Positions 1 to 50,735 of a DNA stretch of 50,735 bases are shown in pieces (the stretch's first letter is position 1; every line of letters starts with the position of its first letter). The translations under genes and the position numbers were made by a program. Source of the stretch: Oscillospiraceae bacterium (GTDB lineage: Bacteria; Bacillota; Clostridia; Oscillospirales; JAAYXM01); assembly GCA_017559985.1 (NCBI GenBank), contig JAFYPW010000028.1, positions 1 through 50,735 of the forward strand, in the 5' to 3' direction. A model generated the notes under the pieces. It had not been told where the DNA came from, searched no databases, and saw only the letters and a list, made by a program, of their open reading frames with translations.

Positions 1-2154
1 CTTTTTGTTTCTGTATTCAAGGTTTCGAGTGAAAAAAGAGTTGATGATGTTGCACTCGAAAATTTGGATATCAAATTTCAAAACGGAGCGAGCGGGGTTC
101 AGCGTCTTCTTTCACAGATCGGGTTTGCAATGTCTGAACTTTCCGTAAGTTTTGCAACAGATGCTGATTTCAACAACGGCTCATACATTTCGGGGAACAG
201 GTTCCGAGCAGAAATGAGAGAAGTGCTTGTCGACAGAAGGCAAAATGAGTTTGGCGAATTTATTTCGTCGGCTTTTTTGGTCGACACATCAAAGCCCGGA
301 TATGTTTATGAGCTTACGGGAACTTTTTCGGCAGACACCTTTTTTGGGAACAATTTCGTGAGTGATACATACACAAAAGAATTCTGGTTGTCTCAGACTT
401 TATATGGTGAGACTTTTCAGATTTTTCCTTCTGACACGTTTTCTTTGTCCGGAAAGGAAAGTTTAAGTGTAGAGCTTTTGCCTGTTGCATACAGACAACG
501 GGATGCAACAAGGCATCTTCTGGTTATGTTGCTTGATGTTTCTGCCATAGCAAAAAAATATGGCGTTTCCGGAATATATTCCGCAGATGGCAAATGTATT
601 TTTTCTGAAGAAAACGTACCTGTTCTCGGTGAAACGGAGATTTTTGGCGAAAATGGTGCTGTTTCCGATGGTATGCTTTTAAGGTTTTTCGACCGACAGA
701 ATGGCGATATCTGTATAACAAAAGTAATCTCGGATTCAGAGATTAAATCGGTTAAGACAAATCACGGTGTCGGTCTGGAATACCTTGTTGCAATTTTTGT
801 TGTTCTTGTGCTTGTTTTGTCTGTTGTTCTTTCTGCAAAGATTTCTGTTGATTTTTTCAGGATGTTCGGAATTCTAGAAAAAAACGCGGCTGTAAAAAGT
901 AAGTTTGCAAACGGAATTACCGGTTTTAAGGAAGCATGTGAAGCTGTCGCTATGGTTTGCTCACCTGAAAACCGGGCGCTTCATGAACCGGGCAATAAAG
1001 AATCTGTTTTAAATTCTCTGTTTTTGCAATCAAAGGTACGCGATGTTTATGTTTCCGTTGAAGATATAGAAGGTAAGGTGGATCTTTCGAGACCGTTTTT
1101 TGTTGCCTACTTCCGCGTTAATTACAAGGCGGAATTTGAAAAATATATGGATGACGATATGGGGAAGGCAACATTCTTCTTAAAGCAGCTTCTTGAAATG
1201 TATATGGAATCTCTTGCGATTTCCGGTACTGTGTTCCAGGTTGAAAAGGATGCCATTGTGTTGGTTTTTGATGCGGGAGAGGGGAGCGTCACGGCGGAAG
1301 AGACGGTTGACGTAATTCTTCAGAAGCTTTCCAACGAGTCTGAATATGCTTTCTTTACGGTTGTTGTATCTGAAATTTACAGCGGAATTGAAAAAATCAA
1401 AAACATTTATGATAAACTCATAGAGTTTGCAAATTTTGGCAAACCTCTTGCTGAAACACAGGTGCTGCACGAAGGAGACTGTGCGGGCGGAACGAGTCGT
1501 TTTTATTTTTCTGTTGAGGAAATGGGAAAACTCTCTGCTTTGCTCCAGAACGGTACAGAGGATGAGGTTGTCCGGAAAATAGATGAAATCTTTGATTATA
1601 ACATCAAAAAAGATATAAACAGATTTGAGCTTTCTTTGCTGTGTACAGAAATAATAAATTGCGGAATAAAGCTGATGAATCGTGTTTTTCACACCATACC
1701 GCAGGATATTGATGTAACATCTGCATATAAACAGCTTGACAGAGCGCACACTGTTGAAGAATACCGGGGAATCTGTGTTGATTTACTTCTGGAAATTATA
1801 TCCTATATCAGACAGAACAAAAGGGAAGATGATTACATAATAAGCTATATTCTTGATTATGTTGAAAATCATTATGCAGAGGATATTTATCTCAATCTTT
1901 TTGCGGAAAAGCTCAAACTTACGGGTGCATATATTTCATCGTACTTTAAAGAAAAGATGAATGTAAACCTCAGTGACTATGTAAACAATTACAGGATTAA
2001 AAAAGCACTTGAGCTGAGTGAAAATCCGCAGAACAAGAACAAAGACATTGCTGTTATGGTGGGGTTGCCCAACATCAATACGTTCATAAGGCTTTTCAAA
2101 AAATATACCGGACATACGCCCGGTGAGTATCGCAAAAAGCATTTTGGAGAATAG
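1..2154 (+). CDS. AraC-family transcriptional regulator with extracytoplasmic sensor region (5' end cut off)
   Basis: The frame is open from the first base of the window, so the gene starts upstream and about 717 residues are visible. The first ~255 visible residues look extracytoplasmic (Cache-like sensor, inferred). A hydrophobic membrane segment follows at about bases 781-860, then a long cytoplasmic linker. The C-terminal ~100 residues (about 1840-2140) form the double helix-turn-helix of AraC/XylS proteins, ending in the usual GHTPGEYRK-type sequence. This layout matches the YesN-like membrane regulators that often lie beside CUT1 sugar ABC transporters. The two permease genes downstream fit that role, so regulation of them is a reasonable inference. 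The ligand is unknown. Any upstream membrane segment lies outside the window or in the first visible residues. Confidence 0.88.
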   Translation, partial: LFVSVFKVSSEKRVDDVALENLDIKFQNGASGVQRLLSQIGFAMSELSVSFATDADFNNGSYISGNRFRAEMREVLVDRRQNEFGEFISSAFLVDTSKPGYVYELTGTFSADTFFGNNFVSDTYTKEFWLSQTLYGETFQIFPSDTFSLSGKESLSVELLPVAYRQRDATRHLLVMLLDVSAIAKKYGVSGIYSADGKCIFSEENVPVLGETEIFGENGAVSDGMLLRFFDRQNGDICITKVISDSEIKSVKTNHGVGLEYLVAIFVVLVLVLSVVLSAKISVDFFRMFGILEKNAAVKSKFANGITGFKEACEAVAMVCSPENRALHEPGNKESVLNSLFLQSKVRDVYVSVEDIEGKVDLSRPFFVAYFRVNYKAEFEKYMDDDMGKATFFLKQLLEMYMESLAISGTVFQVEKDAIVLVFDAGEGSVTAEETVDVILQKLSNESEYAFFTVVVSEIYSGIEKIKNIYDKLIEFANFGKPLAETQVLHEGDCAGGTSRFYFSVEEMGKLSALLQNGTEDEVVRKIDEIFDYNIKKDINRFELSLLCTEIINCGIKLMNRVFHTIPQDIDVTSAYKQLDRAHTVEEYRGICVDLLLEIISYIRQNKREDDYIISYILDYVENHYAEDIYLNLFAEKLKLTGAYISSYFKEKMNVNLSDYVNNYRIKKALELSENPQNKNKDIAVMVGLPNINTFIRLFKKYTGHTPGEYRKKHFGE

Positions 2155-2413
2155 CGAATATGCGGTTTTGAGAAATAATGGTTAAATAATTAAAGAAATC
2201 GGCGATTTGTTAACTGTTTGTTAACGTAATTTTTCTGCTTGAAAGTTTTTTAAAGTTGCGTTTTACACATAAAACGGGGCGAATTCAATCTTAAAAGTTA
2301 AACAATGACGAAATCTGTTGTCATTTTTTGTTGTCATAATTATTTTTACCAAAATCCGCGATTTTAGAGATAAGTTAAAAAAATGATTATTCATATTCGG
2401 GTATATTATGTTG

Positions 2414-2419
2414 TATAAT
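2414..2419 (+). promoter_or_regulatory. Possible -10 box for the ABC permease operon
   Basis: TATAAT matches the vegetative -10 consensus. The sequence 17 bases upstream (TCATAT) is a poor -35, which would be consistent with a promoter that needs an activator such as the upstream AraC-type protein. Transcription would start near 2426 and leave a leader of about 175 bases. Confidence 0.4.
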
Positions 2420-2434
2420 GTAAACACGGAAAAA

Positions 2435-2490
2435 GGTGCAATTTGTAAGTTGCTCCTGCTGGGACAAGCACGAAGTTTTTCGTGTGTTGT
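2435..2490 (+). other. Two consecutive leader hairpins before the permease operon
   Basis: The first hairpin pairs GGTGCAA (2435-2441) with TTGCTCC (2450-2456), with one mismatch. The second pairs ACAAGCACGAA (2464-2474) with TTCGTGTGTTGT (2479-2490), with one bulge and one wobble, around a four-base loop. The second is followed by a T-rich but interrupted tract, so it could act as a weak terminator or attenuator. No known riboswitch consensus is recognised. Confidence 0.4.
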
Positions 2491-2602
2491 GATTTTGTTT
2501 ATTTTGTATGAGGAAGCTCCTTCCGGCATACATTATAAAGATATAGCAGCCTGACAGTTTCGGTTGTCCGGCGCAAAAGAAAAATTCAAGGAGTTGAATA
2601 CT

Positions 2603-3565
2603 TTGAGGGCGACAAAAAACGCTAAGGCAGAGGTTCTGCCCAATTCTCCCGCAAGTGCAAAGCCTGAATGGCTTAAAAAGCTCACTGACGGCAAGTATCT
2701 TATGATTCTTGTTCTTCCGGCTGTCATCTGTCTTGCACTCTTCTATTACTTCCCGATGTACGGTCTTATTATTGCTTTTAAAGACTACAAGCCGTTTATC
2801 GGACTTCTCAACAGTGAGTGGATCGGATTTGATAATTTCGTCAGGTTCTTTAACTACAAGTACTGCTGGCGTATCATCAAGAACACGTTCCTTCTTGCTA
2901 CGTACAACCTTCTCTGGAACTTCCCGATGCCGATAATCTTTGCTCTTATCCTCAACGAGACAAAGAATATGCGCTTCAAGAAGACAGTCCAGACGGTCAG
3001 CTATATGCCGCACTTCTATTCGACGGTTGTTGTTGTCGGTCTTTTGACAATGCTTCTTTCTCCGAACGGCGGCTTGCTCACACGTATGTTCGCTTCTATT
3101 GGCATTGATGCATCGAACGTTCTTTATGATTCACGTTGGTTCAGAACTCTTTACATAGCTTCCGGTATGTGGCAGTCCACAGGTTGGAGTGCAATTATAT
3201 ACCTCGCAGCTCTTACCAATGTTGACCCGCAGCTTTACGAAGCAGCAACGGTTGACGGTGCAGGCAAGATGCGTTGCCTCTGGAATATCACACTCCCGAG
3301 CATTGCACCGACTATCATCACTATGCTTCTTCTCAATATGGGCAGCATTTTCAGCGTAGGTTTTGAAAAGGTATTCCTTCTTCAGACACCTTCCACATAT
3401 GAAACCTCTGAAGTTATTGCAACGTATACGTATATGCAAGGTTTGAGATACACAAATTACAGCTACGGTGCAGCGGTTGGCTTGTTCAACTCTATTGTTT
3501 GCTTTATCCTTGTTATTATCTCCAACTATATTTCAAAGACGGTTTCTGAAACCAGCTTGTGGTAA
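2603..3565 (+). CDS. ABC transporter permease, LplB-like (CUT1 sugar family)
   Basis: This is an inner-membrane permease of a carbohydrate-type ABC importer. After a short cytoplasmic N-terminus it has about six hydrophobic segments and the cytoplasmic EAA loop that contacts the ATPase (YEAATVDGAGKMRCLWNITLP, about residues 212-232). It resembles the LplB/YteP group, which imports oligosaccharides or polysaccharide breakdown products. I chose the TTG start at 2603 because AAGGAG lies nine bases upstream (2588-2593); an in-frame TTG at 2564 has no good ribosome binding site. The second permease follows 15 bases later, so the two form one transcript and a heterodimeric channel. Neither the binding protein nor the ATPase is adjacent. 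The gene uses TTC, AAG and CGT heavily, which suggests strong expression. Substrate is unknown. Confidence 0.88.
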   Translation: MRATKNAKAEVLPNSPASAKPEWLKKLTDGKYLMILVLPAVICLALFYYFPMYGLIIAFKDYKPFIGLLNSEWIGFDNFVRFFNYKYCWRIIKNTFLLATYNLLWNFPMPIIFALILNETKNMRFKKTVQTVSYMPHFYSTVVVVGLLTMLLSPNGGLLTRMFASIGIDASNVLYDSRWFRTLYIASGMWQSTGWSAIIYLAALTNVDPQLYEAATVDGAGKMRCLWNITLPSIAPTIITMLLLNMGSIFSVGFEKVFLLQTPSTYETSEVIATYTYMQGLRYTNYSYGAAVGLFNSIVCFILVIISNYISKTVSETSLW

Positions 3566-3580
3566 AGGAGGAAATGAAAA

Positions 3581-4474
3581 ATGGTTGAGAAAAAATTTAC
3601 TATTGGTTGGGTTTTGAGAAACATCTTCCTTTGGTTTATCGTTGTTGTTATGGTGTTCCCGTTTCTTCATATGCTTTCCGTTTCTCTTTCGGGTAACGTA
3701 GATGTTATGAAGGGTTCTGTAAGTGTTCTTCCTATGATCAACGGAAAGATAGGCGCAACGCTCGGTACTTATAAGCACGTTCTTTCCAATCCGCTTATCT
3801 TTACGGCGTACAGAAACACGATCGTTTACACCGTTCTTGGTACAGCTGCTGCTCTTTTTGTTCTTTCCACAGGCGCATATGCGCTCAGCAAGCCAAACAG
3901 ACTTCTCGGCGGTAAGACAATAAACATCCTTATTATGATAACGATGTTCTTTGGCGGCGGTATGGTTCCGACCTTCCTTTGTATCAAATGGCTCGGTCTT
4001 TACGATACAATCTGGGCTGTTGTTCTTCCCGGTGCGTTCAGTGCATACAACTGTATCATTATGAGAACGTTCTTCTCGCAGTTCCCGAAGGAAATCGAAG
4101 AGTCCGGCAAACTTGACGGTCTTAACGATATCGGCATTCTCTGGTATCTCGTTCTTCCGACATCGGGTGCAGTTCTTGCAACAATCGGTCTTTTCGTTGC
4201 TGTTGGTCAGTGGAACGCTTTCTTTGGTCCGTTGCTTTACCTCAACGGTTCCGAAAAGTATCCGCTTCAGCTTATTCTTCGTCAGATCGTTCTTCAGAGT
4301 GTTATGGACAACTTTGCAAGTGGTGACTCCGCTGCGGGTGCTAACTTGCAGTATGCTGAAAACTCTGTCAAGTATGCAACAATTATCGTTTCCATTCTTC
4401 CGATCATTGCAGTATATCCGTTCTTGCAGAAATACTTTGTTAAGGGCGTTATGATCGGTTCCGTTAAGGGTTAA
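3581..4474 (+). CDS. ABC transporter permease, YtcP-like (CUT1 sugar family)
   Basis: This 297-residue protein is the partner permease of a CUT1 ABC importer. It has six predicted membrane segments, beginning near residue 15, and an EAA-type loop around residues 170-200 (EIEESGKLDGLNDIGILWYL), in which the usual EAA is replaced by EES. The combination LplB-like then YtcP-like is standard for this transporter group. The ATG at 3581 sits nine bases after TAAAGGAGG, which overlaps the stop codon of the first permease, so the two are translationally linked. A strong hairpin terminator follows, so the operon ends here without the solute-binding protein gene usually found next. That protein and a shared MsmX-type ATPase must be encoded elsewhere. 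Confidence 0.9.
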   Translation: MVEKKFTIGWVLRNIFLWFIVVVMVFPFLHMLSVSLSGNVDVMKGSVSVLPMINGKIGATLGTYKHVLSNPLIFTAYRNTIVYTVLGTAAALFVLSTGAYALSKPNRLLGGKTINILIMITMFFGGGMVPTFLCIKWLGLYDTIWAVVLPGAFSAYNCIIMRTFFSQFPKEIEESGKLDGLNDIGILWYLVLPTSGAVLATIGLFVAVGQWNAFFGPLLYLNGSEKYPLQLILRQIVLQSVMDNFASGDSAAGANLQYAENSVKYATIIVSILPIIAVYPFLQKYFVKGVMIGSVKG

Positions 4475-4499
4475 ACTACAATCAAAGATTCAACAACTT

Positions 4500-4535
4500 T
4501 TTGGGCACCTTTTAGAGGTGCCCAAAGTTATTTTT
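4500..4535 (+). terminator. Intrinsic terminator after the permease operon
   Basis: TTTGGGCACCT (4500-4510) pairs perfectly with AGGTGCCCAAA (4516-4526) around a five-base loop and is followed by GTTATTTTTA. A-rich bases on the other side mean it may also serve spoVG on the opposite strand. Confidence 0.85.
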
Positions 4536-4585
4536 ACGGAAAGGAGAAGGCTTGGGTCTTTTCCTTTTCTGTTGAAAACATTTGT

Positions 4586-4858
4586 TCAATTTTCAAACTC
4601 ACCCTGTTTATATCGTTCAAATTCCGTGAGGACCTGTGCTTCGATTCTGTCGCGGAGATCTTTTTTTGTGGGGTGTGCAATATCAGAAAAATTTCCGTTT
4701 GAAAGTCTCCTGGAAGGCATAGCAAGAAAAACTTTGTCATATCCTTCGATGATTTTTATATCGTGGATGACAAGTTCATCATCAAAGGTTACGGAAACAA
4801 TGGCACGCATTTTTGAATCGTCTGAAATTTTTCTGATTCTGATGTCGGTGATTTCCAT
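4586..4858 (-). CDS. spoVG: Septation/sporulation regulator SpoVG
   Basis: SpoVG is a small nucleic-acid-binding protein that affects septation, sporulation and several other processes in Firmicutes. The 90-residue product matches the family along its whole length: MEITDIRIRKI at the start, AIVSVTFDDELVIHDIKIIEG in the first half, LAMPSRR and FSDIAHP in the middle. The C-terminal helix is slightly longer than the bare core. AAGGAG lies just upstream of the ATG on the minus strand. The gene stands alone, convergent with the permease operon and divergent from murC. An AT-rich stretch (about 4905-4945) could hold its promoter, but I see no clear sigma-H site. Confidence 0.93.
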   Translation of the reverse strand: MEITDIRIRKISDDSKMRAIVSVTFDDELVIHDIKIIEGYDKVFLAMPSRRLSNGNFSDIAHPTKKDLRDRIEAQVLTEFERYKQGEFEN

Positions 4859-4994
4859 AATTAAATTACTCCTTGCATTTTTCTGTTTTTTTATGGACTT
4901 TTTGCCTTTAAAATAATATAATATAGTTTATCCGAAGTATAATATAAAATACGCATTGTGTTTCGAGTTTTATTTTTGAATGGAGTTTTGTAAG

Positions 4995-6374
4995 ATGAAT
5001 TCAGTAAAACAAAACCTGTTATCGGTGCCCGGAAAAACAGCACACCTTGTCGGGATAGGCGGGGTATCAATGAGTGCACTTGCTCTTGCTTTGCTTGCAC
5101 GCGGTTTTTCCGTCCGCGGATCGGATATGAATGATGGTGTATACTGCAAGCGGCTCCGCGAAGAAGGAATAGAAATAATATGCGGGCATTTTCCTGAAAA
5201 TGTTGTTGGCGCGGATGTTGTTATAAGAACGGCTGCGGTTAAAGACGATAATCCCGAAATTGCAAAGGCGAAAGAACTGGGTATACCTGTGCTTGAAAGG
5301 GCTGAGGCTTGGGGTGTTCTGATGGAGGCGTTTCCTGAGGTGATTTGCGTTTCCGGAACACACGGAAAAACATCTACAACAGCTATGGTGACGTGCATTG
5401 CTCTGAAAGCGGGAATGGATCCTGAGGTTATGATAGGCGCTGATATGCGCGAGATAGGCGGTGTTGTCAGGATATCTGACGGAGGACTCTTTGTTGCGGA
5501 GGCGTGCGAGTACTGCAATTCGTTTTTGAATTTTAAACCGACGGTTGCAATTGTTCTCAATATCGAAGAAGACCACCTTGACTTTTTCTCGGGAATAGAT
5601 GATATTATAGCTTCGTTTAATAAGTTTGTGTGCGGCACAAAGCCCGGTGGCTTTGTTGTTGCAAATGCTGATGATGAAAATGTGATGCGAGCGGTTTCTT
5701 CTGCGGGAAAGAAAATAGTAACGTTTGCTTTGAAGAAAGATGCTGATCTGACGGCAAAAGATATAAAATATACCGACGGATTTCCGTCTTTTACTCTCGT
5801 GTTCAAAGGTGAGGAGCTTGGCAAAATCAAGCTTTCTGTAATAGGTGAGCATAATGTCAAGAACGCGCTTGCGGCAGCTGCGGCGATGCTTGGAATAGGT
5901 GTGGGCTTTTCTGATATCTACGGTGCTCTTTCGGAATTCAAGGGTGTTGGACGCCGGATGGAGTATAAAGGCGAATTTTTAAAATCAAAAGTGTATGATG
6001 ACTATGCTCATCATCCGAGTGAAGTCAGAACGACGCTCGAGGCGGTCAGACGCGGGCACGGTGGGAGAGTGGTCTGTGTTTTTCAGCCGCATACCTATAC
6101 CCGTACCGCCGCGCTCTGCGACGATTTCGCAAAAGCTCTCTCTCTTGCCGATGTGGTAATTCTTTCAGATATTTATGCTGCCCGTGAAAAAAACACGATT
6201 GGCATAACTTCCGCTGCGATAGGAGATAAAATAGAGGGCGCAAAATGTATCAGCGGCTTTGATAATATAATAACTGAGCTTTGTGGCTGTGTCCGTGAAG
6301 GGGATGTTGTTCTCACTATGGGTGCAGGTGACATATATAAAGTCGGTGAAGAACTTTGTAGGATTAAAAGGTGA
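4995..6374 (+). CDS. murC: UDP-N-acetylmuramate--L-alanine ligase MurC
   Basis: MurC is the cytoplasmic ligase that adds L-alanine to UDP-MurNAc in peptidoglycan synthesis. The 459-residue product has the N-terminal Rossmann motif GIGGVSMSALA (about residue 17), the ATP-binding loop GTHGKTSTTAM (about residue 122) and the late Mur-ligase motif DDYAHHPSEV. Length is normal for the family. I placed the start at ATG 4995, nine bases after GGAG (4982-4985), rather than the in-frame ATG at 4980, which has no ribosome binding site. A -10-like TATAAT is at 4938-4943. The downstream membrane-protease gene overlaps the stop codon by four bases, so the two are co-translated. Confidence 0.95.
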   Translation: MNSVKQNLLSVPGKTAHLVGIGGVSMSALALALLARGFSVRGSDMNDGVYCKRLREEGIEIICGHFPENVVGADVVIRTAAVKDDNPEIAKAKELGIPVLERAEAWGVLMEAFPEVICVSGTHGKTSTTAMVTCIALKAGMDPEVMIGADMREIGGVVRISDGGLFVAEACEYCNSFLNFKPTVAIVLNIEEDHLDFFSGIDDIIASFNKFVCGTKPGGFVVANADDENVMRAVSSAGKKIVTFALKKDADLTAKDIKYTDGFPSFTLVFKGEELGKIKLSVIGEHNVKNALAAAAAMLGIGVGFSDIYGALSEFKGVGRRMEYKGEFLKSKVYDDYAHHPSEVRTTLEAVRRGHGGRVVCVFQPHTYTRTAALCDDFAKALSLADVVILSDIYAAREKNTIGITSAAIGDKIEGAKCISGFDNIITELCGCVREGDVVLTMGAGDIYKVGEELCRIKR

Positions 6375-7165
6375 GGGTGTTGAAAAGTAATATAGTCAGG
6401 TTTTTATATGCGGTAGACTGCTACTTGCTGTATATACTCTCCGGAATTGCTGCGGCAGCCGGTGTTGTTGCATATTACAGCATAAACGCTGCTTCTGATT
6501 TCGATCTGGCAGGCGTCGGGTATGCGGCGTTTGTTGATGTTCTCCCGGAGTTTTTGTCGGGCAAATCATCTATTGTTCTCCTTGTTTCCTACATTATTGT
6601 GCTTTTTGGCATTTTGGTTGTGTTTTTGTTTAAAAAACAAAGTCTTGCGGGATATTCCGGAATGTCATATTACAAAATTAAAAGTTTGTTCTTCTCTTTG
6701 GCTCTCGGAATATGTCTCAGTTTGATAACTTACAGTTTTGTACCTGCAAAAACGGATGAAGGCATAGGCTTGAACACAGCAATGGTGCTATGTATAATAC
6801 TCGGTCCGTTCGTCGAAGAGCTTATGTTCCGGGGAATACTTCTTAAAATGTTTGCATCGTCTGTGGGAATCTTTTTTGGGGCGATAATAACATCGGTCCT
6901 GTTTGCGGTTTCCCACACGGATCCGGTCCAGGTGATATATACATTTGTGCTTGGTCTGGTTCTTGCTTCGGTAAGGGTCAAAAGTACGAGTCTGTGGAGC
7001 GCGGTTGCGCTTCATGCGGCGTTTAATATATGCGGCGCATTTGTTTGGGGGACAGGTCTGACACTTTCTTCAACAGCAACGGTTTTGTGTGTTTTGCTTT
7101 CTTTCCTTTTCTTTGTTTTCGCCTGTTCCGGCGGCAGAAAAAAAGCTCATCGGAAAAGTGTGTGA
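6371..7165 (+). CDS. CPBP-family intramembrane metalloprotease (Abi/CAAX protease-like)
   Basis: This 264-residue protein is almost entirely hydrophobic, with about eight membrane segments. It carries the CPBP signature: EELMFRG (EExxxR, about residue 150), a His-containing second motif (FAVSHTDP) and a third His/Asn motif (ALHAAFN). Family members include eukaryotic Rce1 and bacterial proteins tied to immunity or to peptide maturation, but the substrate here cannot be told. The GTG start at 6371 overlaps the murC stop (GTGA). In-frame GTG 6377 and TTG 6380 are alternatives, as no start has an ideal ribosome binding site. An intrinsic terminator lies about 200 bases downstream. Confidence 0.87.
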   Translation: MRVLKSNIVRFLYAVDCYLLYILSGIAAAAGVVAYYSINAASDFDLAGVGYAAFVDVLPEFLSGKSSIVLLVSYIIVLFGILVVFLFKKQSLAGYSGMSYYKIKSLFFSLALGICLSLITYSFVPAKTDEGIGLNTAMVLCIILGPFVEELMFRGILLKMFASSVGIFFGAIITSVLFAVSHTDPVQVIYTFVLGLVLASVRVKSTSLWSAVALHAAFNICGAFVWGTGLTLSSTATVLCVLLSFLFFVFACSGGRKKAHRKSV

Positions 7166-7250
7166 AACGCGACAAAAACGGTCGCAAACGGCGGCGCAAC
7201 TTAGAGATAAATCGCCATAAAAAACAATTTTTTGGCGTATAACCGCATTA

Positions 7251-7286
7251 AATTCGCCGTGAATCCGTCAGGATTCGCGGCGAATT
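7251..7286. repeat. Large imperfect palindrome (16-base arms)
   Basis: AATTCGCCGTGAATCC pairs with GGATTCGCGGCGAATT across a GTCA loop, with a single G-T wobble. No T-run follows on either strand, so it is unlikely to be a simple terminator. It may be a REP-like repeat unit or part of the surrounding element. Confidence 0.6.
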
Positions 7287-7369
7287 ATAATTTGTTCTGC
7301 ATCCAAACTCTTGTCTTTTATGGTGCAAAGCAGTTTTGGGTGAGAAATTTTGTCGTGAACAGAAGCAAG

Positions 7370-7407
7370 AAAAATCCTGCAATACTGACGTATTGCAGGA
7401 TTTTTTT
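7370..7407 (+). terminator. Intrinsic terminator upstream of the purine operon
   Basis: AAAAATCCTGCAATAC (7370-7385) pairs perfectly with GTATTGCAGGATTTTT (7390-7405) around TGAC, and the T-run continues. It probably ends the murC transcript. The A-rich left flank means it could also work on the opposite strand. Confidence 0.8.
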
Positions 7408-7483
7408 GTGAGCTGTTCGCGGTAAATTACCGGCCAAAACCGGTTTCTCCCTAAGTTGCACCGCCGAAAAGAGGGTTTTTTTC

Positions 7484-7512
7484 TTGACACAAAATTGCCC
7501 GTATGATATAAT
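7484..7512 (+). promoter_or_regulatory. Near-consensus vegetative promoter of the purine operon
   Basis: TTGACA (7484-7489) and TATAAT (7507-7512) are separated by exactly 17 bases, and TG at 7504-7505 makes an extended -10. Transcription should start near 7519, shortly before the riboswitch. With such a strong promoter, control must lie mainly in the leader RNA. Confidence 0.92.
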
Positions 7513-7540
7513 TATTTCAGAAATAAATAAGCGTTTTCTG

Positions 7541-7620
7541 CAACTGACGGATAAGTGGAGCACCACGGGAAGCGGAAAACTTTTTGGGGATTTTCCCCGA
7601 CTGAGGCCGACCGTCTGGGC
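7541..7620 (+). ncRNA. ZTP (pfl) riboswitch aptamer
   Basis: The leader carries the conserved parts of the ZTP/ZMP riboswitch. CTGACGG is at 7544-7550, a short GTGG-loop-CCAC stem at 7555-7566, then GGGAA. A variable hairpin (GGGGA/TCCCC, 7586-7598) is followed by the hallmark GCCGACCGTCTGGGC (7606-7620). GACGG can pair with CCGTC. The RNA senses ZMP/ZTP (AICAR phosphates), which accumulate when 10-formyl-THF is scarce. Known examples precede purE, purH, folD, fhs or glyA, and this one precedes a purE operon with two formyltransferases and fhs. The final GGGC is shared with the terminator stem, which gives a direct switch. Identification is from memory of the consensus, not a covariance search. 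Confidence 0.9.
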
Positions 7621-7658
7621 ACATTTAACTCCCCGTTGAGTTAAGTGCGCCCTTTTTT
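7617..7658 (+). terminator. Riboswitch-controlled terminator
   Basis: The arm 7617-7631 pairs with 7638-7652 over 15 positions, with one mismatch and one wobble, and TTTTTT follows at 7653-7658. The first four bases (GGGC) also belong to the aptamer core. Ligand binding should therefore hold them and block the terminator, an on-switch as in other ZTP riboswitches. Confidence 0.88.
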
Positions 7659-7685
7659 ATTTTACAGTTTTTTCAGGAGGTTTTT

Positions 7686-8180
7686 ATGAAAAAAGTTGGA
7701 ATTGTTATGGGAAGCGACAGCGACCTTCCCATTATCAAAAAAGCGACAGATATGCTCACGTCACTCGACATACCGTTTGAGGTACACGTCTATTCGGCAC
7801 ACAGAACACCGGAAGAGGCACGAAATTTTTCCTGCTCGGCAAGAGATAACGGGTTTGGCGTTATAATTGCCGCTGCGGGTATGGCTGCCCATCTTGCCGG
7901 TGCTATTGCTGCAAATACGACACTTCCTGTGATCGGAATTCCGTGCAAGTCGTCAAACCTTGACGGAATGGATGCGCTGCTTTCGACTGTGCAGATGCCG
8001 AGCGGAATTCCTGTTGCAACCGTTGCAATAAACGGCGGCGCGAATGCGGCACTTCTGGCGGCAGAGATTCTTGCGGTATCCGACAAGGCTCTGGCAGATA
8101 AGCTTGATGAAAAAAGAAAAAATGATGCAAAAGCCGTCCTTGAAAAAGATGCGAAGATTTTTGCTGAATTCAACCTGTAA
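7686..8180 (+). CDS. purE: N5-CAIR mutase / AIR carboxylase PurE
   Basis: PurE makes CAIR in the sixth step of purine synthesis. The 164-residue protein has the family motifs: GSDSDLP near residue 10, SAHRTPEE near 38, and the C-terminal block ALLSTVQMPSGIPVATVAING leading to GGANAALLAAEIL. The glycine loop reads AAGMAAHLAG rather than the AGGAAHLPG of E. coli. AGGAGG precedes the ATG. It is the first gene of the operon behind the ZTP riboswitch. The usual partner purK is not in the window. Either purK is elsewhere, or this PurE works directly on AIR and CO2; the sequence alone does not decide. Confidence 0.95.
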   Translation: MKKVGIVMGSDSDLPIIKKATDMLTSLDIPFEVHVYSAHRTPEEARNFSCSARDNGFGVIIAAAGMAAHLAGAIAANTTLPVIGIPCKSSNLDGMDALLSTVQMPSGIPVATVAINGGANAALLAAEILAVSDKALADKLDEKRKNDAKAVLEKDAKIFAEFNL

Positions 8181-8203
8181 ATAATATTTAGGAGGAAATA
8201 GAA

Positions 8204-8914
8204 ATGAACAAGAAAGAAATGCTTTATGAAGGAAAAGCGAAGAAGGTCTATGCAACAGAAAATCCGGAAGTACTGCTCGTTGATTACAAGGACGATGCAA
8301 CAGCTTTTAACGGACTTAAAAAAGGCACTATCTCCGGCAAGGGTGCAATTAATAACAGAGTAACAAACTTTATGATGCAGCTTCTTGAAAAAGAAGGCGT
8401 TCCCACACATTTTGTTGAAGAGCTTTCAGAGCGTGAAACACTTGTAAAGAAGGTTTCCATCGTGCCTCTTGAAGTTATTATCAGAAATATTTCTGCGGGT
8501 TCTTTTGCAAAGCGTTATGGTGTTGAAGAGGGTATTGTTTTTGCAGAGCCGACAATCGAGTTCTCTTACAAGAACGATGACCTTGGCGACCCGCTTATCA
8601 ATGAATACCACGCACTTGCACTCGGCGTTGCAACAAAAGAAGAGATTGAAACAATAAAGAAGATGGCGTTTAAGGTAAATGAAGTTATGAAAGCGTTCTT
8701 CAAAAAACTCAACGTTGATCTTGTTGACTTTAAGCTCGAGTTCGGTAAGGTTTCAGACGGAACGATAGTCCTTGCTGATGAAATTTCTCCGGATACTTGC
8801 CGTTTCTGGGACAGCACAACTCATGAAAAGCTTGATAAGGACCGTTTCCGTCGCGATCTCGGCAATGTTGAAGATGCATATCAGGAAATGATGAAGCGAA
8901 TTCTCGGCGAATAA
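8204..8914 (+). CDS. purC: SAICAR synthase PurC
   Basis: PurC joins CAIR and aspartate using ATP to give SAICAR. The 236-residue product starts with the typical [12 protein letters not shown] and contains [17 protein letters not shown] and [13 protein letters not shown], with normal bacterial length. AGGAGG lies eight bases before the ATG, and the gene follows purE by 23 bases. purB, the lyase for the next step, is not in this cluster. Confidence 0.97.
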
Positions 8915-8927
8915 TAAGGAGGAAACT

Positions 8928-10349
8928 ATGGGAGGTTTCTTTGGTGCAATAAGCCGCGGTGATGCGTTGGGTGATGTTTTCTTCGGTACAGACTATCATT
9001 CTCACCTTGGCACCCGTCGTGGCGGCATAGCCGTTTACGATGAAGAGATCGGCTTGCAGCGCGAAATCCACAACATTCAGAAAGCACCCTTCCGTACAAA
9101 GTTTGAACACGTCTTCGAGGATATGAAGGGAACTTCGGCGATCGGGTGCATAAGCGACTTTGACCCTCAGCCACTTCTTATCCGTTCGAGCCATGGAACA
9201 TATGCGATTTGCGTTATAGGGCTTATAAATAATGCGGACGAGCTTATAAAGAAATATCTTGACTTCGGCGGTCATTTTGATGCTATGACGGGCGGCGGTG
9301 TAAATAATACAGAGCTGTGCGCTGCGCTGATCAATCAGAAGAAAGACTTTGTTGAGGGCATCAAATTTGTTCAGAATGAAATTAAAGGCTCGGCTTCCAT
9401 ACTTATGCTTTGTGATGATGGATCCATTATTGCAGCGAGAGACAAGCTCGGGCGGATACCTGTTCTTCTTGGAAAGAATGACGAGGGCTACTGTGTCTCC
9501 TTTGAAGCGTTTGCATATACAAAGCTCGGCTATGAGGATGAACGCGAGCTTGGCCCGGGTGAAATTGTAAGAATTACACTTGATGGGATAGAACAGCTCT
9601 CACCTCCGGGAAAAGAAATGCGTATGTGTGCATTTCTGTGGAGCTATTACGGCTATCCCACCTCAACATATGAGGGTGTAAATGTAGAGGTAATGCGCTA
9701 TCGTAACGGTCAGATAATGGCACGTAACGATAAAGAAAAAGGAACAATAGAAGGTATAGACCATGTGTGCGGTGTTCCGGATTCGGGAACGCCCCACGCC
9801 ATAGGCTATGCAAGTGAGAGTAAGATTCCGTTTGTAAGAACATTTATAAAATACACACCAACGTGGTCGAGAAGCTTTATCCCGACCCAACAAAAGGAAC
9901 GCAGTAAAATTGCGAAGATGAAGCAGATACCTGTCCGCGAACTCATAAAAGACAAAAGCCTTCTTTTTGTTGACGACTCTATTGTGCGCGGCACACAGCT
10001 TCGCGAAACCGTTGAGTTTTTGTACGATAACGGAGCGAAGGAAGTACATATGCGTTCTGCGTGTCCTCCGATTATGTTCGGATGTAAATATTTGAATTTT
10101 TCCCGTGCTACAAATGATATGGAGCTCATTGCAAGACGGACGATTATGGAGCTTGAAGGCGAAGAAGGTTTTAAGCATATAGAAGAATACAGCGACGGTA
10201 CAACAGAACGCGGGAAGAAGCTTCGCGAAAAGATAGGCAAGGAGCTTCACCTCAAAACACTTGATTTTCAGTCACTTGAAGGCGTGCTTGAATCTATCGG
10301 GATTGAGCCGTGTAAGTTGTGCACATATTGCTGGAACGGAAAGGAATAA
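8928..10349 (+). CDS. PurF-like amidophosphoribosyltransferase lacking the catalytic N-terminal cysteine
   Basis: PurF makes phosphoribosylamine from PRPP and glutamine. This 473-residue protein has the phosphoribosyltransferase half intact, with the PRPP-binding motif [13 protein letters not shown] near residue 345, and a C-terminal CKLCTYC cluster in the place of iron-sulfur ligands. The N-terminal glutaminase half begins MGGFFGA, whereas true PurF begins (or is processed to begin) with CGVFG or CGIVG. The nucleophilic cysteine is glycine here, and the usual RGQDAAG-type motif reads [10 protein letters not shown] recall similar glycine-starting paralogues in Bacteroidetes and Clostridia. 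The protein may use free ammonia, or may need another glutaminase; this is inference. It has a good ribosome binding site (AAGGAGG) and no better upstream start. I leave the symbol blank because activity is uncertain. Confidence 0.85.
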
Positions 10350-10354
10350 GAATT

Positions 10355-11395
10355 ATGAATATGCAGTCCAAATCTGACAGCTACGCAGCAGCCGGAGTAG
10401 ATATTACAGCCGGATACCGTGCGGTTGAACTTATGAAACAGCACATAGCAAAGACAATGACGAGCGGGGTGTGCTCTGACGTCGGCGGCTTTGGCGGACT
10501 CTTTGAGCTTGATATTACCGGTATGACAAAGCCTGTGCTTGTCAGCGGAACAGATGGTGTAGGAACAAAGCTTAAACTTGCGTTTTTGCTTGATAAACAT
10601 GACACGGTCGGAATTGACTGTGTCGCAATGTGCGTGAATGATATTATCTGTGCGGGGGCAAAACCGCTTTTCTTCCTTGACTACATTGCGTGCGGCAAAA
10701 ATGTTCCTGAGAAGATTGCAGATATTGTCAAGGGTGTTTGCGAAGGTTGCGTGCAATCCGGTGCTGCACTTATCGGTGGAGAAACTGCGGAAATGCCCGG
10801 TTTCTATCCTGTTGATGAGTATGACCTTGCGGGCTATTGCACAGGCGTAGTAGACAAAGCGAAAATAATTGACAACAAGACAATGGAAGAGGGAGATGTA
10901 GTTATCGCCCTTGCTTCAAGCGGCGTTCATTCAAACGGATTCTCCCTTGTTCGAAAGGTTTTTGATGTAGAAAACAGCGACATTAAGTCGCCTTGTGCAG
11001 AACTTTCAGGAAAATCTATCGGTGAAACACTTCTCACACCTACAAAGATTTACGTAAAATCCGTTCTTGCTCTTCTTGAAAAGGTTAAGGTAAAGGGCAT
11101 CTCCCACATTACGGGTGGCGGTTTTTATGAGAATATTCCGAGGAGCATACCCGAAGGTCTTGGTGCAAAGATTGATAAGGCTGCGGTTAAGATTCTGCCG
11201 ATATTCAAACTTATTGCAAAAACAGGAAATATAAGCGAGCGAGATATGTTCAATACCTTCAATATGGGTGTTGGAATGAGCATCGTTGTATCGAAAAACG
11301 ATGTTGACGTGGCACTCTCCATTCTCCGTGAAAACGGCGAGGACGCATACGTGATAGGCGAGATTGTAAAGTCTGACGAAAAGGTGATTTTATGA
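10355..11395 (+). CDS. purM: AIR synthase PurM
   Basis: PurM closes the imidazole ring, turning FGAM into AIR with ATP. The 346-residue protein shows [17 protein letters not shown] at the start, the [13 protein letters not shown] loop, [11 protein letters not shown] and [14 protein letters not shown], as in all bacterial PurM. I chose ATG 10355, eight bases after AAGGAA. An upstream in-frame ATG at 10319 would lie inside purF and lacks a ribosome binding site. The stop overlaps purN by four bases (ATGA). Confidence 0.96.
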
Positions 11396-11997
11396 ACTGT
11401 GCACGCATAGCAGTTCTCGTTTCCGGAGGAGGAACAAATCTCCAGGCACTTATTGATGCAGAAAAAAGCGGCATTATAAAGAATGGAAAGATTGAACTTG
11501 TTATTTCAAATAAAGCAGGGGCATATGCTCTCGAACGTGCGGCAAAAGCGGGAATAGAAAGTGCTGTTGTATCAAAAAAAGAACTTGGAAGCCACGAAGC
11601 TTTTGAGGATGCGATTATAAAGCTTCTGGAAGATAACAAAATCGACATAATAGTCCTTGCGGGCTTTATGGTGATTCTCAGCGAGAGATTTACAAGCCGT
11701 TATCCCAAACGCATCATAAACGTGCATCCGTCACTCATTCCGTCATTTTGCGGGGAAGGCTTCTATGGACTTCGTGTTCACGAAGCTGCGCTTGCATACG
11801 GAGTTAAAGTGACAGGCGCGACTGTTCATTTTGTAAATGAAATTCCCGACGGAGGAGAAATCATTATGCAAAAGGCGGTTGCAATCAAAGAAGATGACAC
11901 TCCTGAAAGTTTGCAAAAGCGTGTTATGCGCCTTGCGGAGTGGAAGATTCTTCCGCTTGCGGTTGAAAAAGTAAGTCTTGACATCATCTCAAAGTGA
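11392..11997 (+). CDS. purN: GAR formyltransferase PurN
   Basis: PurN adds a formyl group from 10-formyl-THF to GAR. The 201-residue product contains the N-terminal [11 protein letters not shown] motif and the catalytic [10 protein letters not shown] (Asn and His, about residue 108), followed by VTGATVHFV and PDGGEII with the catalytic Asp. The ATGA overlap with purM shows translational coupling. Together with the AICAR formyltransferase it creates the operon's need for 10-formyl-THF. Confidence 0.96.
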
Positions 11998-12014
11998 GTG
12001 AAAGGAACGTTACG

Positions 12015-12734
12015 ATGAATATCTATGAAATAAATGACATTGAAAAACAGGTAAAGGGAAACTCTTATGTCGGCCGCGGTATTGTGATTGGCAAGAGTGA
12101 GGACGGAAAGAAGGCTTGTACTGCTTATTTTATAATGGGCAGAAGTGCAAACAGCCGTAACCGTGTTTTCACGGAAAAGAACGGAGATGTTTTCACAGAG
12201 CCTTTTGATGTTTCAAAAGTTGAAGACCCGCGTCTTATAATCTATGCGGCAATCCGTCAGTTTGAAAACAAACTCATTGTCACAAATGGCGACCAGACTG
12301 ATACGGTCTATGATTTTGTAAAAGAGGGTAAAGGCTTCTGTCAGGCGCTCAGAACACGCGAGTTTGAACCTGATGCTCCAAACTTTACTCCGCGTATAAG
12401 CGGTATGGCAACTTTCGCCGACGGTGACTTTGCTTACAAGATGAGCATTTTAAAGAGCATTGACGAAAAGGGAAGCGATTGTTGCCGTTATACGTTTGAT
12501 TATCCCTCGGTTGCAGGACTTGGTCATTTTATTCATACATATGTCTGTGATGGAAATCCCATCCCGACGTTCCAGGGTGAGCCGGAGCGCGTCTTTATTC
12601 CGAATGATATTGACGAATTCACACAGAAGCTCTGGAATGCACTTGACGAAGAAAACAAGATTTCGCTTTATGTACGCTATACCGACCTTTCGAGCGGGGA
12701 ATGCGAAAACCGTATGATCAACAAAAATAAATAA
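12015..12734 (+). CDS. purO: IMP cyclohydrolase, archaeal PurO type
   Basis: This 239-residue protein resembles the stand-alone IMP cyclohydrolases first known from archaea (PurO family), which close FAICAR to IMP. It carries GNSYVGRGIVIG near residue 15, TAYFIMGRSANSRNR near residue 38 and NFTPRISGMA near residue 125. The start is ATG 12015, with AAGGAAC just upstream; the in-frame GTG at 11994 that overlaps the purN stop has none. It lies directly before a formyltransferase that lacks its own cyclohydrolase domain, so the two together replace bifunctional PurH. Family assignment is from recalled motifs. Confidence 0.85.
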   Translation: MNIYEINDIEKQVKGNSYVGRGIVIGKSEDGKKACTAYFIMGRSANSRNRVFTEKNGDVFTEPFDVSKVEDPRLIIYAAIRQFENKLIVTNGDQTDTVYDFVKEGKGFCQALRTREFEPDAPNFTPRISGMATFADGDFAYKMSILKSIDEKGSDCCRYTFDYPSVAGLGHFIHTYVCDGNPIPTFQGEPERVFIPNDIDEFTQKLWNALDEENKISLYVRYTDLSSGECENRMINKNK

Positions 12735-12746
12735 GGAGAAAGAACG

Positions 12747-13931
12747 ATGAAAGAATTTGAACTTAAATATGGCTGTAACCCGAATCAGAAGCCGTCGAGG
12801 ATTTTTATGAATAACGGGGCAGAGCTTCCGATAGAAATTCTTTCCGGAAGACCCGGATATATTAACTTTCTTGATGCGTTCAACTCCTGGCAGCTTGTAA
12901 AAGAGCTTAAAGAAGCTCTTGGTCTTCCTGCTGCAACATCATTCAAGCACGTAAGCCCCACTTCGGCAGCTGTTGGCATTCCGCTCTCTGACAAGCTCAA
13001 AAAGGCTTGTTTTGTTGATGACGTGGAGGGGCTTGATGAGTCGCCGCTCGCGTGCGCATATGCAAGAGCGCGCGGAACTGACAGAATGTGTTCTTTCGGT
13101 GACTGGGTTGCGCTTTCGGATGTTTGTGATGTAACAACTGCAAAAATGATAAAGCGCGAGGTTTCCGACGGAGTTATTGCTCCGGGATATGAGCCGGAAG
13201 CACTTGAAATTTTAAAGACGAAGCGCAAGGGAAACTACAACATCGTAAAGATTGACCCCGATTATGTTCCTGAGGTGACGGAGCATAAGCAGGTGTTTGG
13301 TATTACCTTTGAGCAGGGTAGAAATAACTTTGAAATTAACCGCGAGCTTCTTTCGAATGTGGTTACAGCAAACAAAGACATTCCCGAAGATGCTCTTCGC
13401 GACCTTATAGTTGCGCTTATTACACTTAAATACACACAGTCAAACTCCGTTTGCTATGCAGTTGACGGACAGGCAATTGGCGTAGGCGCAGGTCAGCAGT
13501 CGCGTATTCACTGTACGCGTCTTGCGGGCACAAAGGCTGATACGTGGTTCTTACGTCAGCACGAAAAGGTTTTAAACCTTCCGTTTAAAGAGGATATCGG
13601 CAGACCGGACCGCGATAATGTAATTGATGGATATATCAATAAAAACGAAGAAGACGTCACGGCGGACGGCAATTGGGAAAAGTATTTCACAAGAAAGCCC
13701 GAACCGTTCACAGCCGAAGAAATGCGCGAATACCTTGATGGCATTGACGGCGTAGCGCTTGGCTCTGATGCGTTCTTCCCGTTTGCGGATAATATCGACA
13801 GAGCAAAAAAGAGCGGTGTCAAGTATATTGCAGAACCCGGCGGCTCAATTCGTGATGATATCGTTATTGAACGTTGTAACGATTACAACATTGCTATGGC
13901 ATTCACGGGAATGCGTTTGTTCCACCACTAA
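12747..13931 (+). CDS. Stand-alone AICAR formyltransferase (PurH C-domain type)
   Basis: This 394-residue protein corresponds only to the AICAR transformylase part of PurH. It has the Lys-His catalytic motif in SFKHVSPTSAAVG (about residue 66), then TLKYTQSNSVCYA, GVGAGQQSRIHCTRLAG and the C-terminal SDAFFPF and PGGSIRDD. It ends in FTGMRLFHH, like the family. The N-terminal IMP cyclohydrolase domain of ordinary PurH is absent. It begins with AAGGAG before ATG 12747, 12 bases after purO. It uses 10-formyl-THF and converts AICAR (ZMP), the ligand of the operon's riboswitch, to FAICAR. Confidence 0.93.
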   Translation: MKEFELKYGCNPNQKPSRIFMNNGAELPIEILSGRPGYINFLDAFNSWQLVKELKEALGLPAATSFKHVSPTSAAVGIPLSDKLKKACFVDDVEGLDESPLACAYARARGTDRMCSFGDWVALSDVCDVTTAKMIKREVSDGVIAPGYEPEALEILKTKRKGNYNIVKIDPDYVPEVTEHKQVFGITFEQGRNNFEINRELLSNVVTANKDIPEDALRDLIVALITLKYTQSNSVCYAVDGQAIGVGAGQQSRIHCTRLAGTKADTWFLRQHEKVLNLPFKEDIGRPDRDNVIDGYINKNEEDVTADGNWEKYFTRKPEPFTAEEMREYLDGIDGVALGSDAFFPFADNIDRAKKSGVKYIAEPGGSIRDDIVIERCNDYNIAMAFTGMRLFHH

Positions 13932-13948
13932 TACACGGAGGTAGCCTG

Positions 13949-15217
13949 ATGAAGATTATGGTTGTAGGTGGCGGCGGAAGAGAACACGCCATCATAAAGA
14001 AGATCAAACTTAATAAAAATGTATCCGAAATATTTGCACTTCCCGGAAACGGCGGCATGGCAAAGGATGCCACCTGCGTCGATATCGGCGCGAAGGATAT
14101 TCCGGCCATAGTGGAGTTTGCACTTTCAAATAAAATTGATTATGCAATAGTAGCTCCTGATGACCCGCTCGTTCTCGGCGCAGTTGACGCGCTTGAAGAA
14201 AAGGGGATTCCGTGCTTCGGACCGCGTGCCTGTGCAGCTATAATTGAAGGTAGTAAGGTTTTTTCCAAAAACCTTATGAAAAAGTATAATATTCCCACGG
14301 CTCAGTATGAAGTGTTTGACGATATGGAAAAAGCGATCAAATACCTTGAAACTGCACCGATTCCGACTGTTGTAAAGGCGGATGGCCTGGCACTTGGAAA
14401 AGGCGTTATCATAGCAGAAACACGAAAAGAAGCTATTGATGCTGTTAAATCTATGATGCAGGATAAAGCTTTTGGCAAGAGTGGTGAAACAATAGTCATT
14501 GAAGAGTTTCTGACAGGACCTGAGGTTTCCGTTCTTGCGTTTACCGACGGTAAGACGGTTGTTCCGATGGTTTCGTCTATGGACCATAAGAGAATCGGGG
14601 ACAACGACGCAGGTCTTAATACAGGCGGTATGGGAACTGTTGCCCCCAATCCTTATTATACGGCCGAGATTGCAGATGTCTGTATGAAAACTATTTTCGT
14701 TCCCACGATAGAGGCAATGAACAAAGAAGGAAGAACCTTTAAGGGATGTCTCTATTTCGGACTTATGCTTACCCAAAACGGCCCGAAAGTAATTGAGTAT
14801 AACTGTCGCTTTGGTGACCCCGAGACACAGGTTGTTCTTCCGCTTTTAGAGACCGACCTTCTTACGGTTATGCAGGCGGTAACAAACGAAACACTTGCAG
14901 ATACGGAAGTAAAGTTTTCCGATAAGAGTGCCTGCTGCGTAATTATGGCATCAAAGGGCTATCCGACCGATTATGAAAAGGGATTTGAAATGGATATACC
15001 GGATGAGATAGCAGACAATGTTTATGTTGCGGGCGCAAAGCTTGATGGCGAAAAGCTTCTCACAAACGGCGGCAGAGTTTTAGGTGCAACGGCGATTGCC
15101 TCAACACTTGATGAAGCAATAAAAGCTTCATACTCTCTCGTGTCGCGCATTAAGTTTGACAATGCGTATTACCGCCGTGATATAGGAGCAAAAGCACTTC
15201 GTGCAATGGAGGATTAA
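13949..15217 (+). CDS. purD: GAR synthetase PurD
   Basis: PurD joins phosphoribosylamine and glycine with ATP. The 422-residue protein begins MKIMVVGGGGREHAII and has an ATP-grasp core (VKADGLALGKGV near residue 145, EEFLTGPEVSVLAFTDG near 188) and the late YNCRFGDPETQ motif. Length is typical. An AGGTAG-type ribosome binding site precedes it. It follows the AICAR formyltransferase by 17 bases and is three bases from purL. Confidence 0.97.
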   Translation: MKIMVVGGGGREHAIIKKIKLNKNVSEIFALPGNGGMAKDATCVDIGAKDIPAIVEFALSNKIDYAIVAPDDPLVLGAVDALEEKGIPCFGPRACAAIIEGSKVFSKNLMKKYNIPTAQYEVFDDMEKAIKYLETAPIPTVVKADGLALGKGVIIAETRKEAIDAVKSMMQDKAFGKSGETIVIEEFLTGPEVSVLAFTDGKTVVPMVSSMDHKRIGDNDAGLNTGGMGTVAPNPYYTAEIADVCMKTIFVPTIEAMNKEGRTFKGCLYFGLMLTQNGPKVIEYNCRFGDPETQVVLPLLETDLLTVMQAVTNETLADTEVKFSDKSACCVIMASKGYPTDYEKGFEMDIPDEIADNVYVAGAKLDGEKLLTNGGRVLGATAIASTLDEAIKASYSLVSRIKFDNAYYRRDIGAKALRAMED

Positions 15218-15220
15218 CAG

Positions 15221-18200
15221 ATGGTTTTCAGAGTATATGTTGAAAAGAAAGAAGAACTTGCAAACGAGGCGCATGCGCTCCTTTCGGATGTAAGAAATCT
15301 TCTCGGCATCAAGAGCCTGACAAAGGTTCGTGTTCTCAACCGCTATGATGCAGAGAATATAACGGAAGAACTCTTTGAATATGCAAAGAAGACAGTTTTT
15401 TCAGAGCCGCAGCTTGATATAGTCACAGACGATATCAATATGTGCTGTGATGCCTGCGTTTTTGCAGTTGAGTTCCTTCCGGGTCAGTTTGACCAGCGCG
15501 CAGATTCTGCGGCACAGTGTATCCAGATAATTTCTCAGGGAGACCGCCCGACGGTGCGTACGGCGAAGGTTTACGTGCTTTATGGCGCACTCTCTGATGC
15601 TGAAATTTCAGAGATCAAGAAATATGTAATCAACCCGGTAGAAGCAAGAGAGGCATCTCTTGCAAAGCCTGAAACCCTTGCGACAGAATATGAAATTCCC
15701 ACAGAGGTAAGAACGCTTGATGGCTTTATTGAGTTTGACAGAAAAGGTCTTGAAGCGTTTGTTTCAGAGTATGGCCTTGCTATGGATGCAGATGATATCG
15801 AATTCTGTCAGGGATACTTCAAAAAAGAGGGGAGAAACCCGACAATTACTGAAATCAGAATGATCGACACATACTGGTCAGATCATTGCAGACACACAAC
15901 ATTCCTCACGGTTATTGATGACGTGAAGTTTGAAGATGAGCTTTTGCAGAAAACTTATGATGAGTATATAGAGGTCCGTCGTGAGCTCGGAAGAACAAAA
16001 TCAATTTGTCTTATGGACCTTGCAACCGTTGCGGTTAAGTATCTGAGAAAGAACGGCGAACTTGAAAAGCTTGATGAATCCGAAGAAATCAACGCCTGCA
16101 CGGTAAAAATTGATGTAGAGGTTGACGGAAAGGTTGAGCCGTGGCTTCTTCTCTTTAAGAACGAGACACATAACCATCCCACTGAAATTGAACCGTTTGG
16201 CGGCGCGGCAACCTGTATCGGCGGTGCTATCCGCGACCCGCTCTCCGGCCGTTCATATGTTTACGGCGCGATGCGCGTAACAGGTGCGGCGGACCCGCTC
16301 AAACCGGTAAGTGAGACGATTAAAGGAAAGCTTCCGCAGAGAAAGATTGTTACAACTGCGGCGGCAGGATATTCTTCATACGGTAACCAGATAGGTCTTG
16401 CAACAGGCATTGTTGATGAAATTTACCACGAGGGATATGCGGCAAAGCGTATGGAAATCGGTGCTGTTATTGCCGCTGCTCCGCAGGAAAATGTGAGACG
16501 TGAGCGTCCGGCACCCGGAGATATTGTAATTCTCCTTGGCGGAAGCACGGGCCGCGATGGTTGCGGCGGTGCAACAGGTTCTTCAAAGTCGCACACTGCA
16601 ACGTCCCTTGAAACTTGCGGTGCAGAAGTTCAGAAGGGTAATGCTCCCGAGGAAAGAAAACTTCAGCGCCTTTTCAGAAACGCAGAAGCAAGCAAAATGA
16701 TAAAGCGATGCAACGACTTCGGTGCAGGCGGCGTATCAGTTGCAATAGGCGAGCTTGCAGACGGGTTGGAGATTAACTTAAATGCAGTGCCGAAAAAGTA
16801 CGAGGGACTTGACGGTACAGAGCTTGCAATAAGCGAATCCCAGGAGCGTATGGCCGTTGTTGTTGAAGCAAAGGATGTTGACGGCTTCCTCGCACTTGCA
16901 AAGAGTGAAAACTTGCAGGCGTTCCCGGTTGCAACGGTCACAGAGCTTCCGAGACTGGTTATGTATTGGAACGACAAGAAGATCGTTGATATAAGCCGTG
17001 AGTTCTTGAATTCAAACGGCGCTGACAAGCACATCAGCATTACAGCTGCAAAACCCGGACTTTCAGAGCAGAAAATCAGCGGCGGTTTTGCAGAAAATTA
17101 TAAAAAGATAGCAGACGACTTGAACATCTGCTCAAAGCGAGGACTTTCTGAGCGCTTTGACTCAACAATCGGCGCGGGCACGGTGCTTATGCCGTTTGGC
17201 GGCAAAAATCAGCTCACGCCTATCCAGGCTATGGTACAGAAAATTTCCGTTGAGAAAAAGCATACTGACAACTGCTCATTTATGTCGTGGGGTTATAATC
17301 CGTTCATAACTGAGCAGAGCCCGTATCACGGCGCGTATATGGCAGTTGTTGAATCTGTATGTAAGCTTATTGCAACGGGTGCAGAATTTAAAGATGTATA
17401 TCTCACATTCCAGGAATATTTTGAACGCCTTGGTCGTGATTCGAAGCGTTGGGGCAAGCCGCTTTCTGCACTTCTTGGTGCATTTAAAGCACAGAAAGAA
17501 CTCCGTATCGGTGCTATCGGCGGTAAAGACTCAATGAGCGGCTCTTTTGAGGACCTTGATGTTCCGCCGACACTCGTTTCTTTTGCAGTAACCTGCGGAA
17601 AGGTTTCCGATGTTGTTTCACCGGAATTTAAAAAGGCAGGAAACCGCGTTGTTGTGATTTCTCCTGAATTTGACGAAAACAATCTTCCGAAGACAGGGTC
17701 TCTTCTTGCAGTGTTCGACAAAGTAACTGCGCTGATCAGAAGCGGAAAAGCTGTTGCGTGCTATACACCGGGTATCGGCGGTATCGCAGAAGCAGTTATG
17801 AAGATGTCTTTTGGTAATATGCTCGGTGTAGAGTTTGAAGGCGATGTAACAGTTGCAGAACTCTTTAAGTATAGCTATGCATCGTTCGTTCTCGAAGTTA
17901 CAGAGCCGGTAGATGGAGCAAAGCTTCTCGGTACAGTAACAGAAGCCGGAAAGCTTACACTCGGAAAAGAAACTGTATGCCTTAAAGAGCTTCTCGGTAT
18001 TTATGAAGATAAGCTTGAAAGTGTGTTTGGCTGCAACATTGAAGACCGCAAAACTCCGATGGAGAACTTCAGCTTTGAAGCTTCCGGGTGGTCGGCTCCG
18101 GCTATCAGGACTGCAAAACCGAAGGTGCTTATTCCGGCATTCCCCGGCACAAACTGCGAGTATGATTCTGCGAAGGCGGTACGCGATGCCGGTGCAGAAC

Positions 18201-18913
18201 CTGAAATAATCGTAATAAACAACCTCTCATCTGACGGCATCCGTGCAAGTGTTGAAAAGTTTGCAAATGAACTCAAAAAAGCACAGATGGTCTTCGTTCC
18301 GGGCGGTTTCTCCGGCGGTGATGAACCTGACGGTAGCGGTAAGTTCATAACTGCGTTTTTCAGAAACGCGGCAATTAAGGACGGCGTAACAGAGCTTTTG
18401 GAAAAACGCGACGGTCTTATGTGCGGTATCTGCAACGGTTTCCAGGCACTTATAAAGCTCGGTCTTGTTCCGTATGGCAAGATTATCGATACAGACGAAA
18501 ATTGCCCGACACTTACATTCAATACAATAGCACGACATCAGTCGAGAATTGTTCGTACAAGAATTGCGTCGAACAAGTCGCCGTGGCTTGCGCTCACAAA
18601 TGTCGGCGATGTTTACACCGTTCCGATTTCACACGGCGAAGGCAGATTCCTTGCAGATGAAAAGCTTATTCGTGAGCTTGCTGCAAACGGGCAGATTGCA
18701 ACACAGTATGTAGACCTTGAAGATAACGCAACAAGCGATGTTCATTTCAATCCAAACGACTCTATGTATGCAATAGAAGGTATCACATCTCCTGACGGAA
18801 GAGTCTTTGGTAAGATGGGACACAGTGAGCGTGTAGGCAATGGGCTTTATAAGAACGTTCCGGGTAACTATGATATCCGTATGTTTGAGGCGGCAGTCCG
18901 TTATTTCAAATAA
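15221..18913 (+). CDS. purL: FGAM synthase PurL, single-chain with fused glutaminase
   Basis: This 1230-residue protein makes FGAM from FGAR, glutamine and ATP. It carries an N-terminal domain, the duplicated ATP-binding synthase core (DTYWSDHCRHTTF near residue 220, NETHNHPTEIEPFGGAATCIGG near 315), and a C-terminal glutaminase from about residue 970. The glutaminase is intact, with the nucleophile in CGICNGFQALIKLG (about 1067) and the His/Glu pair in MGHSER (about 1200). This contrasts with the PurF-like protein of the same operon. The large single-chain form replaces separate PurS/PurQ/PurL and is common in Clostridia. It starts three bases after purD. Confidence 0.97.
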   Translation: MVFRVYVEKKEELANEAHALLSDVRNLLGIKSLTKVRVLNRYDAENITEELFEYAKKTVFSEPQLDIVTDDINMCCDACVFAVEFLPGQFDQRADSAAQCIQIISQGDRPTVRTAKVYVLYGALSDAEISEIKKYVINPVEAREASLAKPETLATEYEIPTEVRTLDGFIEFDRKGLEAFVSEYGLAMDADDIEFCQGYFKKEGRNPTITEIRMIDTYWSDHCRHTTFLTVIDDVKFEDELLQKTYDEYIEVRRELGRTKSICLMDLATVAVKYLRKNGELEKLDESEEINACTVKIDVEVDGKVEPWLLLFKNETHNHPTEIEPFGGAATCIGGAIRDPLSGRSYVYGAMRVTGAADPLKPVSETIKGKLPQRKIVTTAAAGYSSYGNQIGLATGIVDEIYHEGYAAKRMEIGAVIAAAPQENVRRERPAPGDIVILLGGSTGRDGCGGATGSSKSHTATSLETCGAEVQKGNAPEERKLQRLFRNAEASKMIKRCNDFGAGGVSVAIGELADGLEINLNAVPKKYEGLDGTELAISESQERMAVVVEAKDVDGFLALAKSENLQAFPVATVTELPRLVMYWNDKKIVDISREFLNSNGADKHISITAAKPGLSEQKISGGFAENYKKIADDLNICSKRGLSERFDSTIGAGTVLMPFGGKNQLTPIQAMVQKISVEKKHTDNCSFMSWGYNPFITEQSPYHGAYMAVVESVCKLIATGAEFKDVYLTFQEYFERLGRDSKRWGKPLSALLGAFKAQKELRIGAIGGKDSMSGSFEDLDVPPTLVSFAVTCGKVSDVVSPEFKKAGNRVVVISPEFDENNLPKTGSLLAVFDKVTALIRSGKAVACYTPGIGGIAEAVMKMSFGNMLGVEFEGDVTVAELFKYSYASFVLEVTEPVDGAKLLGTVTEAGKLTLGKETVCLKELLGIYEDKLESVFGCNIEDRKTPMENFSFEASGWSAPAIRTAKPKVLIPAFPGTNCEYDSAKAVRDAGAEPEIIVINNLSSDGIRASVEKFANELKKAQMVFVPGGFSGGDEPDGSGKFITAFFRNAAIKDGVTELLEKRDGLMCGICNGFQALIKLGLVPYGKIIDTDENCPTLTFNTIARHQSRIVRTRIASNKSPWLALTNVGDVYTVPISHGEGRFLADEKLIRELAANGQIATQYVDLEDNATSDVHFNPNDSMYAIEGITSPDGRVFGKMGHSERVGNGLYKNVPGNYDIRMFEAAVRYFK

Positions 18914-18934
18914 CCGTTAAAGGGAGCGATTGTT

Positions 18935-20610
18935 GTGGCATATAAAACAGATATAGAGATTGCGCAGAGCTGTGAGATGCGTCCGATATTCGAGATTGCA
19001 GAGAAGGCTCATCTTGACGAAAAATACATTGAGCAATACGGAAGATATAAGGCAAAGGTTGATTTGTCCCTTCTTTCTGAAACTAAAAGAAAAGACGGCA
19101 AGCTTATTCTTGTTACAGCTATAACACCAACACCTGCCGGTGAAGGCAAAACAACAACAACAATCGGTCTTGCTGACGGCCTTTCAAGGATTGGCAAAGA
19201 TGTAACCGTTGCGCTCCGCGAGCCGTCTCTCGGTCCTGTTTTTGGAGTTAAGGGCGGCGCAGCGGGCGGAGGATATGCACAGGTCGTTCCGATGGAGGAT
19301 ATAAACCTGCATTTCACGGGTGACTTTCACGCGATAGGCGCGGCAAACAACCTCCTTGCAGCGATGCTTGATAACCATATTCAGCAGGGAAATGCGCTTG
19401 GAATTGATGTCAGAAAAATCACATGGAAGCGCTGTGTTGATATGAACGACCGTCAACTTCGCAACATAGCCTGCGGACTGGGCGGAGCTAAAAACGGCGT
19501 GCCGCGCGAGGATGGGTTTGATATAACCGTTGCGAGTGAGATTATGGCTATTCTCTGCCTTGCAACGTCGATAACAGACCTAAAAGAACGTCTTGCGAGA
19601 ATAATTGTCGGATACACATATGACGATAAGCCCGTAACCTGTGGCGAGATAAATGCACACGGTGCAATGACGGCACTTTTAAAAGATGCGCTCAAACCAA
19701 ACCTCGTGCAGACTCTTGAAGGTACACCTGCATTTGTCCACGGCGGTCCGTTTGCCAATATCGCACACGGCTGCAACTCTGTTATGGCAACGAGAATGGC
19801 TCTTAAAATGGGTGACTATACAGTTACTGAGGCAGGTTTTGGTGCAGACCTCGGTGCTGAAAAGTTCCTTGATATCAAGTGTCGTGTTGCGGGGATTACT
19901 CCGAGCGCGGTAGTTGTTGTTGCTACGGTAAGAGCGCTTAAAATGCACGGCGGAAGAGCAAAGAACGAGCTTTCCGAGGAAGATATTCCTGCGCTTGAAA
20001 AGGGCATACCTAACCTTTTGAGACACGTTTCCAATATCAAGAATGTTTATAAGCTCCCGTGTGTTGTTGCGGTCAACCGTTCCCGACAGATACGGATAAT
20101 GAGATTGACTTCATAATTAAGAAATGCCGCGAGCTTGGTGTAAACACCGTGCTCTCGACCGTCTGGGCAGACGGAGGCAAGGGCGGCGAGGCTCTTGCAC
20201 GCGAGGTTGTCCGCCTCTGCGAAGAAGAAAAGGGTGATTTCACATTCAGCTATGAGCTTGAATCTTCTGTTGAAGAGAAGATTCAAGCAGTCGTGAAGAA
20301 AGTGTATGGCGGCGATGGGATTTCAGTTCTTCCTGCTGCAAAGAAGCAGATAGAAACGATAGAAAAGCTCGGTCTCGGAAAGCTTCCGATATGTGTTGCC
20401 AAAACACAGTATAGCTTCTCCGATGACCCCACAAAGCTCGGAGCCCCCGAAGGCTTTACCGTTACAATCAAGAATGTAAAGGTTTCAGCAGGTGCAGGCT
20501 TTATAGTTGTGCTCACGGGTGATATTATGACGATGCCCGGGCTTCCGAAAGTTCCCGCCGCAGAAAAAATAGACGTAGACGAGAACGGAAAAATAACAGG
20601 CTTATTCTAA
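18935..20610 (+). pseudogene. fhs: Formate--tetrahydrofolate ligase Fhs, interrupted by a one-base frameshift
   Basis: Fhs makes 10-formyl-THF from formate, THF and ATP. The first part (GTG 18935 to 20116) carries the P-loop [12 protein letters not shown] near residue 66 and the signature [19 protein letters not shown]. The frame breaks at about 20078-20085. The sequence CGTTCCCG should encode Arg-Phe-Pro, but one T of CGTTTCCCG is missing; downstream the reading continues in another frame as [11 protein letters not shown] to the normal C-terminus at 20610. With one base restored the protein would be 558 residues, full length. Nothing else is decayed, so a sequencing or assembly error in a short T-run is the likeliest cause, with a recent real mutation second. 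No slippery signal is seen. It ends the operon and would supply the formyl donor for PurN and AICAR formyltransferase. Confidence 0.9.
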
Positions 20611-20652
20611 ATAATAAAAACAACCTACCGTAACGCAGGTTGTTTTTATTAT
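20611..20652. terminator. Bidirectional terminator between fhs and spoIIR
   Basis: ATAATAAAAACAACCT (20611-20626) pairs perfectly with AGGTTGTTTTTATTAT (20637-20652). The T-rich arm serves fhs and the A-rich arm serves spoIIR on the opposite strand. Confidence 0.9.
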
Positions 20653-21236
20653 AATACATGATCTAAAATTTCAAGTAGCTTAAATTTAAATTCCGTTTTT
20701 TCGGAGGTTATAAACTTTGCCTCTTTTTCTGAAAGACCAAAGCTTTCAAATTCTTCAACGCTCTCTGCGGCGGAAACGCAAAGCGGAGGAAAAAGAACAC
20801 GCCACCAGTTCTTCCCGGAGGCTTTGCCAAGCTTGATTTTGAGCGCTTCGTATCTTCCTGCGGGAAGCGTGAAGGTCTCATATTCTCTTGTGGGGAAGTG
20901 GCTTTGGGAAAGTTCGGCTTTTGCACTGTAAAGCAAATCTTCTTTACGACATATTTCGTTTGCGATATCTTCAAAAAGACCGAGGTTTTCGTAAATTACA
21001 GTGCGTGTTTCGGAAATATCAGCGCAGTCACGGGTGAGTTTTTCCATTTTTGAAAGCACGGCATCGCGGACTTTAAGTTTTGTCGCCTGGTCCGCTTCTG
21101 AGTCTGAGTGTGCAATTATGTGAAGTCTTATCATTTTTTTTGAAAGATTGTCCTGTGTTTCTGCGGCAAGGGCCGCGGTGAGGACAGAAAAGATGAGACC
21201 TAAAAGTAAAGCTGTCTCAAAAATGTGTTTCTTCAT
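20649..21236 (-). CDS. spoIIR: Stage II sporulation protein R
   Basis: SpoIIR is a secreted forespore signal that triggers SpoIIGA to process pro-sigma-E in the mother cell. The 195-residue product has a Lys-Lys N-terminus and a hydrophobic signal segment (about residues 6-24). The family motifs IRLHIIAHSDSEADQATKLKVRD and GKNWWRVLFPPLC follow. GGAGG precedes the ATG on the minus strand. Its presence is good evidence that the organism forms endospores. Its end overlaps the shared terminator with fhs. Confidence 0.95.
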   Translation of the reverse strand: MKKHIFETALLLGLIFSVLTAALAAETQDNLSKKMIRLHIIAHSDSEADQATKLKVRDAVLSKMEKLTRDCADISETRTVIYENLGLFEDIANEICRKEDLLYSAKAELSQSHFPTREYETFTLPAGRYEALKIKLGKASGKNWWRVLFPPLCVSAAESVEEFESFGLSEKEAKFITSEKTEFKFKLLEILDHVL

Positions 21237-21299
21237 AAAAAACCTCCGTCAAAAAGCTTACACAGGCTTTATTGACGGAGATTCGTTTTTTTATACATA

Positions 21300-21995
21300 T
21301 TATTTTTTTATGTCGCCATTGAGAAAATCAATCGTGCGCTCAACGGAAGTTTTTGCTTCGCCGAGGGGAATGTCACGGAACATATAATTATAGCTGTTGC
21401 AGAACTTTGTGACATCCTCTGAAAGAGAATTGAGAATCTTGCGCGTTGCAAAGAAATGGTCTTCACAGAAGGCAGAATAATTTCGCTTTGAAATAAGTTT
21501 TTTTGCCGTATGGCAGAGAAGAGCGAGGTGTTTCGGACAGAAATATTCCTGCTTCCGTGTTTTTTTGCGAAATTCTTCGTTGCTTTCCCAGATATAAATT
21601 ATGTTTTTAACAAAAAGCGAGAGCTTTTCCTCAACCCTCTTGCAAATAAAGCAACCGTCAGAGGCGGTTCTGAGCTTGTCAGCAATTTTTTCAAATTCTT
21701 TTTTTGAGATATGCTTTGTGTCTTTGACAACTCCGTCCTGCAAAAGATCTGCAAGATAGCTTTGAAGCATAAGTGCAAGGCTTAAACGGTTTTTCATTTC
21801 AAGCATTTCTGAAAAATGACGCGGACAGAAACCCACCTCGTTTGTCATTATGCGCACATCCGGCTCCATCATCGCAGCACCCATAACATATTCGCGCGCC
21901 TCTGTGTCGAGCTTGTTTTCGAGCCTGCACACAGGGCAGCCGCACTTTACATCGTAAGCATCATTTATGGGTATTGTATAAATGACTTCTTTCAT
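21300..21995 (-). CDS. DUF6062-like cysteine-rich protein
   Basis: This 231-residue protein of unknown function resembles the DUF6062 family of Clostridia. It contains two similar cysteine modules. The first has CPVC near residue 20 and FCPRHF about 40 residues later. The second has CFIC near residue 120 and FCPKHL about 40-45 residues later. This suggests an internal duplication, with each half binding a metal ion; that is inference. I chose the ATG at 21995 (reading MKEVIYTIP), preceded by GGAGGA; the frame stays open upstream but lacks family-like sequence or a ribosome binding site. It is divergent from the glycosylase gene. Confidence 0.75.
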   Translation of the reverse strand: MKEVIYTIPINDAYDVKCGCPVCRLENKLDTEAREYVMGAAMMEPDVRIMTNEVGFCPRHFSEMLEMKNRLSLALMLQSYLADLLQDGVVKDTKHISKKEFEKIADKLRTASDGCFICKRVEEKLSLFVKNIIYIWESNEEFRKKTRKQEYFCPKHLALLCHTAKKLISKRNYSAFCEDHFFATRKILNSLSEDVTKFCNSYNYMFRDIPLGEAKTSVERTIDFLNGDIKK

Positions 21996-22078
21996 ATTGT
22001 TCCTCCGCGAAAAATGTAGTATAATATATTCTATCAGCAATAAAGCATTTGTCAACCAAAATAAAACGGAGAATGGAT

Positions 22079-22906
22079 ATGACGAATATAAAAACTGTTT
22101 CAATTGAAAATTCAGAAGATTTTTCACCGGCCGCAATTTTTGAATGCGGACAGGCGTTTCGCTGGAATACGGATGAATCAGGTAAATATATTGGCGTTGC
22201 ATTTGGTGCTCCCGCGTGTGTGTGGGAGGAAGATGGGGTAGGGTATATACAATGCCGTGAAAACGATTATGAACGCATCTGGCACAAATATTTTGACCTT
22301 GACCGAGATTATGCAAAGCTCAGAGGTGAAATAAGCAAGGAAAAAGCGCTCGTGTCAGCGTGTGAGTTTGGCAAAGGTATACGCATACTCAACCAGGAAC
22401 CGTGGGAAGCACTTTGTTCTTTTATAATTTCGCAGTGCAATAACATTCCGAGGATTAAGGGTATCGTTGAAAAGCTGTGTGTAATGTGCGGGAATACGGT
22501 GGAGTTTCTTGGGAATACATACTACACTTTTCCGGAACCTGAATTGGTGGCGGGGCTATCTTCAAAGGAGCTTGAAACACTGCGGGCGGGATATCGTGCG
22601 GCGTATGTTTCGGAGGCTGCAAAGAGCATTGCAAGCGGCAAACTCGACCTTTCGGATATAATGTCGAAGCCGACGGAAGAGGCAAAGCGGGAGCTTTTAA
22701 AAATCAATGGTGTAGGAGAAAAGGTAGCGAGTTGTACGTTGCTTTTCGGGATGTCAAAACTCGACGCGTTTCCTGTTGATGTGTGGATGAAACGCGCGAT
22801 AGAAGAGTTTTTCGGCGAAAAAAAGTTTGATTACAGGCGCTTTGGCGGATATGCGGGACTTGCCCAGCAGTATATGTTTCATTATATGCGTAACGGAAAC
22901 AGGTAA
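22079..22906 (+). CDS. OGG-type 8-oxoguanine DNA glycosylase (HhH-GPD family)
   Basis: This 275-residue DNA-repair enzyme combines an N-terminal OGG domain (ECGQAFRWN near residue 22) with a helix-hairpin-helix glycosylase domain. The catalytic lysine lies in INGVGEKVASC (about residue 215) and the catalytic aspartate in DAFPVDVW about 20 residues later. This matches eukaryotic-type OGG1 as found in Clostridia, which removes 8-oxoguanine and has lyase activity. ATG 22079 is chosen because GGAG lies seven bases upstream. In-frame ATG 22073 is only one base from that site. It is transcribed toward pyrH with an 80-base gap. Confidence 0.9.
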   Translation: MTNIKTVSIENSEDFSPAAIFECGQAFRWNTDESGKYIGVAFGAPACVWEEDGVGYIQCRENDYERIWHKYFDLDRDYAKLRGEISKEKALVSACEFGKGIRILNQEPWEALCSFIISQCNNIPRIKGIVEKLCVMCGNTVEFLGNTYYTFPEPELVAGLSSKELETLRAGYRAAYVSEAAKSIASGKLDLSDIMSKPTEEAKRELLKINGVGEKVASCTLLFGMSKLDAFPVDVWMKRAIEEFFGEKKFDYRRFGGYAGLAQQYMFHYMRNGNR

Positions 22907-22986
22907 TATGTTGAAAAATAACTGGACATTTTGATAAAAAAATATTATTATATATAAAGAGAAATTAATATCGGGAGGGACAGGAT

Positions 22987-23709
22987 TTGGGTAATGTAAA
23001 ATATAAGCGCATCCTGCTTAAACTCAGCGGAGAGGCGCTTGCAGGAGACAAGAAAACAGGACTTGATTTTAACGTTATAAAATCTGTATGTGCAACAGTT
23101 AAAGAATGTGTTGAGTTGGGCGTACAGGTTGGAATTGTTGTTGGCGGCGGAAACTTCTGGCGCGGAGTCAAGGATGGCGGCGGGCATATGGACAGAACGC
23201 GTGCAGACCATATGGGAATGCTTGCAACAACAATAAACTCACTTGCTGTTGCTGATGTGCTTGAACAGATGGAGGTTCCCGTCAGAGTTCAGACTGCAGT
23301 TGAGATGCGCGCTTTTGCAGAGCCGTATGTAAGAAACCGTGCAATCCGTCACCTTGAAAAGGGGAGAGTTGTAATATTCGGTTGCGGAACAGGTAACCCC
23401 TTCTTTTCAACAGATACAGCAGCCGTTCTCCGTGCAGCGGAGATGGACGCTGAGGTTATTATGAAGGCGACGAATGTCGACGGTGTTTATGACTGTGACC
23501 CGCAGAAGAACGCAAATGCTATTAAATTTGACGAGCTTACATATGATGAGGTTCTTGCACGTCATCTCAACGTTATGGATACAACAGCAACTTCTCTCTC
23601 GATGGATAACGATATTCCGATAATAGTATTCTCACTTAAAGAATGTGAAAACATCAAACGGGTAGTACTCGGTGAAAAAATAGGAACAGTAGTAAGAAAG
23701 GAAGATTGA
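22987..23709 (+). CDS. pyrH: UMP kinase PyrH
   Basis: PyrH phosphorylates UMP to UDP. The 240-residue product shows [13 protein letters not shown] at the start, VGGGNFWRG near residue 55, [13 protein letters not shown] near residue 135 and the C-terminal [11 protein letters not shown]. It starts with TTG, eight bases after GGGAGG. It opens the pyrH-frr-uppS-cdsA-dxr-rseP-ispG-polC run. In many relatives rpsB and tsf precede it, but here the glycosylase gene does. Confidence 0.96.
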
Positions 23710-23711
23710 TT

Positions 23712-24266
23712 ATGAGACCTGAAATTAAAGAATTTGACGAAAAGATGCAAAAGAGCGTTTCTGTTGTGGCAGAGGAATTTTCTGCTGTCCGCGCAGGACG
23801 TGCAAACCCTGCCGTTCGCGATAAAATAACAGTTGATTATTACGGCACACCAACACCCATTCCGCAGGTTGGTTCGGTTTCCGTTCCGGAGCCGCGCGTG
23901 CTCCTTATCCAGCCGTGGGATGCTTCTATCCTCAAAGCTGTTGAAAAGGCAATTCTTTCATCAGACCTCGGTATTAACCCGGCAAATGACGGCAAGTGCA
24001 TCCGTCTTGCTTTCCCGCAGCTTACGGAAGAGCGTCGCCGTGACCTTATTAAGCAGATCAAGAAGATCGGTGAGGATGGCAAGGTCGCAGTAAGAAACAT
24101 CCGCCGTGATGCTTTGGATAAGTTCAAGGCTATGAAGAAGAAGTCGGAAATCACAGAGGATGACCTTAAAGGACTTGAAGACGATATCCAGAAAACAACA
24201 GATAAAAACTGCAAGGATATTGATGTGATGACAGAGAAAAAAGAGAAGGAGCTTCTCGAAATCTAA
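23712..24266 (+). CDS. frr: Ribosome recycling factor
   Basis: Frr works with EF-G to split ribosomes after termination. The 184-residue protein matches from VRAGRANPAV near residue 27 through YYGTPTPIPQ, IQPWDASILKAVEKAI and the C-terminal TDKNCKDID with a charged helical tail. ATG 23712 follows AAAGGAAG, part of which lies inside the end of pyrH; the genes are two bases apart. Confidence 0.97.
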   Translation: MRPEIKEFDEKMQKSVSVVAEEFSAVRAGRANPAVRDKITVDYYGTPTPIPQVGSVSVPEPRVLLIQPWDASILKAVEKAILSSDLGINPANDGKCIRLAFPQLTEERRRDLIKQIKKIGEDGKVAVRNIRRDALDKFKAMKKKSEITEDDLKGLEDDIQKTTDKNCKDIDVMTEKKEKELLEI

Positions 24267-24280
24267 GGAGAGACTTCCTG

Positions 24281-25024
24281 ATGGGTATTTTTAAGAAAAA
24301 AAGTGAGGTGCAAGGCGTTGATTTTAACGCCTTGCCCGAGCATATTGCCATAATTCTTGACGGAAACGGGCGCTGGGCAAAACGCCGCGGTATGCCCCGT
24401 ACGGCAGGACACGCCGTCGGCAGCGAAAATTTCCGAAAGATAGCAACGTATTGTAACGACATAGGCATAAAATATCTCACGGTATATGCTTTTTCCACAG
24501 AAAACTGGAAAAGACCTGAGGATGAGGTTTCAACCATAATGTCGCTTCTTGAAAAGTATATTCTTGAAGCGATTGAAGAGGTTACAAAGAAAAACCTTCG
24601 CCTTCGTTTCTGGGGCAGGCGCGACAACCTCAGCAAAAATATAATTGAGCTTATGGAAAAGGCTGAAAAGAAATCAGAAGAGATGACGGGAATGCAGGTA
24701 AATGTCTGCTTAAACTATGGTGCAAGAGATGAAATCACAGGCGCAGTGCAGAAAATTGCTTCCGGCGTTCTTGACGGCAGTATTGATGCGGCTTCAATTA
24801 CGGAAGAAACAATCGGCGAAAATCTCTATTCCTTCGGTGCGCCCGATCCGGATCTTCTGATCCGTCCGGGCGGAGAAATGAGGCTTTCAAACTTCCTTTT
24901 GTGGCAGCTTGCTTACAGCGAGATGTTCTTCTCGGATAAGCTGTGGCCTGAGTTTGACGAAAGAGAACTTGACCGCGCAATTATAGAATATCAGAAGCGA
25001 AACAGAAGATTTGGGGGTATATAA
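24281..25024 (+). CDS. uppS: Isoprenyl transferase (undecaprenyl diphosphate synthase)
   Basis: UppS builds the C55 lipid carrier for cell-wall synthesis by cis-condensation of isopentenyl diphosphate. The 247-residue product has the catalytic IILDGNGRWAKRRG near residue 26 and the C-terminal LLIRPGGEMRLSNFLLWQ with SEMFF. AAGGAGAG precedes the ATG. A perfect ten-base inverted repeat lies inside codons 10-19. It acts downstream of the isoprenoid genes dxr and ispG in the same run. Confidence 0.96.
   Translation: MGIFKKKSEVQGVDFNALPEHIAIILDGNGRWAKRRGMPRTAGHAVGSENFRKIATYCNDIGIKYLTVYAFSTENWKRPEDEVSTIMSLLEKYILEAIEEVTKKNLRLRFWGRRDNLSKNIIELMEKAEKKSEEMTGMQVNVCLNYGARDEITGAVQKIASGVLDGSIDAASITEETIGENLYSFGAPDPDLLIRPGGEMRLSNFLLWQLAYSEMFFSDKLWPEFDERELDRAIIEYQKRNRRFGGI
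24310..24335. repeat. Perfect 10-base inverted repeat within uppS
   Basis: GCAAGGCGTT and AACGCCTTGC flank a GATTTT loop, inside codons 10-19 of uppS. In RNA this gives a stable stem near the start of the coding region. Confidence 0.6.
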
Positions 25025-25026
25025 GT

Positions 25027-25836
25027 ATGCTTACTCGGATTATTTCTGCGATAGTTGCTATTGCAGTTTTTATAGGGGTGGTATATTTTTTGCCCCCTGT
25101 TTGTTTTACTTTAACGGTTGCGGCGGTTATGGCGATTGCGGCATATGAAATAACTCTTGGCAGCGGAATAGTAAGAAACAAGCCTCTTGGCATAATTTCG
25201 TGTGCTTTTGCCGCAATTGTTCCGCTGTTCATCGGTTTTCCGATGCTTGAAAAATATCTTTTTGCAGTTGCTTTTGCAGGACTTGTTTTGTTTTTCTGCG
25301 CCTGGCTTGCACAGTACGGAAAAGTGTCGCTTGTGATGGTGCTTTCATCGTTTTTTGGCGGAGTTGTTCTTCCGCTCCTTTTTTCTATGATTTTAAAAAT
25401 TCGCGCAGTACCTCACGGTGAGTTCTGGATTCTGTTTCCGTTTGTTGCAGCGTGGATGACTGATACCGGTGCATATTTTTCGGGCTTCTTTTTCGGAAAA
25501 CACAAGCTCTGTGAGAATATCAGCCCGAAAAAAACAGTCGAAGGCGCAATAGGCGGTACAGTGGTGTGCATTTTTTCGCTCATCGCTTTTGGTATGATAA
25601 TGGAGAAAAGCTTTGGTGCGGATATAAACATCACCTTACTTGCAATAGGTGCGCTTGTACTTTCTGTTCTTGCGCAGGTCGGCGATTTGTCATTTTCAAT
25701 TATAAAGCGCGAATATAATATCAAGGATTACGGCAAACTTATGCCGGGTCACGGCGGAGTTCTTGACCGCTTTGACAGCACGATGTTTACAATTCCTTTC
25801 TCATATATACTTCTGATAATTGGCGGTATCTTATAA
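25027..25836 (+). CDS. cdsA: Phosphatidate cytidylyltransferase CdsA
   Basis: CdsA makes CDP-diacylglycerol for phospholipid synthesis. The 269-residue product has about eight membrane segments and ends with the family signature KDYGKLMPGHGGVLDRFDS (about residues 235-253), which binds metal and substrate. The ATG is two bases after the uppS stop, and the stop codon overlaps the dxr start by one base. Confidence 0.95.
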   Translation: MLTRIISAIVAIAVFIGVVYFLPPVCFTLTVAAVMAIAAYEITLGSGIVRNKPLGIISCAFAAIVPLFIGFPMLEKYLFAVAFAGLVLFFCAWLAQYGKVSLVMVLSSFFGGVVLPLLFSMILKIRAVPHGEFWILFPFVAAWMTDTGAYFSGFFFGKHKLCENISPKKTVEGAIGGTVVCIFSLIAFGMIMEKSFGADINITLLAIGALVLSVLAQVGDLSFSIIKREYNIKDYGKLMPGHGGVLDRFDSTMFTIPFSYILLIIGGIL

Positions 25837-26984
25837 TGGTTGAAAATTTATCAATACTTGGTTCTACGGGTTCGATAGGAACTCAGACACTTGATGTTGC
25901 AAGAAAACTTAATATAAAAGTTTTGGCAATTTCTGCAAACAAAAACATAAAACTTCTGGAAACGCAGGCAAGGGAATTCTCTCCAAAGCTTGTTGCCGTG
26001 GCGGATGAAGCACTTGCAAAAGAGCTTAAAACATCGCTTTCTGACACTTCCTGCAAGGTTGTTTCGGGAAAGGAAGGAATTCTTGAAGCGGCGTCGGTTT
26101 GTGATGCGGATACCGTTATGTCTGCGCTTGTCGGCATGGCGGGAATAGAGCCTACTCTTGCGGCAATAGACAGCGGAAAAAATATTGCCCTCGCAAACAA
26201 GGAAACACTTGTCTGTGCCGGCGAGATTGTTATGAAGAGAGCTTCTGAAAAAGGAGTAAAAATAATTCCGGTAGATTCTGAACATTCAGCGGTATTTCAG
26301 TCTTTGCACGCATCTGTGTCTCCCGGGTGCGAGCTTACCAGAATAATCCTCACGGCGTCCGGAGGTCCTTTTTACGGAAAGAAAAGGGAAGAGCTTTCGT
26401 CTGTTACCGTAAAGGAAGCTTTAAACCATCCGAACTGGGATATGGGGGCAAAGGTTACAATAGATTCCGCGACACTTATGAATAAAGGTCTTGAATTTAT
26501 TGAGGCGATGTGGCTTTTTGACTTGAAACCTGAAAATATAGACATAGTAGTTCACCGAGAGAGCATAATCCATTCTATGGCGGAATTTCGCGACGGTGCG
26601 GTTATAGCACAGCTTGGAACACCTGATATGAGAACGCCTATTTCGTTTGCGTTGACATATCCCGAGCGTATGAATTTTGGCGGAGATTATCTCGACTTTA
26701 CGAAGCTTTCAAGTCTTTCTTTCGGTTTGCCGGATATGGAAACTTTCAGGTGCCTTTCTCTTGCGTTGCAGGCAGCAAAACGTGGCGGAACAGCAGGTGC
26801 TGTTCTCAACGGCGCAAATGAAGCCGCTGTTGATCTTTTTCTCAATTCAAAAATAAAATTCCTTGAAATTGCAGAGTATATAGAAAGAGCAAGAGAAATT
26901 CTCGGAATAGTCGACGATCCTTCTCTTGAACAGTTGATTGCAGCATCTGAAAATGCAAAAAATACAGTTTATTCATTAGTTTAG
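25836..26984 (+). CDS. dxr: DXP reductoisomerase
   Basis: Dxr converts 1-deoxy-D-xylulose 5-phosphate to MEP, the committed step of the MEP isoprenoid pathway, with NADPH. The 382-residue product has the NADPH motif LGSTGSIGTQTLDV at the start, ANKETLV near residue 120, VDSEHSAVFQ near 148, and TASGGPF and NHPNWDMGAKVTIDSATLMNKG around 172-215. The TAATG junction with cdsA couples translation. Confidence 0.96.
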   Translation: MVENLSILGSTGSIGTQTLDVARKLNIKVLAISANKNIKLLETQAREFSPKLVAVADEALAKELKTSLSDTSCKVVSGKEGILEAASVCDADTVMSALVGMAGIEPTLAAIDSGKNIALANKETLVCAGEIVMKRASEKGVKIIPVDSEHSAVFQSLHASVSPGCELTRIILTASGGPFYGKKREELSSVTVKEALNHPNWDMGAKVTIDSATLMNKGLEFIEAMWLFDLKPENIDIVVHRESIIHSMAEFRDGAVIAQLGTPDMRTPISFALTYPERMNFGGDYLDFTKLSSLSFGLPDMETFRCLSLALQAAKRGGTAGAVLNGANEAAVDLFLNSKIKFLEIAEYIERAREILGIVDDPSLEQLIAASENAKNTVYSLV

Positions 26985-26987
26985 AAG

Positions 26988-28013
26988 GTGATTCTTATTT
27001 ATATTCTTCTTGTTATACTGCTTTTTGGTGCGCTTGTTGCAATTCACGAATCCGGGCATTTTTTTACGGCGAAATTATCCGGAGTAAAAGTTAACGAATT
27101 TGCGATAGGTATGGGACCTGCCATATTCAAAAAGCAATATGGCGAGACGCTTTATGCAATAAGGCTTCTTCCTTTCGGCGGATTTTGCGCGATGGAGGGG
27201 GAGGACGCAAAATCGGATGATCCCAGAGCGTTTGGAAACATATCGGTTTTTAAAAGAATAATTATAGTTCTTGCAGGGTCTCTGACAAACCTTGTCGCGG
27301 GATTTCTCGTTCTGGCTGTCGTTTTTGCGCCGGTACGTGAGTGGTATACTCCCATTGTTGAAAATGCCCCGGTTCCTGTTGAGGCGACGGAAAATGTCTT
27401 GCGGTCAGAAGATGTAATCCGGTCTGTTGACGGGTATAAAGTATATCTTTATAACGACATTTTTTTTGGCCTTGACCGAGGTGGAGAAGATCAGAAATAC
27501 GACATTGAAGTTTCGCGTAATGGAAAGAAAATTCTTCTTGAGAATGTTGTTTTGATAAGTGGCGGAGAAAATACGGATTCCGCAAATCAGATAACCTTTA
27601 AAATTCAGAAGAGCTCATTTTTGAATAAAACAGCTTTCGTTTTTAAAAACGGAGCAAATCTCGTGAGACTCGTTATTGTTGGTCTCTGGGATTTGCTGAG
27701 AGGTGCTGTTTCGACGGAGGGTATGGCAGGACCTGTCGGAATCGGTAAGATTATGGTCGATACTGCAAAGGTCAGTATGAGCTCGCTCTGGTATCTGCTT
27801 GCGTTCATTTCAATAAACCTTGGTGTTATGAACCTGCTTCCGTTTCCCGCGCTTGATGGCGGAAGATTTGTGTTTTTGTTAATTGAGCTTATCTTCGGAA
27901 AAACCGTTCCGAAAAAGTATGAGGGATACATTCATCTTGCAGGCCTTGCGATTCTTATGCTGTTTATGGTTTTTATAACGTTCAATGATATATCGGGTTT
28001 GATTTTTAAATAA
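26988..28013 (+). CDS. rseP: Site-2 intramembrane metalloprotease RseP/RasP
   Basis: This M50 protease cuts membrane proteins within the bilayer, such as cleaved anti-sigma factors and signal peptides. The 341-residue product has the zinc motif HESGH (residues 20-24) in the first membrane segment, one PDZ-like region in the middle and NLLPFPALDGGR near the C-terminus, providing the third ligand. It begins with GTG three bases after dxr, with only a weak ribosome binding site, which suggests coupling. The position between dxr and ispG is typical for Clostridia. Confidence 0.93.
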   Translation: MILIYILLVILLFGALVAIHESGHFFTAKLSGVKVNEFAIGMGPAIFKKQYGETLYAIRLLPFGGFCAMEGEDAKSDDPRAFGNISVFKRIIIVLAGSLTNLVAGFLVLAVVFAPVREWYTPIVENAPVPVEATENVLRSEDVIRSVDGYKVYLYNDIFFGLDRGGEDQKYDIEVSRNGKKILLENVVLISGGENTDSANQITFKIQKSSFLNKTAFVFKNGANLVRLVIVGLWDLLRGAVSTEGMAGPVGIGKIMVDTAKVSMSSLWYLLAFISINLGVMNLLPFPALDGGRFVFLLIELIFGKTVPKKYEGYIHLAGLAILMLFMVFITFNDISGLIFK

Positions 28014-28030
28014 GTGTTTGGTGAGAAGAT

Positions 28031-29077
28031 ATGGAAAGAAGAAAAACAAAGAAGATAATGGTCGGGAATGTGCCGGTTGGCGGAGATGCGCCGATAGCGG
28101 TACAGTCCATGTGCAATACCGATACCCGCGACATAGCGGCAACACTCGGACAGATGGAGCGGTTGCGCCATGCGGGATGTAAAATTGTGCGTGTTGCGGT
28201 AGTTGATAAAGAAGCTGCATTTGCAATAGGAAAACTTGCTGAGAAGGCAGAGATGCCCATTGTTGCCGACATACACTTTGACTGGAAGCTTGCGATTGAG
28301 GCTGCGGCAGCTGGAGCAGCTAAGATACGAATCAACCCCGGCAATATCGGAGACGATGACAGGGTGAACGAAGTTGTGCGCGCGTGCAGAAGCCGCAACA
28401 TTCCGATAAGAATAGGAGTAAACGGCGGCTCGCTTGAAAAGGGTGTCCTTGAAAAGTACGGTGTTTCTGCACGAGGTCTTGTAGAGTCTGCAAAATCACA
28501 CATTTTCATTCTTGAAAAATTCGATTTTGATGATATCTGCATATCGGTAAAGGCGTCATCCGTTGCCCTCACCGTGGATAGTTACAGGCTCCTTTCAAAA
28601 GAGGTTGACTATCCTCTTCACCTTGGGGTTACGGAAGCCGGAACGGTCAGGATAGGCCGTCTTAAATCGGCAATAGGCATCGGCGGTTTGCTGCTTGACG
28701 GAATCGGAGACACAATACGTGTGTCGCTTACCGAGGATCCTGTCTGTGAGGTTGAAACGGCGTATGATATACTGCATTCGATAGGAATGTCAGAAAATGT
28801 TCCTCAGCTTGTTTCTTGTCCCTCCTGCGGAAGAACGATGATTGACCTTATACATATTGCAAAAGAGGTTGAGGAGCGCCTTTCCGGAATTAAGAAACCA
28901 ATTAAGGTTGCTGTTATGGGTTGTGTGGTAAACGGCCCCGGTGAGGCAAGAGAAGCAGACATCGGAATGGCAGGCGGAAAAGAGCAGGGAATACTCTTTA
29001 AAAAAGGCGAGATAGTAAAAAAAGTGCCTATGGATAAAATAGTGGATGAGCTGATTTTGATGGCACAGGAAATATAA
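28031..29077 (+). CDS. ispG: HMBPP synthase IspG
   Basis: IspG reduces MEcPP to HMBPP in the MEP pathway using a 4Fe-4S cluster. The 348-residue product has VGGDAPIAVQSMCNTDT near residue 16, KIRINPGNIG near 97 and a C-terminal cluster region with CPSCGR, then GCVVNGPGEA and a conserved Glu. The short bacterial form lacks the plant-type insert. It lies between rseP and polC. Confidence 0.96.
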   Translation: MERRKTKKIMVGNVPVGGDAPIAVQSMCNTDTRDIAATLGQMERLRHAGCKIVRVAVVDKEAAFAIGKLAEKAEMPIVADIHFDWKLAIEAAAAGAAKIRINPGNIGDDDRVNEVVRACRSRNIPIRIGVNGGSLEKGVLEKYGVSARGLVESAKSHIFILEKFDFDDICISVKASSVALTVDSYRLLSKEVDYPLHLGVTEAGTVRIGRLKSAIGIGGLLLDGIGDTIRVSLTEDPVCEVETAYDILHSIGMSENVPQLVSCPSCGRTMIDLIHIAKEVEERLSGIKKPIKVAVMGCVVNGPGEAREADIGMAGGKEQGILFKKGEIVKKVPMDKIVDELILMAQEI

Positions 29078-29089
29078 AAGTAGGTTGTT

Positions 29090-32000
29090 ATGAATAAAGA
29101 AAACTTGAAACTTTTTGGCGAGGTTTTCAAGATAAGGGGCGATGACAAGCTTAAAACTCTTGAAAACACGGTTTATGTAAAGTCTCTTTCGGCTGATAAA
29201 ACAGAAAACAGAATAGTTGCAAATATTTTCTCCGAAAAGATACTTGGTTTCCGCGAACTTCGCGATGCGGAGCGGGTGATTTGTGAAAAGTACAGACTCA
29301 AAGAAGCAAGACTTATCCCGAATTACCCAAAAGAACTTTTCTGCGATGAATATTTTGCAGAACTTGAAAAAAGAATACTTGAAGAGTTTCCTTCGGCGAC
29401 AGGTCATTTTTCGGGAGCTGAATGGAGCATTGAGGACGATAACATACTCACGCTTAAATTACGCAGCGAGCCCAACGGATTTTTGGGTAGCTGTGTAAAC
29501 TTTATCAAAACTTCGGTTGATGCGGAATTTAGCATACGGATAGATGTTGAAGTAAAAACGTTTGAGGGAAAAGATTTGGAAGCGGAAGAACGCATAGAGA
29601 CGCTCCGGAGAAAGATTGAGGAGGAAGCGAAGGAGTCTGCAAACAAACCGAAGATGACACCCGCTCCCGAAGCACCGAAAGCAACGCCAGCAAAGACATT
29701 TATGAGAAGAAAGCTCACAGAAGAAAAAGGCGAGGTTGTTCTCGGAAAAGCTGCGTTTGGTGAGTATATAGACATAAGTGAAGTTGAGAACTCTTTTGGC
29801 GATATTTCTGTCAAAGGAGAGATTTTTGCTGTTGAAAGCAGAGTCTTTGAAGAACGGGGCGTTGCAACGCTCAGCTTTGATATGACGGATTTCAAGGGCT
29901 CCGTCAGGGTTGTTGTAAGAAATATAAAGCTTGAGAATTTATCTGATGTTGAATCAAAGCTTAAAAAAGGTGCATATGTGCATGTGTATGGTTCAACTCA
30001 ATATGATACATACTTGAAAGACACAATAATCCGCCCGAAAAACATTGTTCTGGGTGAGGCGGAGAAGCGACTTGACACGGCAGAAGAAAAACGTGTTGAG
30101 CTTCACCTGCATACAAGTATGTCAACAATGGACGGTGTAACACCTGTTGATAAGCTTATGAAGCGCGCTGCCGAATGGGGGCATAAGGCGATAGCAATAA
30201 CAGACCATGGCGTTGTTCAGGCGTTTCCGGAGGCTATGAAGGCGGCATCAAAGCTTGATATTAAAGTGATATACGGTGTTGAGGCATACTATGGCGGCAG
30301 TAAGAAGTCGCAGATAGTAACAGGAAACGTTCCTGGCAGTTTTGACGGTGAGTTTGTCTGCTTTGACATTGAAACGACAGGTCTTTACAAAAATACCTGT
30401 AAGATAATCGAAATTGCCGCGGCAGTGCTTAAAAACGGGGAAGTGTGCGATAAGTTCCAGACATATGTAAATCCTAATTGCGCAATACCCGAAAAGATAA
30501 CAGAGCTTACGGGCATTACAAATGCAACTGTTGCAAATGCTCCTGAAATTGGTGCAGCACTCCGTGATTTTTTGAACTTTGTTGATGGCAGACCGTTTGT
30601 TGCGCATAATGCGGAGTTTGATATAGGCTTTATACAGCAGGCGTGTGCAGAGCTTTCAATCGAGTATGATTTTAACTATATAGACACGCTCGAGCTTTCA
30701 AGAAAGCTTCTTCCCGATATTAAGAACCACAAGCTTGATACTGTTGCAAGAGCCTTGAAGCTTCCGAAGTTCGAACACCACAGGGCGCTTGATGATTCCG
30801 TAACCGATGCACTTATACTAAGAGAGCTTTTTGCTATGCTCCGCGAATTTTATGGAGTGACGACGGCAACGGAAATAAACACGGTCTCTTTTTCGGGTAA
30901 AACCAAGGACAGGCTGTCGAGATACCACATGATAATACTTGTAAAGAACTATGAGGGACTTAAAAATCTTTACAAGCTTATATCTGTTTCCCATCTTAAA
31001 TATTATAACGGCAGACCTATAATTCCCGCATATGAGCTTGAGGCGCACAGAGCGGGGCTTATTATCGGCTCTGCGTGTGAAGCGGGAGAGCTGTACAGTG
31101 CAGTCATAGAGGGGAAGAAGTTTGATGAGCTGAAAAAAATAGCGGAGTTTTACGACTTTCTTGAAATTCAGCCAATCGGCAATAATGCTTTTATGCTCAG
31201 TAACGGTATCGCTTCCTCAGAGGAGGATATAAGAAACTTTAACCGGACGATAGTAAAGCTCGGGGAAGTGCTCAACAAACCCGTGGTTGCTACCGGAGAC
31301 GTTCATTTTCTTGAACCCTATGACGAGCTTTACCGCCGTGTTCTTATGGCAGGGAAAAACTTTTCCGATGCTGATAATCAGGCGCCACTCTATCTCAAAA
31401 CAACAGATGAAATGCTCTCTGAGTTTTCATATCTCGGCAGGGAAAAGGCGTATGAAGTTGTCGTTAAAAACACAAATATGATAGCTGAGCTTTGCGAAGA
31501 GATAAGACCGATACCGAAGGACCCGTATCCTCCGTCGATTGAGGGCTCAAAAGAAGAACTTAAAATGCTCTGCTATACCAAAGCCCGCGAGCTTTACGGA
31601 GAAGAGCTTCACGAGGTGGTCCGGGACCGTCTTGAATATGAGCTTTCAAAGATTATCGGTCACGACTTTGATGTTATGTATATGATAGCGCAGAAGCTCG
31701 TTACAAAGTCGGTGTCAGACGGCTATCTTGTCGGCTCCCGAGGCTCTGTCGGTTCGTCGTTTGTTGCATTTTTGTCAGGTATTACAGAGGTAAATGCGCT
31801 TCCTCCGCATTACAGATGCAAGACGTGTAAGCACGTTGAATTTGTTGAGGGTGGAGAATTTGCGGCAGGTGCGGACCTTCCGGATAAAGCTTGTCCTAAA
31901 TGTGGGGAAAGGATGATAAAAGATGGGTTCAATATCCCGTTCCAGACTTTCCTTGGCTTTGACGGGGACAAGACTCCCGATATCGACCTTAACTTTTCGG

Positions 32001-33397
32001 GTGAATATCAGTCAACGGCACACGGTCAGGTCATCGACCTGTTTGGTGAGGGACACGTTTTCCGAGCGGGAACGGTTGCGACCGTAGCGGATAAGACTGC
32101 CTATGGCTACGTTAAAAAGTACCTTGAAGAGCGCGGTATGAATGTCAGCCGCGCAGAGGAAAACCGCATGACGGCAGGTTGTACGGGAATTAAGCGAACA
32201 ACAGGTCAGCATCCGGGCGGTGTAATGATTGTTCCCAAGGATAAGGAGATTTATGATTTCACGCCGGTTCAGCATCCTGCGGACGACAAAGACTCAGATA
32301 TCATCACAACTCATTTCGCGTATGAATATATCCACGACAATCTATTAAAACTTGATATGCTCGGGCACGATGACCCGACGATGATTAAGATGCTCGAGGA
32401 CCTTACGGGCGTGAATGCGAGGGGAATTCCGCTTGATGACCCTGAAACGATGAGCATTTTTACATCTATTGCCGCTATCGGAATAGATGCAGATGCTCTG
32501 CTTGGGAAAACGGGCTCGGTTGCCATTCCTGAATTCGGAACGCGTTTTGTGCGCGAAATGCTCAACGACACCAAGCCAACAACCTTTGACGAGTTGGTCA
32601 GAATCTCGGGTCTTTCACACGGAACGGATGTCTGGCTCAATAACGCACAGACTCTGGTCCGTGACGGCACTGCAACACTTAAACAGGTTATTTGTGCACG
32701 AGATGATATAATGCTCTATCTAATTGACAAGGGCGTTGACCCGAAGCTTTCGTTTACCATTATGGAAAGTGTGCGAAAGGGCAAAGGCTTAAAACCCGAA
32801 TGGGAAGAAGAAATGCTCTCGCATAACGTTCCGCAGTGGTACGTTGAGTCCTGTAAGAAAATCAAGTATATGTTCCCGAAGGCTCATGCCGTTGCGTATG
32901 TTATGATGGCTTTCAGGATTGCCTGGTTTAAGGTTCATCATCCCAAAGCATTTTATGCGGCATATTTTTCAATAAGGGCAAAGGCGTTTGATGCAGCGGT
33001 TATGACAAATGGAGATCAGGTTGTGCTTTCTAAAATTGAAGAGCTCAATTCGATGGAGAAGATTTCGCAGAAGGACGAGAATATGCTCGTAACGCTTGAA
33101 GTGTGCCACGAGTTTTATAAACGCGGCTTTAAGTTTGAGCCTATTGATTTGTATAAGTCCCACACAAAGAATTTCCTTGTTACGGAGGAAGGACTTCTTC
33201 CGCCTTTCACGGCAATATCGGGCCTTGGAGAAGTTGCTGCACAGAATATCGTTGAGGCTCGTGAAGAAGAGCCTTTTACATCGGTTGATGAAATTCAGAG
33301 ACGTTGCAGTAAGGTGTCAAAAGGTGTCATAGAAATGCTTGAAGCAAATAATGTTCTTGTCGATATACCAAGCACAAGCCAGATAACTCTTTTTTAA
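29090..33397 (+). CDS. polC: DNA polymerase III PolC, alpha subunit with internal exonuclease
   Basis: PolC is the main replicative polymerase of low-GC Gram-positive bacteria. The 1435-residue protein has an N-terminal domain, an OB-fold region, a PHP domain (LHLHTSMSTMDGV near residue 335) split by a DEDD proofreading exonuclease (CFDIETTGLYK near 425, HNAEFD near 505). A zinc cluster (CKTC and CPKCG, about 910-940) and the polymerase core with the catalytic PDIDLNFSG near 963 follow. Length and order are normal. It closes the pyrH-to-polC run. Confidence 0.97.
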   Translation: MNKENLKLFGEVFKIRGDDKLKTLENTVYVKSLSADKTENRIVANIFSEKILGFRELRDAERVICEKYRLKEARLIPNYPKELFCDEYFAELEKRILEEFPSATGHFSGAEWSIEDDNILTLKLRSEPNGFLGSCVNFIKTSVDAEFSIRIDVEVKTFEGKDLEAEERIETLRRKIEEEAKESANKPKMTPAPEAPKATPAKTFMRRKLTEEKGEVVLGKAAFGEYIDISEVENSFGDISVKGEIFAVESRVFEERGVATLSFDMTDFKGSVRVVVRNIKLENLSDVESKLKKGAYVHVYGSTQYDTYLKDTIIRPKNIVLGEAEKRLDTAEEKRVELHLHTSMSTMDGVTPVDKLMKRAAEWGHKAIAITDHGVVQAFPEAMKAASKLDIKVIYGVEAYYGGSKKSQIVTGNVPGSFDGEFVCFDIETTGLYKNTCKIIEIAAAVLKNGEVCDKFQTYVNPNCAIPEKITELTGITNATVANAPEIGAALRDFLNFVDGRPFVAHNAEFDIGFIQQACAELSIEYDFNYIDTLELSRKLLPDIKNHKLDTVARALKLPKFEHHRALDDSVTDALILRELFAMLREFYGVTTATEINTVSFSGKTKDRLSRYHMIILVKNYEGLKNLYKLISVSHLKYYNGRPIIPAYELEAHRAGLIIGSACEAGELYSAVIEGKKFDELKKIAEFYDFLEIQPIGNNAFMLSNGIASSEEDIRNFNRTIVKLGEVLNKPVVATGDVHFLEPYDELYRRVLMAGKNFSDADNQAPLYLKTTDEMLSEFSYLGREKAYEVVVKNTNMIAELCEEIRPIPKDPYPPSIEGSKEELKMLCYTKARELYGEELHEVVRDRLEYELSKIIGHDFDVMYMIAQKLVTKSVSDGYLVGSRGSVGSSFVAFLSGITEVNALPPHYRCKTCKHVEFVEGGEFAAGADLPDKACPKCGERMIKDGFNIPFQTFLGFDGDKTPDIDLNFSGEYQSTAHGQVIDLFGEGHVFRAGTVATVADKTAYGYVKKYLEERGMNVSRAEENRMTAGCTGIKRTTGQHPGGVMIVPKDKEIYDFTPVQHPADDKDSDIITTHFAYEYIHDNLLKLDMLGHDDPTMIKMLEDLTGVNARGIPLDDPETMSIFTSIAAIGIDADALLGKTGSVAIPEFGTRFVREMLNDTKPTTFDELVRISGLSHGTDVWLNNAQTLVRDGTATLKQVICARDDIMLYLIDKGVDPKLSFTIMESVRKGKGLKPEWEEEMLSHNVPQWYVESCKKIKYMFPKAHAVAYVMMAFRIAWFKVHHPKAFYAAYFSIRAKAFDAAVMTNGDQVVLSKIEELNSMEKISQKDENMLVTLEVCHEFYKRGFKFEPIDLYKSHTKNFLVTEEGLLPPFTAISGLGEVAAQNIVEAREEEPFTSVDEIQRRCSKVSKGVIEMLEANNVLVDIPSTSQITLF

Positions 33398-33473
33398 TGA
33401 AAAACACAAAAAACTTGCAAATTTTGCAGAAATATGTTATCTTTAATTAGATATTAAAAGCGAGGTGAAAGAT

Positions 33474-33920
33474 GTGCGCTTTATCCCGATAAATCTTGAT
33501 AACGTGAAAAATGCCGCTACAATGTTTGTTGGCATAGCAAACCGCGCTCCCTGGAATGCGGAATGGACATATTCTTCGGCATATGCCCGTCTTTTCACTA
33601 TTGCAAAGTCTGTCGGCTTTACAGGGTTTATAACAATGGACAACAACGGTTTACCCTGCGGTTTCATTATGGGCAACACGAAAAACCGGAGCGATGGAGG
33701 GCTTGATTTCGTTCTCTGCGAAATTTGTTATCAGAACAGCGAATCGGGTTTTATGTATGCACAGAAGACCCTTGATTACCTTGAAGAGCAGCTTGCGGCA
33801 CGACATATTGACCGTATGGTATATATGGAAGAGGGCGGAGATGCCGTTTCAAAGTATTTTGCCGCGTTGAACTTTTCTGAAATAGAAAAGGTTGTTGTGG
33901 TCGAAAAGAAAATCAAGTGA
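33474..33920 (+). CDS. GNAT-like N-acetyltransferase
   Basis: This 148-residue protein has the size and layout of a single-domain GNAT acetyltransferase. A helix-rich N-terminus leads to a strand with GFIMGNT, then CEICYQN, and a C-terminal helix and strand (VSKYFAALNFSEIEKVVVVEKK) that resembles the end of the fold. I chose GTG 33474 because GAGGTGA lies just upstream; the in-frame GTG at 33465 is part of that site. The acetyl-CoA loop is not clear, so function is uncertain. It stands between polC and fba. Confidence 0.6.
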   Translation: MRFIPINLDNVKNAATMFVGIANRAPWNAEWTYSSAYARLFTIAKSVGFTGFITMDNNGLPCGFIMGNTKNRSDGGLDFVLCEICYQNSESGFMYAQKTLDYLEEQLAARHIDRMVYMEEGGDAVSKYFAALNFSEIEKVVVVEKKIK

Positions 33921-33955
33921 TTTTTGCAATTTATTCAAAAAATGACAATTCACTC

Positions 33956-33983
33956 TTGATTTTCTTTGAAAATATGGTAAACT
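33956..33983 (+). promoter_or_regulatory. Vegetative promoter of fba
   Basis: TTGATT (33956-33961) and TAAACT (33978-33983) are 16 bases apart, with TG at 33975-33976 giving an extended -10. Transcription should start near 33990, a short leader before the AAGGAG at about 34002-34007. Confidence 0.75.
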
Positions 33984-34015
33984 AACATAGTGAAAAAATT
34001 TAAGGAGATGTATTT

Positions 34016-34945
34016 ATGCCACTCGTAACTTCAACAGAAATGTTCCGTAAAGCATATGAAGGCGGCTACGCGATAGGTGCTTTCAATGTAAACAACATGG
34101 AAATTGTTCAGGGAATCACAGAAGCAGCAAAAGAAGTTAATTCTCCGCTTATTCTCCAGGTTTCCGCAGGTGCAAGAAAGTATGCAAAGCACGTATACCT
34201 TATGAAGCTTATTGAAGCTGCAATCGAGGATACAGACCTTCCGATCTGCGTTCACCTCGACCACGGCGACAGCTTTGAAATCTGCAAGTCCTGCATTGAC
34301 GGCGGCTTTACTTCTGTTATGATTGACGGTTCAAAATATTCTTTCGAAGAGAATATTGAGCTCACAAAGAAGGTTGTTGACTATGCACACGCAAGAGGCG
34401 TAGTTGTAGAAGGTGAGCTTGGTAAGCTTGCAGGTATTGAGGATGACGTAAACGTATCCGATGAGGATGCACAGTTCACAAACCCTGCAGAAGTAGAAGA
34501 GTTTGTTACACGCACAGGCGTTGACTCTCTCGCAATTGCTATCGGCACAAGCCACGGCGCATTTAAGTTCAAGGGTGAGCCGAGACTCCGCTTTGACATT
34601 CTCGAAGAGGTTTCAAAGCGCCTTCCGAAGTTCCCGATCGTTCTCCACGGCGCATCTTCCGTTATACCGGAATATGTAGAAATGATCAATTCAAACGGCG
34701 GAAATATGCCGGGTGCACAGGGTGTTCCGGAAGCAATGCTTCGTCAGGCAGCAGGTATGGCAGTCTGCAAGATCAACATCGACTCTGACCTCCGCCTTGC
34801 TATGACAGGAACAATCCGTAAGTACTTTGCAGAGAATCCGGAGCACTTCGATCCGAGACAGTATCTCTCACCTGCAAGAGCAAACATTAAAGAGCTTGTT
34901 AAGCACAAGATTGTTAATGTTCTCGGAAGCAACGATAAGATATAA
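34016..34945 (+). CDS. fba: Class II fructose-1,6-bisphosphate aldolase
   Basis: Fba splits fructose 1,6-bisphosphate in glycolysis and makes it in gluconeogenesis, using zinc. The 309-residue product shows GAFNVNNMEIVQG near the start, the zinc-ligand region VHLDHGDSFE (about residue 80), a second ligand near EGELGKLAG (about 130) and VLHGASSVIPEY (about 210). TbpA/GatY-type paralogues share this fold, but the sequence fits the glycolytic aldolases of Clostridia. AAGGAG precedes the ATG. Its own promoter and the hairpin after it make it a single-gene unit. Confidence 0.94.
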   Translation: MPLVTSTEMFRKAYEGGYAIGAFNVNNMEIVQGITEAAKEVNSPLILQVSAGARKYAKHVYLMKLIEAAIEDTDLPICVHLDHGDSFEICKSCIDGGFTSVMIDGSKYSFEENIELTKKVVDYAHARGVVVEGELGKLAGIEDDVNVSDEDAQFTNPAEVEEFVTRTGVDSLAIAIGTSHGAFKFKGEPRLRFDILEEVSKRLPKFPIVLHGASSVIPEYVEMINSNGGNMPGAQGVPEAMLRQAAGMAVCKINIDSDLRLAMTGTIRKYFAENPEHFDPRQYLSPARANIKELVKHKIVNVLGSNDKI

Positions 34946-34962
34946 CTAATAGAACTAATTCG

Positions 34963-34992
34963 GGTGACAGACTGCTCTTGCGGTTTGTCACC
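34963..34992 (+). terminator. Hairpin after fba, probable terminator
   Basis: GGTGACAGACTGC pairs with GCGGTTTGTCACC across a four-base TCTT loop, with two wobbles. The following TGTGTTATTT is only partly T-rich, so termination may be incomplete and comEC could be read through. Confidence 0.6.
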
Positions 34993-35015
34993 TGTGTTAT
35001 TTGGGTTGTGGCGAT

Positions 35016-37286
35016 TTGAAAAACAGATACTTATTTTGGTATTGCACTGCTTTTGTCATTGCTTCGCAAATCTGCGGAATTTGTAAGACTGCGGCAGGTT
35101 TCGCTTTTTTGACGGCATCAGCTGTGGCAATAGCTGTTTGTGTGCTTTGCTTTAAACATTATAAGGTTGCGGCGTGTCTTGTTGTACTTGCAACGTTTCT
35201 ATCAGTTCTTTGGTATAATTTTTATATTTTCCGTGATGAAACACCGCGTGAACTTTTGTCGGGTGAACATAAAATAACGGCAGAGGTAACCTCGTACAGC
35301 AAAGAGTCTTCCTCGGGATCGGGGACGAATGTCGATGTTAAGTTTGACTTTGAAGGACGCACTTTCAGATCGAGGCTGTTTATAAACTCTGCGGAGAGGG
35401 AGCTTTCTCCGGGTGAAGTTATTTTGGTTTGTGCGGAATTTAAGGATTATGAAAATACTGAATTTTTCGCCGGGAAAACATATTACAAATCCCGCTATAT
35501 CGACATTTTCGGGTTTGCGGAAGAGTTGACGGTTATTTCTGAAAATACGGGTTTCAATGTGAGATATCTTCCGCAGTATCTGGCGGAAAAGTTTAAGAAA
35601 ATGACGGACAGGCTGTTTTCCGGGGAAACGGCAGAGTTTTTAAAGTCACTTATTTTGAGCGACAAAAGCGGACTTTCGGATGAATTTAAAGAAGACTTGC
35701 GAGCAACCGGTTTATCGCATGCCGTTTCTGTTTCGGGCTTTCACATTTCGTTTCTTGTCGGCTTTTTTCTGATTTTCACAAAGAACAGATATTTAAAGTT
35801 GTTCGCGATACCGGCGGTCTTTCTTTTTGCGCTTATGGTCGGTGCGCCACAATCGGCTCTGCGTGCCGCAATTATGCAGTCGTTGCTTCTTGTTTCTTCT
35901 GTGCAGAAGAGAGAGTATGACTCACTCACGGCACTTTCGTTTGCTGCATTTTTGCTTGTCTTCATAAATCCGTATTGCGCAACGGATGTCGGATTTGTTC
36001 TCTCATTTCTTTCGACATTCGGAATAATTGTGTTACACAAGAAAACATTCGCGTTCTGTATGACGTTACTCGGGGATTACAACGGAAGATTCAGAAAAGT
36101 TGCGACTGCGTTTCTTGCAGTTGCTTCGGTCTCGGTTTCTGCGACATTGTTTACAATTCCGGTCCTGTCGGTTTCGTTCAATTACATATCGATTATAGGT
36201 CCTGTTTCAAACGCACTGTTGAATTTTTTCATAACGTCCGCTTTTATATCCGGGATATTGGTTGTTCTCATAGGATTTGTTTGCTTTCCGGTTGCAAAAG
36301 GAGTTGCTGTTGTTTTGGAAGCTGTTGTCGTTTTTCTTATGAATACAATAAAAGCAATGTCAAAGATTCCGTTTTCTGAAGCTTTTGTCGGAGAAGCAAA
36401 TGTTGTCTTCTTTGCTTGCTTTTTATGCTTTCTGATAATATTTGCAATTATAAGCGGCAGGAATAAAATACGGTTTTCTGTTTTACTTGGTGTAATGGGT
36501 TTCTCTGTCGTTGCTCTGATGCTTGCGGGAACAATTAAACCCATAGAAGAGAATGACGGAATAAGGTTTGATGTTCTTGATGTAGGTCAGGGACAGTGTG
36601 TCTTTGTGACGTATAATGATGCGTGTATCGTCGTTGATTGCGGCGGTGACAAAGAGGCAGATGATATTGCGATTTCTCATGTTCTTCACAATCGCATAAA
36701 AGACATAGATGCGATGATTCTCACGCATGCACATTCAGACCACTCAAACGGTGCGGAATATCTTATTGATACAATACGGACAGATAAAATTTATATGCCG
36801 GCAACCGATAAATACAATTCAGCCTTCATTAAGATTTTAAACAACTCCGATGAAAATTGTGAAACGATATTTGTTGAAAATGATATGACGCTTGATGTTG
36901 GCGGTATTGCTATTGAGCTTCTGACCCTGCCTCACGGAAACGAGGAGAACGAAAACGGTCTTGTTGTCATCGTGCGCGATGGTGATTATGAGCTTCTGAT
37001 TACCGGAGATATTCCTTCGGACAGTGAAAAGCTTATACTTGATAAATTGCCGGACTGCGAGTCTTACATTGTGGGACATCACGGCTCGAAGAGCTCATCT
37101 TCTCAGGCTCTGCTTAATAGAGTTTTGCCTGAACTTTGTGTTATTTCCGTCGGCGCCGGAAATACATACGGTCATCCTTCCTCGGCTGTTTTAAAACGGA
37201 TGGAAAATATAGGTACAAATATTGCAAGAACAGATGTTGACGGAACGGTAACTTTTTATTCAAGGCAGGTGGAAAATAAAAAATGA
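35016..37286 (+). CDS. comEC: Competence DNA channel protein ComEC/Rec2
   Basis: ComEC forms the membrane channel for uptake of single-stranded DNA. The ~756-residue product has N-terminal membrane segments, a soluble OB-like region, the Competence domain with LSHAVSVSGFHISFLVGFF near residue 230 and many membrane helices. A C-terminal metallo-beta-lactamase domain follows (LDVGQGQC near 521, THAHSDHSNG near 569, HHGSKSS near 690), with a probable nuclease role. The start is uncertain: TTG 35016 gives a short basic N-terminus before the first helix, while in-frame TTG 35001 is possible, and neither has a strong ribosome binding site. The end overlaps holA by four bases. Confidence 0.92.
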   Translation: MKNRYLFWYCTAFVIASQICGICKTAAGFAFLTASAVAIAVCVLCFKHYKVAACLVVLATFLSVLWYNFYIFRDETPRELLSGEHKITAEVTSYSKESSSGSGTNVDVKFDFEGRTFRSRLFINSAERELSPGEVILVCAEFKDYENTEFFAGKTYYKSRYIDIFGFAEELTVISENTGFNVRYLPQYLAEKFKKMTDRLFSGETAEFLKSLILSDKSGLSDEFKEDLRATGLSHAVSVSGFHISFLVGFFLIFTKNRYLKLFAIPAVFLFALMVGAPQSALRAAIMQSLLLVSSVQKREYDSLTALSFAAFLLVFINPYCATDVGFVLSFLSTFGIIVLHKKTFAFCMTLLGDYNGRFRKVATAFLAVASVSVSATLFTIPVLSVSFNYISIIGPVSNALLNFFITSAFISGILVVLIGFVCFPVAKGVAVVLEAVVVFLMNTIKAMSKIPFSEAFVGEANVVFFACFLCFLIIFAIISGRNKIRFSVLLGVMGFSVVALMLAGTIKPIEENDGIRFDVLDVGQGQCVFVTYNDACIVVDCGGDKEADDIAISHVLHNRIKDIDAMILTHAHSDHSNGAEYLIDTIRTDKIYMPATDKYNSAFIKILNNSDENCETIFVENDMTLDVGGIAIELLTLPHGNEENENGLVVIVRDGDYELLITGDIPSDSEKLILDKLPDCESYIVGHHGSKSSSSQALLNRVLPELCVISVGAGNTYGHPSSAVLKRMENIGTNIARTDVDGTVTFYSRQVENKK

Positions 37287-38293
37287 CAATAAAGGAATTT
37301 AAAGATTCGCTAAAAAACGATAACATTTCAAATTTGTATGTCTTCCACGGTGAGGAGGGATATCTCCGGGAATACTACCTCTCAGAGCTTGAAAAGAGGG
37401 TAGTAGGTGATATGATGCCGGAGTTTAACCTCACGGTAATAAACGGAGAAACTGATTTTAAAACGCTTTCCCAGGTTGTCGAAAGCTATCCTGCAATGAA
37501 TGAAAAGAGGCTTGTAATTGTCCGCGATTTTGATATAGTTTCCGCGAATGCGGATTTTTCGGAAAAGGCGCAGGAGCTTTTTTCGGATATGCCTGAATAC
37601 TGTGTTCTGGTCTTTGTGTATTCCGGAATTGAATTCAAGCCTGATAAACGACGGAAGCTTTACAAAACCATAGAACAGTATTCGGAAATTGTTGAGTTCA
37701 AACGCGCTTCGCGAACCGACCTTCTCTCATGGATAAAGAGGCGGTTTCTCGCAAACGGAAAAGATATTGCAACAGATACTGCCGATTTTCTTATGTTTTA
37801 TTCCGGAGAACTTATGGAGCAGCTTATTCCGGAAATCGAAAAGGTCAGCGCATATTCCAAAAAGAAAGAGATTACAAAAGCTGATATTGAAGCCGTGGCA
37901 TCACGAAACATTACTTCAATTATTTTTGATGTTCTGAATGCGATTGCAGACCGCAAGTATGCAAAGGCACTTTCGGCGATTGATGATCTGCAAACGCGGA
38001 ATGAAAAACCGATAGCGGCACTTGCTCAGATAGCACAGCAGTTTCGGAGAGTTTATGCAGCAAAGCTGATTTTAGAACGTGGTGGAGGCAGAAAAGAGGT
38101 TGTTGACCTTTTTGAAATGAGAAATGAATATCCTGCACGCATAGCTATTGATGCCGCAAGAAAAATAGAGACGAAGAGTGTTCGCAGTGCTATAACACTT
38201 GCGGCTGAGGCGGATGAAAAACTTAAACTTGGCGCAGGGTGGGAAATCATTACGCAGCTCGTTGCAACTCTTGCTGCGGAGGTGTCCCGATGA
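37283..38293 (+). CDS. holA: DNA polymerase III delta subunit HolA
   Basis: The delta subunit opens the sliding clamp within the clamp loader. The 336-residue product has the N-terminal FHGEEGYLREYYLSELE, the central FVYSGIEF region and a helical C-terminal collar domain with RNEKPIAALAQIAQQFRR. It is a divergent AAA-type fold without a working ATP site, as expected. comEC-holA is a common clostridial pair, and the four-base overlaps on both sides (ATGA) show a coupled comEC-holA-rnmV operon. Confidence 0.92.
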   Translation: MTIKEFKDSLKNDNISNLYVFHGEEGYLREYYLSELEKRVVGDMMPEFNLTVINGETDFKTLSQVVESYPAMNEKRLVIVRDFDIVSANADFSEKAQELFSDMPEYCVLVFVYSGIEFKPDKRRKLYKTIEQYSEIVEFKRASRTDLLSWIKRRFLANGKDIATDTADFLMFYSGELMEQLIPEIEKVSAYSKKKEITKADIEAVASRNITSIIFDVLNAIADRKYAKALSAIDDLQTRNEKPIAALAQIAQQFRRVYAAKLILERGGGRKEVVDLFEMRNEYPARIAIDAARKIETKSVRSAITLAAEADEKLKLGAGWEIITQLVATLAAEVSR

Positions 38294-38877
38294 AGAGGGT
38301 CAGAGAAACAATAATCGTAGAAGGACGATATGACCTGAACACACTAAAACAGTGCGTCGATGCTCATATCATAGAAACTTCCGGCTTTGGAATATTCAAC
38401 GATTCCGAAAAACAAAAGCTCATAAAGCGACTTGCTGAAAAAAACGGGATAATAGTTTTTACTGACAGCGATGGAGCGGGATTCGTTATAAGAAATCTGA
38501 TTTCTCAGATTGTCGGAAAAGATAAGTTGAAGCATGCGTATATCCCTGAAATTCCCGGTAAGGAACGCAGAAAAACCCAATGCTCAAAAGCAGGACTTCT
38601 CGGCGTTGAGGGCATGACGCGGGAAGTGATATTAAATGCGCTGCAACGCTCAGGGGCAACGTTTGATGACGAAGAAAGAAAACCTATGGCAAATCTCACA
38701 AAGCGTGATATGTATTTCTACGGTCTTTCGGGGCACGAAAACAGCGCGCGCCTTCGTGAGGCACTTGCCGTAAAGCTCGGGCTTCCCCGTCTGATGTCTT
38801 CAAATGCACTGCTCGCTGCTGTTAATATAATTCTCACGAAAGAAGAATTTGAGAGTGCTCTCCGTGAGATACAATAG
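38290..38877 (+). CDS. rnmV: Ribonuclease M5-like Toprim protein
   Basis: RNase M5 completes maturation of 5S rRNA in low-GC Gram-positive bacteria. The 195-residue product has an N-terminal Toprim domain, with IIVEGRYDLNTLKQCVDAHIIETSG near residue 7 (catalytic Glu) and VFTDSDGAG near residue 57 (Asp pair). A C-terminal DUF4093-type region follows. I chose ATG 38290, overlapping the holA stop and preceded by GGAGGTG. In Bacillus this gene sits beside ksgA, so the present neighbour is different. Confidence 0.88.
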   Translation: MKRVRETIIVEGRYDLNTLKQCVDAHIIETSGFGIFNDSEKQKLIKRLAEKNGIIVFTDSDGAGFVIRNLISQIVGKDKLKHAYIPEIPGKERRKTQCSKAGLLGVEGMTREVILNALQRSGATFDDEERKPMANLTKRDMYFYGLSGHENSARLREALAVKLGLPRLMSSNALLAAVNIILTKEEFESALREIQ

Positions 38878-38896
38878 GCTTGTATTCTTTTTTTCG

Positions 38897-38933
38897 CCGC
38901 CGTGTGTTTTGTAATTACACTGCGGCGGTTTTT
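38897..38933 (+). terminator. Intrinsic terminator after rnmV
   Basis: CCGCCGTGTG (38897-38906) pairs with CACTGCGGCGG (38918-38928), with one bulge and one wobble, followed by TTTTTC. It separates the comEC-holA-rnmV operon from the M23/M50 pair. Confidence 0.75.
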
Positions 38934-38964
38934 CATATACTTTTCAGTGAGGTGATATGTCGAT

Positions 38965-39849
38965 ATGGACAGAACAAGATATCCCGGACAGAAAAGACAA
39001 AAGAAAAAAAGAAAAGGTTTGATGTTTTTCAGGCTGTTTTTGTGTTTTCTCATAATAATAGGCTCCGTTGTTGTAAAACATCTCAACGAGCCGGTAGTTG
39101 AAAAATTGTCGCAGGCGTTAAATGAAGAATTCAAGGTTTCGGAGGCTGTTGAGGCTGTTAGCGGAATTGCAAAAAAAGGAAACGACATACTTGAAGTTTT
39201 TAAAAATAAAGAAGAGGATGAGAGTGTCAGTCAGGAAGTATTTGAAAGCGATTATTATTTAACCGAAGATTTAAAAGAGCTTGAAAGGGAAATAGAGGAA
39301 AGCAGAAAGGAAAGTGAACTTAGACAAAAAGAGCTGAGTGTGGAAACACTCAGCTTTCAGATGAGTGAAGAAGAACTTTCTGATGATACAAAACCGGAGA
39401 TTTTCAGAATTCCGCCACCTGCTAACTCTACGTATGTAAAAGAAAATATCGGATTCAAATATACATCACCGCTGTATGGAGTAATTACGTCGCGTTTTGG
39501 ATATCGGGACCATCCGATTGTTGAAGATGCAAGCTTCCACACGGGGCTTGATATAGCGGCGAAAAAGGGGACGGCGATAGTGGCTTTTGCTGATGGGAGG
39601 GTTGTTTCGTCAGGAAAAAACTCGACCTATGGTAATTATCTCCTGATAGAACATTCTTCGGGAATAAAAAGCTTTTACGGCCATAATTCAAAACTTTGTG
39701 TAAGGGAAGGACAAAAGATTAAACTCGGGCAAAAGATAGCGGAGGTAGGAAGTACAGGTATGTCAACGGGGCCTCACCTTCACTTTGAAATAAGAAAAAA
39801 CAACATCCGTCTTGACCCGGGGCTTTATATCTCACCGGAAAGTGTATAG
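38965..39849 (+). CDS. Membrane-anchored M23 metallopeptidase, SpoIVFA/SpoIIQ-like
   Basis: This 294-residue protein has a strongly basic N-terminus, one membrane segment (about residues 19-37) and a charged, probably coiled-coil region (about 75-130). A C-terminal M23/LytM domain starts near residue 165. The zinc ligands are present: His 192 and Asp 196 in HTGLDIAA, and HLHFEI at 271-276. GAGGTG lies 11 bases before ATG 38965. The next gene is a SpoIVFB-like M50 protease only three bases away, the same order as spoIVFA-spoIVFB in Bacillus, so a partner or regulator of that protease during sporulation is the favoured reading. A SpoIIQ-like cell-wall hydrolase is the alternative. A perfect intragenic hairpin lies at 39332-39355. 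Confidence 0.85.
   Translation: MDRTRYPGQKRQKKKRKGLMFFRLFLCFLIIIGSVVVKHLNEPVVEKLSQALNEEFKVSEAVEAVSGIAKKGNDILEVFKNKEEDESVSQEVFESDYYLTEDLKELEREIEESRKESELRQKELSVETLSFQMSEEELSDDTKPEIFRIPPPANSTYVKENIGFKYTSPLYGVITSRFGYRDHPIVEDASFHTGLDIAAKKGTAIVAFADGRVVSSGKNSTYGNYLLIEHSSGIKSFYGHNSKLCVREGQKIKLGQKIAEVGSTGMSTGPHLHFEIRKNNIRLDPGLYISPESV
39332..39355. repeat. Perfect 10-base hairpin with GGAA loop within the M23 gene
   Basis: AGCTGAGTGT and ACACTCAGCT flank GGAA, a GNRA-type tetraloop. It lies in the linker between the coiled-coil region and the peptidase domain. Confidence 0.6.
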
Positions 39850-39852
39850 CAA

Positions 39853-40449
39853 ATGAAAATATCAAAAGTGCACATAAGTATCCCGTTTTTTGTTCTTCTC
39901 GCGCTTTTATATGTCTTTGACTTCGGGGAGGTATTCTTTCCGGCGATGCTGGCGGTTTTTCTTCACGAAGCAGCACATTTGTTTGCTATCCGGTGTTTTG
40001 GTGGAACGATAGAAAAAATAGATATAAGAGCTTTCGGGATTCGTGTGAATGTTCCGGAGCTTAAATATATGTCATATAAAAAAGAAATAATAATAGCTGC
40101 CGCAGGACCGCTTGCCGGAATTGTTGCGGCAGGCGTATCGCTTTTGGCAGCCAATATTTTTAAAAGTGAAGGTTTGTTCTTTTTTGCGGGCATAAACTTC
40201 GTCATAACTGCAATAAATCTTATACCTGTCTTTCCGCTTGATGGGGGAAGGATAACACTCTCTCTTATGCTTTGGCTCTTTTCCGTAAGGTTTGCATATG
40301 TAGTCAACTATGTCCTTACAATTGTTTCGATAGGAGTGTTGCTTGGTGTGTGTGTGGTTCTTGCAATAAACGGGAGTTTAAACCCATCACTTGTCATTTT
40401 TTCGATGTATATATCAATTTGCGGTATCAAGCATCGGGTTCGTTTTTGA
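39853..40449 (+). CDS. SpoIVFB-like M50 intramembrane metalloprotease
   Basis: This 198-residue membrane protein has the zinc motif HEAAH (residues 38-42) in an early membrane segment and NLIPVFPLDGGR near residue 122, with about six hydrophobic segments. There is no PDZ domain and no CBS domain, unlike RseP-type or longer site-2 proteases. Small size and the upstream M23 gene point to SpoIVFB, which processes pro-sigma-K in the mother cell. The final 23 bases overlap the end of trmD on the opposite strand. Confidence 0.85.
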   Translation: MKISKVHISIPFFVLLALLYVFDFGEVFFPAMLAVFLHEAAHLFAIRCFGGTIEKIDIRAFGIRVNVPELKYMSYKKEIIIAAAGPLAGIVAAGVSLLAANIFKSEGLFFFAGINFVITAINLIPVFPLDGGRITLSLMLWLFSVRFAYVVNYVLTIVSIGVLLGVCVVLAINGSLNPSLVIFSMYISICGIKHRVRF

Positions 40450-41167
40450 GCTGTTCAACAAGCAGTCTTTCCTTAGGGGAAAGAGGGGCTTTGTCGAGCA
40501 TATCGGGGCGTTTTTTGAACGTCCTGATAATGGACTGCTCGCGCCGCCACTTTTTTATGTTTGCGTGATGTCCGGAAAGAAGAATCTCCGGTACTTCGCG
40601 CTCGTGCCAGACCGCGGGGCGAGTATATTGCGGATATTCAAGAAGACCGTCAAAGTGGCTTTCTTCTGAAAAACACTCTTCATCGGAAAGAACTCCGGGA
40701 AGCATTCTTGCTATTGCGTCGGTTATTGCCATTGCGGGAATTTCGCCACCGGTGAGAACAAAGTCTCCGATGGAAATTTCTTCATCGACACACTCTTCGA
40801 TAAAACGCTCGTCTATTCCTTCGTAATGGCCGCAGACGAGAATGAGGTGTGAATATCCTGAAGAAAGTTTTTTTGCCTTTTCCTGGTTAAATACTGAACC
40901 CTGAGGGGACATATATATCGTATAGGCGTCGGGCGATTTTGACTTGATTTCTGCCCAGCAGTTATAAAGCGCATCGGCATACATAACCATACCCATACCG
41001 CCGCCGTAAGGATAGTCGTCAACCTGCTTCTGTTTGTTCTTTGTAAAGTCACGAATCTGATAATATCCGATTGAAAGCTTTCCTTCCCGGCGTGCCCGAC
41101 CTATAATGCTTTCGTTCATCATCGCGTCACAAGCTTCGGGAAAGAGTGTCATTATATCAATTTTCAT
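40427..41167 (-). CDS. trmD: tRNA (guanine-37-N1)-methyltransferase TrmD
   Basis: TrmD methylates G37 of tRNAs to prevent frameshifting, using SAM in a trefoil-knot fold. The 246-residue product has MKIDIMTLFPE at the start, YPYGGGMGMVM near residue 57 and the knot motif CGHYEGIDERFIEECVDEE, then SIGDFVLTGGE near 110-141. It is the last gene of the ylxM-ffh operon and overlaps rimM by 11 bases. rplS, which follows trmD in many bacteria, is absent here; the M50 gene converges instead. Confidence 0.97.
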   Translation of the reverse strand: MKIDIMTLFPEACDAMMNESIIGRARREGKLSIGYYQIRDFTKNKQKQVDDYPYGGGMGMVMYADALYNCWAEIKSKSPDAYTIYMSPQGSVFNQEKAKKLSSGYSHLILVCGHYEGIDERFIEECVDEEISIGDFVLTGGEIPAMAITDAIARMLPGVLSDEECFSEESHFDGLLEYPQYTRPAVWHEREVPEILLSGHHANIKKWRREQSIIRTFKKRPDMLDKAPLSPKERLLVEQLKNEPDA

Positions 41168-41669
41168 CGGGTTCGCCGCCTTTCTCGGTCTTCATACCGG
41201 GAATTGGTGAAACATACATTATTTTGTTGTCAAGATCTACTTCACGGATAAATTCGCCGACAGCGGGAATCATATATTCTTCATTGCCGCGAACAACATA
41301 AACATCGTTTGCGGGAAGGGAGAGGACTTCAAAAAGTTTTCCGAGTGTTTCGCCGTCACGGTCGACGACGGTCATTCCTTCGAGGTCGCGGATAAAGTAT
41401 GAGCCTTCTGAAAGCTCAACCTCGTCACGGTCAACAAAAACACACTTATTCCTGAGCTTTTCAGCTTCGTTTATATTGTTTATGCCCTCGAGCTTTAAGA
41501 GAACGCAGGTTTTGTGCACACGGGCTTTTTCAATGTTATATGCCAAGTTGTTTATATATACAACGTCAAAATCACACAGAAAGTCAACGGTGTCGCTCCA
41601 TGGCTGGACTTTCACTTCACTGTATACGCTGTGTGTGTTGACGATTTTTCCGGCTTCAATTAAATTCAT
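41157..41669 (-). CDS. rimM: 16S rRNA processing protein RimM
   Basis: RimM binds ribosomal protein S19 and helps mature the head of the 30S subunit. The 170-residue product has the N-terminal RimM domain (AGKIVNTHSVYSEVKVQPW) and a C-terminal PRC-barrel domain with SYFIRDLEGMTVVD near residue 96 and the typical ending EYMIPAVGEFIREVDLDNKIMYV in two stretches. A GAGGTGAT ribosome binding site lies just upstream on the minus strand. It follows khpA and overlaps trmD. Confidence 0.95.
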   Translation of the reverse strand: MNLIEAGKIVNTHSVYSEVKVQPWSDTVDFLCDFDVVYINNLAYNIEKARVHKTCVLLKLEGINNINEAEKLRNKCVFVDRDEVELSEGSYFIRDLEGMTVVDRDGETLGKLFEVLSLPANDVYVVRGNEEYMIPAVGEFIREVDLDNKIMYVSPIPGMKTEKGGEPDEN

Positions 41670-41701
41670 AGTATCACCTCAGATAAGGTATGGTTATAAA
41701 T

Positions 41702-41730
41702 TCGGGGCTGTCAGAATTGGACAGCCCCGA
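41702..41730. other. Intercistronic hairpin between khpA and rimM
   Basis: TCGGGGCTGTC pairs perfectly with GACAGCCCCGA around a seven-base loop. No good T-run follows on either strand, so it may be a weak attenuator, a transcript-stabilising stem or an RNase site that adjusts rimM-trmD levels. Confidence 0.6.
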
Positions 41731-41737
41731 TATTAAA

Positions 41738-41968
41738 TCAGTCAAGAATGTCAACTGATACCTTGATATTATCTTTAAGCGCAGCAGCTTTGATAACTGT
41801 ACGAATTTCTTTTGCAATGCGACCGTGCTTTCCGATAACTTTGCCCATATCATCCGGAGCTACGCGAAGTTCGAGGACGAGCCCGTCTTCTTTTTCAACT
41901 TCCGTAACATTAACGGCATCAGGGTTTTCTACAAGGCTTTTTGCGATGTAAGTCAAAAGGTTTTTCAT
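41738..41968 (-). CDS. khpA: KH-domain RNA-binding protein KhpA
   Basis: KhpA is a small RNA-binding protein that often pairs with KhpB (Jag/EloR) and affects cell elongation or small-RNA control. The 76-residue product is essentially one KH domain, with the GxxG loop in GKVIGKHGRIAKEIR (about residues 42-56). It lies between rpsP and rimM, its standard position. Confidence 0.94.
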   Translation of the reverse strand: MKNLLTYIAKSLVENPDAVNVTEVEKEDGLVLELRVAPDDMGKVIGKHGRIAKEIRTVIKAAALKDNIKVSVDILD

Positions 41969-42006
41969 TTGTCTGTCACCTTTTCTCCGGTTTTACCGGT
42001 GGCAAT

Positions 42007-42249
42007 TTACTGAATGGCGCCTGTACGCTTCAAGAGAGATTTTACAGTATCTGTCGGCTGTGCACCATTCTTGATCCATTCAAGAGCGCGGTCTGTATCG
42101 ATCTTGATTTCAGCCGGTTCTGTAAGCGGGTTGTAAGTTCCGATCTCTTCAATGAATCTGCCGTCACGCGGGAATCTTGAATCAGCAACAACAACACGAT
42201 AGAACGGAGCTTTCTTTGCACCGATTCTGCGAAGTCTGATCTTAACCAT
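42007..42249 (-). CDS. rpsP: 30S ribosomal protein S16
   Basis: S16 is an early-assembling 30S protein. The 80-residue product matches the family: [20 protein letters not shown] at the start, [19 protein letters not shown] in the middle and [12 protein letters not shown] near the end. An AGGTG ribosome binding site lies just upstream. It is the third gene of the ylxM operon. Confidence 0.97.
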
Positions 42250-42305
42250 TTTTTCACCTCCATAATTTTATAAAGCAAATTTATGTTAATTTGTTTGCTT
42301 ACAAG

Positions 42306-43670
42306 TTAGAAAGAAAAGGGGAATGAGCCGCTGCCGCCCATCCTTCTTGCTTTTCTTGACATTTGTTTTCCCATAGCTCCACTCGTCATCTGTTTCATCA
42401 TTTTTCTTGATGCTTCAAATTGCTTTAAGAGCTTGTTTACTTCTTCTACCGTAACTCCGCTTCCTGCCGCTATGCGTTTTTTGCGGCTGAAATTTATCTG
42501 AGAAGGATTGTCTCGCTCGTAGGGAGTCATTGAAGAGATTATTGCATCAAGACGGACGAGAGCGCGCTCGTCTATCTTTGCGCCTGCAAGAGTCTTCGAG
42601 TCAATTCCGGGAATCATTTTTATAAGGTCGGACATTGAGCCCATATTCTGCATCTGCTGCATTTGTTCGCGGAAATCGGAAAGGGTGAATGTGTTTTCGC
42701 GGATTTTGCGTTCGAGTTCAACGGCTTTCTTTTCATCAAAAGCCTGTTCTGCTTTTTCTATAAGAGAGAGAACATCGCCCATGCCGAGGATTCGTGATGC
42801 CATGCGTTCAGGATGAAATGCTTCGATGCCGTCGAGTTTTTCGCCCGTGCCGACAAATTTGATCGGTTTTCCTGTAACTGCGCGGACAGAAAGTGCTGCT
42901 CCGCCTCGTGCGTCGCCGTCAAGCTTTGTCATAAAAATACTGTCGATGCCGAGCGCTTCGTTGAAGGATGATGCCGTGCTTACGGCGTCCTGACCGCTCA
43001 TTGCATCAATAACAAGCATAATCTCGGTAGGGGAAACTTCACTTTTAATTGATTTGAGCTCGTTCATAAGCTCTTCGTCAATGTGAAGGCGGCCGGCTGT
43101 GTCAAGAAAAACAATGTCGTTTCCGTGCGCTTCTGCATGTGCTTTTGCAAGTTTTGCTATTTCCACGGGGGTTTTTCCTTCGGCTTTAAACACGGGTATA
43201 TCCAGTTGCGAACCCAAAACTTCCAGCTGTTTGATAGCTGCGGGTCTGTATATATCACATGCGACAAGTAACGGGCGCTTTGAAGCTGTCTTTTTAAGGT
43301 GGGATGCAAGTTTTGCTATGTTGGTTGTTTTACCCGCACCCTGAAGTCCGACAAACATAACTATTGTCGGGGGTTTTGGTGAAATATTTAATTTTGCGCT
43401 TTCGCCGCCAATAAGCGATGTAAGTTCTTCGTTTACAATCTTAACAAGCTGTTGGGCGGGATTGAGCCCTTCGAGAACTTCCGTTCCTACTGCGCGTTCG
43501 GAAACCTTTGCAACAAAGTCGCGGACGACCTTGAAGTTAACATCGGCTTCAAGTAATGCAAGCTTAATTTCTCGCATTGCATCCTTTACGTCGCGTTCTG
43601 TAAGGCGGCCTTTTGAACGGAGCTTTTTAAAGGTAGCGGAAATCTTGTCGGTAAGATTTTCAAAAGCCAT
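42306..43670 (-). CDS. ffh: Signal recognition particle protein Ffh
   Basis: Ffh binds signal sequences and SRP RNA and delivers ribosomes to FtsY at the membrane. The 454-residue product has an N domain and a G domain with GLQGAGKTTNIAKLA near residue 104, FLDTAGRLHID near 186 and TKLDGDARGG near 244. The C-terminal M domain is rich in Met and basic residues, with IPG and SRKKRIAAGSG. It follows ylxM directly in the usual order. Confidence 0.97.
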   Translation of the reverse strand: MAFENLTDKISATFKKLRSKGRLTERDVKDAMREIKLALLEADVNFKVVRDFVAKVSERAVGTEVLEGLNPAQQLVKIVNEELTSLIGGESAKLNISPKPPTIVMFVGLQGAGKTTNIAKLASHLKKTASKRPLLVACDIYRPAAIKQLEVLGSQLDIPVFKAEGKTPVEIAKLAKAHAEAHGNDIVFLDTAGRLHIDEELMNELKSIKSEVSPTEIMLVIDAMSGQDAVSTASSFNEALGIDSIFMTKLDGDARGGAALSVRAVTGKPIKFVGTGEKLDGIEAFHPERMASRILGMGDVLSLIEKAEQAFDEKKAVELERKIRENTFTLSDFREQMQQMQNMGSMSDLIKMIPGIDSKTLAGAKIDERALVRLDAIISSMTPYERDNPSQINFSRKKRIAAGSGVTVEEVNKLLKQFEASRKMMKQMTSGAMGKQMSRKARRMGGSGSFPFSF

Positions 43671-43692
43671 TTGCAGCCTCCAATACTAAAAA

Positions 43693-44058
43693 TCAGACAT
43701 CAAGTGCTTTTGCGCGGTCGATAATACCGTTTATGCAATTATCGAGTTCGGCATTTCTGTAGTTTGTGTCATTTATGAGCTTTATACGCTCGGCAGAGGA
43801 GACGATGCTTTTTACATCTTCGGAGAGCTTGCCAAATTTTTCGGCAAGACCGAGTTTTGACTCAAAATTGCGGAGAATTTCTTCGGAGCGTACGATGCTG
43901 TCGCGCACGCCCTGACGGGTGATTTCGAGGTGCTCTGCTATCTCGGCGAGAGAGAGATCCTCGTTATAGTAAAGGTCAAAGATTTCATGTTGTTTTTCCG
44001 TGAGGATATCGCCGTAAAAATCAAAGAGAAGTGTGAGCTCGAGTGAAACATTTCGCAT
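43693..44058 (-). CDS. ylxM: YlxM-family helix-turn-helix protein
   Basis: This 121-residue protein belongs to the YlxM/p13 family, found upstream of ffh and thought to assist the SRP pathway. It resembles sigma-factor region 4, with a helix-turn-helix in EIFDLYYNEDLSLAEIAEHL followed by TRQGVRDSI (about residues 24-53). Strong AAAGGAGG lies before the ATG on the minus strand. It is the first gene of the operon, with the promoter and two palindromes immediately upstream. Confidence 0.94.
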   Translation of the reverse strand: MRNVSLELTLLFDFYGDILTEKQHEIFDLYYNEDLSLAEIAEHLEITRQGVRDSIVRSEEILRNFESKLGLAEKFGKLSEDVKSIVSSAERIKLINDTNYRNAELDNCINGIIDRAKALDV

Positions 44059-44070
44059 AAAAACCCTCCT

Positions 44071-44094
44071 TTGTAAAGTTGCATAACTTTACAA
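44071..44094. promoter_or_regulatory. Perfect 10-base inverted repeat before ylxM (possible operator)
   Basis: TTGTAAAGTT and AACTTTACAA flank a GCAT spacer. The site lies just downstream of the minus-strand promoter, over the predicted transcription start and abutting the ylxM ribosome binding site. It could be a repressor site or an RNA stem at the 5' end of the message. Confidence 0.65.
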
Positions 44095-44111
44095 TATGGT
44101 ATTTTACCATA
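44095..44111. promoter_or_regulatory. Second palindrome covering the ylxM -10 box
   Basis: TATGGTA and TACCATA flank TTT. The site overlaps the -10 box of the minus-strand promoter (44101-44106) and touches the neighbouring palindrome, as expected for a repressor site. It has no recognised regulator. Confidence 0.5.
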
Positions 44112-44129
44112 AACTTTGCTTTGTGTCAA
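44101..44129 (-). promoter_or_regulatory. Vegetative promoter of the ylxM-ffh-rpsP-khpA-rimM-trmD operon
   Basis: On the minus strand, TTGACA (44129-44124) and TAAAAT (44106-44101) are 17 bases apart, with a TGG extension before the -10. Transcription should start near 44094. Confidence 0.87.
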
Positions 44130-44167
44130 GGGAAATATCAATATATAGTAGAAATTAAATCTTGATG

Positions 44168-44196
44168 TTGTAATGCTTAATAAATTTGTGTATAAT
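44168..44196 (+). promoter_or_regulatory. Probable promoter of the M16-lgt-folD operon
   Basis: TTGTAA (44168-44173) and TATAAT (44191-44196) are 17 bases apart. It is divergent from the ylxM promoter and about 40 bases before the first M16 gene. Confidence 0.7.
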
Positions 44197-44239
44197 AAAA
44201 GAAAATGAGTGCACAAAACGAAGGAGATATTGTTGCGTT

Positions 44240-45514
44240 ATGAAAATGACATATAAAGAGATACTTCCGGGAATAAATCTCCGTGTTATAGAAAGTGATG
44301 CATTTGAGACAAACTGCATTTCAATTCAGTTTGTCTCGGAAATAAATAATGAAACTGCATCAAAAATGACGCTCGTTCCGCGCGTTTTAAGACGTGGAAC
44401 GGTTAAGCATCCCGATATGGAATCACTTGCGGCCGAGCTTGATGAAATGTACGGCGCAAGGATAGAACCCGTTTCGAGAAAATATGGTGACATCATCTCC
44501 GGCGGCTTTGTGTGCGACTTTGTCGATCCTGAAAAAACACTTTTCGGAAGTGTTGTAAAGCTTCTTTCTGAAATTCTTGTCAAACCAAAGCTTTCAGATG
44601 GCATTTTCGTAGAAGAATATGTTGACGGTGAACGGACAAACCTTATAGACGAAATTAAATCGGAAATAAACAATAAGCTCTCGTATGCTCACAAAAAAGC
44701 GGTTGAGATTATGTTTAAGAACACTCCTTATGCAGTGAGTGAACTCGGAACGGAAGAAGAGGCAGAAAAAATAGATTCCGCTTCACTTTATAAATATTAT
44801 AAAAAGCTTGTCTGCGAAGCTCCGTGCGAAATTTTCTTCTGTGGCAACACGTCGTTTGATGAGGTGAAAAGTGCGTTTTTGCATATGTTTTCATCCTTGC
44901 CGGCGCGAAAGGGTACTAAGGTCAAATCGGGAAAACCCATTTATTCGGAGCTTGTGAGAAAAAAAGAACGGCTTGACATTTCGCAGGCAAATCTTCTTGT
45001 GGGAATGTATAACGAAAATGCAGATATATATGCTTCGAAGCTTTTGTGCGCAGTAATCGGCGGAGGAACATGCTCAAAGCTTTTTGTTAACGTAAGAGAA
45101 AAGCAATCGCTCTGTTATTTTACCGGAACGATGTATGATTCGTTTGAAAAATCAATGTTTCTCTATTGCGGTATAGATCCGAAAAATGCAAAAATTGCTG
45201 AGAAGGCTGTTCTTGATGAGTTTGAAAACTGTGTTCTTGCACAGATAACGGATGAAGAGATTCACAACGCAAAAAAGGGTATGATTGACGATATAATCAC
45301 AGTCGACGATTCACTTTTTTCGATGGAAGCTTTCTGGCTTCGTGCGGCGCTTTTAGGAGATGAGAGAACGCCGTCTGAAATAGCTGCTTATATAAGAGAG
45401 CTTGACGGCGAAATGCTTTCGGACGTTGCGCGAGGATTTAAAACATCTGTGGTTTATTTGCTGACAGGATTGGAGGAGAGCGAAAATGCTGCAAAACTTT
45501 TGCCCCAAGCTTAA
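44240..45514 (+). CDS. M16-family peptidase-like protein without zinc motif (YmfF-type subunit)
   Basis: This 424-residue protein has the fold pattern of M16 (insulinase-type) peptidases. The early LAAELDEMYGARIEPVS stretch stands where HxxEH would be, so the protein is unlikely to be catalytic. The C-terminal half keeps the glycine-rich VIGGGTCSKLF and the REKQSLCYF motif (Arg/Tyr pair) that shapes the substrate pocket. It overlaps the next gene, a true HxxEH protein, by 29 bases. The two should form a heterodimer like the alpha/beta mitochondrial processing peptidase or Bacillus YmfF-YmfH. ATG 44240 follows AAGGAG by a rather long 13 bases. A perfect 11-base hairpin lies inside codons 23-33. 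Confidence 0.87.
   Translation: MKMTYKEILPGINLRVIESDAFETNCISIQFVSEINNETASKMTLVPRVLRRGTVKHPDMESLAAELDEMYGARIEPVSRKYGDIISGGFVCDFVDPEKTLFGSVVKLLSEILVKPKLSDGIFVEEYVDGERTNLIDEIKSEINNKLSYAHKKAVEIMFKNTPYAVSELGTEEEAEKIDSASLYKYYKKLVCEAPCEIFFCGNTSFDEVKSAFLHMFSSLPARKGTKVKSGKPIYSELVRKKERLDISQANLLVGMYNENADIYASKLLCAVIGGGTCSKLFVNVREKQSLCYFTGTMYDSFEKSMFLYCGIDPKNAKIAEKAVLDEFENCVLAQITDEEIHNAKKGMIDDIITVDDSLFSMEAFWLRAALLGDERTPSEIAAYIRELDGEMLSDVARGFKTSVVYLLTGLEESENAAKLLPQA
44306..44337. repeat. Perfect 11-base inverted repeat within the first M16 gene
   Basis: GAGACAAACTG and CAGTTTGTCTC flank a ten-base loop, inside codons 23-33 of the gene. Confidence 0.6.
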
Positions 45515-46751
45515 TCAGAAGATGATATCCCATACCTGCGCAAACGGATTAAAGATATGTATTTTTCCTAAAAAAGGATTCAAGCGCGCGTATGCAATGC
45601 TTGCCGTAAATTACGGCTCAATAGACATATCCTTTGATACTGACGGGAAAATGTATACTTCGCCGCTCGGCGTCGCTCACTTTCTTGAACATAAGGTGTT
45701 TGAACAGCCTGACGGCGGGAATGCGCTTCAAGCTTTCGCGCAGACGGGAGCCTCGCCAAACGCCTTCACCAGTAAAACAAAGACGGCGTATTATTTCTCC
45801 GGTACGGAAAAATTTATGCGCAATCTTGAAATTCTTTTGGGTTTTGTAACCACACCGTATTTCACGGCGGAGAACGTTAAAAAAGAGCAGGGAATAATCG
45901 GCCAGGAAATCAGTATGGTCAACGACCGCCCCGGCTGGAGGGTTTATGAAAACCTTATGTCGGCAATGTACGCCGTACACCCTGCAAAGGACTCTATTAT
46001 AGGTACGGTGGAGAGTATCTCTGAAATAACGCGTGATGTGCTTTTTAAGTGCTATAATACATTTTATGTTCCGTCAAATATGGCTTTGTGTGTCGCGGGT
46101 GATGTCTCTGCGGAAAAGGTTATTGCTGCCGCCGAATCTCTTCTTCCAAAAGAAAGGGTGGCACTTCCCGAACGGGATTACGGTTTGGAACCATGCGAGG
46201 TTGTCGACAGACGTGTGGTGCAGAAACTAGAAACGTCGATGCCGCAGTTTTCAATAGGTTCAAAATTTGCATTCAAGACAACCGGTGCAGAGGGGATGCG
46301 AAACAGAATTGTTGCAGAACTTGCAGCAGATATTCTGGGTGGCGGGTCATCGCCGTTGTATAATAAGCTTTATAGCGACGGAATGATTACGGCGGATTTT
46401 GACTGTGAGGCTATGGTTCTTCCCGGAAGCATTGCTCTTGTTCTTTCCGGTGAAAGCCGTGACCCCGACGCTGTCCTCACAAAGGTTTGCCTTGCTGCCG
46501 AAAGGTTGTCAAAGGATATTGACAACGCATATTTTGACAGGTGCAGGAAAGCATATCTCGGTCTTAAACTACGTTCTCTTGATAAGGTCAGAGCACTCTG
46601 TCAGGAGCAGGCGGAAGCCGTGTTTGCAGGATACGATTTTCTTGATAGTTTTGAGATTATAAACGAAATTACTCCGGATGAGATTTCGTGTTTTATATCG
46701 AAGTTTTTTAAAGAAGAAACGACGTCCGTTTCAATAGTTGCGGGTGAGTAG
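45486..46751 (+). CDS. M16-family zinc peptidase (YmfH-type catalytic subunit)
   Basis: This 421-residue protein carries the inverted zinc motif HFLEH (residues 65-69) with the third ligand likely in EQGIIGQEISM about 75 residues later, and LGGGSSPLYNKLY in the second half. It is the probable catalytic partner of the preceding M16-like protein. ATG 45486 follows GGAGGAG within the end of the previous gene, which suggests balanced synthesis. No signal peptide is seen, so it is probably cytoplasmic. The natural substrate is not known. Confidence 0.9.
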   Translation: MLQNFCPKLNQKMISHTCANGLKICIFPKKGFKRAYAMLAVNYGSIDISFDTDGKMYTSPLGVAHFLEHKVFEQPDGGNALQAFAQTGASPNAFTSKTKTAYYFSGTEKFMRNLEILLGFVTTPYFTAENVKKEQGIIGQEISMVNDRPGWRVYENLMSAMYAVHPAKDSIIGTVESISEITRDVLFKCYNTFYVPSNMALCVAGDVSAEKVIAAAESLLPKERVALPERDYGLEPCEVVDRRVVQKLETSMPQFSIGSKFAFKTTGAEGMRNRIVAELAADILGGGSSPLYNKLYSDGMITADFDCEAMVLPGSIALVLSGESRDPDAVLTKVCLAAERLSKDIDNAYFDRCRKAYLGLKLRSLDKVRALCQEQAEAVFAGYDFLDSFEIINEITPDEISCFISKFFKEETTSVSIVAGE

Positions 46752-46759
46752 GTGAAGTT

Positions 46760-47557
46760 ATGACAAACTTTATTTCTTTTCCCGGACTCGGATTTGAGTT
46801 TGAGATAAACAGAATTGCATTTTCTGTTTTCGGAAAACCTATTTACTGGTATGCGATAATAATAGCATTCGGTTTTCTTCTCGCTGTGTTTTATGGGTTT
46901 TCGAGAAGTCGTGAGTTTGATGTAAGCGACGACGACATAATAAATATGCTTGTTTTTGCGGTCCCGTTCGCCATAGTATTTGCAAGGCTTTATTATGTCG
47001 TGTTTAACTTTGAGCCTTACAGAAACAACCTTGTAGAGGTGTTTTATATTTGGGAAGGCGGAATTGCTATTTACGGCGCGATTATAGGATCGAGTCTCGG
47101 CGCACTGGTCTATTGTAAATTAAAGAAAAAAAGACTTATATCATTTCTTGATATCGGTGCTCTCGGACTTATGATAGGACAGGCAATAGGGCGTTGGGGA
47201 AATTTTGTGAATGCGGAAGCATATGGTCGTGTTACGGATTTGCCCTGGCGTATGCAGATAGGATATGCAGCTTGTGTTCATCCCACTTTTCTTTACGAAT
47301 CACTCTGGAATGCGCTCGGGTTTGCAATTTTACATTTCTACTCAAAGCACAGGAAGTTTTGTGGCGAGATTTTCCTGCTCTACGTTTTTTGGTATGGGCT
47401 TGGCCGCGCGTGGATAGAAGGACTCCGCACAGACAGCCTTTATCTCTTTGGGACCGGAATACGGACATCACAGGCTCTTGCGGCGTTGACTCTGGTCGTT
47501 TCGGCGGCAATACTTGTTTATAAATATAAAAGAATAAAGTCGGAGGTAAAAAGATGA
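46760..47557 (+). CDS. lgt: Prolipoprotein diacylglyceryl transferase Lgt
   Basis: Lgt attaches diacylglycerol to the lipobox cysteine of lipoprotein precursors at the membrane. The 265-residue product has about seven membrane segments and the Lgt signature IGQAIGRWGNFVNAEAYG (about residues 136-153), with HPTFLYES later. It follows the M16 pair by eight bases and overlaps folD by four (ATGA). Confidence 0.95.
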   Translation: MTNFISFPGLGFEFEINRIAFSVFGKPIYWYAIIIAFGFLLAVFYGFSRSREFDVSDDDIINMLVFAVPFAIVFARLYYVVFNFEPYRNNLVEVFYIWEGGIAIYGAIIGSSLGALVYCKLKKKRLISFLDIGALGLMIGQAIGRWGNFVNAEAYGRVTDLPWRMQIGYAACVHPTFLYESLWNALGFAILHFYSKHRKFCGEIFLLYVFWYGLGRAWIEGLRTDSLYLFGTGIRTSQALAALTLVVSAAILVYKYKRIKSEVKR

Positions 47558-48414
47558 GTGCAGTTATAATAGACGGAAAGGCGACTTCAAAAAAAATCAG
47601 AGAAGGTGTTCTTGCAGACATTAACAAGCTTTCTGAGCTTGGGGTCAAAGCAGGTCTTGCTGTTGTAATTGTGGGCGATAACCCTGCAAGCCGTACATAT
47701 GTAAATAACAAGAAAAAGGCTTGTGCGGAGTGCGGAATATACAGCGAGGAATATGCTTTGCCGGAAGAGACGACAGAAGAAGAACTTCTTGCTCTTATAG
47801 ACAAGCTTAACAAGAAAGAGGATATAAACGGAATTCTTGTTCAGCTTCCGCTTCCGAAGCATATTTCGGAGGATAAGGTGATTGCGGCAATCAACCCCGA
47901 TAAGGATGTTGATGCTTTCCACGTTCAGAACGTAGGAAAGATAATGACGGGTGATTTTGACTTTTTGCCTTGTACGCCGGCAGGAGTGATGGCGCTTTTT
48001 GAAGAATACGGCATAGATGTTTCCGGAAAGCGTGCAGCGGTAATAGGTCGTTCAAATATCGTAGGAAAGCCGATGTCGATGCTCCTTCTCCACAAAAATG
48101 CAACTGTAACAATCTGCCATTCAAGGACAAAAAATATTGAGGAGATACTCAAAAGCTCTGACATTATTGTAGCAGCAGTGGGCAGAGAAGCATTTCTGAA
48201 AGGGGATATGGTTTCAGAAGGCTGTGTTGTTATTGATGTCGGTATAAACCGCAATGCGGAAGGAAAGCTTTGCGGAGATGTTGATTATGAAGAAGTTTCA
48301 AAAAAAGCATCTTTCATAACGCCTGTTCCCGGTGGTGTTGGGCCGATGACTATTACAATGCTTATGAAAAACACATTGAAAGCAGCATGCCTGCAAAACA
48401 ACATAAATATCTGA
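47554..48414 (+). CDS. folD: Methylene-THF dehydrogenase/cyclohydrolase FolD
   Basis: FolD interconverts 5,10-methylene-, methenyl- and 10-formyl-THF with NADP. The 286-residue product has the catalytic Tyr/Lys in SRTYVNNKKKAC (about residue 51), GILVQLPLPKHI near 94, GRSNIVGKPMSMLLL near 165 and TPVPGGVGPMTITML near 255. It ends the M16-lgt-folD operon. It links to the purine operon by feeding the same 10-formyl-THF pool, although no ZTP riboswitch precedes it here. Confidence 0.96.
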   Translation: MSAVIIDGKATSKKIREGVLADINKLSELGVKAGLAVVIVGDNPASRTYVNNKKKACAECGIYSEEYALPEETTEEELLALIDKLNKKEDINGILVQLPLPKHISEDKVIAAINPDKDVDAFHVQNVGKIMTGDFDFLPCTPAGVMALFEEYGIDVSGKRAAVIGRSNIVGKPMSMLLLHKNATVTICHSRTKNIEEILKSSDIIVAAVGREAFLKGDMVSEGCVVIDVGINRNAEGKLCGDVDYEEVSKKASFITPVPGGVGPMTITMLMKNTLKAACLQNNINI

Positions 48415-48433
48415 TAAATTAAATATTTTTTGG

Positions 48434-48462
48434 TTGACAAAAGGCATTATTGCAAGTATAAT
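48434..48462 (+). promoter_or_regulatory. Consensus promoter of the DUF177-rpmF operon
   Basis: TTGACA (48434-48439) and TATAAT (48457-48462) match consensus perfectly with a 17-base spacer, fitting the high expression of a ribosomal-protein gene. Confidence 0.92.
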
Positions 48463-48500
48463 ATAATTCGTGACATTAAAGTCATATTATGGAGTCTATT

Positions 48501-48989
48501 ATGCAAATAAACATTAAACAACTTCGTGATCGGGATATAAGTGTTTTGCCGTTTGAGTTTGTAACTGACATTTCAGACATTGAACCGACGGTTGCTTCTC
48601 CCGTGAAGGTCTCCGGAGAAATAAGGAATCAGGCGGATGTTATCATCCTTTCGATGACGATTGAAGCAGAGCGAAACCTCGTATGTGACAGATGCGCCAA
48701 AGAGTTTTCGAGAGTGACAAGCGTTCCGTTTGAAGCCTGTGTCGTCGACCATCTGGATAATGAGGACGACGAAGACGATTTCATCATCTGCGAAACTGAT
48801 CTCCTTGAAATCGGAGAGCTCGCTGTGTCAATGTTCATTCTTGGCTTTGACAGCAAAAATCTTTGTTCTGAGGACTGCAAAGGGCTTTGCCAGATCTGCG
48901 GAGCAAACTTGAACGAACAAACATGCGACTGTAAAGAGGAGTCGATTGACCCAAGGCTTCAGATCTTATCACAGTTGCTTGATGACTAA
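48501..48989 (+). CDS. DUF177 (YceD-like) protein
   Basis: This 162-residue protein belongs to the DUF177/YceD family, nearly always found before rpmF and linked by published work on plants and bacteria to 23S rRNA accumulation. It has the CDRCAKEF motif near residue 60, an acidic stretch (DNEDDEDDF) and a C-terminal cysteine cluster ([13 protein letters not shown] and CDC) that could bind zinc. I chose ATG 48501, six bases after GGAG; the in-frame ATG at 48489 overlaps that site. Confidence 0.88.
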
Positions 48990-49030
48990 ATAAACATTTA
49001 ACGCTTTATATATCGAAGGAGGTGTCACCC

Positions 49031-49222
49031 ATGGCGGTACCAAAGAGAAAACATTCTAAATCGAGGAGAGACATGAACCGCAGCGCACATTGGAAGCTTT
49101 CCCTTCCGGGAATTTCAACTTGCCCGAAGTGCGGCGCTGTTAAGCTTTCACACAGAGCTTGCAAGAAGTGCGGAACATATAACGGACGCGAAGTAATCGC
49201 TCCGGCTGATGCTGAAAAGTAA
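49031..49222 (+). CDS. rpmF: 50S ribosomal protein L32
   Basis: The 63-residue product begins [18 protein letters not shown] and has the zinc-binding CPKCG (about residue 30) and CKKCG (about 43) pairs of the zinc-containing L32 form. GAAGGAGGTG lies upstream of ATG 49031. plsX, which usually follows rpmF, is absent. Confidence 0.97.
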
Positions 49223-49251
49223 TTTTCGGCAAAGCTCAATTCGGTAAAGGG

Positions 49252-49283
49252 TAGAGGTGGATATAACATCCTCCTCTATTTTT
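49252..49283 (+). terminator. Intrinsic terminator after rpmF
   Basis: TAGAGGTGGAT (49252-49262) pairs with ATCCTCCTCTA (49268-49278), with one mismatch, and TTTTTAT follows. Confidence 0.82.
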
Positions 49284-49310
49284 ATATCGGACGAAGATCG
49301 GAGAAACAGT

Positions 49311-50603
49311 ATGAGTGCATATATAGTTGACGTGGAAAAAGGAAGCCCCGCACGCAAGGCAGGAATTGTGCCGGGCGATGAGCTTGTTTCCATTAACGGC
49401 AAGCCAATCTGCGATGTTCTTGATTATAAGTTCTATTCATATGATAAGCGATTGAAAATAGAGCTTAAAAGAAAAACAATCAAACTAAAAAAAGGTGAAG
49501 GCGAGGACTTGGGACTCGTCTTCGAAACATACCTTATGGACAAAACAAAGCGCTGCGCCAATAACTGCGTGTTTTGCTTTGTCGATCAGATGCCGAAAGG
49601 TATGCGCGAAACTCTGTATTTTAAAGATGACGACGCGCGTATGTCTTTTTTGCTTGGCAACTATATCTCTCTTACAAATCTTTCGGAAGACGATATAGAG
49701 AGAATTATCCGTATGCACATAAGTCCTATTAACGTTTCCGTTCATGCGACTGATCCTGAAATCCGCAGACAAATGGTCAGAAACCCGAAAGCCGGAGAGT
49801 GTATGAACATAATGCGGCGCCTCTCTCAGGCAGGGATAAAGCTTAACTGCCAGATAGTTGTCTGCCCGGGATTGAACGACGGCGAGGTTCTTCTAAACTC
49901 AATATCGGATATGCTTTCGCTCGGTGAGAATGTCGAAAGCATAGCTGTTGTTCCTGTTGGAATAACAAAATACAGAGAAAATCTTTATCCGCTTGAATGC
50001 TTTGATAAAGAAAAGGCAATCGAAACGATTGAAATTGTCGATAAAACAGGCGAGGAATGTAAGAAACATCGTGGTGAGCGAGTAGTTTACTGTGCAGACG
50101 AGCTGTATATTAAGGCAGGTCTTCCTCTTCCGCAGGAAGAATATTACGATTCATACCCTCAGCTTGATAACGGAGTCGGGCTTATGACTCTGCTTCACGA
50201 AGAGTTTTCTTCCGCTCTTGAGTTTTGTGACATACCTGAAAAGGTAAATAACTTTACAGTTGCAACGGGTGTTTCTGCGGCACCTTTTATAAGGAAACTC
50301 ATTGACGAATTGTCAGAAAAATGTAATAATATAGACAGAAGCGAAGTCTATGCAATAACCAATGATTTTTTCGGAAAAACTATTGATGTTGCAGGTCTTG
50401 TGACCGGGAGAGATCTTATAAACGCTCTGAAAGATAAAGAACTAACAGAGCGCCTTCTTATCCCTGAAGTTATGCTTCGTCACGGTGAAGATGTATTTTT
50501 GGATAATATCAGCATAGCGGATGTGGAGAGAGAACTCGGAGTAAAAGTTGTTCCGGTTCCCAACGACGGAGAAAAACTCCTTTTTGCAATGCTTAATTTG
50601 TAG
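49311..50603 (+). CDS. PDZ/radical-SAM-like DUF512 protein
   Basis: This 430-residue protein starts with a PDZ-like domain ([20 protein letters not shown], about residues 11-30). It continues with a radical-SAM-type cysteine motif, CANNCVFC (CX3CX2C, about residues 82-89), and ends with the DUF512 region. The family is widespread in Clostridia and Cyanobacteria and its reaction is unknown to me. ATG 49311 follows GGAG by seven bases; the frame is open further upstream, but there it overlaps the rpmF terminator. It lies 20 bases before der, a common clostridial pairing that hints at a role in ribosome or RNA metabolism (inference). Confidence 0.88.
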
Positions 50604-50623
50604 AAGGACAGGAGGTAAAGCTT

Positions 50624-50735
50624 ATGTCAAAGCCAGTGGTAGCAATAGTCGGCAGACCGAATGTAGGAAAATCTCTGCTTTTCAATAAACTTATCGGCAA
50701 AAGACTTTCTATTGTAGAAGATACTCCGGGAGTTA
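50624..50735 (+). CDS. der: Ribosome-assembly GTPase Der (3' end outside window)
   Basis: Only the first 37 codons are present. They read [20 protein letters not shown], the first P-loop of Der/EngA, followed by the start of the switch I region (IVEDTPGV). Der has two tandem G domains and helps assemble the 50S subunit. GGAGG lies nine bases before the ATG. ObgE-type or Era GTPases are less likely because of the exact N-terminal position of the P-loop and the DUF512 neighbour. Confidence 0.93.

Follow-up and report, generated by a model that had tools for sequence, protein, structure and literature searches.

Known roles of YlxM and the layout of the locus

In Gram-positive bacteria, YlxM is known as an accessory protein of the SRP, and in Streptococcus mutans it binds Ffh and the small cytoplasmic RNA, according to PMC8546722. 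There, the family is described as an Ffh- and scRNA-binding part of the SRP, whereas the present analysis concerns it as a putative DNA binder. In Bacillus subtilis, a promoter P1 is reported upstream of ylxM in an excerpt of PMC10100781. On the whole, our literature search, to whose scope Williams et al. 2014 on S. mutans YlxM does not belong, found no operator, autoregulation or DNA target described for YlxM, and the accessible portions of PMC8546722, PMC8637298, PMC4993169, PMC5344976, PMC8595059 and PMC10100781 mention no ylxM operator. This agrees with the initial annotation of the DNA studied here, which knew of no such operator for ylxM-ffh operons.

KorA and ArdK are autogenous helix-turn-helix repressors with a palindromic operator. 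They are like the present case in that a helix-turn-helix protein is combined with a palindrome at its own promoter, and both appear in the fold search with YlxM; however, they belong to other families, and here the site is widely conserved and placed at an operon for SRP and ribosome maturation. Region 4 of sigma factors, as solved on the -35 element (1ku7, 2h27, 6jhe), has a similar helix-turn-helix, and the half-site CTTKACA reported below resembles its target TTGACA. It differs in that YlxM, a stand-alone protein whose C-terminal part is long and helical, would read a pair of inverted half-sites and not one -35 box within the holoenzyme.

The window, that is, the whole stretch of 50,735 nt analysed here (contig JAFYPW010000028.1 of an Oscillospiraceae bacterium), carries the following features at this locus:

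41157-42249, minus strand: frames that we take to be rpsP, a KH protein gene and rimM
42306-43670, minus strand: ffh (SRP54), second gene of the operon, immediately after ylxM; a reading frame, annotated after ylxM in named relatives
43693-44058, minus strand: ylxM (UPF0122, PF04297), encoding a sigma-region-4-like helix-turn-helix protein, the proposed autorepressor
44071-44094, no strand assigned: full inverted repeat TTGTAAAGTT-GCAT-AACTTTACAA, 10 + 10 bases, 100% complementary, 4-nt spacer
44072-44093, minus strand: core of the putative operator, TGTAAAG-N8-CTTTACA, with half-sites 44072-44078 and 44087-44093
44095-44111, no strand assigned: second palindrome TATGGTA-TAT-TACCATA over the -10 box, 7 + 7 bases, 3-nt spacer
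44101-44129, minus strand: predicted sigma-A type promoter by consensus match, TTGACA-17-TAAAAT, with TG before the -10 box

The assignment of the three frames after ffh agrees with the B. subtilis operon, as far as an excerpt of PMC8637298 describes it. The predicted ylxM promoter, which runs from 44129 to 44101, matches 11 of 12 consensus bases; the number of promoter-like sites in the region, three, is not above chance (shuffles give a mean of 2.1, sd 1.4). The initial annotation had described a perfect 10-base inverted repeat with the spacer GCAT, covering the predicted transcription start and touching the ribosome binding site of ylxM, and both statements are borne out: the arms are fully complementary, and the repeat ends just before AAGGAGG of ylxM, directly abutting it. 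Since six bases separate the -10 box from the 10-base arm, transcription is expected to start at the edge of the palindrome.

The second, 7-base palindrome that had been noted over the -10 box is indeed present, but it is not conserved in genomes of the same genus: all seven arm pairs are formed in the window, versus 5, 4, 4 and 6 of 7 in four such genomes. As an operator it is therefore rejected, and it has the look of an extended -10 box whose symmetry in the window is accidental.

Conservation of the larger palindrome upstream of ylxM

The order-level set of regions upstream of ylxM comes from the nearest 98 genomes, 95 of them with ylxM, the window included. The class- and phylum-level sets were at first the best-scoring ylxM matches, with 68 and 70 loci used, the window and one further genome (G020) having been taken out of the class set as already present in the order set; 20 loci from the low-scoring end of the ylxM matches were added, one of which has just 28 bases upstream. 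Named organisms are represented by chromosome-like records of a plasmid collection, 7 of 8 being used and a second Listeria record left out. The first alignment already made the same arms visible in nearly all order-level genomes, and one uniform rule was applied to all sets: TGTNAAG, a spacer of 7 or 8, and CTTNACA, with 12 fixed bases, within at most 260 bases upstream.

With at most one mismatch in the 12 fixed bases, the site is found in 90 of 95 order-level loci (window included), 58 of 68 at class level, 69 of 70 at phylum level and 5 of 7 named organisms, so the larger palindrome is kept in the relatives. As controls at the same ylxM loci, the mirrored (backward) motif gives 0 of 240 and dinucleotide shuffles give 2 of 1200. 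By its conservation, the larger palindrome is far above chance. When spacers from 4 to 11 were allowed, the sites with at most one mismatch used 7 and 8 only. What is conserved is a pair of 7-base arms set 8 (or 7) bases apart, and the 10-base arms of the window are a local extension, whose additional inner and outer bases vary as letters among the relatives. Among the 20 weakest ylxM matches, the site is present in 9 when one mismatch is tolerated and in 16 when two are, against 0 and 1 of 20 for the mirror motif; the other 11 fail the one-mismatch rule.

Among the named records, the 12 fixed bases are all present in Monoglobus, Acetoanaerobium, Subdoligranulum, Bacillus velezensis and Fusobacterium vincentii, the last being a site-bearing case outside Bacillota, and an ffh match follows ylxM in all seven. 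ylxM occurs without the site in one Listeria monocytogenes and one Limosilactobacillus fermentum record, as well as in three genomes of one genus (L264, L266, L277). In some loci, among them L135, L284, L372 and L377, both arms are changed alike, for example to TGTAAAC...GTTTACA or AGTAAAG...CTTTACT, which could possibly reflect a shifted specificity of the protein.

Position on the promoter, and reading as DNA or as RNA

Promoters and starts in the relatives are consensus predictions, called for 227 of 234 sites. By these predictions, the site begins no earlier than the expected start in 166 of the 227 loci; in 24 it begins close to the -10 box, with the expected start inside the left arm; and in 32 the -35 box is assigned to the right arm, which places the site outside the predicted RNA. 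Four of these 32 (L184, L262, L265, L298) look doubtful because the -10 box runs into the likely start codon, and L144 has a poor left arm. The other five loci comprise two odd overlaps and three (L026, L027, L031) whose best site is upstream of the -35 box, each of the three having a further one-mismatch site at the start. Position 4 of the right arm is G in 31 of the 32 loci of the -35-box group, as a -35 box needs, versus just 19 of 190 in the groups of 166 and 24, where it is mostly T. In some loci, such as L145, L199, L271 and L285, a good site on the -35 box is accompanied by another at the start; with two mismatches allowed, a second site is counted in 43 of 240 loci, weak second sites included.

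Most of the information in the aligned sites falls in the 7-base arms, where the same letters are kept at six of seven positions, and the A/T-rich centre pairs less than expected. Pairing is above expectation at arm position 4 (0.67 vs 0.49) and at the first outer pair (0.48 vs 0.26), and below it at the innermost spacer pairs (0.26 and 0.22 vs 0.38 and 0.41).

These observations bear on whether the palindrome works in the mRNA, as a 5' hairpin that would make the transcript more stable or control access to the ylxM ribosome binding site. In the window the site could be transcribed and the stem can form at the extreme 5' end of the RNA, touching the ribosome binding site; the 69-nt leader with this stem folds at -13.3 kcal/mol, and the above-expected pairing at arm position 4 and just beyond the arms would fit a stem as well as a dimer site. 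However, the fold has a z of just -1.45, with 16 of 200 shuffles equally stable, and no Rfam match over threshold is found at the palindrome. An element of a structured RNA leader should lie inside the transcript, whereas in a number of relatives, the two groups above, the site overlaps the predicted -35 box or is cut by the predicted start. Furthermore, the distance from site to start codon varies from about 8 to more than 100 bases, and the arms keep fixed letters with under-complementary innermost spacer pairs. The weak fold, the missing Rfam match, the promoter positions and the pairing pattern together disfavour a hairpin as the main explanation, which we consider very improbable, and with it the translational control that the initial annotation had held in reserve. 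As a whole, the findings point to a palindrome read as DNA by a protein, not as RNA.

YlxM as the probable binder of its own operator

As far as sequence comparison can tell, the palindrome probably serves the ylxM-ffh operon as a DNA operator, with YlxM, which would repress its own operon, as the most likely binder. A conserved palindrome overlaps the predicted promoter of the regulator's own gene, and the site is lacking where ylxM is lacking: in none of the four ylxM-less genomes with a complete ffh (G156, G213, G260, G298; a small sample from three families, two of the genomes belonging to one genus) is it found within 700 bases upstream of ffh, the best matches having 3 or 4 mismatches. 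The site thus follows ylxM and not ffh. Promoter-like sequence is seen by eye before ffh in 3 of the 4. Left out of this set were G008, G028, G036 and G165, which have no full-length ffh match, and G279, in which the region before ffh (L344) resembles a ylxM-like tail. No relative of ylxM came up among the viral contigs that were scanned.

The copies of the motif elsewhere were also inspected. TGTNAAG-N7/8-CTTNACA occurs 8 times in the window's own genome, once at ylxM, six times within frames of at least 237 codons and once in a terminator-like hairpin, so that only the ylxM copy is a promoter site outside a long frame. Among 48 other copies from the own and other genomes, which are those that came with a locus and hence a subset of all matches, 37 lie within open frames of at least 100 codons; a promoter score of at least 10 is reached by 2 of the 48, both inside frames of more than 500 codons, versus all 22 examined ylxM copies. 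A wider regulon is rejected on these grounds. The hairpin copy, TGTCAAGGTTTTAACCTTGACA (L249, around 1500, outside long frames), looks like an intrinsic terminator and not an operator. In L080 and L168, motif copies fall in a GVK.IIFTD stretch of what is presumably a histidine-biosynthesis-like gene, a coding coincidence that adds spacer-8 matches.

The protein itself is a clear member of UPF0122, with 92.1 bits to the Pfam profile (curated cut-off 22.7), a gene adjoining ffh, and the solved relatives 1xsv and 1s7o. Family members occur in 111 of the 118 genomes sampled at class level and in 113 of the 119 at phylum level, weak matches included. Its description as a sigma-region-4-like helix-turn-helix protein stands: Sigma70_r4 scores 35.7 bits, above its cut-off, and residues 10-77 of the AlphaFold2 model (mean pLDDT 95.2) superimpose on region 4 of Thermus sigma-A with -35 DNA (1ku7) at Z 9.4 and rmsd 1.9 over 66 residues, a Z which, being below about 13, may by the comparison tool's warning reflect a common helical arrangement. 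The best fold matches are the two solved UPF0122 proteins; in Foldseek, UPF0122 entries alone pass E 0.001 and sigma domains appear from E 0.16, and the missing of a family from the fold-search lists was given no weight as evidence. The recognition helix TRQGVRD aligns with TRERIRQ of the genome's best sigma-region-4 match, and R48, Q49, V51 and D53 are nearly invariant. Residue 52 correlates with arm position 4, but lineage alone could cause this, and the apparent coevolution is set aside.

We infer YlxM as the binder, a dimer as its binding form, since the site is symmetric, and repression as the effect. Each of the two sigma-region-4-like recognition helices of a YlxM dimer would contact one of the inverted half-sites CTTKACA, which resemble the -35 hexamer TTGACA and are spaced 8 (sometimes 7) bases apart; such a near copy is the sequence to be expected for a sigma-4-like helix. 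From a position at the transcription start or over the -35 box, YlxM would keep RNA polymerase off, and the repression would hold the operon, with YlxM, Ffh and the genes for ribosome maturation, at a defined level. Self-regulation, which had been called conceivable, is thus well supported by comparative evidence, with the binding putative, and the conserved site offers a candidate DNA target for the YlxM helix-turn-helix. Given the SRP role, action on DNA may come second for YlxM, and some lineages may have lost it.

That YlxM binding to the site is inferred and that its documented role is in the SRP would leave room for another conserved regulator using the same operator. We regard this as rather unlikely: no other convincing promoter copy occurs among the 48 examined, ffh is without the site in the four ylxM-less genomes, and the half-sites resemble the target of a sigma-4-like helix. 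A position at the transcription start or on the -35 box is usual for repression. A YlxM that instead activates the promoter, or switches it between states, would fit the two sites of some loci and the differing position of the site on the promoter; this typical location of a repressor site, and the many promoters here that are near consensus, make it an unlikely reading, slightly behind the foregoing one.

Beyond autorepression by YlxM, one may tentatively think of it as a widespread SRP sensor, a repressor derived from sigma region 4, where free YlxM represses and YlxM captured by Ffh and SRP RNA cannot; we hold this to be possible, though less likely than not being so. If true, a high SRP demand would lead to more Ffh and ribosome-maturation proteins being made, and YlxM would be a sigma region 4 turned against the -35 box that it once read. 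How these cells control the level of their protein-targeting particle can then be examined directly with a single short DNA fragment and a single purified protein.

Divergent from ylxM, two plus-strand frames at 44186-46751 resemble an M16 peptidase pair. A plus-strand promoter match at 44168-44196 (10 of 12) may serve the divergent gene, and a similar divergent frame is seen beside ylxM in loci L063-L066. Elsewhere in the window, a ZMP/ZTP riboswitch at 7530-7627 on the plus strand is the only Rfam match over threshold.
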